Virus record (IMG/VR): IMGVR_UViG_3300028883_000295 | Location: 17,601 to 81,600 of that record | Direction: 5' to 3' (one strand) | Length of the DNA: 64,000 bases | DNA from: a virus | Part shown: one piece after another, positions 1 to 64,000 of the stretch | Numbering within the stretch: position 1 is the stretch's first letter | How the letters are laid out: every line of letters begins with the position of its first letter | Notes under the pieces: generated by a model | What the model was told of the DNA's origin: nothing | What the model saw: only the letters and a program-made list of their open reading frames with translations | Database searches by the model: none | Made by a program: the position numbers and the translations under genes

Positions 1-2321
1 ATATCATGAATTCCAAAGTTAGTTAGATTAGATGAGAATCTGTAATCAGTCTCTATATCAGTTCTTCCATTTATTGTAATCACTCCTTTCTTTTTAGGTT
101 TAATGTTACTTCCAGATGTTTCTATTCTGGCTCTTTCATCTGCCATCTCTTGTGTAACTATACTATCATCATATATCTTTCTTAATTGAACTCCATATGA
201 ATTAATACTATTATCATCAGTTCTAGTTGCAGTGATTTCATGCTCATACCATCCAAGTTTAAATGCTAAATCACCTGATGGACATGCATTATTATCCGAA
301 TAACCTAACCATGAACTACCTGACTTCAGAAGTATCTGTCCACTTGCATAATTTCTTTGATTACTTGCATAATACAACTCCCACTTTTTAGGATTAGCAT
401 CATTTGCCCCACTAATAACTAGCCAATAATTTGCTCCAACATTCAGATTCTTTAATTTAGGAGAATCATAACTCTGCCACTCACACCATCCAGATGGATA
501 TGGTAAATCAGATGGAATAAAAGATATGTCATTACTCCATGGTATTGGAGTTCCTGCAGGCATACCAGCTGTATATGTAGAATCTTTTGTTGATACAGTC
601 ACATTTTCAATGTATGGTGGATCAGATGCATCAAATGTAGTTGAATTCAGAGATGAGAATATATATTTAATTGTGACATTGGAACCTTCATCACCTAAAT
701 CATTCTCTATTCCATTAGTTAATCCTGACCACCATCCTAATCCAAGACTACCAGATAATAAAATGTGTTGTCCAGAATAAGTTTGTGCTGATATAGTTAT
801 GTATTGTGCTCTTTGAGTAAATGTTGTTGTTTTTATATTTCCAGTTCTATCATAGTTCTTACCATAAACAAAATAACTAGTAGGTTGATATCTTCTAGCA
901 CTATAAGAATCTTTAGTCCAAGTAGTTCCATCAGCACTGGTGTATATAGCAAAATCAGTATCACTTGTTGTATTTGGCCTAAATTCCCATGTTCCATCAG
1001 ATGCTATTGGTTGATGTAATGCCACAAAGAATTGTTGTCCTGATTTAACTAATGCTCTCTGTGACCATGGAATATCAAAATGTAAATGTTGATAATATGC
1101 ACTCATAGTTGTTGATGCAGATGCAAATGCAGCAGATATATCTTTATCACATCCACTAATAAGATAACACCATACTGTCTTAGGTAATGCATAACTGTCA
1201 TTATGAACTACATATGCTTCCACTCTAGTTACTCTTGCATCAAATGAGAATGGTTTCCATATATCACTAGAACCTCCACCTGACACTTGCCATCCTATAT
1301 AATAATTTGCTGTTGAATCATTTTGTGGTGCTCCACCAGCACCAGTCTGTCCTAATTTTTTAGATGAAGACTCTGTTGTAGTTAGGAATGAATCACTTCC
1401 ACCTGTAAATATGTCTGCATTGTCCTTAGTGGATGTATTTAAATATGTGTAATCTTCAAATTCATCTGTATAAACATGAGAATCTGCATCTGGAAAAATA
1501 CTAAATATTAAAGTATCTGGCTCATCATCATCTTCTGTTCTATCCATGTAGAATTTAACAGCTGATAGAATATCATCTTCGGCACAAATTCTCTGTGCAA
1601 TCACTGCATTTGAAGTCAATGCAAATGAATGATTAAGATTAGGTTGGGATGTTATTGTAGAATATCCTGTTCCACCAACAACTAAAACCTTATTAGTTAT
1701 ATCCTCATCAGCTTCCTCTAATGGATCCATCTTAAAAATATCTGATTCAGAGATAGTGAAATCATAGCTATCTCCTCTAAATTCAGGTTGATAATAATGC
1801 ATTTGTCCACTATTATCTATATAGAATTTAAATCCATCAATCTTAGTCAAATCAATAAGTGCATCACCAACTATTGTATTAGAGAAATCAATTGAGTCAG
1901 TCATTGTTGTTCCACTATTGTTCCAAATGTGTGACCCAGAGATTCCAGGACAATAATCAGCTATAAGAGAAGATGCTATATAACAGGTATTTCCAGAATA
2001 TTCAGCAGAAGCACTAGTATGATATCTCCATAAATCATATGTTCTACCAACTACCTGATATATATGTGTCTTCTTTCCCTGAACAATTTCTTGTTGTATC
2101 CTAGATATATATCCATCAAATTCTAAATCATCATTTATAAAAAGAAGAACTTTATCCCCAATCAATCTATTTGTGGTGACATCAAATGCATTTATCACTC
2201 CATTCTGAAAATATTCATTATCTGAATTAGTTATCTCAATGAGAGATATATTTCCACCAGCAGAATAATGATTTGCATCTGCTGAACCTGAACCCAAATA
2301 GATATCGTATGAGATAGTCAT
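1..2321 (-). CDS. Baseplate hub / tail-associated protein (partial)
   Basis: The minus-strand frame is open from an ATG at 2321 to the left edge, so at least 772 residues are present and the C-terminus is missing. The first ~240 residues look like a phage tail hub of the late-control-D/Gp37-like type (motifs LIGDKVLLFINDDLEFDGYI, then YQVVGRTYDLWRY). The rest is Ser/Thr/Gly/Tyr-rich beta structure with WCEWQSYDS and WELYYASNQ, suggesting carbohydrate-binding jelly-roll modules. It starts 3 nt past the tape-measure stop, the usual place for a baseplate hub. Role inferred from position and fold pattern. Confidence 0.7.
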   Translation of the reverse strand, partial: MTISYDIYLGSGSADANHYSAGGNISLIEITNSDNEYFQNGVINAFDVTTNRLIGDKVLLFINDDLEFDGYISRIQQEIVQGKKTHIYQVVGRTYDLWRYHTSASAEYSGNTCYIASSLIADYCPGISGSHIWNNSGTTMTDSIDFSNTIVGDALIDLTKIDGFKFYIDNSGQMHYYQPEFRGDSYDFTISESDIFKMDPLEEADEDITNKVLVVGGTGYSTITSQPNLNHSFALTSNAVIAQRICAEDDILSAVKFYMDRTEDDDEPDTLIFSIFPDADSHVYTDEFEDYTYLNTSTKDNADIFTGGSDSFLTTTESSSKKLGQTGAGGAPQNDSTANYYIGWQVSGGGSSDIWKPFSFDARVTRVEAYVVHNDSYALPKTVWCYLISGCDKDISAAFASASTTMSAYYQHLHFDIPWSQRALVKSGQQFFVALHQPIASDGTWEFRPNTTSDTDFAIYTSADGTTWTKDSYSARRYQPTSYFVYGKNYDRTGNIKTTTFTQRAQYITISAQTYSGQHILLSGSLGLGWWSGLTNGIENDLGDEGSNVTIKYIFSSLNSTTFDASDPPYIENVTVSTKDSTYTAGMPAGTPIPWSNDISFIPSDLPYPSGWCEWQSYDSPKLKNLNVGANYWLVISGANDANPKKWELYYASNQRNYASGQILLKSGSSWLGYSDNNACPSGDLAFKLGWYEHEITATRTDDNSINSYGVQLRKIYDDSIVTQEMADERARIETSGSNIKPKKKGVITINGRTDIETDYRFSSNLTNFGIHD

Positions 2322-2323
2322 AA

Positions 2324-5300
2324 TTATCTAGTATTCCGATACCTAAACTTTAATTGATTTGTAAATGCACCAACATCCTGAATTCCATGAACATTTATAG
2401 GTCCATACATATTATAATTCTCACTCATTGTATCTCCAGAATATGTCACATTTCTATTATAGGATGTTCCACCGAACACTCCACCTTTCTGCATTCCAAG
2501 CAGATTAGAATAATGTGTAGAGAGTAAATATTTCATGATATTCTCACCATATTTACGATTAGTTCCCTCTAATGGAACAAGTGCCTCTGCTCCTTTTTCA
2601 CCAAACACTCCAGCAGTTGGAGAATTAAATATTCCACCTCTTTCTCCAAATACTAGATTTCTAGCAACATTTCCAAATTCATCAAACATTGCTCCTGGAT
2701 TTCTTATGGTATTCATCACAATCTCAAATGCAGTTCCTGTTGAAGTATTGATATTATTCATTAGATTAAATATATTCTGTAATTCATTCTTTAAATCTAT
2801 TACCTTGAGATTTAATTTATCAACATCGGATTGAGTATATCCGATTACTCTATCTACAGCCAACCATGCATCTTCTAATTCATAAGTGATGGTAGTACCT
2901 TCATCTGTAGCCTGTGCCATATCATTAGCTTTATCTTTTATCTTAGTAACTGTTGTAGCAACATCATTAGAAGCAATACCTATATCCATATAGTGTTCTG
3001 CAGTATCCATTGCCACATCATTGTATTCCTTCTGTTCTTTAGTTGCAGCATCTATATATTCTTGTAATTCCGCCTCTGTTATGTCACCCCTAGCATATGC
3101 TGCCCTAGCCTTAGCTAAATCACCTTCTGCTTCCTTCCATTCCTTATACTGTTCTATTATATCTTCAGTGAGAAGTGCTTGTTCAGCTAATCCTTCAAAT
3201 AATTCATCATCCAGTTTCTTTTTATCTTCTGCTATCTTATATTTCTCTAATTCAATCTTAAGTAGTTTATCTTCTAATTCATAGACATCCAACATTGCCT
3301 CTGCTTTATATTTCTCTTTATTAGTGACTATATCCAATACCTTAGCATATTCTGACATTGCTGAATTCAATTCACTCTGAACTTCTAGTAATTCACCCCT
3401 TCTATTTATTATATCAGTGACCTGTTCCAGAATTGCTAATTCATTCTCATTTAATTTTTCAGATAGAGAATTATATGTAGCAGTAGCAACTCCCAGTTCT
3501 TCTCTTCTAATTCTCAATTCATCAGTTACATCAGATAAATCCTGAGTTATTCTATTAGCTTGATTTAATAATAAATTATATTCCTCTTCTCTATCAGGCC
3601 CAAGTCTATTCATTTCTTCTCTGGTGTCAATCAATCTCTGATTCAGATTCGTTTGTTTTCCTGATAATCTATTAATGTCTTTATTAATGTTATATAGATT
3701 TGTATATGCATCAACTGCATCTCCAACTTCTGGACTCAAATCATGCATCAATTTAAGAATGTCTGATGATACATTTAATACATCACTTTCACTATCAGCA
3801 TATTTCCTTGTAGCATCACCCAAATCTATAAGTAAATCATTATATTCTTCATTTCCCTTTTTACCTTCTGCAGTTAATTCATTTAATCTATTCTGAATCC
3901 TGACTACCCTTGATAATCCATCTAACCAATCAGGTATAGCTTTATTTGAATATCTTTGTATTACAGTCATTCCATCTTCACCAGTTTTTGTTAATTTCTC
4001 CCATGCTTCATAACTTAATGTCAAACTCTCTTGAACACCTTTAATCTTATCTATCATACCAAGTGCACTATCAATCATTGATGCAATTGAACCAATAAAT
4101 GGAATAGCTTTCACCATATCTTTTATTGTCCCAAAGAAATCAAAATCACCTTCACCACTAATAATCCCTTGGAGTGATTTTACTGATTCAATTAATTTCC
4201 ATAATGCACCAGTTAATTCTTCACCAATAGCTGCACCTAATTCCTGTGCATCACCAGCTAATTGTTTGAATTTGCCTGACATTGTATCCATCTGTTTCTC
4301 AGCAATAAATTCAGTGATTCCAGACATTTCCTTAGTGATAAGGACATAATCTTCTATTTCATCAACTGCACTCACTAGAGTAGCTGCAGCAGCAGCAGTT
4401 CTTGCTCTAAACATCTGTGAAGCATCAGCCACACTAAATTGAGCATTCTTTAATTTTCTAAGTATGTCTACTATACTATTAACTGTTGGATCTATATCAG
4501 ATAGAGTTAATCCTAATGCAGCAAGTGCTCTCTGTCCCTTATCTGTTGGAGTCAGAAGTTTAGTAAATATCATATTTAGACGTTGACCTGCTTGTGCACC
4601 CTCATAACCTCTATCAGCAAGCAATGTCAATGTAGCTCCTATTTCTCTAAAGTCTTGATTCAATTCACCTGCTATCTGTCCAACATACTGGAATGCATTA
4701 GCCATCTTTTCTGCAGTCATAAATGAATTAGTAATCAAAGCAGTGAATGTATCTACAACCATACCAGTATCATCAAGTTCAAGTCTAAATTGTTTTAGAA
4801 CTGTAATTACATATTTAACTGCTTCTTCTAGATTTGTTTGTGTAGCAGTAGCATATTGTAAAATAGGAAGTAATTCTTTAGTAGATGATATAACTGGATC
4901 AATTCCAGCACTGGCAACTGTATACATTGCCTTAGCTACTTCTGTCATAGTGAATATGGTCTTACTAGCAAGTTCTCTAGAAAGTTTACTTATTGCATTA
5001 ACTGCTTTATCAAAGCTATGACCTAAATATCCTGAAACAGCAGCAGCATTCACTACTGCACTCTCAAATTCCTTAAATATCTCTATAGAATTCTCTAGTC
5101 CTTGCCTTATAGCCATCACCATCTGAACACCTATAGAGAATGAAATGTAGTGGACAATCTTCAACATGAACTTCTGCCAGCTAAGCATATACTTCAATTG
5201 CTGTGCAAAGCTCTGTTGCATACCTTTGGTAGATTTATTTACTGTCTTGTGAATTGCAGTCATTGACTTGTTCATCTCAGCCTTGACTCGATTCAAGCCA

Positions 5301-5356
5301 GTTGTCTTTATCTGCAAATCAACATATATACTACCAGCTTTAGTTCCAGTTACCAT
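2324..5356 (-). CDS. Tape measure protein
   Basis: 1010-residue tail-length ruler that occupies the tail tube and helps deliver DNA. Residues ~75-330 match the TP901-type minor-tail core (AAAVSGYLG, SKLSRELASKT, VASAGIDPV); a hydrophobic segment lies near 40-65; residues ~480-830 are long charged coiled coils rich in E, K, L and N; the C-terminus has the Gly-rich AGVFGEKGAEALVPL motif common in tape measure proteins. Unusually, it is separated from the tail chaperone by about 11.7 kb of fibre and surface-protein genes. The gene follows a 200-nt non-coding stretch. Confidence 0.9.
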   Translation of the reverse strand: MVTGTKAGSIYVDLQIKTTGLNRVKAEMNKSMTAIHKTVNKSTKGMQQSFAQQLKYMLSWQKFMLKIVHYISFSIGVQMVMAIRQGLENSIEIFKEFESAVVNAAAVSGYLGHSFDKAVNAISKLSRELASKTIFTMTEVAKAMYTVASAGIDPVISSTKELLPILQYATATQTNLEEAVKYVITVLKQFRLELDDTGMVVDTFTALITNSFMTAEKMANAFQYVGQIAGELNQDFREIGATLTLLADRGYEGAQAGQRLNMIFTKLLTPTDKGQRALAALGLTLSDIDPTVNSIVDILRKLKNAQFSVADASQMFRARTAAAAATLVSAVDEIEDYVLITKEMSGITEFIAEKQMDTMSGKFKQLAGDAQELGAAIGEELTGALWKLIESVKSLQGIISGEGDFDFFGTIKDMVKAIPFIGSIASMIDSALGMIDKIKGVQESLTLSYEAWEKLTKTGEDGMTVIQRYSNKAIPDWLDGLSRVVRIQNRLNELTAEGKKGNEEYNDLLIDLGDATRKYADSESDVLNVSSDILKLMHDLSPEVGDAVDAYTNLYNINKDINRLSGKQTNLNQRLIDTREEMNRLGPDREEEYNLLLNQANRITQDLSDVTDELRIRREELGVATATYNSLSEKLNENELAILEQVTDIINRRGELLEVQSELNSAMSEYAKVLDIVTNKEKYKAEAMLDVYELEDKLLKIELEKYKIAEDKKKLDDELFEGLAEQALLTEDIIEQYKEWKEAEGDLAKARAAYARGDITEAELQEYIDAATKEQKEYNDVAMDTAEHYMDIGIASNDVATTVTKIKDKANDMAQATDEGTTITYELEDAWLAVDRVIGYTQSDVDKLNLKVIDLKNELQNIFNLMNNINTSTGTAFEIVMNTIRNPGAMFDEFGNVARNLVFGERGGIFNSPTAGVFGEKGAEALVPLEGTNRKYGENIMKYLLSTHYSNLLGMQKGGVFGGTSYNRNVTYSGDTMSENYNMYGPINVHGIQDVGAFTNQLKFRYRNTR

Positions 5357-5420
5357 ATCTATCTATTCATTTATCTTTAATTTTATACATAATTCACATT
5401 TTCCATTTAAAGGGGTCAAA

Positions 5421-5535
5421 GAGCTATTCTGAGAGACCTTGCATTGCACCCTACCTATACCATTAGATAACTTTTAAAGTGCTTCAGCGTGGCTCTCTGT
5501 TAATCCTCAGCGATGTTTCAGATATATCCTAAACC
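5421..5535. repeat. Four-copy structured intergenic element, copy A
   Basis: Lies in the 199-nt gap between two minus-strand genes. It shares with the copies at 37641, 37826 and 51626 the blocks ATTCTGAG, ACCATTAG, CTCTCTGnnAATCCTCAG and a terminal small hairpin. CTGAG (5' end) can pair with CTCAG (3' end), and CTATACCATTAG can form a small stem-loop. Strand of activity is unknown. The rest of 5357-5555 holds nothing I recognise. Confidence 0.7.
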
Positions 5536-5555
5536 TCATTACCTAATATATCAGT

Positions 5556-5996
5556 TTATATAACAACCATCAGAGGTTTCCAGTTACTTGGTAGTTTAGA
5601 TATATCATCATTTTGAGGCTCAACTATCCATACATCTAAATTATCATCTACAAATATATTCACAGCATGTGGATATGTGAACATAGGAGTATTAGATATT
5701 AATATACCAAATGGTAAACTAGACCAGTGTTTGATAGAGAACTGTCCATATAGTCTAATACTAAAATCATCACAATCTAGATACTCAGATATATATGACT
5801 CTTTATCTGTATCATCTTGTGATATAAATCTAGCATACTCTGAAAGAGAAGTGAGTTTGTATTTACTATCATATATGTAGATAACACAACTCTCTCCTAA
5901 TTCAGCTCTCAATGTAGACATTAATTCAGTATATTCTACATCCACTAATGGACTAGGCTTTCCTAGCTTACCTTTACTAAACCATCCTAAACACAT
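5556..5996 (-). CDS. Papain/transglutaminase-fold-like cysteine hydrolase candidate
   Basis: 146 residues. The pattern DCDDF (Cys75), YPHAVN (His110, Asn113) and EPQND (Glu126-Gln128) matches the Cys-His-Asn/Glu arrangement of papain-like domains found in phage tail loci and in the C-terminal domain of some agglutinins. The segment SLSEYARFISQ before the Cys is also typical. It stands between the membrane-anchored beta-helix protein and the tape measure, with the start directly abutting the upstream stop. A role in cell-envelope attack, cleavage of a tail protein, or autoproteolysis is possible. Residue match is visible; activity is inference. Confidence 0.55.
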   Translation of the reverse strand: MCLGWFSKGKLGKPSPLVDVEYTELMSTLRAELGESCVIYIYDSKYKLTSLSEYARFISQDDTDKESYISEYLDCDDFSIRLYGQFSIKHWSSLPFGILISNTPMFTYPHAVNIFVDDNLDVWIVEPQNDDISKLPSNWKPLMVVI

Positions 5997-7448
5997 TTAA
6001 CTTACACCTGAATAGAAGTTCCAATCATCATAGTCAGTACAATTAACCCTAGCATTACATTGATATATTGGATATTGAATACCATTCATGCTGTTAAACA
6101 TTATATAACAATTTGTATCACTATTTGCTCCATATACACCAAGATTAGGATATTGTGTACCTGTTCCAACAATTGTATTTAGAAATATTTTAGAATCCTC
6201 TGTACTTGCAATTGATATTCCAGCTGACCATTGGCCACATCTCTCTATATGATTACCACAAACTGTTGCATTGTCTCCACCCAATGAAATACCGTTACTT
6301 CCTATATCAGCAATCACATTATTATAAATATATGTATATGAACCAGCTAAATTCATAGCATAACTAGTTATGTTTGTGAATTCACATCCTATTACTTCAA
6401 TCCAATCAGGGCTTCCAGTTACACCTCTATAAGTGTCTCTTATGATACTATTAGATATTGTTACATGATAAACATCCGAAGCTATAAAGAAACCTCTTGC
6501 AGTGCTAGCACCATAACATGCATCATCTGTTCCACACGATACCATACAATCATCAAATAATACATGTGATGTGTCTTCCATATAATATCCTACACCAGAA
6601 TCATATACAGAACAACCTGTTACTGATACATTCTGAGTTGCTTCAGCATATGTTGCAGCTAGAGCAGATTCTACAACGAAACCTCCAGAGAATGCATTAT
6701 CTACAATACATCCACTTATCACTGAATCATATGTTTCCCAATACCAAACACCAAATGCAGCATAATGCTTAAGACCACTTTCATCAAATGCACTAGCTAA
6801 ATCAATGAACATACAATCATGTACATTAATTTGACTTCCTTCTTTGACGAATATTCCCATATTTTGGGTATCGTATATAGTCACACTGTATATCTCAACA
6901 AATTCACATTTCAAAAGATATATACCATTAGTATAGGAATAAAAACAATCATACCATACATCCTGTCCACCACTATTTCCATCTAGGATTATATCATGTA
7001 TTGTTATATTTGCATTACCATTTGTTTGGTCATAATTTCTAATCATAGTACAATTAGCATCATCATCAAGATAAAGTCTAACATTATATAATTCACAGTT
7101 ATCACCAACATAGAGTATACCATCTTGTGTAATAAGATTATTACCACCATTAACCCATCCTGATTCGTTATCAAGATCATCAATAGCATTTTGTAGATTA
7201 GCAAACGAAGCTACCCAGTAATGTCCTTCACTATTTGAAATTAAAGTTTCTGTTGGAGGTCTATACCCTCCTGGTAGTAAGTCTGTCATCACCCCAGCTC
7301 CACCAGCACCTAGAATAGCACCAGTAGTTAGGACTGCAGCAGCTTTCTTCTTATTCCTCTTAAACCAATTTTGTATATCATCTCTAAATAGATATATTAA
7401 ACTAACTGTGATTAGTATACCTATTAATAGAATTATCCATCCTATCAT
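5997..7448 (-). CDS. Membrane-anchored right-handed beta-helix surface protein
   Basis: 483 residues. Residues 2-20 form a hydrophobic segment, followed by a basic stretch (NWFKRNKKK), a second hydrophobic segment at ~36-55 and an LLPGG turn. The remaining ~420 residues are short beta-strand repeats with Asn/Asp/Cys turns (INVHDC, VSVTGC, VTISNS, YIYNNVI) typical of pectin-lyase-like parallel beta-helices. No catalytic signature is obvious. The anchor module resembles that of the protein at 10021-12114. It is probably displayed on the host membrane or virion; a tail spike is less likely because of the anchor. Confidence 0.6.
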   Translation of the reverse strand: MIGWIILLIGILITVSLIYLFRDDIQNWFKRNKKKAAAVLTTGAILGAGGAGVMTDLLPGGYRPPTETLISNSEGHYWVASFANLQNAIDDLDNESGWVNGGNNLITQDGILYVGDNCELYNVRLYLDDDANCTMIRNYDQTNGNANITIHDIILDGNSGGQDVWYDCFYSYTNGIYLLKCEFVEIYSVTIYDTQNMGIFVKEGSQINVHDCMFIDLASAFDESGLKHYAAFGVWYWETYDSVISGCIVDNAFSGGFVVESALAATYAEATQNVSVTGCSVYDSGVGYYMEDTSHVLFDDCMVSCGTDDACYGASTARGFFIASDVYHVTISNSIIRDTYRGVTGSPDWIEVIGCEFTNITSYAMNLAGSYTYIYNNVIADIGSNGISLGGDNATVCGNHIERCGQWSAGISIASTEDSKIFLNTIVGTGTQYPNLGVYGANSDTNCYIMFNSMNGIQYPIYQCNARVNCTDYDDWNFYSGVS

Positions 7449-7483
7449 TTATTTCAGTCTCCAAAATATAACATATAACATCT

Positions 7484-9577
7484 TTAAATTATATACCAAT
7501 TAGTTCCATCACTTATAACAGTGACAGATTCATATTGAAATTGCATATCATAATCAACATCACCATCTATAGTATCACCACTCTGTCCAGATACAGTAAC
7601 AGTTCCTGTACCTATATTCTTAACAGTTATATTATCACCACTATTATGTGAGTCTGGTAGTTTAATAGTTATAGTATTAGAAGCTAGAACATATTCTCCA
7701 ACTAATGCTGAATAATTAGCAGTCTTGGTTTGTACTATATATCTATGATGACCATAGATAGTACCACCAGAGAATGCTGCTGATGATATTCCAGTTGAAT
7801 CATATATGGGTTTATCATTTGCATCTAAATCTCCACCAAGTTGAGGTGTTGTATCTTCCACTACATTAGATAATCCTGCACCAGGAACTAGATTAGTGGC
7901 ATTTCCTGAAACCCAGTCTGCATATATTCCTGTTTGGGATGAAATCAGATTAGTTTGAATCGAACCTCCAGATATTCCTTGAGATGACAGTCCATAACAT
8001 CTTATTTTATGACTCCAACTATCTCCTGAAACAAATAATTGATAATTCCTAACATCTATATTCTGAAATTCTTTAGTTGTTGATAAACCATCAGCATTAA
8101 GTATTATACTTGCTTTATCATTTTGACTTGCATCTATAATCATAGAATAATTTGCTGCTGGATCTCTTATAAGGAATGGATATGTATTAGTTTGGCATAA
8201 ATCCCTTACATATAACCAACCACTAGAATTCACACCTATACGATAATCAGCAGCAGAACCTGTTATTTGGAAATAGTCTTCTATATCAGCACCATATGGT
8301 AACCATGTTTTACTTCCACCAAGTATTATATTGTAAGAACCACTATCATAATAATATTCGGTATTCATCCAAGACGAACCGGGTATAAATACATTTTTTT
8401 GTGCACCAGATATAATGGAAAATGCATATCTAGCATTTGTATGTCCTGGATTACCAAAATCCGTTACATTTACATTAAAGAATCTATTTCCATCAGTAAT
8501 ATTCTTGATTCCATCTATTATATTAGAACCACACTGAACTTCAACATCATTAAATACAATATTATTTAATGTTGTTCCTACTTTAGAACCAGCAGTAGGA
8601 TTTCGACTCCAATTACTATCAAACTCAATTGCAGTTATTGGATTTCTAATAGTTATATTTTCAAAATGAGTTGTATTAATCCAAGCAAGGTTATTAGCAT
8701 TACCTGTACAAGTATATATATGGATTCCTCTCCCAACTCCATTAATATCCATATCTCTACAAAAATTATAATGGAGATTGCAACGATTACCAGTAGCACT
8801 ATATTTTATAGCAGTAGCTCCAGATTGTATATGACCTTCAAAATCTGTTCCATCTACACATCTAAATGTTATCTTCTCAGCTAAAGTATTTACTATACTT
8901 CTTCTCTCATACCAATCACTTTCAGCAGTTTTAGCTTCAAAAATAACAATATTCCCAGAATACCAATGAGTACTTGGTGGTGGAATATATACACTAAAAT
9001 TACCTATATTAACATTTCTAGTTCTTCTACTTTCACTATGATCTCCAGATCTGTCTCCTGAAATATAAAATGCATCGTATTCACCTTGAGCTAAATGGAA
9101 TTGTGTTGCTACCCCAGCACCATAAAGTGTAGAATGATTCTTTATATTAATTGTTGATGAGATATTATATATCCCTGAAGCTACATATGTATATATGTAG
9201 GGACTCAATACAGAATTAAATAGAGTAGATGCATCATTATTAGTGGCTAATATACTACCATTTCTTCCACTTCTACAATAATAGATATCCCTATCTCTAT
9301 AAATAATTTGGTCTGCAGTCATTGGTATATTATAGGATCCACCTGAAATGGCTTGAGAACTCACAAAATCTATATCAATGATGCCATATGTATAACTATT
9401 ACCAGAAAGATTACCTGCAAGATTACCTTTTAGAGAAGCACTTTGGATATTATCATCAAAGTACTCTTTATTGATTACATCAGAATCAGCAGTAGCAGTA
9501 TAGGTAGTTACTATATGTCCCCCACTAATAGTTTGTGAGCTTACACTATCTATATTATAAAGGATTCCTTCTCCCAT
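7484..9577 (-). CDS. Tail fibre / spike with beta-helix core
   Basis: 697 residues. The N-terminus carries SSQTISGG and SSQAISGG linkers also seen in the neighbouring fibres. Residues ~100-430 look like a pectate-lyase-type beta-helix beginning with a STINIKNHSTLYGAG-like cap. The C-terminus has the LGGDLDAND motif and a terminal domain (ITIKLPDS, ITVKNIGTG, DGTNWYII) common to phage and archaeal-virus fibres. It probably binds or trims a host surface polysaccharide; the glycan is unknown. Weak spacing to the gene on either side suggests co-transcription. Confidence 0.7.
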   Translation of the reverse strand: MGEGILYNIDSVSSQTISGGHIVTTYTATADSDVINKEYFDDNIQSASLKGNLAGNLSGNSYTYGIIDIDFVSSQAISGGSYNIPMTADQIIYRDRDIYYCRSGRNGSILATNNDASTLFNSVLSPYIYTYVASGIYNISSTINIKNHSTLYGAGVATQFHLAQGEYDAFYISGDRSGDHSESRRTRNVNIGNFSVYIPPPSTHWYSGNIVIFEAKTAESDWYERRSIVNTLAEKITFRCVDGTDFEGHIQSGATAIKYSATGNRCNLHYNFCRDMDINGVGRGIHIYTCTGNANNLAWINTTHFENITIRNPITAIEFDSNWSRNPTAGSKVGTTLNNIVFNDVEVQCGSNIIDGIKNITDGNRFFNVNVTDFGNPGHTNARYAFSIISGAQKNVFIPGSSWMNTEYYYDSGSYNIILGGSKTWLPYGADIEDYFQITGSAADYRIGVNSSGWLYVRDLCQTNTYPFLIRDPAANYSMIIDASQNDKASIILNADGLSTTKEFQNIDVRNYQLFVSGDSWSHKIRCYGLSSQGISGGSIQTNLISSQTGIYADWVSGNATNLVPGAGLSNVVEDTTPQLGGDLDANDKPIYDSTGISSAAFSGGTIYGHHRYIVQTKTANYSALVGEYVLASNTITIKLPDSHNSGDNITVKNIGTGTVTVSGQSGDTIDGDVDYDMQFQYESVTVISDGTNWYII

Positions 9578-9634
9578 CTAGTTACCATCCATTTAATTTC
9601 ATAATTCATTTCTTTTAGACATCCTAAACATTTA

Positions 9635-10021
9635 TTAATCATAATCTATAGTCTTTAAATGTCCTTTTTGTATATTAGAATTAAAGATATAAACTTCATT
9701 TCCATATTTTCTATATGTATTCAATGATATGTCATTTACTAGATTAGCCTCTTCTAGAGTGATATTCAAATTCTTACCCATATCACTTACCACCAATTTG
9801 AATGTAGATGAATATGTTTCTCCTTTACCATCCGCATTAACAGTCATAGTGCATCCAGAATAAGCATAATCCATCAGATTATCCACATACTTTCCAATAG
9901 AATTACTAGTCATTGTCAAGGCTTTATTTCCACTATTAGCTATAATAGTTCCACTAGCAAGTATATCTCCATTAGAATCATATAGATATCCATACATAGG
10001 ATATGGAAATGGAAGTGGCAT
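9635..10021 (-). CDS. Small Ig-like (carboxypeptidase-regulatory-like) virion protein
   Basis: 128 residues starting MPLPFPYPMYGYLYDSNGD, then TMTSNSIGKYV and TLEEA. This pattern (Pro-rich start, YxYDSNGxIxxSGT, N-x-G-xY) matches carboxypeptidase-regulatory-like or Ig-like beta-sandwich proteins found as decorations or adaptors in phage tails. The start ATG overlaps the upstream stop (TAATG), so translation is probably coupled to the surface-protein gene. Function is inferred from location. Confidence 0.5.
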   Translation of the reverse strand: MPLPFPYPMYGYLYDSNGDILASGTIIANSGNKALTMTSNSIGKYVDNLMDYAYSGCTMTVNADGKGETYSSTFKLVVSDMGKNLNITLEEANLVNDISLNTYRKYGNEVYIFNSNIQKGHLKTIDYD

Positions 10022-12114
10022 TACTTACCACCTATATCTAATGTCTCTTGATCTTCTACTCTTATAAATACCACATCATCTTCACTAATTGTAATTGATG
10101 GTTCCATAAATCCAACTATATAATATTCCCATTCATAATTAGTTTCATTCCAATACCATATTTGTTCATTATCATCTAGAGTAGTGGAGATATCTGACGT
10201 AGCCATATCAGAAGCTGTTGTAGATTCATCATCTGTCCACCCAACATAATTACCACCATTATTTACACCAAATGTTAGAGTAACTTCTCTTGCATCTGAA
10301 TATGTTGTTCCAGAATCTTCAGGCATATCTATCTCTATATCACCTACATCATCAGTTATATACACTTTAATTACCATAAATGTATCAATATTAAAATTAG
10401 TTCCAGATTCATCATGTGGATAGTAAGTTTGCCATAAACCATCATCCCCCCAAGAAGTTGCAGTCCAAGATGCTATATATTCACCATCACTCCAAGTTAT
10501 CCCTTCATCATCAATGATATCAGCAACACCAGATGCATCTTCATCATCATCTCCCAACCATATAAAATAATCAATGCCATCTGTTCTTATAGTAGATTTA
10601 TATACAGACAATGTAGTAAAATGAAAAGTACTATTACACCAGCCACCCTCACCATCAGAAACATTCATGCTCCACCAATATTTTGTATTGTAACTACTGA
10701 AATTACTTGTAGGTTGCGAGATATTTGTATTATTAGCAACAGAAGTATTAGATGCAAACTGTACCCAACTACCACTACTATTACTCCACCAAGTTACATC
10801 CATACTGTCACCATTAGGGTCAGTAACAATACCATATAAGGTAGGATTCAAAGAAATACCTATGCTACCATTCGTAGGACATTCACCAGATACCCCATCA
10901 GGTGCAGCGTTTACAATATAAGTACAATACAACAGATATTCCCAATTAGTATTTTCAGCGTTCTTTGTATAAGGATTACTCCATGTAGGATATGTTTGAT
11001 AATCTTGAGCAAACCACTTATCATCACCCTCTACAGTATATCCTATCCTACCAACATTTTCACCACTTCCAAAACATACAACCATATATTCTGTATCATC
11101 ATATACATCGACATCTTCATCTAAAGTAAAACTCACCCAGCCCCAATCTTGATTAATAACTTTTTCTTCAGTAGTCTCAATAAATGCTAATGTATCATAA
11201 TCATATAAAGCACATTTAACATTAATGTTAGCACTAGAATAAAGATATGCATGAATTGTTTTAGCTACACCATCTGATGCTGGAGTATCTTTACATGCAA
11301 ATTCACGTATATTTATAGGACTATACCATCCATATGCACCACCATTATATCCAAATTCTGGGTCAATTTCAAAACTATTACCAGACTGTAATGGGTTACG
11401 ACTCATATTTTGTGTTAATCTAAACCAGAAAACATCATTGCCATTGATATTCTTAATACCATGATTAGCCAAAATTACCCCATCCTGAATTAAAGGTTTG
11501 ACATCTGAGAAGTTGAAAAGCACATTATAATCTTCAGTAGCATTAGCTGGATATGTGATTTCGTATTCATACAAAGATGTTTTATTTACATAGTTTTTAA
11601 CAGCAATGTCAATACCAAATGTGAATCTAAAATAAGTATCTATAGGTGCATTATTAGTAACCTTTAATGTAATTTTTTCGCTAGTATTATCCTCAGACCT
11701 AATTCTATTTATATCAAGCCAGTTATTAAGGTTCTCACCTTGGAACTCAGTAACCCACTCCTCGAGAATAGGATGCCAAGCCTCTAGCTGCCATGCACTA
11801 TGAGCCAGGAATAACTGCCAGAAATAAGACCAGTTAACTGTTTTAAATGTTGTTTCACCAATACCAAAACTATCTACAGGAGGGACAATATATTCATACA
11901 AATAAGGTTCATCATCAGGTGGATCATCAACAGGACCACCTACTGGTAATAATGATATGCTAGCTGAACCCATAGTTATTATTGATGCAACCGTTACAAT
12001 CTTTTTCCAATTTCTCTTCCACCAGCCCTTCTTTGTGAAGAACATTACAAGTAATGGAACTTCTATAAATGTAATTATTAATACTAATAATAGTATATAA
12101 ACTAATTCAATCAT
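10021..12114 (-). CDS. Membrane-anchored surface protein with fibronectin-like domains
   Basis: 697 residues. Transmembrane segment at ~3-27, basic loop (KKGWWKRNWKK), second hydrophobic segment at ~39-55 followed by LLPVGG; this anchor resembles the one at 5997-7448. The exposed part has many N-x-S/T sequons (NNTNIS, NMSRN, NVSDG). Residues ~405-510 match archaeal fibronectin-like surface modules: NPTLYGIVTDPNGDSMDVTW, then YWWSMNVSDGEGGW. Such modules are common in Euryarchaeota S-layer-associated proteins. It may alter the infected-cell surface or form a virion spike; the anchor favours display on the cell. Confidence 0.6.
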   Translation of the reverse strand: MIELVYILLLVLIITFIEVPLLVMFFTKKGWWKRNWKKIVTVASIITMGSASISLLPVGGPVDDPPDDEPYLYEYIVPPVDSFGIGETTFKTVNWSYFWQLFLAHSAWQLEAWHPILEEWVTEFQGENLNNWLDINRIRSEDNTSEKITLKVTNNAPIDTYFRFTFGIDIAVKNYVNKTSLYEYEITYPANATEDYNVLFNFSDVKPLIQDGVILANHGIKNINGNDVFWFRLTQNMSRNPLQSGNSFEIDPEFGYNGGAYGWYSPINIREFACKDTPASDGVAKTIHAYLYSSANINVKCALYDYDTLAFIETTEEKVINQDWGWVSFTLDEDVDVYDDTEYMVVCFGSGENVGRIGYTVEGDDKWFAQDYQTYPTWSNPYTKNAENTNWEYLLYCTYIVNAAPDGVSGECPTNGSIGISLNPTLYGIVTDPNGDSMDVTWWSNSSGSWVQFASNTSVANNTNISQPTSNFSSYNTKYWWSMNVSDGEGGWCNSTFHFTTLSVYKSTIRTDGIDYFIWLGDDDEDASGVADIIDDEGITWSDGEYIASWTATSWGDDGLWQTYYPHDESGTNFNIDTFMVIKVYITDDVGDIEIDMPEDSGTTYSDAREVTLTFGVNNGGNYVGWTDDESTTASDMATSDISTTLDDNEQIWYWNETNYEWEYYIVGFMEPSITISEDDVVFIRVEDQETLDIGGK

Positions 12115-12145
12115 AATTTTCTTAAAGATATTATATCTGACATAA

Positions 12146-13276
12146 TTAATAAATACTTACTTGTGCAAATGCAGTACAATATTCTAATTGACTTCCTTGG
12201 CTACCATAAGTATGAGTTCCACTATACATTGCCCTAATTTCTATATTACTATCTATATCAGAAACTCCTAGAGGATATCCTTGTGATATTGTAGAACTGG
12301 TCTTATAGATAGAACTCCAAGTTCCATCTTGAGTATTCCCACTTAAGAATTGAATTTGTAAGCCAGATACACTTATACCCCCAGAATTTGCTATTCCACA
12401 TTGCCAAAGATACGCTTTCTTTCCTGTTGGGCATTTCATCCTACATAGATTTAAATTCTGTCCAGAAAGTAAACGAACTGTTGGAGTTGAAAAAACAAGT
12501 GGAGGTAATTCATTCTCCCATTTAGCATCATTTTGTTTATATACAAGAATTTCTCCACTAGCAGGAGATGTTAGATTTGTATCAGTTAGACTATCTAAAT
12601 CACTAGAACCAGACTTCCAAGCAACCCAATTGGAGCCATCCCATATGAGTCCAGAATTCTCCCAATTAGATGAATCCCAACTAGAAATATCATCTGCTTG
12701 AATAATTTCATACATAGCAGTTTGGCTGGATGCTGAAAGTTTAGCGGATGATGCCTCATACCAATCATTTACTAACTTTAAATTACTACTAACTCCAACT
12801 CCTAAATCACTAGGATAGAAATTAGATAAAGCTTGTGTAGATTTGATATAATTAGATATAATATTTGAGCTAGTCATATAATCAGTTGGGTCAAATGAAC
12901 CCAATGCATCTATCTTAGTATCAAGTGCACCCGATATAGTATCTACATAAATCTTGTTAGCGGCTCCTGAATTATAGGTAGGTTGAGTTAAACCTGATAT
13001 CATATCTGCATATATCTCAAGTGAATTAACTAATATAGTCCCACCTGAAATAGTTGCTGATGAAAGATAAGCCATATTATAAATACCTTTAGAATCCCAA
13101 TCTTTATTATCATCAATTGTTAATTCGGACAAATTAGATGCACCAGTTCCTCCACCTGATGCCATAGCTACCCAATTGGAACCATCCCAAATTAAACCAG
13201 AATTTTCCCATAAGGAGGAATCCCAAGACGAAATGTCTGTTGCTCCTGTTAATTTATATTCTTTTAATCTACTCAT
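12146..13276 (-). CDS. Tail fibre protein with internal duplication
   Basis: I place the start at the ATG 13276 because AGGTGG lies 5 nt upstream, giving 376 residues. The module SSWDSSxWENSGLIWDGSNW occurs twice (near 16 and 195). YMTSSNIISNYIKST and YPSDLGVGVSSN modules are shared with the 902-residue fibre next door, and LSSATISGG with the fibre at 7484. The C-terminal ~110 residues form a beta-rich domain that may be the receptor-binding tip. Modular duplication suggests recombination between fibre genes. Confidence 0.6.
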   Translation of the reverse strand: MSRLKEYKLTGATDISSWDSSLWENSGLIWDGSNWVAMASGGGTGASNLSELTIDDNKDWDSKGIYNMAYLSSATISGGTILVNSLEIYADMISGLTQPTYNSGAANKIYVDTISGALDTKIDALGSFDPTDYMTSSNIISNYIKSTQALSNFYPSDLGVGVSSNLKLVNDWYEASSAKLSASSQTAMYEIIQADDISSWDSSNWENSGLIWDGSNWVAWKSGSSDLDSLTDTNLTSPASGEILVYKQNDAKWENELPPLVFSTPTVRLLSGQNLNLCRMKCPTGKKAYLWQCGIANSGGISVSGLQIQFLSGNTQDGTWSSIYKTSSTISQGYPLGVSDIDSNIEIRAMYSGTHTYGSQGSQLEYCTAFAQVSIY

Positions 13277-13277
13277 A

Positions 13278-14165
13278 TTATCCACCTATAAATTTTAACA
13301 ATCTTTTATTTCCATAAAATTTCATATGCCTATTCTTAGTATTAATAAATCCTAATATTCTTGTAGTTGACTCTTCTTCTGAAGTTATATGATATGTATA
13401 ATAATCTTCATGCCAACTATCACCACCACCATTTGGTGAATCATTATCCTTATCTGGATTATCACAAGTAAAGTTTGCAATTAGTATTCCTGAACCATTA
13501 ATCGTAGCTTCAGCACCCCAATTACCACCTCCATATGGAGAAGGATCAAGACACGAAGCTGCAAGTGGATGGTCAGCATTGGAATCACCTAATTGTGGAT
13601 TACCAGACCCATATGTAAGTTGGTTTCCCCTTGTACCTGAACGTACCTTTATTCCATTTATCCACAAACCCATATCCCCTTGTGCACCACCTTCTGAGCA
13701 AAACTGAAAACTAACTACAAACCAACCAGGTAAATCTGCATCTGGTATTTCGTGAATAACATTGTCTTGTGGTGTACCACCAGTATTATGAGTACAGCAT
13801 ATTTCCACACCAGTTTCTGTAGCTCTTAAAAAACCAGCTTGTGCATGTGTTCCACCACCATTGTGAAATAGTCCATAAACTTGGTCATGTGTTAACCCAT
13901 CTGGAATATACAATAACATCGCTGCATCAGTGATAATGTAAATATCCATCCACCCACTATTAGGTGGATTGTTGTTACTATTCATTCCTTCATAATCCTC
14001 TTGAGTGGATATGTCTTCAGAGCCTACATTAGAATTATCATCATTACCTGATTCATCTCTACCGAAATTGGTACCAAGATTAGTTGAATTTAATTCCCAA
14101 TAAGTATGAGGATTATGAGCTGAAATGAAATCTTCTCTCCCATTATTAGGTGTAATAGATGCCAT
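13278..14165 (-). CDS. Concanavalin A/LamG-like fibre or adhesin
   Basis: The start is set at the internal ATG 14165, which overlaps the upstream stop (TAATG), giving 295 residues. HNPHTYWELN near the N-terminus and GWFVVSFQF followed by GDMGLWINGIKV match the two edge strands of a laminin-G/concanavalin-like lectin fold. The protein is Gly/Asn/Asp-rich and ends in a basic tail. It is embedded in the tail-fibre cassette, so a receptor-binding role is likely; no ligand can be named. Confidence 0.55.
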   Translation of the reverse strand: MASITPNNGREDFISAHNPHTYWELNSTNLGTNFGRDESGNDDNSNVGSEDISTQEDYEGMNSNNNPPNSGWMDIYIITDAAMLLYIPDGLTHDQVYGLFHNGGGTHAQAGFLRATETGVEICCTHNTGGTPQDNVIHEIPDADLPGWFVVSFQFCSEGGAQGDMGLWINGIKVRSGTRGNQLTYGSGNPQLGDSNADHPLAASCLDPSPYGGGNWGAEATINGSGILIANFTCDNPDKDNDSPNGGGDSWHEDYYTYHITSEEESTTRILGFINTKNRHMKFYGNKRLLKFIGG

Positions 14166-16873
14166 TAGACTACAGCCCTCCAACTAAAAGTTTCTGAATC
14201 AGGTGATGTATGTCTAACAGTGATGTTTGTGGCATCAACAGTAAATGCATATGATATTGGATTAGCTCCACTAGGAGCAATACTTACCCAAGATGGTTTA
14301 GAACTGCAAGTATGAGCTATAGTTCCTCCATCCGATACTTCTCCCCAACCATATCTAGTTTGATTTGAAGGGGAATATTTACCTATAAGTGTGGTACTTG
14401 CTGCATAATTAGATATGATATTTGCTGAAGTCATATAGCTTTCTGGAGTAAAAGAAACTATAGCATCTAATCTTGTATCAATATTACCTGAGAAAGCATC
14501 AACCCACGCTTGATTATATAAGTTAGCACTTTTAGCATAATTAGTGATGATATTTGTAGATGTCATATATAAATCTACACTAAAGCTATGTAGTGCTGAG
14601 TTTGCACTATGCTTCATATTAGCTAAAACCTGTGAAGAAATTCCTCTTCCAAGGGAAGATGGATAATACTCACTTCCATCTAGTAAATCTTGTTTGGTAT
14701 TAATTTTTGTAGATAAAGAACCTGATATGGTGGATAATTTCTCACCAGATGCATTATACCAATCAGTTAAAGCTAATACTTGGGAAGATATCCCTTTACC
14801 TAATGAAGATGGATAATATCCTAGATGTATATGTAGAGAATCTGCATCTGAACCATCTGTTAGAGTTTCTAACTCAGTTGCAGTTGCATTAGTCTTTCCA
14901 GTGAATGTAGTAAATTTAATAGTTCCACCAGATACACTAGTACCACTTATGGCTCCATCAGCAAAAATGTGTCCAGTCACATCTAAATCATCATCATGAG
15001 CATGAACCATCTTAAGTGTTCCTGCACCTGTTCCATCACTCATTCCTTCTGCCATACCATCGAAATGACTTGTGATTTCATCTCCTGATGCTACATTAAA
15101 CCCGTAATTATTAGCAAAGTCTTCAATATGCATATCATTGGCTAAACAGTGAACTTCTCCATTATTACCTGCAGTATCCATATACACTGCATAACTAGTT
15201 CCATTTCCTGCTGAAGTTAAATGAAGATGATTATAATTAACGTGTTTATCTGTTCCTGCACCATGTAGATATAAAATACCACAAGTGCCATTATAAGAGG
15301 CACTCTTCATATCCATATCTACAGTATTATGGTCAAAATAAGATTCTACAGTGAATGTGGTTGCTTCATTTACTAATGCTGCTGTATCTCCAGCATCGCT
15401 AATTTCTATCTGAAACTCATTATCCCACATACTCCAAGTGGTAGTTCCTAAGAAATCAAATATCCAATGACTATTAGTTCCTGCAGCAGTTCCATCGAAA
15501 TCATATTTTGACCAACATCTCCTCATACGGAATGTTGTTCCACTAAATCTTCCTAATGAACCAATATGACCATTTTCTGAATTTGAAAGGATTAGACGAC
15601 AATTATCTACAGAATGTCTTCCACCAGATGCAGAAATTAGATGGGTATTATCAGTAGATGTATTGTAAGCTATAGTTAAATCTCTAATTGCTGATTTATT
15701 ACCAGCATCTGAAGCGAAATAAAGTGTTCCACTTATTATTATGTCACTTCTTTTGCCTTCACCATCTAAAGATACCCAATCTTCCATCTTGATGTCTTCG
15801 GTATAGACTCCTGGATATATCATAATGCTATAAGGCTTAGAAGAACTATTATCTGTAATTGAATCTATTGCATCTTGAATTGAAGTAAAGTGAGCACCTG
15901 ATTTAGCAACAGTTACTATATTTTCATAATCACCGGATGGAGCATAAAGACTAGTAGCATTGGAAGAAAAACCATAGAATTCACTGGCACCTGACCAAGC
16001 AACATCACTGACAGCTGCATGAGTATGAAGAGTGGTTTCAGATCCATCTGTCAATTCCTCTAATTCCGCAGCGGTAGCATCAGTTTTCCCAGTAAATTCT
16101 GTAAATTTAATAATATTACTGGATATAGATTGAGTAGAAATAGCTTGAGATGATAAATTGCCTTCAATATACATATCTTCTTTGAATAGTGCATTTCCAG
16201 CCTCTATATATAGTCCATAATTATTAGTGGCACCATCAGCATATCCATAAATAGCTATATTAGTAGTATTAGCACCAATAACTGTCCCATTAAATCCATA
16301 AAGTGTTGAAATTCCTGTTTTATTTGCATGCATCTTAAGAGCTTGTGTATATCCAAGACCATCGTCTGGAGTTAATTCTATATTAACAAATCCTCTAAGA
16401 TTAGGTGAGACAGCTTGTAATCCAAAGGCTGCTCCAGATAAAACATGTAATGGATATAATGGATTAGTAGTACCTATACCAACCTTCTTTGATGTACCAG
16501 AGTAATATATAGAGTCCCCAACCTTTTTCCATATACCTGATGGAGCAAATCTAGAAATTGCTGATGTACTAGTTATATATAGAGTAGAGTCAAATACATC
16601 ATATCCCTCTAAAGTATCTATTCTAGTATCAATTGAGCCTGATAAAGTATCTATCCAATTTTTATTGTAAAGATTGGTACTCTTAGCATAGTTAGCTATG
16701 ATATTGGCAGATGTCATATAATTATCAGGTGTGAATAATGTAACACTAGATGACCATCCAAACAATGCTGTTATGTTTCCAGAAGCTATCTTACCTAATG
16801 TTGATGGATAGTAATCTCCTGGACTCATTGTAGAGCCTTGATTACTTCCTTGCTTAATAAATATATGTCCCAT
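14165..16873 (-). CDS. Long tail fibre
   Basis: 902 residues. Repeated modules YMTSANIIANYAKST (three variants) and YYPSSLGxGISSQVL (three variants) flank a central region. VGIGTTNPLYPLHV is a hallmark of phage tail fibres. Residues ~325-600 form a beta-helix (ITVxxSGAHFTSIQDAID, then PGVYTEDIKM). The last ~70 residues (WGEVSDGGTIAHTC, PSWVSI) look like a small receptor-binding tip seen in other archaeal-virus fibres. It is the first gene of the fibre cassette and follows a putative promoter. Confidence 0.7.
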   Translation of the reverse strand: MGHIFIKQGSNQGSTMSPGDYYPSTLGKIASGNITALFGWSSSVTLFTPDNYMTSANIIANYAKSTNLYNKNWIDTLSGSIDTRIDTLEGYDVFDSTLYITSTSAISRFAPSGIWKKVGDSIYYSGTSKKVGIGTTNPLYPLHVLSGAAFGLQAVSPNLRGFVNIELTPDDGLGYTQALKMHANKTGISTLYGFNGTVIGANTTNIAIYGYADGATNNYGLYIEAGNALFKEDMYIEGNLSSQAISTQSISSNIIKFTEFTGKTDATAAELEELTDGSETTLHTHAAVSDVAWSGASEFYGFSSNATSLYAPSGDYENIVTVAKSGAHFTSIQDAIDSITDNSSSKPYSIMIYPGVYTEDIKMEDWVSLDGEGKRSDIIISGTLYFASDAGNKSAIRDLTIAYNTSTDNTHLISASGGRHSVDNCRLILSNSENGHIGSLGRFSGTTFRMRRCWSKYDFDGTAAGTNSHWIFDFLGTTTWSMWDNEFQIEISDAGDTAALVNEATTFTVESYFDHNTVDMDMKSASYNGTCGILYLHGAGTDKHVNYNHLHLTSAGNGTSYAVYMDTAGNNGEVHCLANDMHIEDFANNYGFNVASGDEITSHFDGMAEGMSDGTGAGTLKMVHAHDDDLDVTGHIFADGAISGTSVSGGTIKFTTFTGKTNATATELETLTDGSDADSLHIHLGYYPSSLGKGISSQVLALTDWYNASGEKLSTISGSLSTKINTKQDLLDGSEYYPSSLGRGISSQVLANMKHSANSALHSFSVDLYMTSTNIITNYAKSANLYNQAWVDAFSGNIDTRLDAIVSFTPESYMTSANIISNYAASTTLIGKYSPSNQTRYGWGEVSDGGTIAHTCSSKPSWVSIAPSGANPISYAFTVDATNITVRHTSPDSETFSWRAVV

Positions 16874-16989
16874 TTATTTTACCTTTAATTTAATTTTAAT
16901 CTAAATTTATCTTAATCTAAAAACAGAATACATAGTTATCTACATTCCTATATTCCAAGCGTATCTAGAAAATGTATTTCTGCATTGGA

Positions 16990-16999
16990 TATATAAAAA
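16990..16999 (-). promoter_or_regulatory. Archaeal TATA box upstream of the fibre cassette
   Basis: On the minus strand the sequence reads GTTTTTATATATCC, a good archaeal TATA box, ~120 nt upstream of the long fibre gene in the 152-nt gap 16874-17025. It would let fibre genes be expressed separately from the head genes. Confidence 0.45.
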
Positions 17000-17025
17000 C
17001 ATAGAAACTGACATAGTTACAGACA

Positions 17026-17247
17026 TTATCTTCCTATTCGACCTCTTCCTTTGCTTGCTGCAGCCTTAGACTTTCTTTCCATTTCTTTATAATCTTCTTG
17101 TCTTTTCTTTGCTTCCCAGATAATTCTCTTCTCCAGAAAGCGTATGTCCATCGGTTTATCTCTTCTCAATTCACCAATTTCACTTGGAGTCCGATTGAGA
17201 ATCTTACATAGCTCATATTCCAGAGCACCAAAACCACCTTCAACGAA
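17026..17247 (-). CDS. Tail assembly chaperone, +1 frameshift extension
   Basis: This frame continues the chaperone after its stop. It has no start codon of its own but reads as plausible protein (EGGFGALEYELCKILNRTP, IGELRRDKPMDIRFLEKR) for ~73 residues to a TAA at 17026. Moving from the upstream frame needs a +1 (or -2) shift at AAA-TTT-CGT-TGA: slipping from TTT to TTC skips one base before the rare Arg codon CGT and the stop. Phage tail chaperones (lambda G/GT, Mu) use programmed shifts at this exact position of the gene. Confidence 0.7.
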   Translation of the reverse strand, partial: FVEGGFGALEYELCKILNRTPSEIGELRRDKPMDIRFLEKRIIWEAKKRQEDYKEMERKSKAAASKGRGRIGR

Positions 17248-17683
17248 ATTTATCTAACTCACCCTCAGAGAGTGGTCCTTGAATCGCTACCATCATCAAT
17301 TCATTAATGAAACTTATCAAAGTGTTTGTTGATGTTCTATTTCCCCAGAACTCTTCATTTAATTGCTTATTCAGAGTCAATTCAGAAGCAAGTTCAACAA
17401 ACTTCTTGATTGTAGTTTCACTGTTTGGTTTAGAGAGGAATATCATCATCTCACCCAATTGATTAGGTGTTGGTTTATGACAGAGTAGTTTCCTTTTAGT
17501 TGAAGGAGAGGATTTGAAGATTACTTCTACAGTATCTTCTTTATAATCCCTCTCAAGTATATCTCTTGTAGCAATCTGGTCTATGATTTCTTTTTTACTT
17601 ACTCGGTCTTTCTTCTCAATCTTTTCTTTGAATTCTTTCACCTTTTCTTGATGAATCTCAGCTTTTGTTTTTTCTTCAGGCAC
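17240..17683 (-). CDS. Tail assembly chaperone, upstream product
   Basis: 147 residues, charged N-terminus (EEKTKAEIHQEKVKEFKEKI) and a helical C-terminal part ending LSEGELDKFR. It starts with GTG behind GGAGGTGAT. It lies between the tail-tube genes and the tail fibres, and the continuation in the +1 frame (17026-17247) supports identity as the G component of a G/GT pair that coats the tape measure during tail assembly. Confidence 0.65.
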   Translation of the reverse strand: MPEEKTKAEIHQEKVKEFKEKIEKKDRVSKKEIIDQIATRDILERDYKEDTVEVIFKSSPSTKRKLLCHKPTPNQLGEMMIFLSKPNSETTIKKFVELASELTLNKQLNEEFWGNRTSTNTLISFINELMMVAIQGPLSEGELDKFR

Positions 17684-17721
17684 TAATGAATCACCTCCTT
17701 CACATGCCTACCACATTAATC

Positions 17722-18180
17722 CTAATGCCCAGCATCCGATATGTATGTATGACCAGCTGGTTCACTAAGTCTTATACCAGATACCTTATATGGATATAAC
17801 ACACTGAAGTTTACAGTTCCTTCTGCAATATCGCTAGCAGTTCCTAGAGTAAAATCAAATCCAGTTATCTGTGTGCTAGCAAAGTAGAAGTATAATGAAT
17901 TAGAACCACAATTACCAGATACCCATACATGTTCACCATCAATCATGTTTCCAACTATCTTACCTACTGCTGTAGAGTGTAATTTACAAGATGTTAATGA
18001 ACCATCTGCAGTGACTGCACCCTTCATTCTGAAATTACCTTTCTCACCAATAAGTTCTTGTTCAGCTATTCCAGCACCTAATGTTAGAGTGAAATCAGAT
18101 AATGCTAGTGTTGAATGAGTCATTCCACTAATCCATACTGATGCATCTTCACCTGTGTATATTGTTGGAGTTCCTACCAT
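17722..18180 (-). CDS. Tail tube protein paralogue 2
   Basis: 152 residues, beta-rich. It shares the framework of the adjacent upstream protein: MVGTxT start, SDFTLTLGxGxxEQxLIG, GxLTxxKxH, VTGF/ITGFDFTLGTA, and a final strand (GTVNFSVLYPYKV). GGTGAT precedes the ATG. Tandem tail-tube paralogues may form the tube and its tip or alternate in the tube; assignment to tail tube is by position and beta pattern. Confidence 0.6.
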   Translation of the reverse strand: MVGTPTIYTGEDASVWISGMTHSTLALSDFTLTLGAGIAEQELIGEKGNFRMKGAVTADGSLTSCKLHSTAVGKIVGNMIDGEHVWVSGNCGSNSLYFYFASTQITGFDFTLGTASDIAEGTVNFSVLYPYKVSGIRLSEPAGHTYISDAGH

Positions 18181-18186
18181 ATCTCA

Positions 18187-18675
18187 TCACCCCGTAATTA
18201 CGCCAGAAGTGTATTTGATATCTTGTGGATTCATTAATGTGAAATCCATGCTTGCAGTTGTTACTGTATCTGCATCTCCAATTGCAACTTCGTATCCAGT
18301 GACTTGACAAGATGGTAATACCCAAGCTAAATACACTACATCAGTCTTTGTAGACACACAACCTGAAATAGCAAGATATTCATACTTATTCCAAGTATCA
18401 TGATTATGAAGTAAGTTATATAGCATATCAGCTATACCAGATGTAGCAAACTTAGCTGCAGTTAATGAACCTTCAATTGAAAGTGATCCCTGGTCAAAGT
18501 AATTTCCAGGCATACCAATCAATGGTTGTTCTATAGTTCCTCTATCAAATGTAAGAGAGAAGTCTCCTATACCGAATGTCTCATGATTGTGATAAAGTGC
18601 AGTTGGGTTTCCTGTTCCACCAGAGTGAGCAGCCAATTTAACTGTTGCATTTTTACCTGTGACTGTACCAACCAT
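18187..18675 (-). CDS. Major tail tube protein (paralogue 1)
   Basis: 162 residues with FGIGDFSLTFDRGTIEQPLIG, GSLSIEGSLTAAKF and CQVTGYEVAIGDAD. The order and spacing of these motifs match the next gene downstream, so the pair arose by duplication. It follows its own TATA box, consistent with a highly expressed structural protein. Placed immediately before the tail chaperone, where the major tail protein normally lies. Confidence 0.65.
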   Translation of the reverse strand: MVGTVTGKNATVKLAAHSGGTGNPTALYHNHETFGIGDFSLTFDRGTIEQPLIGMPGNYFDQGSLSIEGSLTAAKFATSGIADMLYNLLHNHDTWNKYEYLAISGCVSTKTDVVYLAWVLPSCQVTGYEVAIGDADTVTTASMDFTLMNPQDIKYTSGVITG

Positions 18676-18725
18676 TTTAATCCACCTGCCTTGTATTTAG
18701 GATAATCATTCTTTCTGACCTTTTC

Positions 18726-18735
18726 TATATAAAAA
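18726..18735 (-). promoter_or_regulatory. Archaeal TATA box for the tail-tube genes
   Basis: The minus strand reads TTATTTTTATATAGAAAAGG in the gap between the tail terminator and tail-tube genes; the ATG at 18675 lies about 50 nt downstream, suiting a short leader. No other feature is seen in this ~115-nt gap. Confidence 0.5.
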
Positions 18736-18791
18736 TAAATACATACATATCAACCAATTATTTCACTTAATCATTAAATAAATCTAACATT

Positions 18792-19190
18792 TTAATCCTC
18801 ATGATGGTACGTTCTACTGAAGACTAGTATCTTCCTATATATTCTTCTAGCATCATCATTATCATCATTATCTGAATCTTTTCTACATGCACCAGATGCA
18901 ATGAACATAGGGATTATTGTATCTGATAAATCATATGTCTGCTTTCTACTTCTAGAAATCACATCCACCTGAGTGACTAGTTCCTCTTTTCTCATTCTGG
19001 AACCTTTTGGTGAACTCTTATATCCAAGATATCCTGTATCTGAACCACCTACTTGAGATAGAATGATACATGGAAACTTCTCTAGTTCATCAGGCCATCC
19101 ATATCTAATCTCTGATTTAGAAACTGTATCTGTTATTGCAGAACAACTTTTTAGATATCCACCTAATTCACGAAGAGCATCTGAAGAAAT
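18792..19190 (-). CDS. Tail terminator/completion protein, probable AUU start
   Basis: The frame is open upstream of the first ATG (18995) and the extra 65 residues read as genuine protein (SDALRELGGYLKSC, GWPDELEKFPCIILSQVGG). The first plausible start is ATT at 19190, 3 nt after AGGTGAT, the same spacing used with ATG elsewhere here. That gives 132 residues. Position between the gp10-like protein and the tail tube, and length, fit a tail terminator (gpU-like). The acidic SDNDDNDD segment near the C-terminus is unusual. Confidence 0.6.
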   Translation of the reverse strand: MSSDALRELGGYLKSCSAITDTVSKSEIRYGWPDELEKFPCIILSQVGGSDTGYLGYKSSPKGSRMRKEELVTQVDVISRSRKQTYDLSDTIIPMFIASGACRKDSDNDDNDDARRIYRKILVFSRTYHHED

Positions 19191-19194
19191 GATA

Positions 19195-19713
19195 TCACCT
19201 CACCCTCAATGATATTCCAAATAAGCCTTGACTTATACTTTGTGTTATTTCCTGCAATATCTGTCTATGAACATATGGAGATTCAATTGCTCTAGTCAGA
19301 TAATTATATCCCTTTTGGACTGCAAATCTCTGTCTATACATTGGTGGATTCAATCCTTGCTGCTTACCTATAGGGAATGGTGGACTTGAGCCAGGTCTTT
19401 CAACCATAGCAGCTCCAATTGCTCCAAATTCAACAACTGCAGCATGTTTAGATTTACAGAATAATCTGAATTTATCTGCCATGCCTTGTTTACCCCATGT
19501 TGTTTTGCTTCTAATAGAATCTGTGGATACTCCAAGAGATGGCCATCTACCAGTTCCGACACTCATATCTAGATATTCAATAGCAGAATCTCTAACAATG
19601 TCACATGATTTATCCAATCCAGTATATGCAGATGAATGTATCTTCTGTACAATGTTGTCTATGTTCTGAAGAACTGTATTTAGATTACTAATCCTATAGT
19701 CTATAGTCATCAT
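19195..19713 (-). CDS. HK97 gp10-like tail completion protein
   Basis: 172 residues. SKHAAVVEFGAIGA is the diagnostic HAxxVExG motif of the gp10-like family, followed by FPIGKQ and helical C-terminus. The family sits at the head-tail interface and is required to finish the connector or tail. It overlaps the upstream connector gene by 4 nt, and the stop codon is part of the ribosome-binding site of the next gene. Confidence 0.75.
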   Translation of the reverse strand: MMTIDYRISNLNTVLQNIDNIVQKIHSSAYTGLDKSCDIVRDSAIEYLDMSVGTGRWPSLGVSTDSIRSKTTWGKQGMADKFRLFCKSKHAAVVEFGAIGAAMVERPGSSPPFPIGKQQGLNPPMYRQRFAVQKGYNYLTRAIESPYVHRQILQEITQSISQGLFGISLRVR

Positions 19714-20033
19714 ACTTTTAACTCACTTATTAAACATTCCTTGTGATGACCCTCTGCATCAACAATCACTTCTCTGATTATATATCTATCTCCATTAAAT
19801 GTCAATTGCTCTCCCTCTCTTATTGCAGCAGATGATTGGAAGTATCCAAAGTATCTTATATCATCATGTCTTCCAAACTGTTCTAGGGTTTCATACTCTG
19901 AAACTGCAGTCATTCTACAAGATGTATCTGAAGCAGCTGATGAATAGGTATATGTCCAATCACCCCATTCATTCTGAGATGAATAGGATGTAAGTAAATT
20001 ACATTTCTGTTTGAGTAAATCATTATAACTCAT
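19710..20033 (-). CDS. Head-tail joining protein
   Basis: 107 residues. MSYNDLLKQKCNLLT start, CRMTAVSEYE, then YFQSSAAIREGEQLTFNGDR and YIIREVIVDAEGHHKE match the phage head-tail joining (stopper) family: a small beta-barrel with a 'rxG(d)xi.~ngxxYxV' signature. Start overlaps the HNH stop (4 nt). Confidence 0.7.
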   Translation of the reverse strand: MSYNDLLKQKCNLLTSYSSQNEWGDWTYTYSSAASDTSCRMTAVSEYETLEQFGRHDDIRYFGYFQSSAAIREGEQLTFNGDRYIIREVIVDAEGHHKECLISELKV

Positions 20034-20302
20034 TTTCTTCTTCCTTTACAATTCCTTAGATTTAAGAGAGGTCCCTTATACTTTCCTGAGTGAATAAACT
20101 CATGACACTCTTTACATACTGGAACCATATTCCTTGGATGATGATTTCCACCACATCCAACTGGAATTATATGATGCAGATGTAGATTCCCTTTAGAGAA
20201 CTTCCCACATCTCTGACATATATATCCCATACCTTTGAATATGGCATGTCTTTGTTTATTCCATCCAACTGGATATCTGACATCTGGTCTGATATATGTT
20301 AT
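20030..20302 (-). CDS. HNH endonuclease, probable AUA start
   Basis: CxxC (ICQRC), HLHHIIPVGCGGNHH, then VCKECHEFIH form a complete zinc-bound HNH fold. Starting from the only ATG (20230) gives 66 residues, but the frame upstream encodes YIRPDVRYPVGWNKQRHAIF, which is typical sequence before the first CxxC of phage HNH proteins. The first codon after AGGTGAT with normal 3-nt spacing is ATA at 20302, giving 90 residues. HNH proteins next to connectors often aid terminase cleavage or are homing enzymes. Confidence 0.7.
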   Translation of the reverse strand: MTYIRPDVRYPVGWNKQRHAIFKGMGYICQRCGKFSKGNLHLHHIIPVGCGGNHHPRNMVPVCKECHEFIHSGKYKGPLLNLRNCKGRRK

Positions 20303-20310
20303 AGAATCAC

Positions 20311-20694
20311 CTATAGATTAGATATGTATATCTTTAATTTATCATCCTTTACATAAGACCTAGCATTGAGAATTCTATGTGCCATATCTTCTAGTGTAAC
20401 ACTGATTCTGTTTGGAGAACCTGTGATATCTAACTCATAAGAGTAATTTCTCACGGTTTCTCTTCTTAATGTGTAATAACTTGATGCAATTGAAGGTAGA
20501 TTAATAATCCTAGAAACAACTAATAGGAGTGCAGGATATTTTGCATCTGATGCTGATGTAAGTTCATATACTTTCTTAATATAATCCTCTACATAAGCTA
20601 TATGAGTTGCCATTGCAGTAGTTCCTAATGTTGCAGTAGGCAGACTTGGTTCAAACCATTCTCTGACTTCAGTATCTGAAATAAAATCACCCAT
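20311..20694 (-). CDS. Head-tail connector (adaptor)
   Basis: I use the ATG at 20694 because GGGTGAT lies 4 nt upstream; 127 residues. The mainly helical N-terminal part (TEVREWFEPSL, HIAYVEDYIKKVYE) and the alternating C-terminus resemble gp6/gp15-type adaptors that bind the portal. Position right after the MCP-associated small proteins and before the joining protein supports this. The stop codon is embedded in the ribosome-binding site of the HNH gene. Confidence 0.5.
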   Translation of the reverse strand: MGDFISDTEVREWFEPSLPTATLGTTAMATHIAYVEDYIKKVYELTSASDAKYPALLLVVSRIINLPSIASSYYTLRRETVRNYSYELDITGSPNRISVTLEDMAHRILNARSYVKDDKLKIYISNL

Positions 20695-20699
20695 ACATA

Positions 20700-20948
20700 T
20701 CACCCTATTTCTGGTAAATCTCTAATATCTACAGTTTTCTTTGACCTAATAGAAACATCAACAGGATAAGGATTCTGCTTTCTTTCAAATGAATCAGGAT
20801 TAGTTAAACCACCACCCTTATTTCCAGATATACCATACCAATCATGCATATCAGAATCTATATTATCTTCATCAAGAAGTCCTCGTCTACGTTTCTTCTC
20901 AAATTTCTTACTGAGAAAACGTAAGTCACCTTTTCCTGTTTGTGTCAT
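20700..20948 (-). CDS. Small basic protein, unknown
   Basis: 82 residues with a very basic N-terminal third (RFLSKKFEKKRRRG) and a polar remainder. No family recognised. It is inside the head-tail connector block and tightly spaced to its neighbours, so a structural or DNA-contacting minor role is possible but unproven. Confidence 0.5.
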   Translation of the reverse strand: MTQTGKGDLRFLSKKFEKKRRRGLLDEDNIDSDMHDWYGISGNKGGGLTNPDSFERKQNPYPVDVSIRSKKTVDIRDLPEIG

Positions 20949-20958
20949 CTAATCAGTC

Positions 20959-21210
20959 CTATGCTTTTTTAGCATAGAATGGTATATACATACTAGCTCC
21001 ACTAGCACCATATGTACTACCAGATACAATTCTGATTCTTAGATATCCAACTGCTGGATTGGTACTAGAGACCCCAGATGGGAATATAGTTAGAAAAGAT
21101 GATGTATCATATAGCAGATTATCATCATCACTATAGAATGTTAATCCTCTGCCATCCTTTGATACACTTAATCTTTCTACTGTCTGTACTTCTATATTAG
21201 ACCCTGGCAT
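20959..21210 (-). CDS. Small virion protein, paralogue of the next upstream gene
   Basis: 83 residues, beginning MPGSN and ending GYLRIRIVSGS and MYIPFYAKK. The upstream neighbour begins MPGPK and ends GWLRVKVGPSGS and MYAPLF, so the C-terminal ~40 residues are homologous. Probably a capsid-associated or connector beta protein; function unknown. Confidence 0.5.
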   Translation of the reverse strand: MPGSNIEVQTVERLSVSKDGRGLTFYSDDDNLLYDTSSFLTIFPSGVSSTNPAVGYLRIRIVSGSTYGASGASMYIPFYAKKA

Positions 21211-21222
21211 ATTTCATCCTCC

Positions 21223-21684
21223 TTACGTTGCCCATGTAGTGCTGCTAAATAATGGAGCATACATTGTATGCCATGTACCAGCTGAACCACTAGGTCCGAC
21301 TTTCACTCTTAACCAACCACAGACTGCACCACTAGTTAAATGTGTTTTCCACATTGTTGCACTAGAATTAAAGAATTGTCCAGATGCAATCACACCATCA
21401 TTTGGAAATCTCATGGATTCTGAACCAGGTGAGAACTGTAAATAATTATTGTCTGCTAATACTGTATTGCCACTATGATATGTATTACCAGAAAGAATAA
21501 TTGCAGTGCTACCTTGTAGTTTGCATGTAGGAGCAGTTACCTTAACTGTAGTATCTCCAGCAACATCTAATTGTCCATCTGCAGATGAAGATATAAGAAC
21601 ATCTCTATCTCTGAATGATACACTACCACTCTTTATGTTTAATTCATCCCTGACATTTAAATAATTATATTTAGGACCAGGCAT
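21223..21684 (-). CDS. Beta-rich virion protein, head accessory candidate
   Basis: 153 residues, Gly/Ser/Thr-rich with regular strands (SGSVSFRDRDVLISSS, LDVAGDTTVKVTAP, GNTYHSGNTVL). The C-terminus (GWLRVKVGPSGSAG) is shared with the shorter neighbour. Directly downstream of MCP and its hairpin. Possibly a head fibre or decoration protein; not recognised further. Confidence 0.5.
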   Translation of the reverse strand: MPGPKYNYLNVRDELNIKSGSVSFRDRDVLISSSADGQLDVAGDTTVKVTAPTCKLQGSTAIILSGNTYHSGNTVLADNNYLQFSPGSESMRFPNDGVIASGQFFNSSATMWKTHLTSGAVCGWLRVKVGPSGSAGTWHTMYAPLFSSTTWAT

Positions 21685-21730
21685 TTTCTTTCCTTTTATA
21701 TAACATGACTAAATACTTAATGAACATAAA

Positions 21731-21783
21731 TTCTTATTGCGAGGCTGTGAACCTCGACCCCATATAAGAAGTCGCAATAAGAA
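21731..21783. repeat. 12-bp perfect inverted repeat after MCP
   Basis: TTCTTATTGCGA (21731-21742) is perfectly complementary to TCGCAATAAGAA (21772-21783). A competing inner hairpin (GAGG/CCTC, around 21741-21755) shares bases with the outer stem. It fills most of the 117-nt gap between MCP and the next gene. Likely an RNA structure that limits read-through or sets mRNA ends after the capsid gene. Confidence 0.7.
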
Positions 21784-21801
21784 CATCCACATCAACCATA
21801 A

Positions 21802-22902
21802 TTATTTGTGATAGATCTTACAACCTGCAGATTCGTTAATGACACGAACACCGTATCTCATGAGTAGAGATATTCCTACTAGGTCATGAATTGGGTCATC
21901 ATAGTTTGTGACTTTCAAATCATGTCTCATTCGTATCATGGCTAATGGTGCAGTGTTTGAGAATATGAGTCCAGTTACGTTAGTTCCAGCTGTAGTGTCT
22001 CCCCATATTGCACTAGATGCTAAATCAGTTGCAGTACAAGTATATGGAGTTAATCCCATAAGTTTTGGAACTGTTCCACTTGTCAATGGTCCAGATGTTC
22101 CCATGTATGCAGCATATGCAATGTTTGAATCTTGTAGTAAGTATCCCTCTGCTGTTGGATGAGTAACTAATTTATCTACTCCACCCCAGTTCTGCTTGAT
22201 GACCTTTGACCTAGCGAGTGCTAAATCAGATACTGCAATATGTGTTCCCTCTGGATTCAATGTATTTGTAGATATAGCTCTGGATGAATTTAGAATCTCA
22301 TTTAAGCATACCCTATTCAACTTGTTCTCCATAGCCATTCCTGCTTTTCTTAACTCAATATCAACGATATCGAATTGGCAATCATCTATTAACTCATTAG
22401 TAATTATTGGTCGAATACCATACTTGGTGATTGGGATATCAACTTTTGAGTATTCTTGTGTATCAACTGTAATTGCACCAGCTTCTGCAACTTCGTATGC
22501 ATAGTATCCAGATTCTCCCTTGACTACTCTAGTAGAGTATGATTCTGCAGTTGTGATTGGTAGAACTTCTCTGAAACACTTGTATGGTTCTGCTCCATCA
22601 ATGATAGTGTTGTAAACCTCTTCTTGAACAAGTGTAGATTCTGCAACAGCTTCTTCCTCTGATTGTAATAGAGCCTTGTAAGCATCCATTCTCTCATAGG
22701 GAGTGTTTAAGCCAAATGACTTATAGTTGAATGGGAATCTAACTGACTTGCCTTCGAGAGCTTTCTTGAACCATTCTTTGCCTAGCATAGACTTTCTCTC
22801 ACCATTTGTTGCATTTGCATACATCAGAACCTTTGGTAGTGTCTTTGTGCTATTCCTTATGATGCTGTCCTTATTTATTTGCCTTTTACTTTGACTAACC
22901 AT
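21802..22902 (-). CDS. Major capsid protein, HK97 fold
   Basis: Start set to ATG 22902 (AGGTG six nt upstream), 366 residues. An N-terminal helical arm is followed by PITTAESYSTRVVKGESGYY and YEVAEAGAITVDTQEYSKV, the E-loop/N-arm pattern of HK97 shells; ITKYGIRPIITNELIDD and LARSKVIKQNWGGVDKLV match the spine helix and P-domain; GTVPKLMGLTPY and NYDDPIHDLVGISLLMRYG match the A-domain end. Flanked by the decoration protein and connectors as expected. Confidence 0.85.
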   Translation of the reverse strand: MVSQSKRQINKDSIIRNSTKTLPKVLMYANATNGERKSMLGKEWFKKALEGKSVRFPFNYKSFGLNTPYERMDAYKALLQSEEEAVAESTLVQEEVYNTIIDGAEPYKCFREVLPITTAESYSTRVVKGESGYYAYEVAEAGAITVDTQEYSKVDIPITKYGIRPIITNELIDDCQFDIVDIELRKAGMAMENKLNRVCLNEILNSSRAISTNTLNPEGTHIAVSDLALARSKVIKQNWGGVDKLVTHPTAEGYLLQDSNIAYAAYMGTSGPLTSGTVPKLMGLTPYTCTATDLASSAIWGDTTAGTNVTGLIFSNTAPLAMIRMRHDLKVTNYDDPIHDLVGISLLMRYGVRVINESAGCKIYHK

Positions 22903-22958
22903 AAATTTCACCTAAATTATTGAATAAACATAATAAACATACAAACATTAAAAAATAA

Positions 22959-23363
22959 TTAGTGTAACAATACTCTTGCAGTTCCATCAGCAGTAGCTTG
23001 GTCTTCTAATGCAATTGCAGATATACCTGATGGTTGAGAACCTATATTAGCCTTGTGAGCAAACTTTCCTTCATTGACACAAAGCAAATGTTCACCAAAG
23101 CTACAGTTGTTTGAACCAGATATAATGACTCTAACTATTGCACCAGGGCCATAGACACCAATCCAGTCTCCATCAGTTTGTTTATATTCAGCAACTCCTA
23201 CACAACCAGAAGCCATGTGATTTTGATAAGAGCCTGGAGCCTTGACTTGCATATCCCCACAGCATATAACTCCTTGTCCCCTATAGATGGTTCCAGAGCA
23301 TTCATAACTGAGTGGTAAAGTACCTTGTAAGCCTATCTCACTTGTTGGTCCAGTAAATGACAT
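22959..23363 (-). CDS. Capsid decoration/stabilisation protein
   Basis: 134 residues with GQGVICCGDMQVKAPGSY, VGVAEYKQTDGDWIGVYGPG and a C-terminal ATADGTARVLL. Small beta-barrel proteins with this pattern (DUF2190-type or lambda D-like) sit between the scaffold/protease and the MCP in many phages. AAGGTG precedes the ATG. Confidence 0.6.
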   Translation of the reverse strand: MSFTGPTSEIGLQGTLPLSYECSGTIYRGQGVICCGDMQVKAPGSYQNHMASGCVGVAEYKQTDGDWIGVYGPGAIVRVIISGSNNCSFGEHLLCVNEGKFAHKANIGSQPSGISAIALEDQATADGTARVLLH

Positions 23364-23411
23364 TCATTCACCTTTTATTTATAACAGATTTACAGTCACA
23401 TCAGAAAGACA

Positions 23412-24635
23412 TCAATAACGTAAATATACTTCACCATGGTCACTAACAAATGGATCATCAAGAACTAAATCAACAGATTCATCATCCTCTTCCTCTTTAA
23501 GAGTTTTGGATTCCTTCTCTTCTTTTTCTGATTTAGTCAGAACCTCGATTTTCTTGTTTAGTGCATCTATCTGGTCATCCCTAGCCTTAATTGCAAGTTT
23601 AAGTTCCTCTATGTCATCTCCCTCACTCTTTTCAGTGAACAATCCATTTAGTTTCTCAACTGCAACATTTAGATGTTCAGAAATATCATTAACTGATTTC
23701 CTTAGCTCATCTAATTCACTAGTCTCCTCTTTAACCTCTTCTGATTTCTCTTCTTCTTTTGATTCCTCTTCAGTCTTTTCTTCTGTTTCTTCTTTAGGTT
23801 CTTCAGATACTTCATCATCTGATTTCTCTTCTTCCTGAGGAGATAATTTAGTTAATGCAGCTTCCATATTTAGGATTGCCCTCTCTAATTTCTCGATTCT
23901 GTCCTCTACTGAAAGTTCTACTTCCTCTGATTTCTCTTGCTCTTCAACAGCCTCAGAAGATTCTTCTTTAACTTCTTCCTCTTCCTTAGCTTCTGCTTTG
24001 ACCTTTTTCTTTGACATTCTATCTTTATTTATACCACATTCATCACATACATTCTCATAAGATTTAAAGTCTAAATTCCCTTCATCATATTTAGATTTAG
24101 AGATGACAACAAATCCAGACATTTCATTCGCTGGAAAGTTAGTTAGTGAAACCTCAAATATATTTATCTTATCTAGAACTTCTATGCAGTTCTTTCCATC
24201 AGCATCACATCTATCATGTGAATCAAGAACCTCACATCCAATAGAGAATCCATTTATTTCACCATCAATTATCTGTTGCCAGATATCATTAGAAATCTCT
24301 GTATCACTTCTTATCTTAGCAACAATAAAGAGTCCCTTATCATCTACATGAGTCTTTAGTTCTCCATATTCAGGTAGTATCTTTCCTATCTGGATATTCT
24401 TGTGAAACAACATTAGATTAGCATATGATAAATCACTCATTAGAGTCTCTATTCCAGCCTTTAGAGATTCTGTTGGAATTAGTTGATTCTGGCTATCAAC
24501 CACAGCTAAATTAGCATACCCAGCAATTATCCTATCTCCTTTCTCTTTGCTAACTATCTTAGCCATTCCCATCAGATTCACTGGAATTCTAATTGGATGG
24601 ATTTCTTCTTTCATAGTTAATTCTTTTATATTCAT
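23412..24635 (-). CDS. Prohead protease fused to acidic scaffold
   Basis: 407 residues. Residues 1-175 resemble the S78 (HK97-type) prohead protease: LMLFHKNIQIG (His78), INGFSIGCEV (Ser131), IFEVSLTNFPAN (Glu161) give the catalytic triad in order. Residues ~210-390 are extremely Glu/Lys-rich with predicted coiled coils, the composition of an internal scaffolding domain. Directly upstream of decoration protein and MCP. This is a second, separate protease-like gene besides the one at 27592-28116. Confidence 0.7.
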   Translation of the reverse strand: MNIKELTMKEEIHPIRIPVNLMGMAKIVSKEKGDRIIAGYANLAVVDSQNQLIPTESLKAGIETLMSDLSYANLMLFHKNIQIGKILPEYGELKTHVDDKGLFIVAKIRSDTEISNDIWQQIIDGEINGFSIGCEVLDSHDRCDADGKNCIEVLDKINIFEVSLTNFPANEMSGFVVISKSKYDEGNLDFKSYENVCDECGINKDRMSKKKVKAEAKEEEEVKEESSEAVEEQEKSEEVELSVEDRIEKLERAILNMEAALTKLSPQEEEKSDDEVSEEPKEETEEKTEEESKEEEKSEEVKEETSELDELRKSVNDISEHLNVAVEKLNGLFTEKSEGDDIEELKLAIKARDDQIDALNKKIEVLTKSEKEEKESKTLKEEEDDESVDLVLDDPFVSDHGEVYLRY

Positions 24636-24856
24636 AACAAGCTAGTAATTATAACAGAAGCAATTAAGCCACATATTAATCCAATAGAACCACCTAAACC
24701 AGCAGCCTTAATCTGCACACCAACCATTCTCTTCTTGATGTCTTTGACATCAGTCTTGATTTCATCTATATCTTTATTGAGGTCTTCTAGTGCTTTAAGA
24801 GTTTCTCCTCTCCATTGAGCTATCTTCATATCCCACTCAGTATAATTATTTGTCAT
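24632..24856 (-). CDS. XhlA-like small membrane protein, holin-system candidate
   Basis: 74 residues: a heptad-repeat N-terminal half (LKALEDLNKDIDEIKTDVKD) followed by one C-terminal transmembrane segment (~52-73). This layout matches haemolysin XhlA-type proteins that partner with phage holins. Start and stop overlap the neighbours by a few nt. A lysis or membrane-tether role is inference. Confidence 0.45.
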   Translation of the reverse strand: MTNNYTEWDMKIAQWRGETLKALEDLNKDIDEIKTDVKDIKKRMVGVQIKAAGLGGSIGLICGLIASVIITSLL

Positions 24857-25277
24857 TGTTCTTCACTCTCTTTATTGGATTTAGAATTTCAATCACTCCA
24901 GAAACACCATCATATATCAGTGGAATATCAGTCACCATATATTTAATTCCTGATACTGGAGAAATCCATTCTGTATTCTCTATTTGTTTAGACTTTAATG
25001 CTCTCTTTGCTGGGCAACCCTTACATGGAGAATTAATCCCCATAACTGCCTCATAACAATGCACATATAAAGAAGTATCTATTCCATACTTCTCACCCAT
25101 AGCAATTGCAAGTGGATTTAGATATATAGTTTTAAAATCATTAGATATTATAACTACAGGTGATTTGACTGAATCTAGAATCAATTTGATGAATTTGAAT
25201 GAAGGACCTTCCTCATGATATTCTATCTCTTCAGCAAGTTCCTTGGTTAATCTTTTAAGTCCATCTAAATTAGCCAT
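24846..25277 (-). CDS. PAS-domain protein with CxxC
   Basis: 143 residues. After a helical lead (LKRLTKELAEEIEY) comes a single PAS domain: FIKLILDSVKSPVVIISNDF, TIYLNPLAIAM, then VSGIKYMVTDIPL and GVIEILNPI. It contains CYEAVMGINSPCKGCP (Cys74, 85, 88), a cluster found in PAS sensors of methanogens and anaerobes that may bind metal, haem or act as a redox switch. There is no kinase or output domain. A sensor inside a virion gene cluster is unexpected. Confidence 0.7.
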   Translation of the reverse strand: MANLDGLKRLTKELAEEIEYHEEGPSFKFIKLILDSVKSPVVIISNDFKTIYLNPLAIAMGEKYGIDTSLYVHCYEAVMGINSPCKGCPAKRALKSKQIENTEWISPVSGIKYMVTDIPLIYDGVSGVIEILNPIKRVKNNDK

Positions 25278-25331
25278 GGTTCTTGTACCATCCTAGTCTC
25301 TTTAAATTCTCAAATCCCATACATCAGTACC

Positions 25332-25532
25332 TTAACTAGTCCATTCTCTTCTAAATGGAACCCAATCTCCATCAGCATTAGTTCCTGACCAGATATACAT
25401 ACAAACTGCTAATGCATTTCCGTATGTAATCCCACTCGGCTTGAATCCAGTGAAATCAATTATTCCAGCTGAACTTGATATACTTGTTGATGCTATATTA
25501 CTAGATTCTCTATATGAACCTATGATAGTCAT
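25332..25532 (-). CDS. Small protein, unknown
   Basis: 66 residues, Ser/Ile/Gly-rich (STSISSSAGIIDFTG), ending in GDWVPFRREW. No family recognised. Its place among head genes suggests a minor virion component. Confidence 0.4.
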   Translation of the reverse strand: MTIIGSYRESSNIASTSISSSAGIIDFTGFKPSGITYGNALAVCMYIWSGTNADGDWVPFRREWTS

Positions 25533-25543
25533 CTCACTCTCTC

Positions 25544-26173
25544 TTATCTATCAACATCATCACCCCAAACTAGAGCCATATATGAATATTCACCATCTTC
25601 TTGTTTAGGCTCAATCCAGAATGATTCTTTACTCACATACATATCTTTTAGTTTAACTACATCATCTATTGGAATGTCCCACTTTAGATTAGCAACTAGT
25701 TCTTCTCTCTTAGTGTAGAATCTAATAACTCCATCTATTCTATAGTCAATTAATTCTTCAAATGGATTGAAGTCTTTGTCCTTGAGTTCTTCATACTTTT
25801 CTTTTTCTATCTCACAGAATCTTAATTGAACTAATGCAATGTCTCTGGCTTTCATCATGGTGAATTTCTCAATGCATTCTTTGCTTGCCATTTTAATGTC
25901 ATCCTTAGTAACTAATTCATAAGTTCCATCTCCCATTTCAAGTAAGTAATCATATTTGTGAACATAATTAGAGAGTATTTCATTTTCCCTTTGAAGTAAT
26001 TTATTAAACTTCTCCTCAACTTGAGATATCTGTGACTCGTATTCTTTGATGGTGGTATCTAATTCATCTAATTTCTTTATTCTTTCTTCATATATAGCAT
26101 TTTTCTCTTCTAGTTCCTTCTTTCTCTGAGATAACCTCTTATTCAGCTCTTTCAATGCCAAATCCTTAATCAT
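25544..26173 (-). CDS. Coiled-coil protein, unknown
   Basis: 209 residues. Residues 1-75 form an almost continuous coiled coil (KELNKRLSQRKKELEEKNAI); the rest is mixed with Trp/Tyr near the C-terminus. The ATG overlaps the upstream stop (TAATGA). Possibly a scaffold or head-vertex protein; not recognised. Confidence 0.5.
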   Translation of the reverse strand: MIKDLALKELNKRLSQRKKELEEKNAIYEERIKKLDELDTTIKEYESQISQVEEKFNKLLQRENEILSNYVHKYDYLLEMGDGTYELVTKDDIKMASKECIEKFTMMKARDIALVQLRFCEIEKEKYEELKDKDFNPFEELIDYRIDGVIRFYTKREELVANLKWDIPIDDVVKLKDMYVSKESFWIEPKQEDGEYSYMALVWGDDVDR

Positions 26174-26801
26174 TAATTTCCTCTATAATTTCATCATCTA
26201 ACATACTAAACATAGATTTTGCAAGCTCCTTAATGTCATCATTCATTTTCTTTAAATCATCAGATGTCAACTTTTCCAGATGATTCTTACTTTCACCTAT
26301 AGCATGTATGGTATCATCTATCTTATCTAATATCTCCTTAGAATCCTCTTTAGATGATAGTTTTATCTTCATGCCTTCCAAGAAGAGTAATAATTCATTA
26401 ATACTTTCAGCCATATCCTTTAACATCTTTCTAGTTTCTTTAGTATCTTTAAGAATCCTATCTCGTTGCTTATGAGTCCATGGAGACTTATTTCCAAAGG
26501 CCATTACTTTAGTTCCTCCACCACCTCCACCTAATGATACTTGGTCTACTTCATTAGTAGCAAACATGTATCTTTCACTAGTAGGTTGTGTAGCACCTCC
26601 ATCTGCTCTGAAGCAATAGTTATTAGCTGGTGTATATGTTGAGAATGTATATTTGTAATATCCACCTGCAATCTCCGTCATAGTCTGTGAAGTAATTACT
26701 TGGCTCCCATCTGTCTCCCATCCATCAAGAATTGGAGATAATCCTGTAGCAGCAACACCACCAGAAGTAAAGTAAGCTACTATCTCATTTCCATATGCCA
26801 T
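26166..26801 (-). CDS. Beta-sandwich plus coiled-coil virion protein
   Basis: Start at ATG 26801 (one nt past the upstream stop), 211 residues. The first ~90 residues are a beta domain (GGYYKYTFSTYTPANNYCFR, ERYMFATNEVD) similar to small Ig-like domains in phage head fibres; a Gly6 hinge follows, then ~110 residues of coiled coil. The layout suggests a head-vertex fibre. Identity uncertain. Confidence 0.5.
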   Translation of the reverse strand: MAYGNEIVAYFTSGGVAATGLSPILDGWETDGSQVITSQTMTEIAGGYYKYTFSTYTPANNYCFRADGGATQPTSERYMFATNEVDQVSLGGGGGGTKVMAFGNKSPWTHKQRDRILKDTKETRKMLKDMAESINELLLFLEGMKIKLSSKEDSKEILDKIDDTIHAIGESKNHLEKLTSDDLKKMNDDIKELAKSMFSMLDDEIIEEIND

Positions 26802-26802
26802 T

Positions 26803-27105
26803 TTAATCAATAACCTTGATTATCTTACCAACCTTTCCATCATAAATAACTATGTCATCAACTTCATATTTCTCTTTTGACCTAATTGTTGCATCAGGAA
26901 CAAAGTCTTGTTGTCCACTCACTGTCTGATAATCTTCAGCCTTATTTCCTTTCTTTTTCCACTGTGAATAACACACAGCACTTCTCTGTTTCATATCTGG
27001 AAATTCTTTCTTCATCGTTGCATTTCCCATGCAGGAACTGATGAATTTACTTTGAGATTGTCCAGCCCTTGGTGTTGGAAGTGGTTTTTCTACTATATCA
27101 ACCAT
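26803..27105 (-). CDS. Phage head-cluster protein with KOW-like tail
   Basis: 100 residues. The segment GQSQSKFISSCMGNATMKKE followed by FPDMKQRSAVCYSQW is a conserved phage motif that occurs alone or fused to portal/protease genes; the C-terminus (YEVDDIVIYDGKVGKIIKV) looks like a KOW/SH3 strand set. Function of the family is not known to me. Confidence 0.5.
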   Translation of the reverse strand: MVDIVEKPLPTPRAGQSQSKFISSCMGNATMKKEFPDMKQRSAVCYSQWKKKGNKAEDYQTVSGQQDFVPDATIRSKEKYEVDDIVIYDGKVGKIIKVID

Positions 27106-27132
27106 AATAATTTCTATATATCATATACATAT

Positions 27133-27441
27133 CTACATCTTATGAAAATGAGCATGGTCTCGTATTTTACGCATATGAGTCCTTAATCTCATCCCCTTAC
27201 CAAACAGTTGTCTACATTCCCGAAGAATCTTACCCCAGAGTTCCTTAGGAATTTCAGTTACATGATTCTTGACCACCACCATAGGAACTTTACATGTCTT
27301 GCAGTCCAGAATCACAAATTCAGATTCAGATACCTTATCTGTGCTTTCAGGATAGTATAGTTTGGTCTTTATATTCTCTTCAGGATGAAGGAATATCTCA
27401 CAAAGTGGACATCCAGACACTAGCAAAATCTTATCAGTCAT
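27133..27441 (-). CDS. Zinc-ribbon-like protein, unknown
   Basis: 102 residues with CPLC (11-14) and CKTC (~47-50) and a His-rich basic C-terminus (MRKIRDHAHFHKM). Two CxxC knuckles suggest one structural zinc. It overlaps the upstream micro-gene by 8 nt. No named family. Confidence 0.5.
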   Translation of the reverse strand: MTDKILLVSGCPLCEIFLHPEENIKTKLYYPESTDKVSESEFVILDCKTCKVPMVVVKNHVTEIPKELWGKILRECRQLFGKGMRLRTHMRKIRDHAHFHKM

Positions 27442-27595
27442 CAGAGTTCTTTTCCAGATACCTTATAGACTTTCCTTTTTCATTCTTTATCTGAAGGTTA
27501 TTCTTAAGTGCATTTGCAGAATTCCACTTGCAGTTTCCACATCCATTTGGATGATTGTTGCATACATGTATAAATGAACAAATTATTTCACTCAT
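27434..27595 (-). CDS. 53-residue Cys/His-rich micro-protein
   Basis: M-SEIICSFIHVCNNHP-type start and GCGNCKWN give four Cys and two His in the first 22 residues, a likely zinc site. Start and stop overlap both neighbours (ATGA with the protease gene), which supports real translation. Function unknown. Confidence 0.5.
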   Translation of the reverse strand: MSEIICSFIHVCNNHPNGCGNCKWNSANALKNNLQIKNEKGKSIRYLEKNSDD

Positions 27596-28116
27596 TTCTT
27601 AATTCGTGCTAAATCATCTGCAGGATAGGTAACAAGTGCCAGTCCAACTAATTCTATATCCTTAGCACACAGTTTCTGGTCTTCCCATTCATCCATAGTA
27701 AGAATCTCTACACTTAATCCACTAACAAAGTCTGCATCTATCATTGCAATAGCATCTTTTGATGCAGATGTTAGTCTATGTAGATATAAATCTCCTTTCA
27801 ATGAATCTTTTGAGAAGTATAGATTATGAACATATCCAATTCTATTTAGAACCTTACTTGGTTCATGATCTAAATTCAGATATATTCTATCATGGTCTAA
27901 ATCAAAGTATTTGCTCTTTTCCATCGCTGTATTTGCAGCCTTAGCTAATTCTTGTGGACTATAGTAAATCTCTGTTCTAGATATAGAATCAGCATATCCA
28001 CCAACATGAAGTAATTCACATTCTGAATATCTTCTTGCATCTCCACTCTTAGCAAATATCTTTTTGTTATACTTGAATGGAACCATCAATCTTCTTAATT
28101 TCTTTTCTTCTGTCAT
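27592..28116 (-). CDS. Prohead protease (S78-like)
   Basis: Start set to the second ATG (28116), 3 nt after GGAGAT; 174 residues. LDHEPSKVLNRIGYV (His84), DADFVSGLSVEIL (Ser135) and DIELVGLALVTYPAD (Glu155) reproduce the His-Ser-Glu triad order of HK97-type prohead proteases. It lies right after the portal gene, the standard position. It has no scaffold domain, unlike the second protease-like gene at 23412. Confidence 0.7.
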   Translation of the reverse strand: MTEEKKLRRLMVPFKYNKKIFAKSGDARRYSECELLHVGGYADSISRTEIYYSPQELAKAANTAMEKSKYFDLDHDRIYLNLDHEPSKVLNRIGYVHNLYFSKDSLKGDLYLHRLTSASKDAIAMIDADFVSGLSVEILTMDEWEDQKLCAKDIELVGLALVTYPADDLARIKK

Positions 28117-28125
28117 CATATCTCC

Positions 28126-29550
28126 TTATTCATCACTTGTAGGTTGAATCTTGGGTTTCATTTCTCCACCCCAACTCAAATCATCTCCACCTTCTATTGG
28201 TGGTAATCCAAATGCATCACGTATCTCATTTATGGTAACAGGTTTTTGTGGACTGAATTGGAATCCTCTCATTAAGTTGCCAAACCATTTAGCAAATCCT
28301 TCCTCATCTCTAGTAGTAACTGACCTGAATTTCATATGAACTATATTCTTTTCAAATCCAGCCTCCTCTAGAAGTGGATTTATCAAATCTGTTCTTAATT
28401 TCGTAGATATCTTATGTTGTAGTGCTCGAATAAATCTCTCATACATAATCTCCCTAACTGAAGATGATGCATCAGAAGAACTTCGAGTACTCATCCCTAT
28501 TCCTTCTTCATTGACCATTAATCCAACAATTGCCTTCTTCTGGAACAGAGTTGCCTGTTGTTCAATTCCTGGAAGTCCACCTTCATCTATAGTATCCATT
28601 TTGATGATTGCTGGAACTATATATTCATTCTTAGCAGTTACATCCTCTAAGTCATTCTTTATCTTGTCAAATACATCCTTTGGAGGTAATGGTTCTTCTT
28701 CTGTGCCTATAGTAACCACATATTTCCTTCCACTGTGCCTAATTGCAGTGTGAAATGATGCCTCATCAACACCAACCATTCTATCTATAGTATCCTTAGA
28801 TGGACCTATCAAAGAGATGTGATATGGTGAATTAGACTGTGGAAAGAACCCTATATGGATTATTTCATCTGTATCTAGAACTGGAGTTTTCCTTCCAGTG
28901 ATATTTTGCTGATATCCAGTGATTTCACCTGTTTTCTTATCCGTAATTGCTTCCATAGTGATTGGATCTACTGTAATTACATAAGAAATGTATCCTTTTG
29001 GCTTATCTCCATTAGATTGCATAGTTTTCAGCTGTTCTAGTCTATTTTGGTAGTTTCTCTTCAATTCTGGATGCTTTGGTTTGTTACTGTTCTCTTGTAA
29101 TTTGCTTTGAAGCCTAGAAATTGATGGAGCAATGTATTTTTCAACAGAATCCTCTTTCTTTCTGGTGGCCATGACCTTTTCCATAAATGAATCCCCAAAT
29201 ACAAGTGTATAAATAACATTATCAAATAGAATACCATCTATATCCATCTCATTAAATCTTGTTTCAATGAGTTTCTTGGCATCTTCATTCTCAGAAGATA
29301 GATGATATCCTACCATCACAGTATTACTTGCAATGTTGTTTATAGAAGCAAATATAGTTCCTTCACCTTGATAATACTTCCAATAGTTCTGTAGAACTTT
29401 CTTATTCCTTTTGAATGGACTTATTCCCTTGAGACTAAATCCACCAGTTCCACCAACACTAACTGTTTTTTGAGTGCCATCAGAATTTAGATATATACTT
29501 CTTTTGCTTCCTAGTAATCTACTATTTCTAATAGAATCAACAATTCCCAT
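28126..29550 (-). CDS. Portal protein
   Basis: 474 residues, the dodecameric DNA-entry channel at the head vertex. Features: YWKYYQGEGTIFASINNIAS near the N-terminus, DNVIYTLVFGDSFMEKV, an ITVDPITMEAITD beta segment, TDEIIHIGFFPQSNSPYHIS, the long clip/stem helices (ALQHKISTKLRTDLINPLLE), and a C-terminal NEIRDAFGLPPIEGGD that is near-universal in portals. Between Alba/TerL and protease. Confidence 0.85.
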   Translation of the reverse strand: MGIVDSIRNSRLLGSKRSIYLNSDGTQKTVSVGGTGGFSLKGISPFKRNKKVLQNYWKYYQGEGTIFASINNIASNTVMVGYHLSSENEDAKKLIETRFNEMDIDGILFDNVIYTLVFGDSFMEKVMATRKKEDSVEKYIAPSISRLQSKLQENSNKPKHPELKRNYQNRLEQLKTMQSNGDKPKGYISYVITVDPITMEAITDKKTGEITGYQQNITGRKTPVLDTDEIIHIGFFPQSNSPYHISLIGPSKDTIDRMVGVDEASFHTAIRHSGRKYVVTIGTEEEPLPPKDVFDKIKNDLEDVTAKNEYIVPAIIKMDTIDEGGLPGIEQQATLFQKKAIVGLMVNEEGIGMSTRSSSDASSSVREIMYERFIRALQHKISTKLRTDLINPLLEEAGFEKNIVHMKFRSVTTRDEEGFAKWFGNLMRGFQFSPQKPVTINEIRDAFGLPPIEGGDDLSWGGEMKPKIQPTSDE

Positions 29551-29569
29551 TTATAATCTTTTTCCTTAT

Positions 29570-29866
29570 CTACTTTTTATTAAATTTATCTTTTTTGATT
29601 CCTGATAATGTAATATCTAGTGTAGTTACCTTTCGAGTCTCTCCAGATTCATCCTTAAACTCTTGAGTATCCACAATTATATTATATTTAGCATCATCCA
29701 GATATTCTCTAATCAGAATCGCCAATACATCCAATGCATTCTTATTATTCTTGCCCCTAGATTGAATCTTTATCTCATTTGCCTTACTTAGAGCAAAGAA
29801 ACAGCCTGTGATGTAGTGTTTTATCTCCTTTGGACCTATAAATACTATGTTATTTGAGTTAACCAT
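29570..29866 (-). CDS. Alba-family DNA/RNA-binding protein
   Basis: Start is ATG 29866 with AGGAGG eight nt upstream; 98 residues. NNIVFIGPKEIKHYITGCFF, EIKIQSRGKNNKNALDVLA, then GETRKVTTLDITLSG follow the Alba fold strand by strand, including the RG motif between strand 2 and helix 2 and the arginine in the last hairpin. Alba is an archaeal chromatin protein. Lying between terminase and portal, it may coat packaged DNA, act during packaging or regulate late RNA. Confidence 0.85.
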   Translation of the reverse strand: MVNSNNIVFIGPKEIKHYITGCFFALSKANEIKIQSRGKNNKNALDVLAILIREYLDDAKYNIIVDTQEFKDESGETRKVTTLDITLSGIKKDKFNKK

Positions 29867-29876
29867 ACTTATCCTC

Positions 29877-31421
29877 CTATATTTTTGTGAATCTATATTT
29901 ATTACTAACATGTGGAACAGTTTTCTTTGCTGACACCATTCCTACAGCATCAGCCCAATTTATAGGTTTGTTTTCATCTTCTACCCTAGAAACTTGAATT
30001 GCAAAGGATAATGAATCAATTGTATCCTCATGTGCTCCCCTAGGATAAGATGCTAATTCATCAATCCAGTCAACTAAATCTGGATTGAGAAACATTCTTC
30101 CTGTCTCAAATAGCTGAGACAAGACCTGCACTCTACCTAATTTATCATTAACCGATGAAGATTTCACTGGAATAATTGGATATCCAACCAATCTGTCCTG
30201 TAAATCCTCAACTACTATCTTTTGTGGTCCAACCTGTTCTATTCCTATTCTTGATACAGGTGCCCATTTCATAAATAATCTTCTAATTTCTTCAGATTGT
30301 GCATGTAGAGAGAGTCTATCTCTAAATCCATCAATCACATATATGAGTCCATCCTTAATTGCAGTCATTGTAATGGTGAAATAATCACCAGTTCCTTCTC
30401 TGGAAGCTAAATCTACCCCCATAAATATCTCATATGGTCTCTCTGGTAGCTTATATGCATCAGTAGATGCTTGAATCCACTCCCATTTGATTGGATTGTC
30501 CTCTCCAGAAACGAATTCATTCTGATATTGCATCATGAATGAGACATTTCCATAGTTTCTTCTTATTTTGCAGAGTTTCTCATAAGGCATCTTTTCTTTC
30601 CAGAGAACTTCTGGCCTTTCTTCAGGTGGAAGTCTCTGAACATATGCTTTTATGGTATCCATATACTCTGTATCAGGTAAATTCTTCACCGATTCAACAT
30701 AATTCCTTATTTTGTCTGATTCAGTAACAATTGCCTGATATTTCTTGCCTCGATAGTCTGGAATCTTCATTAAATAGGAATAAAGGTCAGCTTGGTGCCA
30801 TCTGGTCCCAATAACGATGATTTTCTCGTATTTTCTCTTAGACATTCGATTATATGGCTCCAACATAGGCATAATCTCATTCTCGAACTGGAAAATGAGG
30901 TTTTTTCTCTGATTCTCTGTCTTACACTTCTCTTTGTCCACCACATCGTCTAGGATAATCATATCTGGATGAGATCCTACCATCCCACCAGTGATTCCAA
31001 GCACTTTAAGTGTCTCATCCTTCCTATTCTTGGATTTAGAAACAATTAATTTCTCATTTGACCATAATGCATTTCCTCTTTGCTGTCCAAATAGGTCAAT
31101 TAACTTCTCATTGCCCTCTAGATTCCTCTTAATCTCCCTCATGATGCCATTTGCCATGTCTTGATTGATAGTTATGATGAGAACCCGTATATTTGGATCC
31201 TGAATTATCTTCCAAGTGATGTATGCAGCCACCATAAAGGTTTTTCCATGTCCTCTAGGAGCAAGTAATAGATTAGTATTATATTTCTCAATAGACTCAA
31301 TCCACTCTCTATGAAAATGTTTGTAGTCTAAATTAAGAATTTCAGTTACAAATGCACCGAAATCTCTTAAATATCTAATTTTATCCCTCATCTTGAGGAA
31401 TTCTTCACCAGCAGTTGCCAT
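29877..31421 (-). CDS. terL: Terminase large subunit
   Basis: 514 residues. ATPase: Walker A APRGHGKT (54-61), Walker B MIILDD (154-159), coupling motif GTRWHQAD (205-212). RNase-H-like nuclease: FMGVDLASREGTGDYF (Asp337), SRIGIEQVGPQ (Glu395), GAHEDTIDSLSFA (Asp466/Asp469). Both domains are complete, so it should cut and pump DNA into the prohead. It is the second conserved gene of the late module. Confidence 0.95.
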   Translation of the reverse strand: MATAGEEFLKMRDKIRYLRDFGAFVTEILNLDYKHFHREWIESIEKYNTNLLLAPRGHGKTFMVAAYITWKIIQDPNIRVLIITINQDMANGIMREIKRNLEGNEKLIDLFGQQRGNALWSNEKLIVSKSKNRKDETLKVLGITGGMVGSHPDMIILDDVVDKEKCKTENQRKNLIFQFENEIMPMLEPYNRMSKRKYEKIIVIGTRWHQADLYSYLMKIPDYRGKKYQAIVTESDKIRNYVESVKNLPDTEYMDTIKAYVQRLPPEERPEVLWKEKMPYEKLCKIRRNYGNVSFMMQYQNEFVSGEDNPIKWEWIQASTDAYKLPERPYEIFMGVDLASREGTGDYFTITMTAIKDGLIYVIDGFRDRLSLHAQSEEIRRLFMKWAPVSRIGIEQVGPQKIVVEDLQDRLVGYPIIPVKSSSVNDKLGRVQVLSQLFETGRMFLNPDLVDWIDELASYPRGAHEDTIDSLSFAIQVSRVEDENKPINWADAVGMVSAKKTVPHVSNKYRFTKI

Positions 31422-31483
31422 ATTGATTTAAAGAAAGTCACATAATTTACATGAAAGGTTTAAAGTCCTATTCAGAAACTTAC

Positions 31484-31672
31484 CTATTCGTCAGTCCAGC
31501 CAACAATGAAACCGAACAAAGCACCTAGGAATATGAATATTTCTTCCCATGCTAATGAAGAAACAAATCCCATATCACCAAAGATAGCTCCACCAATTCC
31601 ACCGAAAGTTAAACCGATGACTGCACCTAAGAATGCTTTAGGTATTTTCTTTACTAAATCAACTTTTACCAT
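31484..31672 (-). CDS. Small two-helix membrane protein
   Basis: 62 residues, hydrophobic at ~13-33 (Gly-rich, AVIGLTFGGIGGAIFG) and ~43-58. With the 67-residue protein upstream it forms a pair of small membrane proteins between the terminase genes. A holin/antiholin pair is an option. The 170 nt upstream (31673-31841) contain no convincing gene. Confidence 0.5.
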   Translation of the reverse strand: MVKVDLVKKIPKAFLGAVIGLTFGGIGGAIFGDMGFVSSLAWEEIFIFLGALFGFIVGWTDE

Positions 31673-31841
31673 TCTATCTTTTTCTATTCATCACATTAAA
31701 TATACATACCTGTTTGTTTTTTACGAAATGTGTCCATCACTTGTTTGTTGTAGTAGATGAGTCACCTGGCATGATATCCATGTCATAAATAGACTCTTCA
31801 TCGTTATCATCGTTTAGAGTTCTTGTATTTATTTAAGAAGT

Positions 31842-32045
31842 TTAATCATTCCAGTGCTTTGTCATATTGGTTATTAAATGCAATATACCAATAGCTAGTG
31901 TTATGTAAGCAGCGTATTCAGGTGGAAACTCTTCAGTTTCCAGAAATCCAATAGCGTATGTTAGAGTGAAAGGTATTGCAGCATATGTAAGTCCAGTGAA
32001 GAACTTCTTTACAGAAATCTTCCAGTCAAATCCAGTTCCTGGCAT
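31842..32045 (-). CDS. Small membrane protein, holin-like candidate
   Basis: 67 residues; two hydrophobic segments (~17-32 AAIPFTLTYAIGFLE and ~43-60 YAAYITLAIGILHLI) separated by an acidic turn, with a polar C-terminus. Strong AGGAGATAT site before the ATG. Topology fits class II holins but no homologue is recognised. Confidence 0.5.
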   Translation of the reverse strand: MPGTGFDWKISVKKFFTGLTYAAIPFTLTYAIGFLETEEFPPEYAAYITLAIGILHLITNMTKHWND

Positions 32046-32090
32046 ATATCTCCTCCATTTATATCTATTTAAGAATCTACATAAGATACA

Positions 32091-32702
32091 TCAATTATCA
32101 TTAGCTATTTTAGTCATAAGAGCTTCAATTCTTTTGAGATATCCTTCTCTGCACTCATCACAAAGATCCTTTTCTATATCCATCAATTCATTTGAAAAGT
32201 TCAGCATAAGCACCTTCACCTCTTTATCCTTCTTGAGGTTGATATCTCCTATATTTGAAACCTGTCTGATAGTGAACTGTTGTAGAGACTCCCAGTGCTT
32301 TCGTATCTCTTCAAATCTCTTTAATTCAGCTAGATTAGCCTTGACCATATCGTTGACATTGCCACTCTCTTCAGCTATCTTTCTGACTTTCTTGAAATCC
32401 TTCTCTAGCCTATGTAGAGATTTGATTATCTTGAGGATTGCATCATTATATTCACTCTGCATCACCTCTATGATATCTTCTTCACCTTTTTCAATAATCT
32501 GAGTCAGGTTCTTTTTGTCATATCCTTGGATGCCTCTTTTGATTGCCATGTGAGATAGAGGTTCTCCAAAAGTATCATATATCAAATCATGATGCCTTTC
32601 ATTTAGAATCTGGGCAGTGACTTCCCATCCATGTCCTTCCTTTCTAATCTCACTTGCTTCTTTTTCTAGCCCTAATTCTGCTAGTTTAGATTTTCTTGCC
32701 AT
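32091..32702 (-). CDS. Terminase small subunit candidate
   Basis: 203 residues, first gene of the late operon. The N-terminal ~60 residues look like a helix-turn-helix (LAELGLEKEASEIRKEGHGW, LSHMAIKRGIQGY), and the remainder is a long charged coiled coil with a CDECREG knuckle near the C-terminus. DNA recognition plus oligomerising coiled coil is the small-terminase plan; two small membrane genes lie between it and TerL. Confidence 0.5.
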   Translation of the reverse strand: MARKSKLAELGLEKEASEIRKEGHGWEVTAQILNERHHDLIYDTFGEPLSHMAIKRGIQGYDKKNLTQIIEKGEEDIIEVMQSEYNDAILKIIKSLHRLEKDFKKVRKIAEESGNVNDMVKANLAELKRFEEIRKHWESLQQFTIRQVSNIGDINLKKDKEVKVLMLNFSNELMDIEKDLCDECREGYLKRIEALMTKIANDN

Positions 32703-32798
32703 ATCTACTCCAAAATAAGAATTTTGCCCACCATCACCCTCGGCTTAGCTTGCCTCTCCTGCTTGACATATGGTCGAATATGAAATCATATATTCTTT

Positions 32799-32808
32799 TC
32801 TATATATC
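32799..32808 (-). promoter_or_regulatory. TATA box of the late (minus) operon
   Basis: Minus-strand reading GAGGATATATAGAAAAG about 100 nt upstream of the first late gene; it faces away from the plus-strand TATA box at 32881, making 32799-32888 a divergent control region. Confidence 0.45.
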
Positions 32809-32880
32809 CTCAATCATATTATATGTTGGGGAGCAAGGTTTATAGATATATATATTTCTCGAAGGGAGTCAATGCATGCC

Positions 32881-32888
32881 TTTATATA
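32881..32888 (+). promoter_or_regulatory. TATA box of a candidate ncRNA
   Basis: TTTATATAGGGG in AT-rich DNA. Expected transcription start ~25 nt downstream coincides with the abrupt onset of a GC-rich stretch at ~32904. A second, longer TATA tract lies at 32839-32856. Confidence 0.45.
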
Positions 32889-32903
32889 GGGGTATTTCGT
32901 TAT

Positions 32904-33033
32904 TCTGGCCTGAAACGGGTCTGGAGATCCTGTGGAAAAATGAGCCTGCGAGGGCTAGAAGCGTGGCGTGGAGAGAGGGACAAGAGCGGGACAGAGGTAA
33001 GTATATATCCATTTCGTTAATTTAGAATTTTTT
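32904..33033 (+). ncRNA. GC-rich candidate non-coding RNA next to the presumptive origin
   Basis: About 95 nt (32904-32999) are far richer in G and C than anything around and are purine-biased toward the 3' end (two GGGACA-GAG type repeats). AGCC-TGCGAG-GGCT can form a hairpin at ~32943-32956. A TATA box precedes it by the archaeal distance, and a T6 run at 33028-33033 could end it. A 65-codon frame crosses the region but looks unlike protein. GC islands in AT-rich archaeal DNA often mark structured RNA. Confidence 0.45.
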
Positions 33034-33939
33034 AACTAAGCAGGTAATTGAAATATATTCCCCCTACATATCCCTCTTTATGTTTATATATAAGCCTGAA
33101 GATAAATATACCCCTGCCATCCCTGAATTAATATATATTTAATTAGATAAATCTAATCCTACATGCTCAACTACATATATATCTAGCCTTGAATATATAA
33201 ATGAATCTATATTCCCCCCTGTATAGAAGCCTGTATATAGAAGCCTAAGTATAGAGATAAGTATATAATTCTCTAAATATATAATTAATTTAATTCTATT
33301 TCCCTCTATATATCTTATACTATAATTCTATTTATATAAAGCCCGTAACATTAACCCCTCTATTTACTTTTATTCTATCTATTGAATATATTTATTTAAC
33401 GCTATCTTTGACCCCTAGACCTAGACCCCTACTTTTATCTAGTGTTATACATATATATCTCTATTGTTACATTTGTTTGAATACAGCATTTTTATTTAGA
33501 ACAGCCCTATAAATATATGCAGACCCCATAATTTGCATATACCCATTTTTTGAGAATACCCCGAAATTTTGCCTGAGGAAGCCCATATATAGCCCATAGA
33601 AGCAATATCTTTTCTTAGCCTTAGCGTTCTTAAGCCTAAGGTTCAGACCCCTCAGAATCGCTTATATGCAATCTTTGTTTACGTTTTGATTATTATCCCC
33701 CTCTATGAATATAATTGTTTTTGAAACAAATTGATTTATACCCCTAGACCCCTTATATCTATTCAGGTATTTATATATTAGAATTCCGATATTTATCAGA
33801 TTGAAAAAATATATAGAGGTATAAATTTAATTATACCCCTATACTTATTTTAGATATTGGTATTATTTTCCTTATTATCTGTCCCTCTTTATTCTGTGTA
33901 TAAAGTGTAATTATGTTATTCCTTGATTTATCTATTTTC
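33034..33939. other. Gene-free, C-skewed AT-rich region
   Basis: About 900 nt without a supported gene. The plus strand is dominated by A/T with recurring CCCCT and AAGCC(T/C) clusters while G is scarce, so C greatly exceeds G. Many short TATATA tracts. No long repeat is obvious. Together with the flanking TATA boxes, ncRNA and inverted repeat this is the best candidate for the replication origin or control region. Confidence 0.55.
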
Positions 33940-34146
33940 TTAATCATCTATTCTCTCTAATGGAATCAATATTTTCCCTGTTTTATCTATTATATTCCTA
34001 TCAATTAGTGTTTTTGCTGTTCTACCATAAGACCCCTGTAAATTCCAACAATAGCCTGTTTTGATTAATTCGCTAAATAGTTCTAATATTCCCCTATTTG
34101 ATAAATTCCCTGTTTCATATTCGATGATTTTTGTTGTTAAATCCAT
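33940..34146 (-). CDS. Conserved small phage protein (DUF7417-like)
   Basis: 68 residues. DLTTKIIEYETGNLSNRGI followed by LFSELIKTGYCWNLQGSYGR and TAKTLIDRNII is a small conserved family seen in many phages and archaeal viruses; biochemical role unknown to me. It is the last of three minus genes within the gene-poor region. Confidence 0.65.
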   Translation of the reverse strand: MDLTTKIIEYETGNLSNRGILELFSELIKTGYCWNLQGSYGRTAKTLIDRNIIDKTGKILIPLERIDD

Positions 34147-34147
34147 T

Positions 34148-34516
34148 TTAAATATACCCCCTTAATGATTCTTTGCTTATTGGGGTGAATTCCTCTTGAT
34201 TCTTTGCTTCCATTACTGTTCTAACTGCCTTCATTCTTTCGATATCTGCGACGAGAAACATAAACGCTAATTCTCTCTTAGAAAATTTTGTTTCGAACAG
34301 TTCTATAACTTGAGAATCTTTTACATGATTTCTTAATGTGTATTCCCCTATTGCTTCAAATCTCTCTTGTATTTCCTTTGTATTCACATCTACAGCGATA
34401 TCTGTTCTCTTTAAATCATGGTTATATGCTCTATGCCTTTTAATATCCCTAGAAGGCACAGAAGCCTTTTTATTGGCTTCTGAATTGATTTTTTTCAATG
34501 TTTCTAAATCGTGCAT
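34148..34516 (-). CDS. Small regulatory-type protein with SKREL motif
   Basis: 122 residues, charged and helical. FETKFSKRELAFMFLVADIE parallels EKHFSKRELTFLLVQ in the next gene upstream, so the two share a domain. Start follows AGGTAGATAAAT. No known family; an early regulatory role is a guess from position in the control region. Confidence 0.55.
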   Translation of the reverse strand: MHDLETLKKINSEANKKASVPSRDIKRHRAYNHDLKRTDIAVDVNTKEIQERFEAIGEYTLRNHVKDSQVIELFETKFSKRELAFMFLVADIERMKAVRTVMEAKNQEEFTPISKESLRGYI

Positions 34517-34528
34517 ATTTATCTACCT

Positions 34529-34801
34529 CTAGAATGGATTATTCATTTTTTGCACTAGTAAGAAGGTTAATTCTCTCTTTGAAAAGTGTTTCTCTATGTA
34601 TTCCCCGAACTCTGAAGCATTAAAATCTTGCTTATTCGCATGTATACATGCTTCTTGAATCCTATTCATTAACTCAATCCCTTCAGGTATTCGAAAAGCA
34701 GAATCCATATTTTCTTCTTCATGTGCATATGGTAAATTTATCTCATGTGTAACTATATTTCCTGCTTCTATTATATTTTCCTTTATTGTTTCTTTTTGCA
34801 T
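34529..34801 (-). CDS. Small protein with SKREL motif (paralogue)
   Basis: 90 residues, acidic. The C-terminal FGEYIEKHFSKRELTFLLVQ matches the domain in the downstream gene. It is the first gene of a three-gene minus operon with a TATA box ~20 nt upstream. Confidence 0.55.
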   Translation of the reverse strand: MQKETIKENIIEAGNIVTHEINLPYAHEEENMDSAFRIPEGIELMNRIQEACIHANKQDFNASEFGEYIEKHFSKRELTFLLVQKMNNPF

Positions 34802-34816
34802 TTTTATCTACCTCAT

Positions 34817-34826
34817 TTTATATATT
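34817..34826 (-). promoter_or_regulatory. TATA box for the three-gene minus operon
   Basis: Minus-strand CAAATATATAAAATGAGG lies ~20 nt before the ATG at 34801, giving a very short or no leader. Confidence 0.4.
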
Positions 34827-34894
34827 TGTTTAATTGTGTATATCTCTAATCCTTTGACCTCTTATCATTGACCCCATAAAAGCCTAATTAGAAG

Positions 34895-34983
34895 CCCGTT
34901 AACCTGTGTCCAAAGATTGATTTTTTGCGTATCCGTTTAAGAGTTGTCAGGTATCCTCTTAAACCCGTTAAACCTGTGTTCCA
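34895..34983. repeat. Direct and inverted repeats, origin-type cluster
   Basis: CCCGTTAACCTGTGTCCA (34895-34912) recurs as CCCGTTAAACCTGTGTTCCA (34964-34983). Between them GTTTAAGAG (34935-34943) and CTCTTAAAC (34956-34964) form a perfect 9-bp inverted repeat with a 12-nt spacer. Such a cluster in a gene-free region may bind an initiator or repressor. Confidence 0.6.
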
Positions 34984-35110
34984 TATGGGATATTTACTTA
35001 TATACTTATGCCTGTTTTTGATTGTTAATATACTTAAGTGAAAAACTTTAAATATAAATACTTACTATATACTAAGTTAAGGTTCATGCTTAACTTATCT
35101 ATATAGATTA

Positions 35111-35506
35111 GTGGTGACTAGAGATATGAATATTAATATATTTAGAGTTAGATATAAAGCCTTATTTCAGGCATATCTAGAGGTATTTATATATTTCATT
35201 TTATATTCTCTCATTTATTCATTTAGATATATCTTCAGGCATAGATATTTTATACCCATCTATTTAAATTCAGACCCCAAGATATATATCCCTAGAGCAT
35301 TTATATCCAGAGATTTATATATATTTGTTTTTACTTTAATTAATATATACTTAAGATATTATAGAACTAGTGATATAGATTCAGATTTATATATAAGATT
35401 CTATAGAACAATAGATTTAGATTCTAATAGATATATAGATTTAGAATTATATAGAACTAGAGATATAAGTTTTACTAGAGATATAGATATATGTTATTTT
35501 ATATAA
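35111..35506 (+). other. Low-complexity open frame with in-frame repeats, doubtful gene
   Basis: A 131-codon frame in extremely AT-rich DNA. The second half repeats YRTxDIDSDxYI-type units (YRTSDIDSD, YRTIDLDSN, YRTRDISF), reflecting DNA repeats of TATAGAACTAG and AGATATAGATT. It has GGTGA eight nt before an internal ATG and a TATA-like tract upstream. Composition (F, Y, I, R, D only) is unlike its neighbours, so I treat it as a repeat tract that may or may not be translated. Confidence 0.25.
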
Positions 35507-35611
35507 GTGGTTCTATAGTAATACTTCTATGATAATACTACTATAATACTACTTATATATCTACCCCCCTATATAGTTCCCCCCCTTCTTTTACAAAATG
35601 CTGTGTATATC

Positions 35612-35717
35612 GTGATTAGATTTTTGAACTCAAAACTTTTTCTAAATTCTGATTCAAAATCTTTTGCAGATGGTGATTAGATTCCCTTACAAAAGAGGAT
35701 GTAGATAGTGATTAGAT
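35612..35717. repeat. Triple GTGATTAGAT operator-like repeats
   Basis: GTGATTAGAT occurs at 35612, 35673 and 35708, each 3' of an ACAAAA- or GCAGAT-type tract, immediately upstream of the early promoter at 35734. Related GTGATTAG/GTGATTCA units lie in the divergent region at 40739-40780. Likely binding sites of a viral regulator. Confidence 0.5.
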
Positions 35718-35733
35718 ATTTATATTCGATCAA

Positions 35734-35744
35734 AAATATAAAAG
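35734..35744 (+). promoter_or_regulatory. Early promoter TATA box
   Basis: AAATATAAAAG with a purine-rich BRE-like flank (GATCAAAA), ~75 nt upstream of the first early gene. A second TATA-like TTTAAACA lies at 35770-35777, ~38 nt before the ATG. Confidence 0.5.
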
Positions 35745-35814
35745 TCCAAGAATAGAATACCCAAAAGTATTTAAACACATAACCCTTACGGTATCTCAAA
35801 ATTAGGTGAAAAAT

Positions 35815-36024
35815 ATGGAAAAAGAAAACCAAAACCAAGAAGTAGAGGCTGTTGAGAAAGAAACATTTATTTGCACAGAGATGGATTTAAGAAAGGGAAT
35901 TATGGGAGAGATAGTGAAAGAGATTCAGTTATTATCCTATAGTGGCTATGAAAAGATTGATAATATAATTAAAGAGGAATTAAAGAAGTATTACATTGAG
36001 AAATTAAAGAAAGAGGTGAACTAA
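35815..36024 (+). CDS. Early protein 1, unknown
   Basis: Start placed at the ATG 35815 since AGGTG lies ahead of it; 69 residues. Acidic/helical, with QLLSYSGYEKIDNIIKEEL. First gene of an eight-gene plus-strand operon in which stops and starts abut (TAAATG), implying translational coupling. No family recognised. Confidence 0.5.
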   Translation: MEKENQNQEVEAVEKETFICTEMDLRKGIMGEIVKEIQLLSYSGYEKIDNIIKEELKKYYIEKLKKEVN

Positions 36025-36261
36025 ATGCAAACATATAAAACAACTGTGGTCTGTGATTGTGGAGAGGCAATTGAATTAGAGGTCTGTTTGATGAACGCAT
36101 CTTTCTATGATGCTTGTGGAGGTGTAAAAACAGAATATAAGGTGATTAAAGAATCTTGTGAATGTTCAAAAGAAAATCTAACAGATAAAATCTGGAAACA
36201 GAATGTCTATGAGGAAAAAAATAAATTAGTTGAAGATGAATTAAAGCCAGAGGTGGATTAA
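36025..36261 (+). CDS. Cys-rich early protein
   Basis: 78 residues. CDCGEAIELEVC near the N-terminus and CECS in the middle suggest a zinc-binding fold. Second gene of the early operon; GGTGAACTAAATG start context. Unknown function. Confidence 0.5.
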   Translation: MQTYKTTVVCDCGEAIELEVCLMNASFYDACGGVKTEYKVIKESCECSKENLTDKIWKQNVYEEKNKLVEDELKPEVD

Positions 36262-36420
36262 ATGGACAGATATACCAAATCAGATATAACTAGACTAAAG
36301 AATCTTCTTTATCTTTATCGTGATTATATCATAACCAATCTAGCCACCAAAGAAACAATCACTAGTGTAATTGTAGAGGTTGATGAATCTATTGAGTTCT
36401 TAATTAAGGGGTTGGATTAA
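36262..36420 (+). CDS. 52-residue early protein, unknown
   Basis: Helical, charged (RLKNLLYLYRDYIITNLATK). Starts directly after the previous stop and ends directly before the next ATG. No homologue recognised. Confidence 0.5.
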   Translation: MDRYTKSDITRLKNLLYLYRDYIITNLATKETITSVIVEVDESIEFLIKGLD

Positions 36421-36579
36421 ATGAGATTTGAAATAGATACAGTTCAGAGGCTATATAAGACATATCACAGGATTCATATATATTCTAATGAAGGAGAGTT
36501 ATTAGATTTCCTAGATACAGAGGCAGATGAACTAAAGCAACTACAGAGCAAGATAAATGAACATCTAGGAGGTGATTAA
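36421..36579 (+). CDS. 52-residue early protein, unknown
   Basis: Helical and acidic at the C-terminus (LDTEADELKQLQSKINEHL). Its last codons GGAGGTGATTAA provide the ribosome-binding site for the next gene. Confidence 0.5.
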   Translation: MRFEIDTVQRLYKTYHRIHIYSNEGELLDFLDTEADELKQLQSKINEHLGGD

Positions 36580-36750
36580 GTGAAATCTTATGACATTGTT
36601 GGATATATTGAAGAATCAGATATATATTGTCCTGAATGTGCTAAAGATAAATCTACCCCAATCTTTGCAGGTGATGAGTTCGAATGCAAACAGTATTGTG
36701 GAAATTGTTATACTGAATTAGATGTTAATGTATATGGAGAGGATGATTAA
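36580..36750 (+). CDS. Zinc-ribbon micro-protein
   Basis: 56 residues with CPEC and CGNC knuckles plus a lone Cys (ECKQYC), so one zinc site is likely. GTG start placed 3 nt after GGTGAT, a useful reference for spacing in this genome. Acidic C-terminus. Confidence 0.55.
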   Translation: MKSYDIVGYIEESDIYCPECAKDKSTPIFAGDEFECKQYCGNCYTELDVNVYGEDD

Positions 36751-37167
36751 ATGGTCAAGAGAACAGTTGAAATAGATGATACACTAGAGGAAACAGTTGA
36801 GTGTGTAAAATATGACCTCAGACATGACTTTATTGATTATTTAAAGGAAAATCCAGAGATAGAGGACTTTGATGAATACTACAAAGATAGCGATATGATA
36901 CATGAAATAGTTGATTCTGCTGTCCCGATATATTACTCTGAAATTGATGGACTTTACTACCTCTATGGTGATGAATTTGAGGAGGCATATCAAAATGCAG
37001 GGATTGGAGATGGAACAGAGGATAATCACAGGCAAGTGACTATCTATTGCTATCTAGAGGAACAGGCATTTGACTACCTCAGGGAACTAGAGGATTTGTT
37101 TGATGAATTCGTTGATGAGAAAAATGGTATAAAAAAGTTGATTAAAGAACTAGAGGAGGAGAATTAA
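36751..37167 (+). CDS. Acidic early protein, unknown
   Basis: 138 residues, strongly acidic (pattern EIEDFDEYYKDSD, EDLFDEFVDE). Rich in Tyr and aromatic turns; no Cys motif. Charge could mimic DNA, but there is no direct evidence. Tightly coupled to its neighbours. Confidence 0.55.
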   Translation: MVKRTVEIDDTLEETVECVKYDLRHDFIDYLKENPEIEDFDEYYKDSDMIHEIVDSAVPIYYSEIDGLYYLYGDEFEEAYQNAGIGDGTEDNHRQVTIYCYLEEQAFDYLRELEDLFDEFVDEKNGIKKLIKELEEEN

Positions 37168-37422
37168 ATGGTCAAGTGTCCTTATTGTGATGAAGAAATA
37201 ACCTCATTAACTCATTTAGTGAGTGAGGGTTATACTGCATATGATGTTGTTTCTGGGAATATCGTTGAGGAGGAAATAAACCTTCAGGAATTCATAGATT
37301 CAACAAATGTATATCATTGCCCAATTTGTTATATGTATCTATTTGATTATATCTCTGAATCAGACCTAAAAAAACTCTATGATGGAACACTAACACAGGA
37401 GGAATTTGATAAATATGTATAG
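37168..37422 (+). CDS. Zinc-finger early protein
   Basis: 84 residues with CPYC (residues 4-7) and CPIC (~51-54), one treble-clef or zinc-ribbon site, and a helical C-terminal tail (SDLKKLYDGTLTQEEFD). Unknown target. Confidence 0.55.
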   Translation: MVKCPYCDEEITSLTHLVSEGYTAYDVVSGNIVEEEINLQEFIDSTNVYHCPICYMYLFDYISESDLKKLYDGTLTQEEFDKYV

Positions 37423-37546
37423 AGATACCTATCAATCATTAGAGAATTTGTTTGTAGATGTTGCACAGTTGATTCTTGATAATTACGGTGTTTCAATTGA
37501 TGACTTACATGACATTCTAAAGGACAGATTAGAATTAATTGACTAA
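37415..37546 (+). CDS. 43-residue early protein, unknown
   Basis: Overlaps the previous gene by 8 nt and is the last gene before the terminator. Helical (LENLFVDVAQLILDNYG, then ISIDDLHDIL-like). No family recognised. Confidence 0.45.
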   Translation: MYRDTYQSLENLFVDVAQLILDNYGVSIDDLHDILKDRLELID

Positions 37547-37554
37547 ACAGCCTA

Positions 37555-37601
37555 AGGTGAGGGGTTTCCTTGTTTTCCTCTCACCTAATCGTTTTTTTTT
37601 T
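37555..37601 (+). terminator. Hairpin plus T10 terminator of the early operon
   Basis: AGGTGAGGGG (37555-37564) pairs with CCTCTCACCT (37577-37586), 10 bp with one G-U, 12-nt loop, then a T10 run from 37592. A second small hairpin (TTGAAT/ATTCAA, 37600-37620) follows. Confidence 0.8.
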
Positions 37602-37640
37602 GAATCTTATTTTTATTCAAGATCAAAATAAAAACACCAA

Positions 37641-37755
37641 AGAGCAATGCTGAGGCACTTTAATCTTACCCTTACCTAACCATAGGGTGAGAGAGATATG
37701 CTCTCAGAATCCATCTATGACAATCCTCAGAGGTTCTGCTTCATCACTAGAAACC
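37641..37755. repeat. Four-copy structured intergenic element, copy B
   Basis: The most divergent copy. It keeps GCTGAGG at the start and CCTCAG near the end (6-bp pairing), CCTAACCATAGG in place of the ACCATTAG hairpin, and GATATGCTCTCAG. It lies between convergent operons, in tandem with copy C. Confidence 0.6.
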
Positions 37756-37825
37756 CCACATCCAGAGTGCATACTTATCGACAATTGCAGTAGAACATAT
37801 AGGCATATTCCAGAATCTTCATTTT

Positions 37826-37940
37826 AAGCCATTCTGAGCCACTTTAATGTTCACCCTTACTCTACCATTAGGAAGAAAAGATATTGCGTCAGCGTTGCTC
37901 TCTGTCAATCCTCAGGCAAATCTAGAGGGTATCCTAGACC
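37826..37940. repeat. Four-copy structured intergenic element, copy C
   Basis: Close to copy D: AGCCATTCTGAG, ACCATTAG, AAAAGATATTGC, CTCTCTGTCAATCCTCAG and AGAGGGTATCCT. TCTAGAGG..CCTAGA forms the terminal hairpin. It lies just ahead of the T-run that ends the minus operon. Confidence 0.7.
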
Positions 37941-37954
37941 CAGATTCTATATCT

Positions 37955-37973
37955 AAAAAAAAAAAAAGAAAAA
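37955..37973 (-). terminator. Poly-U terminator of the minus early operon
   Basis: A13 followed by GAAAAAGAG on the plus strand gives a long U-run on the minus transcript right after the stop at 37980, an archaeal-type intrinsic terminator without a strong hairpin. Confidence 0.6.
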
Positions 37974-37979
37974 GAGAAT

Positions 37980-38177
37980 TTAATTAATGATTTGAAACGT
38001 CAATCCATATCTCTCTAGATTCTTAACGAATCCATCATCTTTATTATATCCATTAATGTGTTCTTTTTGTTCTTCAAGATATTCAACTATATCATCTGCT
38101 GTTCCAAACCAAGCAACATAACTACTATCACCACTATCAAATATCCTGTATATTGTTTCTAATTGACATATTCTCAT
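37980..38177 (-). CDS. Small early protein, unknown
   Basis: 65 residues (MRICQLETIYRIFDSGDSS, FGTADDIVEYLEEQ). GAGGTGAG precedes the ATG. Last gene of the leftward small-gene operon. Confidence 0.5.
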   Translation of the reverse strand: MRICQLETIYRIFDSGDSSYVAWFGTADDIVEYLEEQKEHINGYNKDDGFVKNLERYGLTFQIIN

Positions 38178-38196
38178 TCTTCACTCACCTCATAAA

Positions 38197-38409
38197 TTAT
38201 TTTCTATATTTCTCCAGAATCCCTCTTGACATAGTTTCAAATCCCTTAAATATCTCTTTTCCATCATCATATGCTTTGTAATATGCTTCTAAATCATAGG
38301 GGAAATCAGGTTTCTCTTGACATTCACAACAGAATCCTAGTTCATTTCCATCTTCACCCATCATAAATTCTTTACCACAGAGAATGCAATAATCTACATC
38401 TTCACACAT
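38197..38409 (-). CDS. Zinc-ribbon early protein
   Basis: 70 residues with CILC and CCEC, i.e. a two-knuckle zinc ribbon, then a helical C-terminal half (AYYKAYDDGKEIFKGFETMS). Starts directly at the upstream stop. Confidence 0.55.
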   Translation of the reverse strand: MCEDVDYCILCGKEFMMGEDGNELGFCCECQEKPDFPYDLEAYYKAYDDGKEIFKGFETMSRGILEKYRK

Positions 38410-38595
38410 CTATTCCACATCCTGTGACTTTAAATGTTCAAGTATATCCTGAAATTCCCAGTCATAGAATTCATCTATACAGACAGGATACCAACCCTCT
38501 GAATATCTATCTTCATCATTAGCCTCCTGAATGTATCTATCATACTCTCCAATCAAGAGCATAAGTTCTGATTTAGATATATCTGAAGGAATCAT
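38410..38595 (-). CDS. Small acidic early protein, unknown
   Basis: 61 residues, acidic, with aromatic C-terminus (FYDWEFQDILEHL). GGTGAT lies six nt before the ATG. No family recognised. Confidence 0.5.
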   Translation of the reverse strand: MIPSDISKSELMLLIGEYDRYIQEANDEDRYSEGWYPVCIDEFYDWEFQDILEHLKSQDVE

Positions 38596-38865
38596 CTAGT
38601 AATCACCTTCTTCAGTAAATACAATCTTGCCATTTAAATATACATTGAAAACTTCAGCCTCAAAGTAATCTTCCACATGTTTCTTTGCCTCCTCTATGGA
38701 TTTAGCCTCAAATTCTTCAGCACAATTGCCATCTAACCATCCATCTGGCTCTATCCAATGGTGGACATAAGGATATGAATCTAGTATCTTCTTAATACCT
38801 TCTTCAGCAGTATCTCCCCAATTCTCTGGATTATGACATTCTGTCCAACTAATAGTGAATTTCAT
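38596..38865 (-). CDS. Small early protein, unknown
   Basis: 89 residues, acidic, Trp-rich N-terminus (ISWTECHNPENWG) and a beta-hairpin-like C-terminus (VFNVYLNGKIVF). Overlaps the upstream zinc micro-gene by ATGA. No family recognised. Confidence 0.5.
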   Translation of the reverse strand: MKFTISWTECHNPENWGDTAEEGIKKILDSYPYVHHWIEPDGWLDGNCAEEFEAKSIEEAKKHVEDYFEAEVFNVYLNGKIVFTEEGDY

Positions 38866-38969
38866 TCTTCAACCTCCTCATCCATAAGACACATTTCATT
38901 TGGACAATAGAAATATCCTTTCTTATCTGGAATCTCTAGCATTTCACTACCACAAGCCCAACATTTCAT
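38862..38969 (-). CDS. 35-residue zinc-ribbon micro-protein
   Basis: CWAC near the start and CPNEMC near the end give a minimal zinc knuckle. GGTGAT-TGA-ATG start context (3-nt spacing) and ATGA overlap downstream support it as real despite its size. Confidence 0.5.
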   Translation of the reverse strand: MKCWACGSEMLEIPDKKGYFYCPNEMCLMDEEVEE

Positions 38970-39110
38970 TCAATCACCCACCAAAGTCTTAACTCTTTTC
39001 AAATCTGGATTCATGTCTACCACTTCAAATTCAATATCATCTAGCCAGAAGGTATCACCTATCTGGAAATCAGATTTAGATACAGCATTTATAAATTCTT
39101 CTATCTTCAT
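38970..39110 (-). CDS. 46-residue early protein, unknown
   Basis: IEEFINAVSKSDFQIGDTFW followed by short beta strands. GGTGAT-AGG-ATG start context. Its final GGTGATTGA is the ribosome-binding site for the next gene. Confidence 0.5.
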   Translation of the reverse strand: MKIEEFINAVSKSDFQIGDTFWLDDIEFEVVDMNPDLKRVKTLVGD

Positions 39111-39114
39111 CCTA

Positions 39115-39279
39115 TCACCCATCACACCTGAATGTAAGTTCTCTTTCTATTCCCAGAATCCTAGAGAGTGCTTGAACTTCATCATCTGAACTGTCTTTGC
39201 CATGTGTAAGATAATTCCAGAGTTCATCAAATTCCTTCATCAATTCCTCATTAGTCATATCTTCATAATCTTTGCTCAT
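39115..39279 (-). CDS. 54-residue early protein, unknown
   Basis: Acidic helical protein (EDMTNEELMKEFDELWNYL). GGTGAT-ATGA-ATG context. No family recognised. Confidence 0.5.
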   Translation of the reverse strand: MSKDYEDMTNEELMKEFDELWNYLTHGKDSSDDEVQALSRILGIERELTFRCDG

Positions 39280-39284
39280 TCATA

Positions 39285-39848
39285 TCACCAACTAGAATGA
39301 TAATATAATTCATAATCATCAGGCAATTTAAGACACCTCTCAATGATTTCAATAGTCAGTTCAATATCTTTCATATACCATTGGTCATAATCAGTAGAGC
39401 CAAAGAAGAACCCTTCCTCTGTTGGTAAGAGCCTCTGTGCAGTAGTTGAATCAACTATATATTCACCTGCTTCAAGTATAGGAACTCTCCCACTTTCCTC
39501 TATTCTATATCCATTAGTAACTGTTCCCTCTCTCATCTCTGAATCTTTAACTACCTGCTTACATAGTTCTAATAGTTCTTTTAATTGTTCTCTAGATACA
39601 TAACTATCTCTGCAATCATCATTTCCATCCTGACAGTTATCCACAAACCACTTGTGTATATGATTAGCCTTTCTCCAATAGCCTACCTCATGCCTGATAG
39701 TTATACTGTCTAAGTTATCTGTCTTAATCATCTCTGGAAATATATCTCTAATCTGCTGATTCTCTGGATTAATCACTTTCTTGTGGTCTTTAGTGTAGTC
39801 ATATCCTGAAATATACTTTTCTGCATACAGATACATATCTAATCCCAT
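39285..39848 (-). CDS. Conserved viral hypothetical (MGLDMYLYAEKY family)
   Basis: 187 residues. The opening MGLDMYLYAEKYI, the core GYWRKANHIHKWFVDNCQ with DDCRDSYVS, and GFFFGSTDYDQWYMKDIE near the C-terminus are shared with a widespread uncharacterised family in phages and bacteria. Largest gene of the leftward early operon. Function unknown. Confidence 0.65.
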   Translation of the reverse strand: MGLDMYLYAEKYISGYDYTKDHKKVINPENQQIRDIFPEMIKTDNLDSITIRHEVGYWRKANHIHKWFVDNCQDGNDDCRDSYVSREQLKELLELCKQVVKDSEMREGTVTNGYRIEESGRVPILEAGEYIVDSTTAQRLLPTEEGFFFGSTDYDQWYMKDIELTIEIIERCLKLPDDYELYYHSSW

Positions 39849-40016
39849 TTATTTCACCTTCTCTAATTTAGATATTAAATCTTTCAGGAAAGATATATCT
39901 TCTTTCCATTCATCATCATTATTGTAACCATCTTTTGAAGTTTCAGCAATTTCTAATTCTGTAATCATAGCCCAATAAATTCTCTTTAATTCTTCACCTG
40001 TTAAGTCTAATTCCAT
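39849..40016 (-). CDS. 55-residue early protein, unknown
   Basis: Helical, acidic then basic C-terminus (LKDLISKLEKVK). The stop overlaps the start of the next gene. No family recognised. Confidence 0.5.
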   Translation of the reverse strand: MELDLTGEELKRIYWAMITELEIAETSKDGYNNDDEWKEDISFLKDLISKLEKVK

Positions 40017-40223
40017 CTATTGTTCCCCCTCTGGATAATATTCTAATCTAGTTCTACATTTAGCACATATCTGTTCAAATTCTACATTATCTATATTAGA
40101 ATCATATAGAGCATAGTAAGTTCCATCCCATTCTCTTTGTTCTTCAATAGGCTCTGTGTACATCTCAATTATCTTATCTGGATATACTTTACATTGTGGA
40201 CAATAAAGAACTTTCTTATTCAT
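40017..40223 (-). CDS. Zinc-ribbon early protein
   Basis: Start set at ATG 40223, preceded by GGTGAAAGAATA; 68 residues. CPQC near the start and CAKC near the end make a zinc ribbon around an acidic insert. Unknown role. Confidence 0.55.
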   Translation of the reverse strand: MNKKVLYCPQCKVYPDKIIEMYTEPIEEQREWDGTYYALYDSNIDNVEFEQICAKCRTRLEYYPEGEQ

Positions 40224-40342
40224 TATTCTTTCACCTCTGCTAAAGTCATTATAAATTCCTTCCATGTAAGTCCACTTGCCTCTTTTGGAACATTCAATCT
40301 ATCAAACTCTGAATCTTCTAGATGTAGTTTAATCATTTTCAT
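40223..40342 (-). CDS. 39-residue RHH/antitoxin-like micro-protein
   Basis: MKMIKLHLEDSEFDRLNVPK followed by GLTWKEFIMTLA: a short beta strand and two helices with the SGLTWxEF motif seen in ribbon-helix-helix type regulators. The start overlaps the end of the upstream gene. It could bind the GTGATT repeats upstream; inference only. Confidence 0.4.
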   Translation of the reverse strand: MKMIKLHLEDSEFDRLNVPKEASGLTWKEFIMTLAEVKE

Positions 40343-40571
40343 ATTCAAATCCCTCCTCATTAAAGAATACATCTCTAGCAAAGTATAGATATTCTTCTTC
40401 ATCTTCAATGATTCCATCATCTTTCTCTAATCCTGCTTTCTCTAGAATAGGTCTAACTACTTCCCAGAGCCTATCATTCAATACTTCATCTAGATAATCC
40501 ATTTCGCCTTCAACAGCTTCTTTTATTTGTTCTTTCAAATTTCTTGGTATTTTCAATATATCACAAACCAC
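40329..40571 (-). CDS. Early protein with RHH-like N-terminus, possibly leaderless
   Basis: A longer frame starts at ATG 40640, but a TATA box (GGTTTATATACCCC) sits inside it. The GTG at 40571 is 25 nt past that TATA box, so a leaderless 80-residue protein is likely: DILKIPRNLKEQIKEAVEG then helical acidic sequence. First gene of the leftward operon; a regulator role is plausible. Confidence 0.5.
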   Translation of the reverse strand: MVCDILKIPRNLKEQIKEAVEGEMDYLDEVLNDRLWEVVRPILEKAGLEKDDGIIEDEEEYLYFARDVFFNEEGFEYEND

Positions 40572-40587
40572 CCTAATGCGTTTGGGG

Positions 40588-40596
40588 TATATAAAC
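40588..40596 (-). promoter_or_regulatory. TATA box of the leftward early operon
   Basis: Minus-strand TTTATATACCCCAAACGCATTAGGG. The plus-strand promoter at 40813 shares the TATATACCCCAAA core, so both divergent operons may respond to the same factor. Another TATA-like tract is at 40627-40636. Confidence 0.5.
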
Positions 40597-40736
40597 CTTC
40601 CTACTGACTTACCTACTGCCGAAAATGTATATAAACTCATGCTCTATTAGGGTATCAGAATGAAAGACAGAATCTCAATCATATACACCAAAGTAAATGG
40701 ATTTGATGGATTGGTGTATGTAAATAAGAAACTACA

Positions 40737-40808
40737 TCGTGATTCAAAAGATTCACAAAAGGTGATTAGGAATCGTGATTCAGATTCTTGGAGAGATTCT
40801 TCTGAATC
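40737..40808. promoter_or_regulatory. Divergent operator region
   Basis: CGTGATTCA, GGTGATTAGG and CGTGATTCAG occur at ~40738, 40761 and 40774, resembling the GTGATTAGAT triple at 35612-35717. GATTCAGA (40777-40784) and TCTGAATC (40801-40808) are a perfect 8-bp inverted repeat ending just before the plus-strand TATA box. Confidence 0.5.
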
Positions 40809-40812
40809 AAAA

Positions 40813-40823
40813 ACTATATATAC
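40813..40823 (+). promoter_or_regulatory. TATA box of the rightward main operon
   Basis: AAAACTATATATACCCCAAA, strong archaeal TATA with A-rich BRE, ~55 nt upstream of the first gene. Confidence 0.55.
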
Positions 40824-40875
40824 CCCAAATGACATATAGGTATATGAAAAAACACATAAAAAAGGTGATTAGAAA

Positions 40876-41040
40876 ATGAAGAGAAAAATGTATTCACTAG
40901 CAGAAGAAATTGGAATAGTCTTTAAGCAAGGCTGGAGGCAGATGAATGAACACCAACAGAATCAGATAGTTAAGGCTCTGACTCTGAAGAATCGAGAAGA
41001 TGTAGAACATGTATTAGATAGTTTGGAGAAGTTGAAATGA
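40876..41040 (+). CDS. 54-residue protein, unknown
   Basis: Basic start (MKRKMYSLAEEIGIVFKQGW) and helical remainder; could be a small DNA-binding helix-turn-helix. GGTGAT lies six nt before the ATG. First gene of the long rightward operon. Confidence 0.5.
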   Translation: MKRKMYSLAEEIGIVFKQGWRQMNEHQQNQIVKALTLKNREDVEHVLDSLEKLK

Positions 41041-41117
41041 AACTCACATATGAGCAAGAGGATCTGATTCTAGAGCAAGGATTAGAGAGATGGAGGAAAG
41101 AAAGAGATGAAAGTTAG
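41037..41117 (+). CDS. 26-residue micro-protein, uncertain
   Basis: MKLTYEQEDLILEQGLERWR, ATGA overlap with the gene before and overlap with the gene after. Only its coupling supports it. Confidence 0.3.
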   Translation: MKLTYEQEDLILEQGLERWRKERDES

Positions 41118-41283
41118 GGATTATGCAGAATGTCTGTTCATGGATTGGTCTAAAGAGGCACTGGTAGATGTGATTCTGGATAAGATGACTAAAGCAGATA
41201 TGATTCAGTTCATTATGGGACAAGACTTGAATGCAGATAAGAATCTAGTTGAGTGTGATGACCTGGAGCTTGGGGATTTATGA
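41107..41283 (+). CDS. 58-residue protein, unknown
   Basis: Helical acidic protein (ALVDVILDKMTKADMIQFIM). Overlaps its upstream neighbour. A 17-codon frame (41280-41333) follows and may be only a coupling leader. Confidence 0.45.
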   Translation: MKVRDYAECLFMDWSKEALVDVILDKMTKADMIQFIMGQDLNADKNLVECDDLELGDL

Positions 41284-41329
41284 AAAAGAAGATTCCAGAA
41301 GTGATTGAGATAGTGTTTGTTCAGGAGAT

Positions 41330-41770
41330 GTGATAATTATCCAAACATTCCTACCATATGAAGATTTTGAAGAGACTGCTAAATGTCTGGACTATAGAAG
41401 ATTAGGTAAACAGAGAATTGAAGCAAAGCAAATAATTAATCTATTAGAGAAACATGACAGGGGAGAAGATATATCTAAGGAACCATGGGGTAATCATCCT
41501 GCTGTAAAGATGTGGATGGGATGCACACTTGCCTTGAAGATATACTACAATGCAATAGTTCAAGAATGGATTGATAGAGGATACAAGAATACTCTATCTC
41601 TATATCATATAGAAAGAGGTCAATGCTACAGAATACCTGATGTGATGGGAAATCAAGAGTTCCATGATTCACATAGGTCTAATCTGCTGAGAAAGGACAA
41701 GGAGTTCTACTCTAAATATGGATGGAATGTTCCAGATGATTTAAAGTATATATGGAGAGTGAAGAAATGA
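41330..41770 (+). CDS. Pyrimidine-dimer DNA glycosylase-like protein (MSMEG_6728 type)
   Basis: 146 residues. IQTFLPYEDFEETAKCLDYR followed by RLGKQRIEAKQI, then PWGNHPAVKMWMG and FHDSHRSNLLRKDKEFY match the family related to T4 endonuclease V, which excises UV-damaged pyrimidines. The segment order and length fit. GTG at 41330 is the listed start; ATA or ATT one or two codons later are alternatives given GGAG upstream. Confidence 0.7.
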   Translation: MIIIQTFLPYEDFEETAKCLDYRRLGKQRIEAKQIINLLEKHDRGEDISKEPWGNHPAVKMWMGCTLALKIYYNAIVQEWIDRGYKNTLSLYHIERGQCYRIPDVMGNQEFHDSHRSNLLRKDKEFYSKYGWNVPDDLKYIWRVKK

Positions 41771-41898
41771 GCAAGAAATGGAGAAGAATCATTGCTATAA
41801 TCATGACACTTATTCTGATATTCCTAATCATCACTGTTCTTGGAGGAGATGGATCTTCAATCAATAGTGCAGAGATAGGTCAAGGATATGGAGTGTGA
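41767..41898 (+). CDS. 43-residue single-pass membrane peptide
   Basis: Basic N-terminus (KKWRR), one transmembrane helix (IIAIIMTLILIFLIITVLGG), polar C-terminus. ATGA overlap upstream. Unknown role. Confidence 0.45.
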   Translation: MSKKWRRIIAIIMTLILIFLIITVLGGDGSSINSAEIGQGYGV

Positions 41899-41903
41899 AT
41901 AGA

Positions 41904-42041
41904 ATGAGAAGAATAATGTTTAAGTGTCCTGAATGTGGGAATGTCTACCTACCTAAAAGAATACAGATATGGGTAGATATAACTACGCACCTGATTGTGA
42001 GTGTAGCAAGTTTCTTTGCTGGTGTAGTTTATTGGAGTTGA
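41904..42041 (+). CDS. 45-residue zinc-knuckle membrane peptide
   Basis: CPEC near the start and a hydrophobic C-terminal half (LIVSVASFFAGVVYW). Unknown role. Confidence 0.45.
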   Translation: MRRIMFKCPECGNVYLPKRIQIWVDITTHLIVSVASFFAGVVYWS

Positions 42042-42062
42042 TAGAATAAGGGGTGATTTAAT

Positions 42063-42647
42063 ATAACTAAAGTATATTTCACAGCAGATACTCACTTCAA
42101 TCATGCAAACATCATTGCATACACAAACAGACCATATGCTAAAAAGGATAGGGATTATTTCATCCTAGATGATGGAAATGTAGTGTGGAAATCAGATAAA
42201 GTCAAATTTGATAGGTGCAGATATATGAATGAGGATCTGATTGAGAAGTGGAACTCTGTTGTGGAACCTGAAGATGTTGTTTATCATCTAGGTGATTTTG
42301 GATTTCTCAACTCCAAAGAATATGATGAGTTTCTTAATAGATTGAATGGAAGAATTGTTTTGTTCAGTGGAAATCATGACAAGCAGAATAAGATAAAGGG
42401 TTATCTTGAGATGGCTATGATGGAATTTGGAAGCAAGAAGGTATTTGCACAGCATACACCACCTCAGATAATTCCTGAATGTGATTTCTGCATATGTGGG
42501 CATGTTCATGATAAGTGGAAACATAAAGTCTACAGGAAGCAACCAAATATACCAATCATCAATGTTGGGGTGGATGTTTGGAATCATCAACCTGTATCAA
42601 CATTGAGCTTGTTGAAATATTATAATGAAATATTAAAGGAGATGTGA
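42063..42647 (+). CDS. Metallophosphoesterase, probable AUA start
   Basis: All calcineurin-like motifs are present: FTADTHFNH (D9xH11), HLGDFGF (Asp78), SGNHD (103-106) and CGHVHD (146-149). The first of these lies upstream of any ATG/GTG/TTG: the frame continues back to ATA 42063, 5 nt after GGGGTGAT, giving 194 residues beginning with the family-typical KVYFTADTHF. Starting from the GTG-region ATG at 42183 would delete the DxH motif. Substrate unknown (nucleotide or phosphodiester). Confidence 0.8.
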   Translation: MTKVYFTADTHFNHANIIAYTNRPYAKKDRDYFILDDGNVVWKSDKVKFDRCRYMNEDLIEKWNSVVEPEDVVYHLGDFGFLNSKEYDEFLNRLNGRIVLFSGNHDKQNKIKGYLEMAMMEFGSKKVFAQHTPPQIIPECDFCICGHVHDKWKHKVYRKQPNIPIINVGVDVWNHQPVSTLSLLKYYNEILKEM

Positions 42648-42652
42648 TTATA

Positions 42653-42730
42653 ATGAATGTCAAAAGATTAAGGGAACTAGATGAAAATCATCATCTATAT
42701 AGATATTATGTAGAAGGATATGGGATTTAG
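42653..42730 (+). CDS. 25-residue micro-protein, uncertain
   Basis: MNVKRLRELDENHHLYRYYV. GTGAT lies just upstream of the ATG. No other support. Confidence 0.3.
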   Translation: MNVKRLRELDENHHLYRYYVEGYGI

Positions 42731-42731
42731 A

Positions 42732-42932
42732 ATGAATAAGATACAGTTTATATGCCCTAAATGTGAGTGTATAGGAATCATAGAGGTAGAAGATATAGTT
42801 AATCATGCAGTCATCTGTGGAGCATGTGGCAAGTCATTTCATCTGCTGGAGAGCCAGTGGAATGTGATGCCACAATTCGATATGTTTAGTAAGAACAATA
42901 AAAATAGGAACAACTGGAGTGATTTAGATTAG
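42732..42932 (+). CDS. Zinc-ribbon protein
   Basis: Start at ATG 42732 (GGGAT upstream), 66 residues; an in-frame ATG at 42720 is the alternative. CPKC and CGAC form a zinc ribbon, followed by a polar Asn-rich tail. Confidence 0.5.
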   Translation: MNKIQFICPKCECIGIIEVEDIVNHAVICGACGKSFHLLESQWNVMPQFDMFSKNNKNRNNWSDLD

Positions 42933-42952
42933 ACTCAAAACAACCCACGAAG

Positions 42953-43034
42953 AGGTATGAGTGTTCGGGGAATGCTGAATACCTTGAGAGATCGGAGAAG
43001 AATTTGGTTGATTATCTTCTCCACATTCTCTCAA
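42953..43034 (+). ncRNA. Two-hairpin structured intergenic RNA candidate
   Basis: Hairpin 1: AGGTAT (42953-42958) with ATACCT (42979-42984), extended by AGTGTTC/GAATGCT around a GGG loop. Hairpin 2: TTGAGAG (42984-42990) with CTCTCAA (43028-43034) enclosing GGAGAAGA (42994-43001) with TCTTCTCC (43015-43022). It fills the only sizeable gap (117 nt) in this part of the operon. Confidence 0.55.
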
Positions 43035-43049
43035 AATGATTGAGGTGAA

Positions 43050-43205
43050 ATGATGGAAGAATGTATAGTTAGATGTTTAGGATGTAATCAATATATAGAT
43101 ATGAATGATGGAAATAAAGCAGGAGTCAGAGTTGGAAATCAGAATATAAAAACTGTTTATCTTTGTGATAAATGTTATTATGAGTGGATATATTATCAAT
43201 TATAG
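43050..43205 (+). CDS. Zinc-finger micro-protein
   Basis: 51 residues with CLGC and CDKC knuckles, 27 residues apart, and an aromatic C-terminus. GAGGTG precedes the ATG pair. Unknown role. Confidence 0.5.
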   Translation: MMEECIVRCLGCNQYIDMNDGNKAGVRVGNQNIKTVYLCDKCYYEWIYYQL

Positions 43206-43232
43206 ATGAATGAAGTGATTGGGTTGAGGAAA

Positions 43233-43406
43233 ATGAATGATGAAGTATTTAAGAAGACAGTCTTAACAAGTCTGTTGAGACTGCTTGAGGAGAGATTGAT
43301 TGACTTGGAGAGATATCGAGTCTATAATGGAAGGCTGGATAAGGAGATTCTGGACACAAGGAATGATATAAATAGATATAAAAGATTGTTGGAGGATTTG
43401 AAATGA
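43233..43406 (+). CDS. 57-residue coiled-coil protein
   Basis: Start at ATG 43233 behind TGAGGAAA. Leu-heptad helix (LLRLLEERLIDLERYRVYNG) with basic C-terminus. ATGA overlap with the next gene. Confidence 0.45.
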   Translation: MNDEVFKKTVLTSLLRLLEERLIDLERYRVYNGRLDKEILDTRNDINRYKRLLEDLK

Positions 43407-43615
43407 AGTGTTTTAATTGTGGAGAAAAGATGGAGAGAAAGAAGAAGATGCAACTAAAGAATCCATCCATGATTGGGCAACCAATCTGTCATGAAAGTGA
43501 TGGGTGGAAGTGTCCAAAATGTGGGAGCATCAAATTTGATGAAGGATATAATCCCTTTGTAGAAGAGGCTGAATTTGAGGTTTGGAAAGAATTATGTGGA
43601 AAGGAGTTGAAATAA
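43403..43615 (+). CDS. YgiT/MqsA-type zinc-finger protein
   Basis: 70 residues: CFNC at the start, GWKCPKCGS in the middle with an ICHES insert. This CxxC-x30-CxxC layout with the WxCPxCG motif is the YgiT-type zinc finger found in MqsA-like antitoxins. No toxin gene is apparent beside it. Confidence 0.5.
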   Translation: MKCFNCGEKMERKKKMQLKNPSMIGQPICHESDGWKCPKCGSIKFDEGYNPFVEEAEFEVWKELCGKELK

Positions 43616-43867
43616 ATGAAAGCAACAGATATATTAAAAAAGGCAGAAGAAATAGAAAAGAAATGGATAATAATTGAGAAAGAAACAAAAAATAATTATG
43701 GGGTAGCAGTGAAATTGTCTGGGGATCCTGAAATAAAAATTGCATATTATACTAAGGATTCAGATAATCAAATAAAACCTAGACCTGATAATTTTGTTTG
43801 TATTGATGTGAAGAATATAGACAAATTAATCAAAGCAATTGATGAATTATTAAAAATGGATTTGTGA
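43616..43867 (+). CDS. Small protein, unknown
   Basis: 83 residues, mixed alpha/beta (ILKKAEEIEKKWIIIEK, then YGVAVKLSG). Starts directly at the previous stop. No family recognised. Confidence 0.45.
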   Translation: MKATDILKKAEEIEKKWIIIEKETKNNYGVAVKLSGDPEIKIAYYTKDSDNQIKPRPDNFVCIDVKNIDKLIKAIDELLKMDL

Positions 43868-43872
43868 TAAAG

Positions 43873-44031
43873 ATGGTTAAGATAGGAGATAAGATAAAGA
43901 CTGAGCATGGAAAGACTGGAACAGTGGTGGACATACATGACACAGATGATGGAAGATACGTGATTCTCTACAAGAAGAGGAAAAATCTACGTGCTTTAGT
44001 TGAAGGTGATGAGGAATTCAAGGTAGTCTAG
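43873..44031 (+). CDS. KOW/SH3-like micro-protein
   Basis: 52 residues: MVKIGDKIKTEHGKTGTVVD followed by two strands (GRYVILYKKRK). The G-D-x-I-x-T-x-x-G-K-x-G-x-V pattern matches small KOW-like nucleic-acid-binding barrels. Confidence 0.45.
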   Translation: MVKIGDKIKTEHGKTGTVVDIHDTDDGRYVILYKKRKNLRALVEGDEEFKVV

Positions 44032-44043
44032 AGCAACCGAAAA

Positions 44044-44052
44044 CTATATAAA
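44044..44052 (+). promoter_or_regulatory. Internal TATA box
   Basis: CCGAAAACTATATAAAG, a near-consensus BRE-TATA, ~40 nt before the next gene. It probably restarts transcription inside the long rightward operon. Confidence 0.5.
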
Positions 44053-44085
44053 GAATTCACTACTATATAATGACTATGGAGAAAG

Positions 44086-44226
44086 GTGAAAAAGAAGAGA
44101 TGTTTTGAGTGTGGTCAATTACTGACGGAGTTTGAAGTGGATGAGTATGAGAATCTCTGTGAGTTCTGCTACATTCAAAAGAAATGTTGGGAAGAATTCC
44201 CAGTTGGATGTATTCTACATAGGTAA
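44086..44226 (+). CDS. Zinc-finger micro-protein
   Basis: 46 residues; CFEC and CEFC knuckles plus two further Cys. GTG start with GGAG four nt upstream. First gene after the internal promoter. Confidence 0.5.
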   Translation: MKKKRCFECGQLLTEFEVDEYENLCEFCYIQKKCWEEFPVGCILHR

Positions 44227-44233
44227 ATAAAAG

Positions 44234-44806
44234 ATGAAAAGTAAATTTGATTCAAAAGAAGTTCCTAGAACAAGTGGCTGGCATTCACAACCAGAATATG
44301 ATACAGTCTTGGGTGATTTAGATGTATCTAGTTTAAAGTTCCTAAATCATAAATATGCTCAACACATACAAGACTTTCATAATCACTTTGATTTAGGTGA
44401 TGTTGACAATCAAAAAGAATATCAAGAGATGTTGCAGAGGAAGAAAATGATTCAAGAGGAGATAACACACAGAATGCAGGATATATATGCCTCACCATCA
44501 TATCAGGATAGGAGCAATTACTTTGATCCAGAAACAGGTCTGGTATTAGATGAGGATAACAACATTCTCTATAGCATATCATTCAATGAATATGAGGATG
44601 ATTATGTATACCATCACACTGATACAGAACATAAGGTGAATGGTTCAACTGAAATGCTTGATGATTATGATGAGGTTGAGGTAGTAAGTATGAGAGAAGG
44701 AACTAAATTAATTGGATATAAAGTGATTGAAAGAGAGAGAAGTCTCAAAGATGTTTACAGTGGATGGAATTACTACATGAATGAAGAAGAAGAGAACTAC
44801 CACTGA
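44234..44806 (+). CDS. Unknown acidic protein
   Basis: 190 residues, His/Asp/Tyr-rich. Helical centre (EYQEMLQRKKMIQEEITHRM) and a C-terminal EVEVVSMREGTKLIGYKVI. No domain recognised. Overlaps the next gene by 26 nt. Confidence 0.5.
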   Translation: MKSKFDSKEVPRTSGWHSQPEYDTVLGDLDVSSLKFLNHKYAQHIQDFHNHFDLGDVDNQKEYQEMLQRKKMIQEEITHRMQDIYASPSYQDRSNYFDPETGLVLDEDNNILYSISFNEYEDDYVYHHTDTEHKVNGSTEMLDDYDEVEVVSMREGTKLIGYKVIERERSLKDVYSGWNYYMNEEEENYH

Positions 44807-45101
44807 TAACAAAAGGACTGTATTGACAACCACCAAGAAAGAGATTGTGTTTGGACCCAAAAGAGCAGAAGAGATAGAGGTAGTTAATGAAGAACCTAGG
44901 TCTGCTAGAGCAAACAAAAGGAATTGGGATATGTGGAAATTTGCAGAGGAATTGAATCCAGAGGAGATTCAGTTTCTGATAACAAGAAGAAAAGAAAAAT
45001 TAAGATATGAAACTAACACAGATGAGGTTAGGAATTTGAGGACTGATATAAGCATTCTTGAGGATGCATATAGAATAATTAAACGTAGGAGAAAGAAATG
45101 A
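44781..45101 (+). CDS. Basic coiled-coil protein, unknown
   Basis: 106 residues; basic N-terminus, then WDMWKFAEELNPEEIQFLIT and a helical region with a basic end (IIKRRRKK). May bind nucleic acid. ATGA overlap with the next gene. Confidence 0.45.
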   Translation: MKKKRTTTDNKRTVLTTTKKEIVFGPKRAEEIEVVNEEPRSARANKRNWDMWKFAEELNPEEIQFLITRRKEKLRYETNTDEVRNLRTDISILEDAYRIIKRRRKK

Positions 45102-45313
45102 AATTAATCAAGACAGTATTTGAAGGAGTGGATGATGGAGTTGGATTGTTAATTGCAGGACTAATTACAGTTGCAATCCTTCTGGTGATTGGAATAGTGA
45201 TCGGAATGATAGAATATTGGTTGCTTGGAATTGCATTTCCAGAATATGTTACCTTTGGGTGGCATTGGTGGAGATTTCTTGCATTGGGATTATTATCAAT
45301 TGTATTTGTATGA
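45098..45313 (+). CDS. Small two-helix membrane protein
   Basis: 71 residues with transmembrane segments ~16-40 (LLIAGLITVAILLVIGIVIG) and ~54-71. Unknown role; a holin-like topology in the early operon is possible. Confidence 0.45.
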   Translation: MKLIKTVFEGVDDGVGLLIAGLITVAILLVIGIVIGMIEYWLLGIAFPEYVTFGWHWWRFLALGLLSIVFV

Positions 45314-45325
45314 GGTGAAGAAAAA

Positions 45326-46051
45326 ATGGCTAAGTTTTTAAATCCAGAAGATTTGAATAAGATATTGAAAGAGAAGAGGAAACCACAATACTTCTTTCAG
45401 AGGACAAGAAAGACAGATAGAGAAGAGTTTGCAGACTTCTATGAGAATGATGACTCAGTGATTATTACATTCACTACAAACATAGCAGAGATAGAACCAA
45501 ATAAGGAAGACCTAATAGGTAGAATATGGGAACCTAATCTAAAGGACAAGGATGGGAATCCTAAGATAGACAAGTTCACAGGCAAGGTGATGGAGGCATG
45601 GTCTAAGTTTGAGGCTAAGTGTGTCATCAATGATACAGAGATAGTATATGGATTCGGAAGTGATTGGGCTTCTCTACTTAGGGGAGTTGCTAATGAGATG
45701 CTCAAAAACGACATCAAAGACTTGACTGGAACCAGATGGAAGATTAGATGTATAGATATCAATAAGTATAACTGGGATATAGAATATATAGGCAAGGGAG
45801 ATAAACCTGCACCTAAGCCCACAAAAGAAGACAAAAAAGATGATTCAACATATGATAAGGCAGTTGAGGCAATAAAGAGGATGGCACAGAGGAACAAGGC
45901 AAAGATACTTGCAGGGTTAGATGAGGATGAATTTGCACCTGCTATTGGATTGATGATTGAAGTGGATCCAAAGGAGATTCAAAAGATGATTCCTCAGTTA
46001 ATTGAAAATGATGTAATTTCTGTTGAAGAAGATAAGATATATATACAATAG
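45326..46051 (+). CDS. Possible ssDNA-binding/replication accessory protein
   Basis: 241 residues. The middle (SVIITFTTNIAEIEP, GRIWEPN, WKIRCIDINKYNWDIEYIG) alternates strands like an OB fold; a Lys/Asp/Pro linker follows (~165-180); the C-terminal ~60 residues look like a small winged helix (KMIPQLIENDVISVEEDKIY). Layout OB + linker + winged helix resembles RPA-type proteins, but I see no diagnostic motif. Confidence 0.35.
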   Translation: MAKFLNPEDLNKILKEKRKPQYFFQRTRKTDREEFADFYENDDSVIITFTTNIAEIEPNKEDLIGRIWEPNLKDKDGNPKIDKFTGKVMEAWSKFEAKCVINDTEIVYGFGSDWASLLRGVANEMLKNDIKDLTGTRWKIRCIDINKYNWDIEYIGKGDKPAPKPTKEDKKDDSTYDKAVEAIKRMAQRNKAKILAGLDEDEFAPAIGLMIEVDPKEIQKMIPQLIENDVISVEEDKIYIQ

Positions 46052-46064
46052 GAGAAAAAAGAAA

Positions 46065-46694
46065 ATGGAAAAGAAAGATGGCATAGTTGCAGTTCTGCTA
46101 ATCATTGCATTGATGATTGGAGGAATTGCTCTATGGATAGGAAACATAAATGATGAAGAGTTTAGAACAAACCTGAATGAAATAGAACTAACACCAGGAC
46201 CAGAAGGAATCCCTGGAATACAAGGACTTCAAGGTGAGAAAGGAGATAAAGGAGACACTGGAGATACTGGACCTCAAGGACCACAAGGAGAACAAGGTGA
46301 AAGAGGAAAGAGAGGACCACAAGGGCATTCAGGTGAAGATTTAGAACCTAATGAAGCACCTGTCATATATGTAAATGATTCAGCTAGTTATGTGGAAGGA
46401 TGTTCTTGGAATGATGACTTTATTTTCTGCATAAACATATCCACCACAGACCTAGAGAATGACTACAGAAAAATAACTGTGTATTATAGATATGACACAG
46501 AAGATGAGTGGAATCTCTATGAATCATATCCATTCCTAGATGATGAAGCATATCTGAACATTTGCAAAGAGAAGAGTGGCAACTGCTATTGGGGTGAGAA
46601 GACAATCCACTGGTTGATTGAAGTAATGGATGGAGAGAATCTGGTATATCTAAACTGGGACACAACCTTGCTTAAGGAACATTGTCCTGATTAG
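46065..46694 (+). CDS. Membrane-anchored collagen-like protein
   Basis: Start at ATG 46065 after AGGAG; 209 residues. N-terminal signal anchor (~6-26, IVAVLLIIALMIGGIALW), then 16 uninterrupted G-X-Y triplets (GPEGIPGIQGLQGEK and on), then a C-terminal domain with four Cys (CSWNDDFIFC, CKEKSGNC) and Ig-like strands. Probably a trimeric stalk exposed outside the cell or on the virion. It is far from the tail genes. Confidence 0.6.
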   Translation: MEKKDGIVAVLLIIALMIGGIALWIGNINDEEFRTNLNEIELTPGPEGIPGIQGLQGEKGDKGDTGDTGPQGPQGEQGERGKRGPQGHSGEDLEPNEAPVIYVNDSASYVEGCSWNDDFIFCINISTTDLENDYRKITVYYRYDTEDEWNLYESYPFLDDEAYLNICKEKSGNCYWGEKTIHWLIEVMDGENLVYLNWDTTLLKEHCPD

Positions 46695-46862
46695 ATGTGG
46701 AGCAGACTAGTAGCTTATGGAATGTGCATAGGAATAGAGATAATGGTTGGGCTGATTGGTTCACCATTTCTCTTGCTCTATACAGTATATCTAATATTTA
46801 GAGGAATGTTTAAGTATGAAAGAGGCATTTCTGGGTTCACTTCCAGACTTGCTTATAAATAA
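46695..46862 (+). CDS. 55-residue membrane peptide
   Basis: Hydrophobic centre (GIEIMVGLIGSPFLLLYTVY) and a basic C-terminus. Starts directly at the stop of the collagen-like gene; may be its membrane partner. Confidence 0.45.
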   Translation: MWSRLVAYGMCIGIEIMVGLIGSPFLLLYTVYLIFRGMFKYERGISGFTSRLAYK

Positions 46863-46877
46863 AAGGAGAAATGAAAA

Positions 46878-47807
46878 ATGAGTAATGATGTAGTTATCCG
46901 ACACCATCATGATTCGGATGGTATCACCACAGCATTCTTTACAGCCCATCATCTAGACTGGAACTGTAAATTAGAGTGCTGGGATGGGAAGTTTGGAGAA
47001 AGTAAAGGACTTAAGAAAGGAGACTGGATGGTAGACATGCATCCAACAGAGATAATTCCTGGAATGAATATAGTAGACCATCATGGAGAATATGGTCTGG
47101 TGACTAACTATCACCTAATCTATGGACCAGAGCCTGCTAGCTTTCTAGCATGGAGAGAGTTCAAAGAAGATATACCTAAAGATCAGTGGTGGAAACTCTG
47201 CATTGGAGTAGTTGGAGATGGACAGCCTGAATTGATTCCTTATGAAGTATTTGAATCATGTCCTAGACTATTAGTTCCACACAAGACATGGGGTGGAGCC
47301 AAGAACTATGGAAAGGATGTAGCTTTGTATTTCTATCCAACATACAAGATGCTCTCATCACCAATCAATAGACTGCTAAAGACAGGCAATTCAGATGGTG
47401 CATTGAGATTAATCACAGAGGCAAAGTCACCAATAGATATACTTGAGGATAAAGAAGCAGGTGTTGCTAAGACTACACTCAAAAAAGAAAGAGATATAAT
47501 TCTTAGAGATTGTGATGTGAAGAAATTTAACAATCTAAATCTAGTATTATTCTATTCTAAATATAGAATGCAAGGTGAAGTAGCATCTATTATAGAAGGC
47601 ATAGATAACATCACTACACTAGCAATCAATGTAGAGAGTGGTAGAGGCAGTCTTAGAGGAGAACTTGCACTCTACTGGAAAGAGAAACTGAAAGGACTAG
47701 AGTATCTAAACATAGATGGGCATCCTGGATTCATGGGAGCCAGCCTAGATATGAAGAAGAAGAACCCTGAAGGACTAGTGGATGACTTGATTAGTTTGTT
47801 ATCCTAA
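46878..47807 (+). CDS. DHH-family phosphoesterase
   Basis: 309 residues. HHHDSDGITTA (D12xD14), VDMHP, NIVDHHGEYG (D67-H68-H69) and a DHHA1-like C-terminal IDGHPGFMGASL. The family includes RecJ/GAN 5'-3' exonucleases and oligoribonucleases. In archaea GAN binds the replisome, so a role in primer removal or fork processing fits the surrounding replication genes. AAGGAG before the ATG. Confidence 0.75.
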   Translation: MSNDVVIRHHHDSDGITTAFFTAHHLDWNCKLECWDGKFGESKGLKKGDWMVDMHPTEIIPGMNIVDHHGEYGLVTNYHLIYGPEPASFLAWREFKEDIPKDQWWKLCIGVVGDGQPELIPYEVFESCPRLLVPHKTWGGAKNYGKDVALYFYPTYKMLSSPINRLLKTGNSDGALRLITEAKSPIDILEDKEAGVAKTTLKKERDIILRDCDVKKFNNLNLVLFYSKYRMQGEVASIIEGIDNITTLAINVESGRGSLRGELALYWKEKLKGLEYLNIDGHPGFMGASLDMKKKNPEGLVDDLISLLS

Positions 47808-47830
47808 ATTAAAACAACAAAGGAAATAAT

Positions 47831-48391
47831 ATGGAAAAAAAACATTTATCAATAGTTGGATATGGAAATAATCGTGCTGAAAATGATTATTATCCAACTC
47901 CAAAAGAAACTACTGAAGCGTTATTGATTAGAGAATCTTTTGATGGTAGTATATGGGAATGTGCTTCAGGTGATGGATGGATGGCTAAAGTTTTAGAGAA
48001 TTGGGGATATGATATTTATTCTTCTGATATTAGAACTGATAATAATGTTTATGGTGATAAAGGGATTGATTTCTTAAAAACTAATAAATTTGTAGATAAT
48101 ATAATTACCAATCCGCCTTATAAATATGCAAAAGATTTTTTAGAACATAGTTTAAAATGCTCAAGAAAGAAAGTAGCATTATTATTAAAATTAGTATTTC
48201 TTGAAAGTGTAAATCGTTATCCACTTTTTATGTTGAATAATCTTGAACATATTTTTGTGTTTTCTAAAAGACAAAAAATATATCGTTTAGGTGAAGTTGG
48301 TAAAAATTCTGGTTTGATTGCTTATGCTTGGTTTGTTTGGAATAAGAATTATTATGGTAAACCAATGATTGATTGGATAAATGAAATATAA
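47831..48391 (+). CDS. Class I N6-adenine DNA methyltransferase-like protein
   Basis: 186 residues. ECASGDGWMAK (43-53, AdoMet motif I variant), YSSDIRTD and IITNPPYKYAKDF (NPPY 94-97, catalytic motif IV). No target-recognition domain. Codon use is noticeably more AT-rich (frequent TTT, GAT, AAT) than the flanking genes, which suggests separate acquisition. Could modify viral DNA against host restriction. Confidence 0.65.
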   Translation: MEKKHLSIVGYGNNRAENDYYPTPKETTEALLIRESFDGSIWECASGDGWMAKVLENWGYDIYSSDIRTDNNVYGDKGIDFLKTNKFVDNIITNPPYKYAKDFLEHSLKCSRKKVALLLKLVFLESVNRYPLFMLNNLEHIFVFSKRQKIYRLGEVGKNSGLIAYAWFVWNKNYYGKPMIDWINEI

Positions 48392-48409
48392 ATTAAAAGG
48401 GTAAATGAA

Positions 48410-48535
48410 ATGTTCGATATGTATTGTCCATTTTGCCAAAAGACTATGGAAATTGTTAATGAAAAGGATATTTTTTGGTGTCCTCATTGTAAGAGGAAAT
48501 GGTGGATAACATTATTAGAGCAATATATAAAGTAA
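48410..48535 (+). CDS. 41-residue zinc-ribbon peptide
   Basis: CPFC and CPHC knuckles 18 residues apart with WW after the second. AAAAGGG upstream. Shares the AT-rich codon use of the preceding methyltransferase. Confidence 0.5.
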   Translation: MFDMYCPFCQKTMEIVNEKDIFWCPHCKRKWWITLLEQYIK

Positions 48536-48555
48536 ATTAAAAGGATATAGATAAT

Positions 48556-48672
48556 ATGAAAGAAAGTGAATATATGAAAGGATATTTAGATGCTGTTAAT
48601 GACATAATTTTACAATGTAAGAATTATCAAGTTATGATTGAAAAGATAAAGAATATGGAATTACAAAAATAA
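48556..48672 (+). CDS. 38-residue helical peptide, unknown
   Basis: MKESEYMKGYLDAVNDIILQ then a basic helix. AAAGGAT precedes the ATG. No family recognised. Confidence 0.4.
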   Translation: MKESEYMKGYLDAVNDIILQCKNYQVMIEKIKNMELQK

Positions 48673-48702
48673 ATTATTAAGACAAACTTTAGAGGAATAG
48701 AT

Positions 48703-48807
48703 ATGAATAGAATATGGTGTGAAAAATGTGATGCTGAGATGGATACAATTTATGCTGATGGTGTTTTTCGTTGTGTAGGATGTAATGGTATTGTATATGA
48801 ATCATAA
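48703..48807 (+). CDS. 34-residue zinc-ribbon peptide
   Basis: CEKC and CVGC knuckles 14 residues apart; GAGGAAT before the ATG. Fourth gene of the AT-rich sub-block 47831-48807. Confidence 0.45.
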   Translation: MNRIWCEKCDAEMDTIYADGVFRCVGCNGIVYES

Positions 48808-48824
48808 ATTAGCCAAACAAACAA

Positions 48825-48905
48825 ATGAAGATGAGAGCAAAGAAGAGAATCAGAATGATTAAAACAACAAACAAAAGATACGTAGCAAAAGTTGATGATA
48901 TATAA
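48825..48905 (+). CDS. 26-residue basic peptide, uncertain
   Basis: MKMRAKKRIRMIKTTNKRY. Very basic, ends within the TATA box of the next promoter. No clear ribosome-binding site. Confidence 0.25.
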   Translation: MKMRAKKRIRMIKTTNKRYVAKVDDI

Positions 48906-48907
48906 AT
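48898..48907 (+). promoter_or_regulatory. Internal TATA box before the recombinase
   Basis: GATGATATATAAATCTTACC about 55 nt before the recombinase ATG, in a 150-nt gap otherwise empty. Confidence 0.45.
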
Positions 48908-48958
48908 CTTACCTATGTATGAGAATGAATGTTTGTTATAATTATAAAAGGATAAAGA

Positions 48959-50020
48959 ATGTGGATAGAGGAACTCTTCTATGACTCGATGGGAACAGCC
49001 AGAACCAGAATCCTTAGCGATTCAGGCAAGGAATACATCACCAACATCCGAAAGGATTGGATATCTTGGTGCTCATGTCCTAGTTGGATATACAACAAAC
49101 TCCCCTGCAAGCACATAAAGTTCCTGTATTCAAAATTGGAGAAAGAAAAAATGGTTGATAAATCAGATAAATTAGTTAGGATTCCAACTGAGAGTAAGAT
49201 AATTGATGATATGATTGGAGGAGGATTCCCCCAGAAGTTAATCACTGCTATCTTTGCTCCACCTGCAACAGGAAAGAGTTGGTTAGCCTATCAGGCAGGT
49301 GTGAGTAACATTAAGACTACAGGTCAGGAGACTCTACTCATAGATACAGAAGGAATCACTAGAGAGGATTTAGATAACATCCTCACAAAACTATCTAAGA
49401 GATATGATGCAGATGCTAAGACAGTAAAGAAGAAGTTTAAGATGATTAAGACATATGATGATCCTAATGCTATGTCGATTCAGAAGCTACTCATGATGTT
49501 TGGATTCTTTGTGAAGCTAGAGTTAAGTGAGAAAGGTAAATATAAAGTAACATTCCAGCCATATGACCAGACACTTAAGGTGAATGAGTTAGAGAACATC
49601 TCTATGATTATCATAGACTCTCTAACTAAACCTATCAAGGACTCTATTGGAAGTGAGACAGCAAACCTACCTGCGAGAGCTCAGATAGTAGAGAGAATGT
49701 TCGGGAAGCTCTATCAGATAGCAGAGTTATATAACATTTCAGTGATTGTGAATCATCATGCATCTGTTCCACCACCAGTGGGGTATGTTAAAGCACCTTA
49801 TGCATATGGGGGTAATCCGATCTACTATAACTCTAAGTATATTCTAGAACTCTTTGACTCTACTAAAGCAGAGAGAGATATCAAGTGTGTGGAGAACAAG
49901 AAGAAGACATGGGACCTTGAAGCCAGAAGAATCAGATTGGTTAGAAGACCAGATGAACAACCCACTGGAGAGAAGGTTCCTATCAGACTAAAGAAAGATA
50001 TTGGATTCGTGGATGAATGA
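48959..50020 (+). CDS. SWIM zinc finger fused to RadA/RadB-type recombinase
   Basis: 353 residues. Residues 34-56 carry a SWIM motif: CSC at 38-40 and CKH at 50-52. Residues ~70-330 are a RecA-fold core: APPATGKSW (Walker A, 100-108), ETLLIDTEG, ISMIIIDS (Walker B, 214-221), VIVNHHAS (sensor). No N-terminal helix-hairpin-helix, as in RadB. Likely a recombination mediator or replication-linked ATPase; the SWIM finger probably adds DNA or protein binding. Overlaps the next gene by 4 nt. Confidence 0.75.
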   Translation: MWIEELFYDSMGTARTRILSDSGKEYITNIRKDWISWCSCPSWIYNKLPCKHIKFLYSKLEKEKMVDKSDKLVRIPTESKIIDDMIGGGFPQKLITAIFAPPATGKSWLAYQAGVSNIKTTGQETLLIDTEGITREDLDNILTKLSKRYDADAKTVKKKFKMIKTYDDPNAMSIQKLLMMFGFFVKLELSEKGKYKVTFQPYDQTLKVNELENISMIIIDSLTKPIKDSIGSETANLPARAQIVERMFGKLYQIAELYNISVIVNHHASVPPPVGYVKAPYAYGGNPIYYNSKYILELFDSTKAERDIKCVENKKKTWDLEARRIRLVRRPDEQPTGEKVPIRLKKDIGFVDE

Positions 50021-50652
50021 TGAATAAGAAATACATTCTTGGCAAGACAATGATTGGAAGCCATATCTGGAAGATGAACACACCAAAATCAGATGAGGAT
50101 TACTTTAAAGTGTATATGGACACTACAGAAGATGTATTCAGAGGAACTGCTAAATACAAATCATATTTCACACAGGACAATGGAGTGGATGTTCATTCAC
50201 ATGAGATAAAGAAAGTCATTGAGCAGATTCTGAAAGGCAACATCAACTTCATCATAGGAATCACATCATCAATTATTATAGAAACAACAAAACACTTTGA
50301 TGAGCTGAGACATCTTACATTCAGAAATCTCTCCAAGAATACCTATCATTCAATTCATGGAATGAGTAAACACAACTATCAGAAATATATTATAGAGAAA
50401 GAAGACACATCAGAAAGGAAATGCAATCAAATACTCAGAGCATTAGAGTTTGGAATTACTTTATTGAAATACAGGAAGATAGAATACAAGCCATTTACAG
50501 ATGGAACTCCAGAATTGATTCTCAAGAAGATGGATGAATTAGATAAGGCATATGAGAAATCAACTATTCCAGAGAAGCCGAATGAAGATGAATTAAGAGA
50601 TTATCTCTGTAAGATGAGGAAATGGAATTGGTGGGATAATCTAGAGGTTTAA
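50017..50652 (+). CDS. RlaP-type nucleotidyltransferase
   Basis: 211 residues. MIGSHIWKMNTPKSDEDYFK contains the GSH...SDxDY signature of the pol-beta-superfamily RlaP family often encoded by phages. Target unknown (RNA repair and tRNA end modification are proposed for relatives). Confidence 0.65.
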   Translation: MMNKKYILGKTMIGSHIWKMNTPKSDEDYFKVYMDTTEDVFRGTAKYKSYFTQDNGVDVHSHEIKKVIEQILKGNINFIIGITSSIIIETTKHFDELRHLTFRNLSKNTYHSIHGMSKHNYQKYIIEKEDTSERKCNQILRALEFGITLLKYRKIEYKPFTDGTPELILKKMDELDKAYEKSTIPEKPNEDELRDYLCKMRKWNWWDNLEV

Positions 50653-50940
50653 ATGAGAACAGATAAGTATTTGTGGGATAAAGTAGTTATGAATATCTAC
50701 AGGCAGATGTTCAAGGAAGCAGAGCCTTCAGCAGATTTTGATGAATTGATTGAAATCGGTGAAGCAAAGCAGGATAATTTCTTCATGAATTACTATCTTC
50801 ATCAAGATAGACAACAGGAAATTATAGATGAATGGTGCAAGAAATATAAATGTAGCAAATTGGAAGAGAGAGCAATAAATACAGAAGTGAATTTAGGATG
50901 TGCACCAAATACTGTTAGGAGAGAAGATAATGAAACCTAA
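50653..50940 (+). CDS. Small protein, unknown
   Basis: 95 residues, helical, acidic; no motif beyond a CKKYKCSK stretch. Starts right after the previous stop. Confidence 0.45.
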   Translation: MRTDKYLWDKVVMNIYRQMFKEAEPSADFDELIEIGEAKQDNFFMNYYLHQDRQQEIIDEWCKKYKCSKLEERAINTEVNLGCAPNTVRREDNET

Positions 50941-51109
50941 ACCTATGCCACATTTTGATGAGATACACATAGAATTCTATGATGTGGATGAAATGAATCT
51001 TTGGCTGGATAATGCTAAAGAAGGATTGATAGCAGAATTACAAGAAGGATGCTTAGATGAAGAGCCTAAAGAGCATATGAGGAAGACAGTAGAGAAGTGG
51101 TTATCTTAG
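50930..51109 (+). CDS. 59-residue acidic protein, unknown
   Basis: Start at ATG 50930 behind TAGGAGAG. HFDEIHIEFYDVDEMNLWLD then helical. Its stop abuts the eS17-like gene (TAGATG). Confidence 0.45.
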   Translation: MKPKPMPHFDEIHIEFYDVDEMNLWLDNAKEGLIAELQEGCLDEEPKEHMRKTVEKWLS

Positions 51110-51391
51110 ATGGCAGTTAGGCAGTTCTATATCAAAAGGATATGCAATGAAATCATGAAGAAGTTTCCTGAAATGGTAACAGAAGACTTTGAATTGAACA
51201 AGCAATTAGTTAATGAAATTACAGATGTTCAATCTAAGAAGATAAGAAATAGAATAGCAGGTATGTTGGTTTGCTACAAGAAGAATGAGAATAAGGTGTT
51301 TATCCCACCTAAGACTGGAAAGCCTCGAAAGAAGAAGGGCTGGAAAAAGAAGGAGAAGAATCGTTTAAGAAGAAGGAGAAGAAATAAATGA
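51110..51391 (+). CDS. Ribosomal protein eS17 homologue with basic extension
   Basis: 93 residues. Residues 3-58 follow archaeal/eukaryotic eS17 closely: VRQFYIKRICNEIMKKFPE, TEDFELNKQLVNEI, SKKIRNRIAGMLV. Known eS17 has IRQxFIKRxA, TxDFxxNKKxVxEV and SKxLRNRIAGYVT at matching positions. A further ~30 residues are almost purely Lys/Arg (KPRKKKGWKKKEKN). A virus-coded copy could enter the 30S subunit of the infected cell. Start abuts the previous stop. Confidence 0.8.
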   Translation: MAVRQFYIKRICNEIMKKFPEMVTEDFELNKQLVNEITDVQSKKIRNRIAGMLVCYKKNENKVFIPPKTGKPRKKKGWKKKEKNRLRRRRRNK

Positions 51392-51615
51392 AGAGAGAGG
51401 CTGAAGAGAATGGATATGGTAAATATCGGGTGCTTAATGTAGGCAAGAGAAAGAAACCAACTACCATTAAATACTATGTCACGTGTGGGGAGTGTGGAGA
51501 GATGGTATCATTCACCAGTTCACCAACCATGAGAGAAAAGTTCATGAAGAACACGTATATGCCTGTCTGTCCTCATTGTGGATGCATAATCAGCAAAAAA
51601 GAGAGAAATCGCTGA
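51388..51615 (+). CDS. Zinc-ribbon protein
   Basis: 75 residues, basic; CGEC and CPHCGC knuckles about 30 residues apart. ATGA overlap with the eS17 gene, hence coupled. Its last bases (AATCGCTGAGGATT) match the end block of the repeat element in inverted orientation. Confidence 0.5.
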   Translation: MKREAEENGYGKYRVLNVGKRKKPTTIKYYVTCGECGEMVSFTSSPTMREKFMKNTYMPVCPHCGCIISKKERNR

Positions 51616-51625
51616 GGATTGATTC

Positions 51626-51741
51626 TTAGCCATTCTGAGAGGTTTAGATGTTAGGAGGTATAATACCATTAGCAGAAAAAGATATTGCCTTAGAGGGCCA
51701 CTTCTGCTAATCCTCGAGCAAAATTAGAGGGTATCCTCGAC
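51626..51741. repeat. Four-copy structured intergenic element, copy D
   Basis: Between two plus-strand genes. Shares with copy C AGCCATTCTGAG, TACCATTAG, AAAAGATATTGC, CTGnnAATCCTC and TAGAGGGTATCCT. Here GCC-TTAGAG-GGC and GAGG-GTAT-CCTC are perfect small stems where copy C has different bases. Confidence 0.7.
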
Positions 51742-51755
51742 TGGAAGTGTGAAAT

Positions 51756-51962
51756 ATGAAGATTGGAGATAAAATGAAGGTTCTAGGCTTTGATTGTGGA
51801 GCCAGAGCATACCATAAATTCAATGTGATGGGCATCAGAATCGGAAGCATTCTAGTTCTAGAGGCAGTTCAGCCTCATGGTCCATATACATTTAGAATGA
51901 AAGGAATGAAGTTAACAATAGGTAGAGGTTTGCTTGAGAAATTAGAATATGAGGTGATTTGA
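51756..51962 (+). CDS. FeoA-like SH3 domain protein
   Basis: 68 residues. HKFNVMGIRIGSILVLEAVQ followed by GPYTFRMKGMKLTIGRGLLE fits the FeoA/IRTR SH3-like domain (xxMGIxxGSxIxV...MxGxxxxIGRxLAxxI). In cells this domain modulates FeoB iron uptake or DtxR regulators. ATG 51774, 3 nt after GGAGAT, is an alternative start. Confidence 0.55.
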   Translation: MKIGDKMKVLGFDCGARAYHKFNVMGIRIGSILVLEAVQPHGPYTFRMKGMKLTIGRGLLEKLEYEVI

Positions 51963-52613
51963 ATGATAATTATTGATGATAGAAAGGAAACAGATACATA
52001 TGAAGGTCTCAAGAAGAGAGGCATTCTAGATGCAGAGGTTCAAAGAATAGAGGTTGCAGATGTGCTTCTGGATGATGGTGTTGCAGTAGAGAGAAAGGGA
52101 CATGACTTGTTTGGATCTCTAACTACTGGAAGAATCTGGGAACAGTTGAATGGACTTAATGAATATGAGCATCCAATCCTCTGCATAGTTAATGAGAATA
52201 TCTGGAGAGATATGTATTACATCAGAAGCAACTGGATACATAAGTCCTATCAAGGATTCCTAACTACTCTGGCACTGAGATATCCAAAGCTAAAGGTGTT
52301 TCAGTTCGGGTGCATGGAAGACTATCTTGATTTCATTGTTGCACTGGATAAGAAAATACATAAGGAAGGTAAATCTACAAGACCAACACCGATTCATCGA
52401 AAGACTAAGAAGATTCAGGTGAGAATGGAAGACTGTCTAGCTATGGCAGATGGGATTTCTATAGGCAAGGCAAAGATTCCACTTAAGAAATACAATACTG
52501 TATATGATGTAGCTAGCCAACCACTTAAGGAGTTAGAGAAGATGGATGGCTATGGTAAGAAATTAGCAAAGAATCTATATGATTTATTGCATGGTCAATA
52601 TAAGGAGGAATAA
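51963..52613 (+). CDS. XPF/ERCC4-type nuclease with HhH
   Basis: 216 residues. IIIDDRKE (Asp5-Asp6) and VAVERKGHDLF (Glu43-Arg44-Lys45, Asp48) form the ERCC4 GDxnERKxxxD active site. The last ~50 residues (ISIGKAKIPLKKY, LEKMDGYGKKLAKNLY) are a helix-hairpin-helix. Such enzymes cut branched or flap DNA; Hef/Mus81-like role at stalled or recombining forks is likely. GAGGTGAT ahead of the ATG. Confidence 0.8.
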   Translation: MIIIDDRKETDTYEGLKKRGILDAEVQRIEVADVLLDDGVAVERKGHDLFGSLTTGRIWEQLNGLNEYEHPILCIVNENIWRDMYYIRSNWIHKSYQGFLTTLALRYPKLKVFQFGCMEDYLDFIVALDKKIHKEGKSTRPTPIHRKTKKIQVRMEDCLAMADGISIGKAKIPLKKYNTVYDVASQPLKELEKMDGYGKKLAKNLYDLLHGQYKEE

Positions 52614-52898
52614 ATGGCTAAGAAAAAAACTCTGGAAGAGTTAGAGGATGAGATAAAGAGCATCTCAAGGAAGAAGATGCACCTGATAGTTGAGGCACAG
52701 GAGATAGATAAGAAGATAGAGGAGATATCCGAAGAATATTATGCACTGAGTCCAGAGCATGTGAAGGTGTGTTGCTTCCAGTGTGCTGGTAGTCAGTTGC
52801 CTGGATATGTTCCTGATGAACAAGGAAAGAATGTGAAGTGTCCTCTGTGTCATGGAATGGCATTCTTGTGGATGAAATTATATAAAGAAGGTGATTAA
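52614..52898 (+). CDS. Coiled-coil zinc-ribbon protein
   Basis: 94 residues; N-terminal coiled coil (LEELEDEIKSISRKKMHLIV) then CCFQC and CPLC knuckles. Its final GAAGGTGATTAA is the ribosome-binding site for the next gene. Unknown role. Confidence 0.5.
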   Translation: MAKKKTLEELEDEIKSISRKKMHLIVEAQEIDKKIEEISEEYYALSPEHVKVCCFQCAGSQLPGYVPDEQGKNVKCPLCHGMAFLWMKLYKEGD

Positions 52899-53183
52899 AT
52901 TACTAGAAAGCATAGAGATATAAATGAATTCAGAGAGGATGCTAAGGAATTCATATCAAATCCAATTGGGAGAACAAAAGAGGGTGTGGAAGTTCATTAT
53001 CTAGGACACAAAGATTTCTATTTAACTATAAGTGATGGAAGCAGTGGAAATATTCTAGTGGAATTAAGATACGGAATAGAAAATGATTCTTTATGTGTAT
53101 ATGGACACTTTGATAATTCATTAAAGGAAGAAGTATATGATTTGATACAGGAATTAAAAGATATTCTACAGGAAGGTGATTAG
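52899..53183 (+). CDS. Small protein, probable AUU start
   Basis: The frame is open from the GGTGAT-TAA-ATT at 52899; the first standard start is GTG 52986, which has no ribosome-binding site. The added 29 residues (TRKHRDINEFREDAKEFIS) read like protein and the spacing equals that of GGTGAT-TAA-GTG at 36580. 94 residues, with a beta core (DFYLTISDGSSGNILVELRY). Family unknown. Confidence 0.55.
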   Translation: MTRKHRDINEFREDAKEFISNPIGRTKEGVEVHYLGHKDFYLTISDGSSGNILVELRYGIENDSLCVYGHFDNSLKEEVYDLIQELKDILQEGD

Positions 53184-53184
53184 A

Positions 53185-53850
53185 ATAGCAGACATTAACT
53201 TCTTGAATCTAAAGAAAGACCAACTCCAAAAATATCTTACTGGTAGATGCAGACATCGACATTTATACAGTGAACATCCAGCATGCTTTGTAGCTGAACA
53301 AGGACTAGAATCAAAGGTAGGTTATCTAGATATAGAGACAAGTAATCTAAAGGCTAATTATGGAATCATGTTGAGCTATGCAATCAAGGTGAAGGATAAG
53401 AAAGAAGTTCTTCATGGAGTAATCAAGAAAGAAGAATTGATGGATGGCACACTAGATAAGAGACTAGTTCAGGACTGCATCAATGACCTATTCACATTTG
53501 ATAAGGTAATCACATACTATGGAACTAGATTTGATTTACCTTTCATTAGAAGCAGAGCACTCTATTGGGGATTAGATTTTCCTCTGTTTGGTGAAGTGAA
53601 GCACAAGGATTGTTATTATATAGTGAAGAGTAAACTACAATTACATAGGAATAGACTAGAGACTGCATGTGACCTGTTAGGAATCAAAGGCAAGACACAT
53701 ATAGAACCAACATATTGGATTAAGGCACTCACTGGAGATAAGAAATCTCTGGACTACATTCTGGAACATAATATAGCAGATACAGAGATACTTGAGAAAC
53801 TACATAAGAGATTGATTGTATACGTCAAAGATACAAACAGAAGTGTATAA
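53185..53850 (+). CDS. RNase H-like (DEDD) 3'-5' exonuclease, probable AUA start
   Basis: About 221 residues. VGYLDIETSNLKANYG (exo I DxE), KVITYYGTRFDLPFIRSRA (exo II), HNIADTEILEKL (exo III with D) as in the exonuclease domains of family B polymerases and YprB-like proteins. GGTGAT ends five nt before ATA 53185; an in-frame GTG lies inside the ribosome-binding site itself and is less likely. Probably a stand-alone proofreading or processing nuclease. Confidence 0.7.
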   Translation: MADINFLNLKKDQLQKYLTGRCRHRHLYSEHPACFVAEQGLESKVGYLDIETSNLKANYGIMLSYAIKVKDKKEVLHGVIKKEELMDGTLDKRLVQDCINDLFTFDKVITYYGTRFDLPFIRSRALYWGLDFPLFGEVKHKDCYYIVKSKLQLHRNRLETACDLLGIKGKTHIEPTYWIKALTGDKKSLDYILEHNIADTEILEKLHKRLIVYVKDTNRSV

Positions 53851-53852
53851 GC

Positions 53853-54164
53853 ATGTCTAGATTTAAATGTGATTGTCATCCTACATGCAAAAGAAAGCCA
53901 AGATATGAAATAATTATTCCATCAACAGAAGAGAGAGAAGGTGCTTGGAGTTATGCATGCCTCTGGCATCTCATTTGTTTATTCATCAAATCTAAATTAG
54001 GAAAGTTCCCTGGATTTGGCTGGTGCAAAGTAGATAATGAAAGAGAGATGCTAGAGAATCTAATGGAAGAAATCTGGAGCATTCAAAATGACTTGTGGGA
54101 CATCAAAGAACATCTTGGATTGAATGAAGAACTGGATGATAAATTAAATGTAGATGTGACATGA
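53853..54164 (+). CDS. Cys/His-rich protein, unknown
   Basis: 103 residues: CDCHPTCKRK near the start and CLWH in the middle suggest a zinc site; acidic helical C-terminus. ATGA overlap with the next gene. Confidence 0.45.
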   Translation: MSRFKCDCHPTCKRKPRYEIIIPSTEEREGAWSYACLWHLICLFIKSKLGKFPGFGWCKVDNEREMLENLMEEIWSIQNDLWDIKEHLGLNEELDDKLNVDVT

Positions 54165-54340
54165 AACAGATATATACATTTACAGGAATTAGAAGCAGGT
54201 TAAGTATTGGACAAGTAAAGGAAATAATTCTTCATTCTGAAAGTGAAGATACAAGAGTCCAATTCCTACAAATATTGGAAAAAATGTTATGTCAACAGAT
54301 TGGATGGTGTCAATTAGGATATAAAATGGATGATGAATAA
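54161..54340 (+). CDS. 59-residue protein, unknown
   Basis: MKQIYTFTGIRSRLSIGQVK then helical (VQFLQILEKMLCQQIG). Coupled to the preceding gene. No family recognised. Confidence 0.45.
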   Translation: MKQIYTFTGIRSRLSIGQVKEIILHSESEDTRVQFLQILEKMLCQQIGWCQLGYKMDDE

Positions 54341-54354
54341 AGGAGAAATGAAAT

Positions 54355-54555
54355 ATGATATCTATTGAAGAGATAAAAGAAAAGGCAAAGAATATATTGG
54401 ATGAAAAAGAAAAAGAAAGATTAGTCAGCAAATATTTGGATTTGCTTGAGATGAAGAAACAAACTGAAAAACAACTTCAGAAGATTGAGAAATCAATTGA
54501 ACAATTTGAGGAGAATCCTGAATCCTTCTGTGATAGAACAGAAGATTTATGGTAA
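54355..54555 (+). CDS. 66-residue coiled-coil protein
   Basis: Continuous charged helix (IEEIKEKAKNILDEKEKERL and beyond). AAAGGAG precedes the ATG. Unknown. Confidence 0.45.
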   Translation: MISIEEIKEKAKNILDEKEKERLVSKYLDLLEMKKQTEKQLQKIEKSIEQFEENPESFCDRTEDLW

Positions 54556-54899
54556 GTTCAATTGTTGCTCCCAAAGATTTCTTTATATATGGTAATGGAG
54601 AAAAGATATGGGTTGTGAATGGTAATTCTATAATAGAAATTAAAAATTATATGATAGACTCATTTAGTTTTACTATGAATACCAATCCAATAGTCCATGA
54701 GTTCCTTAATGGAACCTCTGCTACTATGTATGGTCAAAAAGAAATGGAATTTGATTTGCATGCTTCAGTTTTAGATGCAAATTGGATGGATAAAGAAAAT
54801 ATTGATGTATCAGATTTTTATACTATTGAAGAGGCAAAGAAACTCAGTAAGATTATTCAGAGGAAATTTGACAAAATATTAGAAAAGAAAGATGAATGA
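54549..54899 (+). CDS. Small protein, unknown
   Basis: 116 residues with a beta N-terminal half (DFFIYGNGEKIWVVNGNSII) and helical C-terminus. Overlaps the previous gene by 7 nt and precedes the primase by 3 nt. No motif recognised; primase accessory is possible by location. Confidence 0.45.
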   Translation: MVSSIVAPKDFFIYGNGEKIWVVNGNSIIEIKNYMIDSFSFTMNTNPIVHEFLNGTSATMYGQKEMEFDLHASVLDANWMDKENIDVSDFYTIEEAKKLSKIIQRKFDKILEKKDE

Positions 54900-54902
54900 T
54901 GT

Positions 54903-55814
54903 ATGGATTTATTGAAGTTCCTAGATGGATGCTATAGAAAAATTGGAATATGGCATCAATTTGCAGTGTATTCAGAGCAGGAGATAGTGAATGTTATCAG
55001 AGAGCATCTTGGATTCAAGAACATAGGGATTTCAGTATGTGCATATGATGAGGATACAGATGAACAGATACTTCTCTTCCTTCCATTTGACTTTGATTCA
55101 GAGAACATCTACAAGGCTTGGAATGATGCAAAGAAACTATATGAGAAATTAGTAGATATGGGAATAGAGTGTATGATGAATTACTCAGGCAAGAAAGGAT
55201 TTCATGTACTAGTGAAGACAGTTCCTAAACAATATCCTAAGAGACAGATATCAGCAGTGCATCAGTTCTTTAGGGATGTTCTTGGACTAGAGACCATTGA
55301 TGAGAAACTCTTTGGAGATATCTCTAGACTAATCAGAATCCCTTCTACATACAATATCAATGGAACTTGGTGCAGAACTCTAGCAGAGAATGATGGATAT
55401 CCACTGGATTTAGATGACTTGCCTGTTGAATATGATACATATGAGAGACATGAGAGATATGAATATGGAAAAGTTCATTATAAGAGGCCATGTGTGGAAT
55501 ATCTCATAAATAATAGAGAGTTCTGGATTAAGAAAAGAGGTAAATATGAACCAGAGGAACCTGTTAGACTGACTTGGGCAGCAATTAGATTATGGAGAGG
55601 TGATAGTATAGAGGATATAATAGAAGAGGCTAGAGGCTATGGCTGGGATGATTTTGATTCTGAATACATTCAGAGGAAACTAGAGTATCTGGATGCCAGG
55701 GAGTGGAATCCACACTCATGTGATTCACTTAAAGCACTTGGATATTGTCTGCCTCATATAATCTGTAGAAAAAGAAATGGTAGAGATGCCTTAAAGGAGT
55801 TAGGATTAAGATGA
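54903..55814 (+). CDS. Archaeo-eukaryotic primase: PriS core plus PriL-type Cys domain
   Basis: 303 residues. Catalytic core: LPFDFDSE (Asp63, Asp65), YSGKKGFHVLV (95-104), GDISRLIRIPST (Arg142/145). C-terminal part: Cys197 (RPCVEYL), then helices (AAIRLWRGDSIEDIIEEARG), then Cys273, Cys282 and Cys288 (SCDSLKALGYC..C), the four-Cys spacing of the PriL [4Fe-4S] domain. One chain thus combines what cellular archaea split between PriS and PriL. It should prime viral replication for the nearby PolB. Confidence 0.8.
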   Translation: MDLLKFLDGCYRKIGIWHQFAVYSEQEIVNVIREHLGFKNIGISVCAYDEDTDEQILLFLPFDFDSENIYKAWNDAKKLYEKLVDMGIECMMNYSGKKGFHVLVKTVPKQYPKRQISAVHQFFRDVLGLETIDEKLFGDISRLIRIPSTYNINGTWCRTLAENDGYPLDLDDLPVEYDTYERHERYEYGKVHYKRPCVEYLINNREFWIKKRGKYEPEEPVRLTWAAIRLWRGDSIEDIIEEARGYGWDDFDSEYIQRKLEYLDAREWNPHSCDSLKALGYCLPHIICRKRNGRDALKELGLR

Positions 55815-56224
55815 AAAATAGAAAGAAGATTCATGATGATTGGGAGACACCTCAATGGTTGTTAGACTATATCAAAGATAAATATTTTGGTGGAAAACAA
55901 TATTACGATCCATGTCCAATAGACCATCAGTTTGATGGAATCCTAACTGATTGGCATCCATTCAACTTTGTGAATCCTCCATATAACAGAAAAGATAAAG
56001 AGGAATTCATAGAGAAAGCATTTGTTGAGTGGAATAAAGGAAAAGTAGTTGTGATGCTACTTCCAGTATCTACATCTACTCAGATATTTCATAAGTATAT
56101 ACTCCCATTTGCAGATATAGAGTTCCTGTGTGGTAGAGTATCATTTAGTGGATATAATTCTAAAGGAGAATATGTGACCGAGAAGGTAGGTCAACAAGAT
56201 AATATGTTGGTGATATATAGATGA
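55811..56224 (+). CDS. Phage-type DNA N6-adenine methyltransferase (Dam)
   Basis: 137 residues: DDWETPQWLLDYI, YDPCPIDHQF, FVNPPYNRKDK (NPPY 55-58), VVVMLLPVSTSTQIFH and DNMLVIYR. This is the compact phage Dam family (PF05869). ATGA overlap with the primase. May protect the genome or mark replicated DNA. Confidence 0.8.
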   Translation: MKNRKKIHDDWETPQWLLDYIKDKYFGGKQYYDPCPIDHQFDGILTDWHPFNFVNPPYNRKDKEEFIEKAFVEWNKGKVVVMLLPVSTSTQIFHKYILPFADIEFLCGRVSFSGYNSKGEYVTEKVGQQDNMLVIYR

Positions 56225-56628
56225 ATTGGATAGAAATAGGAATATTTATATTTATAACAATATATATGTGGCTGATTTCATTTCTGTTTCATGAACTAGC
56301 ACACATTAAGTCTCAAGGACTAGGAATGCATGGTAGAATAAATGTATACAAAACAGGATTCACTGCTAGCATAGATGAAATATATAATCGTAGATGGTGT
56401 AGACTCGCTGGTGGACTTGTTAGTGGAATCATTCATCTGATTCTTGGTGGAGTATTCCTCTGGCAGAATCTTTGGTATCTATACATTCCAACAATTACAT
56501 TCGGAATGATAAATCTAGTATATGGATTCTGGGAAATGGACCATGGTGGAGAAGGAAGATATAAAATATATGGTATAGTGCTGGTGATTATGATAGTCAT
56601 CTGGCTGCTACAGTATTATTTAATATAG
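56221..56628 (+). CDS. Membrane HExxH protein, site-2-protease-like
   Basis: 135 residues with about four transmembrane segments. The first carries FLFHELAHIKSQGLG (His24-Glu25-xx-His28), the zinc motif of M50 intramembrane proteases, preceded by hydrophobic residues as in that family. A second metal-ligand motif (NPxG/LDG) is not clear; WEMDHGG near 107 might supply the third ligand. Protease activity is therefore plausible, not proven. Coupled to the Dam gene. Confidence 0.5.
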   Translation: MNWIEIGIFIFITIYMWLISFLFHELAHIKSQGLGMHGRINVYKTGFTASIDEIYNRRWCRLAGGLVSGIIHLILGGVFLWQNLWYLYIPTITFGMINLVYGFWEMDHGGEGRYKIYGIVLVIMIVIWLLQYYLI

Positions 56629-56637
56629 GAGAGAAAT

Positions 56638-56790
56638 ATGAGATATATATGTGATAGATGTGGAAATGAGTTAATCACTCAAGAAGAGATAGATAGAGGC
56701 ATATGTGATGATTGTGAGGAAGAATTGATGGATGCAGAAGCTATATTGTATACACCAGGATTTGGAGTGGATTTAAATGACTTGGCTTGA
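56638..56790 (+). CDS. Zinc-ribbon micro-protein
   Basis: 50 residues with CDRC and CDDC knuckles 15 residues apart, acidic C-terminal half. AGGAG eight nt upstream. Confidence 0.5.
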   Translation: MRYICDRCGNELITQEEIDRGICDDCEEELMDAEAILYTPGFGVDLNDLA

Positions 56791-57052
56791 TTGGGCATTG
56801 TTTATCTTTGGAATCATTGCAATCATATTCAAGCTCACTAAACAGATAATCATAACATATAGGCAAGCACTTGCTAAGAAGTCAGCTATGATTATGAAAG
56901 AAATGAGTGGAAGTTCAGAACATGAAGTTCCATCAATCAAAGACTTACAAGCACTAGCAGATTATCTATTGAAGTTAAAGGAACAGAAGAATGAGGTTGC
57001 TGTTGCAAGTGAACAGAAGAAAGAGAATGGGAATGGAGGAATGTACCAATGA
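56777..57052 (+). CDS. Single-pass membrane protein, unknown
   Basis: 91 residues; transmembrane segment at ~4-20, then a charged helical tail with Gly/Asn-rich end. Overlaps the previous gene by 14 nt. A 17-codon hydrophobic frame (57049-57104) follows and may be a coupling leader. Confidence 0.45.
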   Translation: MTWLDWALFIFGIIAIIFKLTKQIIITYRQALAKKSAMIMKEMSGSSEHEVPSIKDLQALADYLLKLKEQKNEVAVASEQKKENGNGGMYQ

Positions 57053-57101
57053 TTATTGATTTGATATGTTTAGTTTCTGTGTTCTTAATGATGGTAATTT
57101 A

Positions 57102-57263
57102 ATGGTTAAGAAAAAGACTAATGGATTTGATGAGATTGCAGAAGACACTGATGAGATTCTAGAAGACACATCATCTATAGATAAGAAGACTACATGGCTG
57201 ATTGCACTATGGATCCTTGATAAACTAATTCTAATTGGAATGTTCCTGTGGTTAGGTAGATGA
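57102..57263 (+). CDS. 53-residue membrane protein
   Basis: Start at ATG 57102 in TAATG. Acidic N-terminal part (EIAEDTDEILEDTSSIDKK) then one transmembrane helix (TWLIALWILDKLILIGMFLW). Layout reminiscent of XhlA-like proteins. ATGA overlap with polB. Confidence 0.45.
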   Translation: MVKKKTNGFDEIAEDTDEILEDTSSIDKKTTWLIALWILDKLILIGMFLWLGR

Positions 57264-59590
57264 AATTAACTCCTCTTCCAGAAGATTTAAAAGATACCTT
57301 CGATGGTGATTCTTTGGTATACAAGAATGACTCTGAGTTGTTCTTCGGAATAAGTATACCAGAAAGTATCATCGAGGATATCCAGCAGAAAGAGATTCAG
57401 ATATATTCAGGATATTATGAATTCTCTAAGGGTGATGATTCACCTACATTATTCTATCTGGCAAGAGGAAAGAGAAGTGGAAAGGTCAAATTGAAGATCC
57501 AAGGATTCTATCCTTATGGATATGACTATGATGATAATGGAGAATATACTACATACTTTGGAAGGAGATGTGAGAAACTCATCTTCAAGGGTTCACATCC
57601 AGCAAAGGTAAAGAGATATCGTGAATGGAGAACAAAAGGAAGATATCCACAACCACTAGAATGTGACATTCTATTTCATAGAAGATTCTTAATAGATATG
57701 TATGACTATTTCAAACCTAAAGAACCTATGCACCCTAAAGTAGCTATAGTAGATATAGAGACTAATCATCCTGTATCTGATGAGATTATTTCATTTGCAC
57801 TCAACAACTTATCTACTGGTGAAATATTCTTTGAATCTAAATATGATGGAAGTTCTTCAAAAGAACTGACTAAATCTTTGATAGAGAAACTAGAGGATGT
57901 AGATGTAATCACTGGCTGGTTCTTTGTTGACTTTGATGTTCCTATCATAAACAAATACTCTGGAAAGAAACTCAATGATATAGTTACTCTAGTAGATTTG
58001 CTTGAACTCTCTAAGACTATGTATTCTAGAGAACTAAGAGGTGGATGGAGTTTAGATAACTCTGGAAGTAGACTCTGTGGAATAGCTAAATCACTTGATG
58101 AGAAAGATATGAAAGGAGATATAAGAGATTTAAATGAAGAGAAATTGCTCATATATAATGTGATTGATGTAGTGATTCCAGAGATAATAGATAACTATCT
58201 AGGTGGATTAGATGCTCATTTGATTCTGGCTTGGTCTCTACAGATGGGTTTAGATGATGTAACCATCACTGCTGTAGTTAATGATATAGCACTCTTAAGA
58301 GAATATCATAAGGCTGGAATAGTTCTTCACTCTAGAGACTATTCATCTAAGGATGATAAAGAAGCAAAATATTCTGCTGCTGATCCTGATGCTAGACCTG
58401 GAGTATATGATGGAGTAATTGAAACAGATGTAGTGGCTGCATATGCTTCTGCTGTAGTTGCAATCAATGCTTCATGTGAGACTAAGGATAAGAATGGAAT
58501 ATATGTTGCTCCTAATGGAATTAGATTTAATGATAAAGAAAGCACATTCATCAAAACAATTAAGCATCTAATGAATGAGAAGATTAAGGTAAAAGGTAAA
58601 CTGAAGAAGATGGATAAATCGAATCCTAAATATTCTACACTAGATTTCATTCACTATGCTATTAAAACACAGGTAGCAGCTTTCTCTCATGGGCTCTTTG
58701 GATGGAGCAATTCAAGAATGAAAGATTATGATGTGGCTGATGCAATCACATCTGTTCTATCTAATCTAATGATTAAGATAAAGTATGCATGTGACCTGAT
58801 AGGATATGAATGGATATATCTTCACACTGATTCATGTTTCATACATGCACCTAGAGATAAAGTAGATGACATTCTAAAGTATCTGAATGATGTGATTGAG
58901 AAACATTGCAAGGGATATAGAATCATTCCAGAGTTAGAGTTCAAAGGATATCATCCTCATGTGTATATTCACTCTAAGGCAAGGAGAGTGATTGTTCCAG
59001 AGGGTGTAGATATAGATGATGATGAGAGTTGGGAAGTCAAAGGTATGTCATTCATGAGGAGTGAGACACCAGAGGCTCTGGCTAAGATAGAGATTGAATT
59101 GATTAAATTAAAGTTAAAGCATCAGGATGAAGAGTGTCTAGATAAACTCAAAGAGATGCTGATTGAATTAAAGGATGTAGATTTAAAAGAACTGGCTCTA
59201 GTTAAACCTCTAAACAAAGAAGTTCATGAGTATGGAAGAGAACTTCTGGATGGAAGTTGGGGTGGAGTTCCTGCACATATCAAGGCTATGGTGAAAGCTA
59301 ATGAAGATGATGGACTGGAGTTGGTAGTTGGAAATAAATATGGAGTGGTTCCTATCAAAACTGATGAAACAACTGGAGTTAGAGTGATTAAGATGAAAAG
59401 AGTGGATATGGCATTTGACCTAGATGAGGGACTTCCTGATAAATATGAGATTAATTATGAATATTATCTTGATTCAAATCTATGGGGAAAGATATCTGGA
59501 CTATTTGATATGAAGGTAAAGGATTTAAAGAAGTTGATATATACAGATGAGACTGTATGTAAGGAGTTAGGAATTGAAAAGAAAAAGTAA
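57260..59590 (+). CDS. polB: Family B DNA polymerase
   Basis: 776 residues. Exonuclease: VDIETN (D165/E167), ITGWFFVDFDVP (217-228), YNVIDV (299-304). Polymerase: motif A ETDVVAAYAS (Asp390), motif B KTQVAAFSHGLFG (469-481) in place of KxxxNSxYG, motif C YLHTDS (520-525) in place of YxDTDS. The first motif C Asp is His and motif B Asn is Ser-like; the catalytic Asp of motif C (Asp524) remains. Shorter than most cellular PolB; thumb after ~560. Likely the main replicative enzyme. Confidence 0.85.
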   Translation: MKLTPLPEDLKDTFDGDSLVYKNDSELFFGISIPESIIEDIQQKEIQIYSGYYEFSKGDDSPTLFYLARGKRSGKVKLKIQGFYPYGYDYDDNGEYTTYFGRRCEKLIFKGSHPAKVKRYREWRTKGRYPQPLECDILFHRRFLIDMYDYFKPKEPMHPKVAIVDIETNHPVSDEIISFALNNLSTGEIFFESKYDGSSSKELTKSLIEKLEDVDVITGWFFVDFDVPIINKYSGKKLNDIVTLVDLLELSKTMYSRELRGGWSLDNSGSRLCGIAKSLDEKDMKGDIRDLNEEKLLIYNVIDVVIPEIIDNYLGGLDAHLILAWSLQMGLDDVTITAVVNDIALLREYHKAGIVLHSRDYSSKDDKEAKYSAADPDARPGVYDGVIETDVVAAYASAVVAINASCETKDKNGIYVAPNGIRFNDKESTFIKTIKHLMNEKIKVKGKLKKMDKSNPKYSTLDFIHYAIKTQVAAFSHGLFGWSNSRMKDYDVADAITSVLSNLMIKIKYACDLIGYEWIYLHTDSCFIHAPRDKVDDILKYLNDVIEKHCKGYRIIPELEFKGYHPHVYIHSKARRVIVPEGVDIDDDESWEVKGMSFMRSETPEALAKIEIELIKLKLKHQDEECLDKLKEMLIELKDVDLKELALVKPLNKEVHEYGRELLDGSWGGVPAHIKAMVKANEDDGLELVVGNKYGVVPIKTDETTGVRVIKMKRVDMAFDLDEGLPDKYEINYEYYLDSNLWGKISGLFDMKVKDLKKLIYTDETVCKELGIEKKK

Positions 59591-59951
59591 GAAGGACTAT
59601 TATCTAGATATAGCTAAGGCTGTATCTGAAAGAAGTCCATGTCTGAAACTACATGTGGGTGCAGTGATTGTCAAGGATGACTGTATAGTATCTACTGGAT
59701 ATAATGGACCTGCTAGGGGAATTCCACATTGTAATGTTTGTTCAAGAGAGAATGTTCCACACAGAAGTTCTTACTCAGAAGAGTGCCCTTCAGTGCATGC
59801 AGAGGAGAATGCAGTGATTAATGCAGCTAGGCAGGGAACTTCGGTTGTTGGTGGAGTTATGTATGTGTATACAGGTGAAGACTTGTATCCATGTTATAGA
59901 TGTATCAGAGTGATTAAGAACTCTGGCATCAAGAAAGTATATTATAAATAG
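59574..59951 (+). CDS. dCMP deaminase
   Basis: 125 residues. HVGAVIVKDDCIVSTGYNG, SVHAEENAVINAA (His75, Glu77), YPCYRCIRVI (Cys107, Cys110) give the zinc deaminase active site; CNVC and the CPS insert match the dCMP deaminase branch. Converts dCMP to dUMP for dTTP supply. TTG start, overlapping the end of polB by 17 nt behind AAGGAGTTAGG. Confidence 0.85.
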   Translation: MKRKSKKDYYLDIAKAVSERSPCLKLHVGAVIVKDDCIVSTGYNGPARGIPHCNVCSRENVPHRSSYSEECPSVHAEENAVINAARQGTSVVGGVMYVYTGEDLYPCYRCIRVIKNSGIKKVYYK

Positions 59952-59977
59952 GTTAGGGAGGATAGAAAGGAGAGAAA

Positions 59978-60535
59978 ATGGTAGATATTTTAGATTCTAC
60001 AGCAACTAAGATAACAGATGCAACAGCAATGAGTGTTGATGATGCAAAGAAGAAATTGAGACTTTCAGGTAAGAAAGCAGAATCATTTGAGAAAAATGTT
60101 CTAGAGAGACAAGATGGACAATTCAACAGACTGATGAGCATCATCTTTGGATGGAAGATTCAAGAGGATGGAAGCAAGAAACTCATCTCTAAGATGCCAA
60201 ATGGAAAGATTTTATTTCCAGATAAGTCAGAAGATCCAGATAGAATTGCACCAGGAATCCCATATATATGTCTAGTGTATGAACCAAAAGAGAATCCAGA
60301 TGGAAGTCTGGCAAGGCAAGCATATGCTAAGATTATCTGTGAGGAAGATATTCCAACGATATTTATTCCTTCATCTAGAATACCTGTGATGGTGTGGGTA
60401 GCTAAGGATGGAAGAAAGCACAACAAGGTTCCTGTAGGTAACTCTTATGGTGATAGGATGATGCAGTTATTAAATGAAGCAGAGAAGATGAAGTTTTCAT
60501 TCATCAAAGTAGTCTTTAGAATAAATCAAGGATGA
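59978..60535 (+). CDS. Unknown protein
   Basis: 185 residues, mixed alpha/beta: helical N-terminus (MSVDDAKKKLRLSGKKAESF), then strands (GIPYICLVYEPKENPDGS, PVMVWVAKDGRKH). No motif recognised. AAAGGAGAG precedes the ATG. Its location between deaminase and glycosyltransferases gives no clear clue. Confidence 0.5.
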   Translation: MVDILDSTATKITDATAMSVDDAKKKLRLSGKKAESFEKNVLERQDGQFNRLMSIIFGWKIQEDGSKKLISKMPNGKILFPDKSEDPDRIAPGIPYICLVYEPKENPDGSLARQAYAKIICEEDIPTIFIPSSRIPVMVWVAKDGRKHNKVPVGNSYGDRMMQLLNEAEKMKFSFIKVVFRINQG

Positions 60536-60539
60536 TTGA

Positions 60540-60731
60540 ATGTCATCAATCAAATGTAATATATGTAATTTCCAGTGTGGAGTCTTCTTTATCTGGAGTT
60601 CCACCAGAAATTTTCCAAGAGAAAGATTAATTAAAGTATATGGAAGGAGCAGTCAAGTGAATAGGAAGAACATGAAAGAAGGAATAAGAGTTTGTTTTGG
60701 ATGTATAGAGAGTTTAGAAGAAGATGAGTAA
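60540..60731 (+). CDS. Zinc-finger protein
   Basis: 63 residues: CNICNFQC at the N-terminus and CFGC at the C-terminus around a basic segment (RLIKVYGRSSQVNRKN). GGATGAT-TGA-ATG context. Overlaps the glycosyltransferase by 8 nt. Confidence 0.5.
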   Translation: MSSIKCNICNFQCGVFFIWSSTRNFPRERLIKVYGRSSQVNRKNMKEGIRVCFGCIESLEEDE

Positions 60732-61710
60732 GTTAAGAGTAGCTGTTCAGTGCAATGAATATGGACAGAGAGGAGGCATAGCTACATATGCCAATAGATT
60801 AAATGAATATCTAAATGGATGTAAGGATGTAAGTTCAAAGGTGTTTGTAGAAAGAATTAGAAACAACACAGATATAATTAGTCTTCAGTTTGAACCAGGA
60901 CTGATGCCACCTAAGAATCTAAATGAATTAATCAATAAGTATTCTACAATTCCTATAGTGATTACATGTCATCATATGGGGTATCTGCAACAGTTCTATC
61001 CTATGATAGATGGAATGGTTCTACATTCAAAAGATCAGATTCCTGATGGACCAGAGAATGAACCATGGGACTATACAGTAATTCCACATCCAGCAATTGT
61101 TTATCCAAAGAAGGACAAGAAGAAACTCAGAAAGAAATATGGATTACCTCAAGATAAAGTAATCATAGGCACAGCAGGTTTCATTGTAGGCACAGGAAAG
61201 AACGTACCTAACATGACTAATCACATACTTAAGAACATGAATGATGATGAGTTCTTCTATGCAATCACATCTTATTGGAAAGGTGGAGATTGGGGCAAAG
61301 AAGAGAAGTCACATAGAAAAGCTAGAGGATTAGGAAAGGAGAATCAATTCAGGATGGATACAGACTTTGTATCAGAGGAGATTTTGAATGAGAAGATGCA
61401 ATGTTGTGATTTGTTGTTTGCTTGGAATAATATGTATCATGGACAACATAAAGGAAGTCAAAGTGGAATAGCTCCAGATATGTATGGAAGCAGAGTCAAG
61501 TTGATGGTGAAAGATGGACCACACTATTCATTCATTGGAAGTCAGGAAGGAGTTCTAGTAGGCAGACCCAAACCAGAAGATTTCATTGATGATGTTCTTC
61601 ATGCAGTTAGAAATGAAGATTTAAAGAATGTTCCAGATCCAACACATCTTAGCTGGCAATCACAGATTCAGAATTATGTAGACTACTTTAAACAATTTAC
61701 GGAGGCATAG
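60724..61710 (+). CDS. GT-B glycosyltransferase 1
   Basis: 328 residues. N-terminal Rossmann start (RVAVQCNEYGQRGGIATYAN), DIISLQFEPGLMPP, VIPHPAIVYP linker strand, IGTAGFIVGTGKN opening the C-terminal domain, and a LFAWNN..HKGSQSGI stretch where GT4 enzymes have the E-x7-E region. Lower conservation in that donor-binding region suggests an unusual sugar donor. Acts with the next gene. Confidence 0.6.
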   Translation: MSKLRVAVQCNEYGQRGGIATYANRLNEYLNGCKDVSSKVFVERIRNNTDIISLQFEPGLMPPKNLNELINKYSTIPIVITCHHMGYLQQFYPMIDGMVLHSKDQIPDGPENEPWDYTVIPHPAIVYPKKDKKKLRKKYGLPQDKVIIGTAGFIVGTGKNVPNMTNHILKNMNDDEFFYAITSYWKGGDWGKEEKSHRKARGLGKENQFRMDTDFVSEEILNEKMQCCDLLFAWNNMYHGQHKGSQSGIAPDMYGSRVKLMVKDGPHYSFIGSQEGVLVGRPKPEDFIDDVLHAVRNEDLKNVPDPTHLSWQSQIQNYVDYFKQFTEA

Positions 61711-63000
61711 ATGGGAAAAGAAAAGATATTATTAGTGGGAGACTCAATTCAAGGACCTACAGGGTTTGCATGTGATGGCATGGGTATTAGTTGGTGTCTA
61801 GCAAAAGACTTTGATGTTCATTATCTGGGTCTACAATCAGTTCATGATGAAAAAGTAAAGATAATGATTGAAGAAGAAAGTAGAGAAGTTATCCAGCATG
61901 CCAATGTTCCTAGAGGAAGAGACAAGTGGGATTTCGGAAAGAAGTCTTTACCAGTTCTTCTGGATAGGTTAGAACCAGAGATACTATTGACCATCAATGA
62001 CATTCAGATGGTTCAGCATGTTCCTAATGTAATGTGCCCTAATTCAATTAATCTACAGGTGCTTGATTTACCATCTAAAACATATATAGGTGAGGAAGCA
62101 ATGAGAATGCAACTTCAGGGACAACTACAAAGATTCAGAGAGAGATTCCCTAGAGAGACTAAATGGATACAATACGCACCTCAGGATGGCGAACCCCCTA
62201 TGTCTCAATGGTCACAGATATATAAGATGGCAGACCAGTGTGTAGCTATGAGTGACTATGGAAAGAACATCTTCAAGAGATACTTTGATATGGAGATTCC
62301 TAGAATCTGGCATGGAGTAGATACATCTATATTCAATGATAGGGAAAAACCATCTAATTTACAGGATAAGTTTATGGTTGGTAACTTTAATCGTAATCAA
62401 CCAAGAAAGTTTCCAGTGAGAGCAATGAGAGCATTTGCTAAGTTTGCTAAGGATAAACCAGATGTGTTTCTGCACATGCAAATGGACTTCCAGGACCAGT
62501 TCGGTTGGCCACTGATGTATTTTGCTCAGTTGTTTGGAATACAAAATAAACTAGTTCAGCCTAAGCCAGTCGGTATGTCTAGACAGGAAGTTGCAAATAC
62601 ATATAATATGTGGGATGTTCAGATAAATGCAACAGGTGGTGAAGGATTCGGATTGACCACAACAGAATCAGGTGCATGTGGAGTTCCTAATATCATCACA
62701 GACTACACAACTTCCAGAGAATTGATTGTATATGGTAGTCCAAGTCCTAGAGGGATGCTTGCTAAAGTTCTTGATTTGCATTGGGAGAGACTTGATATTG
62801 CAGCAGTTCAAAGAAGTCTTGTTGATGTTGACCATATGGCTGAATGCTTAGATGAATACTATAAGAATCCAGACATACTTAAGGAGCATGGAAAGAATGC
62901 AGAAGTGTGGACCAGGAAAAACTGTTCTTGGAAAGTGATTGCACCTCAATGGATAGATTTGATTGGAAATGTTCTGAGTGGAGATAATGAGAGTGATTGA
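61711..63000 (+). CDS. GT4 glycosyltransferase 2
   Basis: 429 residues. ILLVGDSIQGPTGFACDGM, WHGVDTSIFND, FMVGNFNRNQPRKFP and GGEGFGLTTTESGACGVP (the E-x7-E donor site) followed by ITDYTTSREL are diagnostic for GT-B family 4. Starts abutting the stop of glycosyltransferase 1. The pair may add sugars to virion proteins, host surface glycans or modified DNA bases. Confidence 0.75.
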   Translation: MGKEKILLVGDSIQGPTGFACDGMGISWCLAKDFDVHYLGLQSVHDEKVKIMIEEESREVIQHANVPRGRDKWDFGKKSLPVLLDRLEPEILLTINDIQMVQHVPNVMCPNSINLQVLDLPSKTYIGEEAMRMQLQGQLQRFRERFPRETKWIQYAPQDGEPPMSQWSQIYKMADQCVAMSDYGKNIFKRYFDMEIPRIWHGVDTSIFNDREKPSNLQDKFMVGNFNRNQPRKFPVRAMRAFAKFAKDKPDVFLHMQMDFQDQFGWPLMYFAQLFGIQNKLVQPKPVGMSRQEVANTYNMWDVQINATGGEGFGLTTTESGACGVPNIITDYTTSRELIVYGSPSPRGMLAKVLDLHWERLDIAAVQRSLVDVDHMAECLDEYYKNPDILKEHGKNAEVWTRKNCSWKVIAPQWIDLIGNVLSGDNESD

Positions 63001-63139
63001 AGTATCTTGTCCTGAATGTGGCAAGATGAAGATAACATTTGATGAGGACATACCTCCATATGAGATAAGATGTCCTCTATGTGGAAATGATGTAAATATA
63101 ATTAAAATAAATGGAGATGAAATAAATGACACAATATGA
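62987..63139 (+). CDS. Zinc-ribbon micro-protein
   Basis: 50 residues, CPEC and CPLC knuckles 20 residues apart. Overlaps the glycosyltransferase end and the next gene start. Confidence 0.5.
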   Translation: MRVIEVSCPECGKMKITFDEDIPPYEIRCPLCGNDVNIIKINGDEINDTI

Positions 63140-63362
63140 AGGAAAAAAGTATGAAGATAGATTATCAATTATGCACTACAATGACAAGACATCTATGTAT
63201 AAGGTTCTTGCAGCGAATCCAACAGAAAAGAATGATGGAATCTTCTTCTCAATTCGAGAAGGTGTGAAAGGTGAGAAGTCCAATAGACTAACTCTCATGT
63301 TGAATAAACAAGAGATAGCATATACTATCATGGAACTCACCAAAATATATAATGAGTTGTGA
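63126..63362 (+). CDS. Small protein, PC4-like possibility
   Basis: 78 residues with GIFFSIREGVKGEKSNRLTL followed by KQEIAYTIMELTKIY: four strands then a helix, the order of PC4/whirly ssDNA-binding domains. Similarity is only at the pattern level. Confidence 0.35.
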   Translation: MTQYEGKKYEDRLSIMHYNDKTSMYKVLAANPTEKNDGIFFSIREGVKGEKSNRLTLMLNKQEIAYTIMELTKIYNEL

Positions 63363-63367
63363 GGCAC

Positions 63368-63556
63368 ATGAGAGCTAAGTTTCATTGTTATGAATGTGAG
63401 GAATGGTTTACAGTGGATGTAGAATATGCTGGAGACCTTCCTGAAGTTGTATGTCCAAAATGTAAGAGTCACAATATCTATTTTGGAGATATAGAAAGTG
63501 ATGAAGAAACTGAACCTATAAAGTTAGGTAATGGTGGATGTGGGAGATGTGGATAG
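63368..63556 (+). CDS. Zinc-ribbon protein
   Basis: Start at ATG 63368 behind TGAGG (GTG 63359 is the alternative); 62 residues. CYEC, CPKC and terminal CGRC give three knuckles, so two zinc sites are possible. Confidence 0.5.
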   Translation: MRAKFHCYECEEWFTVDVEYAGDLPEVVCPKCKSHNIYFGDIESDEETEPIKLGNGGCGRCG

Positions 63557-63694
63557 ATGACAGAAGGATGTGTGTTGAGAAATAAATGCAGGAGTTATCC
63601 TAAAAGATGTACTACCTGTGCATGGTGTTATGATGAAGACAAGGAAGAGGATTTCTATATCCCTAAAGCATATTATGGAGAACAGGATGAATAG
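63557..63694 (+). CDS. 45-residue Cys-rich peptide
   Basis: Six Cys in the first 25 residues (GCVLRNKC, RCTTCAWCY) and an acidic tail. Starts right after the previous stop. Confidence 0.45.
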   Translation: MTEGCVLRNKCRSYPKRCTTCAWCYDEDKEEDFYIPKAYYGEQDE

Positions 63695-63881
63695 AAAAGA
63701 ACAAAATGATAAACTAATGATTACAATTAGATTTATGAATGGAGATACACTAGAATGTCCTGGAGTATATGATGCATCAGAGAATTCAGTTAGTTTAGAA
63801 TTAGTCTATGAAAAAAGACATGTCCATTATCCTATGTGTAATATTAAAGAGATTGTATATCAATATGAGGATATGTTATGA
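63687..63881 (+). CDS. 64-residue protein, unknown
   Basis: Start at ATG 63687 (GGAG ten nt upstream) overlapping the previous stop. Beta-rich (LMITIRFMNGDTLECPGVYD, VSLELVYEKRHVHYP). The N-terminus MNRKEQN resembles that of the next gene. No family recognised. Confidence 0.45.
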   Translation: MNRKEQNDKLMITIRFMNGDTLECPGVYDASENSVSLELVYEKRHVHYPMCNIKEIVYQYEDML

Positions 63882-64000
63882 ATAGAAAAGAAGAATGTGT
63901 GGTTGATAAAAGAAAAGCAGTATATTTTGAGATAGATGAAGAAAGGGATTATCAGAATAATTTAGACTGGCATACTATAAAACAGGACAAAGAACATTCT
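63878..64000 (+). CDS. Partial gene at the right edge
   Basis: ATGA overlap with the previous gene; 41 codons (MNRKEECVVDKRKAVYFEID) remain open to the window end. The first residues copy those of the gene before. Function unknown. Confidence 0.4.
   Translation, partial: MNRKEECVVDKRKAVYFEIDEERDYQNNLDWHTIKQDKEHS

Follow-up and report, generated by a model that had tools for sequence, protein, structure and literature searches.

Ribosomal proteins encoded by viruses are known mostly from phages; one of these proteins, bS21, belongs to the bacterial 30S subunit, on the side from which mRNA exits. For archaeal viruses the literature searched holds only two cases, eL21 in the Hafunaviridae, which are haloarchaeal tailed viruses (PMC8651126), and bL19 in Kunpengvirus, a virus of Bathyarchaeia (PMC10848311). 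The protein considered here, eS17, is located with uS2 where the mRNA exit chamber of the archaeal ribosome ends, and the extension of the yeast protein contacts the mRNA (PMC7531240, PMC7005279). No S17 is mentioned in the main text of a survey of viral ribosomal proteins (PMC6375957), no viral eS17 was found in PHROGs, in BFVD or in the phage collection searched, and no report of one was met in the open literature searched, subscription-only papers being outside reach. An eS17 in a virus is thus likely to be unreported; among small-subunit proteins specific to archaea and eukaryotes, it would be the first met in an archaeal virus.

The gene was found in a stretch of 64,000 nt (the window) taken from the 81.6-kb IMG/VR record IMGVR_UViG_3300028883_000295 (G000). 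A sequence-only reading of the window had called the gene product an eS17 homologue and placed that protein near the mRNA path, a placement that agrees with the literature cited above.

An eS17 homologue in a tailed-virus genome

The contig that carries the eS17 gene also encodes an HK97 major capsid protein, a portal, a maturation protease, a large terminase subunit (TerL) and a tape measure protein, which identify the genome as that of a tailed virus. A DNA polymerase (PolB), a primase-like protein, a RecA/Rad51-like ATPase, an ERCC4 nuclease and an exonuclease are encoded in the same record. A search of 50,697 phage records with the polymerase gave only three matches, two from one haloarchaeal virus and the third from a marine virus. 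Relatives were gathered through the terminase, the RecA-like protein and PolB, and their whole records were then searched with the Pfam family PF00833. The eS17 gene is carried by the 98% identical G001 (IMGVR_UViG_3300028920_000694, 115 kb) and by both of the other large relatives, G004 (IMGVR_UViG_3300028920_000038, 138 kb) and G005 (IMGVR_UViG_3300027792_000307, 155 kb), so that three lineages (G000/G001, G004 and G005) are represented, between which TerL is about 50% identical. The PF00833 search of the remaining TerL relatives gave no match, but these contigs are short or partial (4-54 kb) and the absence is uninformative; a PolB search for further eS17-bearing relatives returned distant contigs only. 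The eS17 gene is conserved in a lineage of large, uncultivated and unclassified caudoviruses, which are probably archaeal.

The product of the open reading frame at 51110-51391 (plus strand), MAVRQFYIKRICNEIMKKFPEMVTEDFELNKQLVNEITDVQSKKIRNRIAGMLVCYKKNENKVFIPPKTGKPRKKKGWKKKEKNRLRRRRRNK, is a true homologue of eS17, as its sequence, its profile matches and its predicted fold all show. Residues 3-56 match PF00833, Ribosomal_S17e (E 1.8e-10, 41.2 bits against a cut-off of 22.8), and the match to the NCBIfam equivalog NF002242, "30S ribosomal protein S17e", covers residues 1-61 (E 1.7e-21, 75.6 bits against a cut-off of 72). Every match listed by phmmer against the PDB is an eS17, the best being that of the Pyrococcus abyssi 30S subunit (6sw9_S, E 1.3e-13), and the identity to Pyrococcus eS17 is 52% over 54 aa. 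An AF2 model reaches a pLDDT of about 91-93 for residues 11-50; it superposes on the eS17 of P. abyssi, T. kodakarensis and S. solfataricus with an rmsd of 0.6-0.8 Å over 55-57 aa, and the best Foldseek matches of the model are all eS17 chains, with the archaeal ones ahead. Because the alignment of 40 eS17 sequences given to AF2 included cellular ones, the predicted fold does not count as evidence separate from the sequence homology. The earlier call, which rested on the motifs VRQFYIKR, TEDFELNK and SKKIRNRIAG, held: the motifs are present, and profile, sequence and fold searches return eS17 first. The absence of an eS17 match, or an unrelated basic protein that matched better, would have refuted it, and nothing else was significant. 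In a separate scan of IMG/VR for KxIRNRIAG, the other matches were rejected as eS17, being an unrelated domain or short ORFs.

The homologues in G004 and G005 are also eS17; both exceed the Pfam cut-off and fall below that of the NCBIfam equivalog (62.5 and 55.8 bits, respectively, against 72). Twelve positions are nearly invariant in eS17, namely K9, D26, F27, E28, N30, K31, K43, R46, N47, A50, G51 and Y52. The window copy retains all of them except Y52, which is replaced by M, and the G005 copy all except E28 and Y52; the G004 copy retains only K9, F27, E28, N30, K43, N47, G51 and Y52, with D26S, R46I and A50S among its changes. All three lineages have I15, F19 and V54 at positions where 85-95% of cellular eS17 have L, Y and T. 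Across columns at least 85% conserved in cells, 67% of the viral alignment cells match, against 31% elsewhere, a preferential retention that would be expected if the ribosome-facing surface had been kept.

Behind the core, the window copy ends in a tail (residues 57-93) with 20 K/R and 2 D/E, a net charge of +18, which is modelled as a low-confidence linker (about 61-77) followed by a predicted helix (78-91). Among the 78 cellular archaeal eS17 proteins gathered, the net charge after residue 56 has a median of +1 and a maximum of +3. The G005 tail is likewise basic (33 residues, 11 K/R and 5 D/E). That of G004 is short, with 6 K/R and 1 D/E, which indicates that the tail is not essential to the viral family. 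The tail is real, and it varies between viral lineages. Eukaryotic eS17 is about 120-145 aa long and has a C-terminal extension of its own, as seen in the PDB matches; residues 2-86 of the G005 protein align with eukaryotic eS17 and reach into this extension, although the match is partly charge-rich and calls for caution. The claim of a Lys/Arg-rich extension thus held, while its supposed absence from cellular forms is true of the archaeal forms sampled and not of eukaryotes.

The host is likely to be archaeal, an inference from sequence alone, and its phylum is unresolved. The pointers are eS17 itself, the primase-like and ERCC4 proteins, and the haloviral homologues of PolB and of the gene two places upstream of eS17, whose product has relatives in many tailed viruses of haloarchaea. 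A TerL search of 732 archaeal genomes from three phyla gave one close match, in a Thermoplasmatota bin. The contig concerned is 4.1 kb long and has a GC content of 0.33 against 0.48, so that it is weak evidence of host and does not settle the phylum.

Neither the window nor the portions of its relatives that were sampled contain tRNA genes, and there is therefore no sign of a wider translation cassette. Elsewhere in the genome, an acidic 138-aa protein (36751-37167, plus strand) weakly resembles Ocr, a DNA mimic, with a score below the cut-off (E 0.0023), and is possibly an anti-restriction protein. Just upstream of the window (G000:C1:1-17600, L150) lies a cassette of ORFs that resembles sugar metabolism, judged by eye without a profile search; they comprise sialic-acid-synthase-like, carbamoyltransferase-like and two epimerase-like frames, a kinase, a sugar isomerase, a dehydrogenase and a glycosyltransferase.

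The eS17 locus and its history

The eS17 gene occupies a slot between the RecA/Rad51-SWIM and ERCC4 genes in all three lineages (Table 1). Its stop codon overlaps the start of a zinc-ribbon gene in the sequence ATGA (51388-51391), and an ATGA overlap with a zinc-finger or zinc-ribbon gene recurs in G004 and G005. In archaea, 4-nt overlaps of this kind often couple the translation of subunits of one complex (PMC10666635). The RlaP-like gene further upstream is missing at that place in the 98% identical G001, which points to a recent gain or loss.

Table 1. Positions of the eS17 gene, its neighbours and frames with unusual apparent starts in the window
Feature	Position	Strand	Basis
Frame with apparent ATA start	17029-17253	-	Shine-Dalgarno spacing
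Frame with apparent ATC/ATT start, of similar look	18795-19199	-	Shine-Dalgarno motif
Phosphoesterase frame, apparent ATA start	42057-42644	+	Shine-Dalgarno spacing
RecA/Rad51-like ATPase carrying a SWIM zinc finger; in synteny upstream of eS17 in each of the three lineages	48959-50020	+	Profile, synteny
RlaP-like RNA-repair nucleotidyltransferase; adjoins the RecA-like gene	50017-50652	+	Profile
phrog_13954 protein; Hafunaviridae and other haloarchaeal tailed viruses have homologues	50653-50940	+	Homology
Small ORF; TAG stop abuts the eS17 ATG (TAGATG)	50930-51109	+	Sequence
Viral eS17, 93 aa, ATG start, TGA stop; core = residues 1-58	51110-51391	+	Sequence, profiles, PDB, fold
Lys/Arg-rich C-terminal extension of eS17, residues 57-93	51278-51388	+	Composition, AF2 model
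Zinc-ribbon protein; 4-nt overlap with the eS17 stop	51388-51615	+	Sequence, profile
FeoA-domain protein; downstream, adjacent in G004, elsewhere in G005	51756-51962	+	Synteny
ERCC4-type nuclease; in synteny downstream of eS17 in each of the three lineages	51963-52613	+	Profile, synteny
Frame with apparent ATT start, of similar look	52899-53180	+	Shine-Dalgarno motif

The coupling to a zinc-ribbon gene had been claimed by the sequence-only reading and held. The same reading had the eS17 gene preceded by the neighbourhood of a "copy D", which failed, the probable repeat (51619-51741) lying downstream of the zinc-ribbon gene. This is a non-coding element of about 125 nt, present there and at 37818-37940 on the plus strand and at about 33575-33663 on the minus strand, with the shared blocks TAGCCATTCTGAG, AGAAAAGATATTGC and AATCCTC..GCAAA...TAGAGGGTATCC; it has no match in Rfam. 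These repeats are likely to be what had been called copies. Compared with the 98% identical relative, the repeat behind the eS17/zinc operon has a segment of about 20 nt exchanged, reading CCTTAGAGGGCCACTTCTGCTA against CGTCAGCGTTGCTTATATGCA.

The preservation of synteny in three diverged lineages of one virus group excludes a chimeric contig as the source of the gene. Between G000 and G001 the eS17 genes differ by one nonsynonymous and three synonymous changes (dN/dS about 0.07, p 0.02), which shows purifying selection. The identity between lineages is only 34-40%, which argues for long residence in viruses, and the shared I15, F19 and V54 fit one old capture. A phylogenetic tree of 73 columns left the viral proteins unplaced, so that a single origin is neither shown nor excluded; the columns are few, and the cellular sampling was biased to Thermococcus by the search patterns. 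Nesting within one host clade, proposed earlier as a check on the call, was accordingly not found in this unresolved tree. Haloarchaeal megaplasmid eS17 genes were considered as a closer source and rejected, being ordinary eS17 with up to 47% identity. Among the cellular sequences, four archaeal bins (L077, L078, L079 and L080, labelled Methanomicrobia/Thermococci) have in common a divergent eS17 with NREF and NRVVGYV and without the otherwise common DFEHNKK motif.

Apparent unusual start codons

Cellular full-length eS17 nearly always begins MG(N/K)(I/V)(R/K). The G005 eS17 frame contains no ATG, GTG or TTG in 98 codons, and the sole fitting start is the ATA in ATA-GGA-AAC-ATA-AAA (MGNIK), 9 nt behind GGAGG. 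The apparent G004 start reads ATA-AGT-AGA-GTA-AGA-CAA (MSRVRQ), 9 nt behind GGAG, and the ERCC4 gene of the same virus (L107:10733-11359) has ATA where its window homologue has ATG. This ERCC4 gene and the two window frames with an apparent ATA start have no usable standard start near the 5' end and have a Shine-Dalgarno motif at a fitting distance. In a genome-wide test, ATA codons behind Shine-Dalgarno motifs were enriched no more than about 2-fold in G004 and not clearly in the window; the case for AUA starts therefore rests on individual genes, a minority of the total.

Possible roles of a viral eS17

The best reading of these observations, though one that is as likely to be wrong as right, is that the protein is incorporated into host 30S subunits to tune initiation. 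Viral eS17 would enter newly made host subunits, where its basic tail would alter contacts in the exit chamber to the advantage of viral messages, with the product of the coupled zinc-finger gene as a putative partner in the same task. Window ATGs heading long frames are enriched 3.7-fold at 4-10 nt behind Shine-Dalgarno-like motifs, and viral mRNAs therefore probably use the exit chamber. This enrichment supports tuning, together with the identity of the protein, the conservation of its locus, purifying selection, the preferential retention of cell-conserved columns, the exit-chamber site of eS17 and the alignment of the G005 tail with the eukaryotic extension. Incorporation, timing and preference are all inferred and not shown, and the suggestion of the sequence-only reading that host ribosomes are tuned toward viral mRNAs stays an inference, incorporation included. 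Several points weigh against it. There is no experiment and no host, and the genes around eS17 serve recombination and replication, which leaves a DNA- or RNA-binding role possible. The G004 protein departs at near-invariant positions and has a short tail, and L15, Y19 and T54 are lost in all lineages. The G004 and G005 copies, moreover, score below the equivalog cut-off.

The main rival, which remains possible, is extra-ribosomal repurposing, whereby the eS17 fold and its basic tail serve as an RNA- or DNA-binding replication or recombination protein with a zinc-finger partner. It draws support from the neighbouring RecA/Rad51, ERCC4 nuclease, exonuclease, primase and PolB genes, from the zinc-finger nature of the coupled protein, from the unusually basic tail and from the loss of some near-invariant residues in G004. 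Against it, the window copy still satisfies the NCBIfam equivalog, whose cut-off was set for ribosomal eS17; the conserved columns of eS17 are retained more often than the rest; and location is weak evidence because viral ribosomal-protein genes have no fixed neighbourhood. Host shut-off is an unlikely alternative: viral eS17 would displace the host protein to give subunits that perform poorly on host mRNA, or would titrate an assembly factor, and the benefit would come from inhibition and not from a preference for viral mRNA. The same evidence of identity serves this scenario, as does the substitution of the cell-conserved T54, Y19 and L15 in all three lineages, but viral mRNAs depend on the same ribosomes and no evidence separates inhibition from tuning. 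That the gene is a functionless, recently captured passenger can be all but ruled out. It is small, and viruses sometimes capture ribosomal genes; however, one locus has been kept across lineages whose TerL is only about 50% identical, the gene is under purifying selection, and an identity of at most about 40% between viral copies speaks for old residence.

A bolder version of the tuning hypothesis, which must be regarded as very unlikely, is that eS17 and its zinc partner create a virus-specialised 30S subunit that accepts Shine-Dalgarno-led AUA, AUU and AUC starts, the basic tail in the Shine-Dalgarno exit chamber causing viral starts to be read preferentially after infection. That AUA-type starts depend on viral eS17 is pure hypothesis; the known discriminator of start codons is aIF1, not eS17.

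Returning to incorporation and tuning, the site at issue is where the ribosome meets the 5' side of the mRNA, and the gene has been kept in diverged viruses. If the protein is incorporated, viruses may swap in a part of the host's protein-making machine, and it becomes testable whether archaeal viruses specialise ribosomes for their own messages.

In comparison with cellular archaeal eS17 (PF00833/NF002242; P. abyssi 6sw9/7zhg chain S), the window copy has the same core fold, length and motifs, including the N-terminal M-x-V-R-Q...IKR and N-R-I-A-G, and differs in being virus-encoded, in its highly basic tail of about 35 residues and in its coupling to a zinc-ribbon gene; L15I, Y19F and T54V further set all three viral lineages apart. 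Eukaryotic eS17, like the viral copies, has an extension after the same core, into which the G005 copy aligns, but the viral proteins total only 72-93 aa and their tails are shorter, more basic and variable between lineages. The eL21 of the Hafunaviridae is another ribosomal protein of archaeal/eukaryotic type encoded by archaeal tailed viruses, yet it is a large-subunit protein near 5S rRNA and belongs to another virus group. The phrog_13954 neighbour is common to the eS17 locus and to HRTV-21, where no eL21 is annotated beside it. The bL19 of Kunpengvirus is likewise a ribosomal protein in an archaeal virus, and differs as a bacterial-type protein of the large subunit. The closest functional analogue is the bS21 of phages (PMC6375957, PMC9723584), which is also a small-subunit protein, although it is unrelated to eS17 and its hosts are bacteria.
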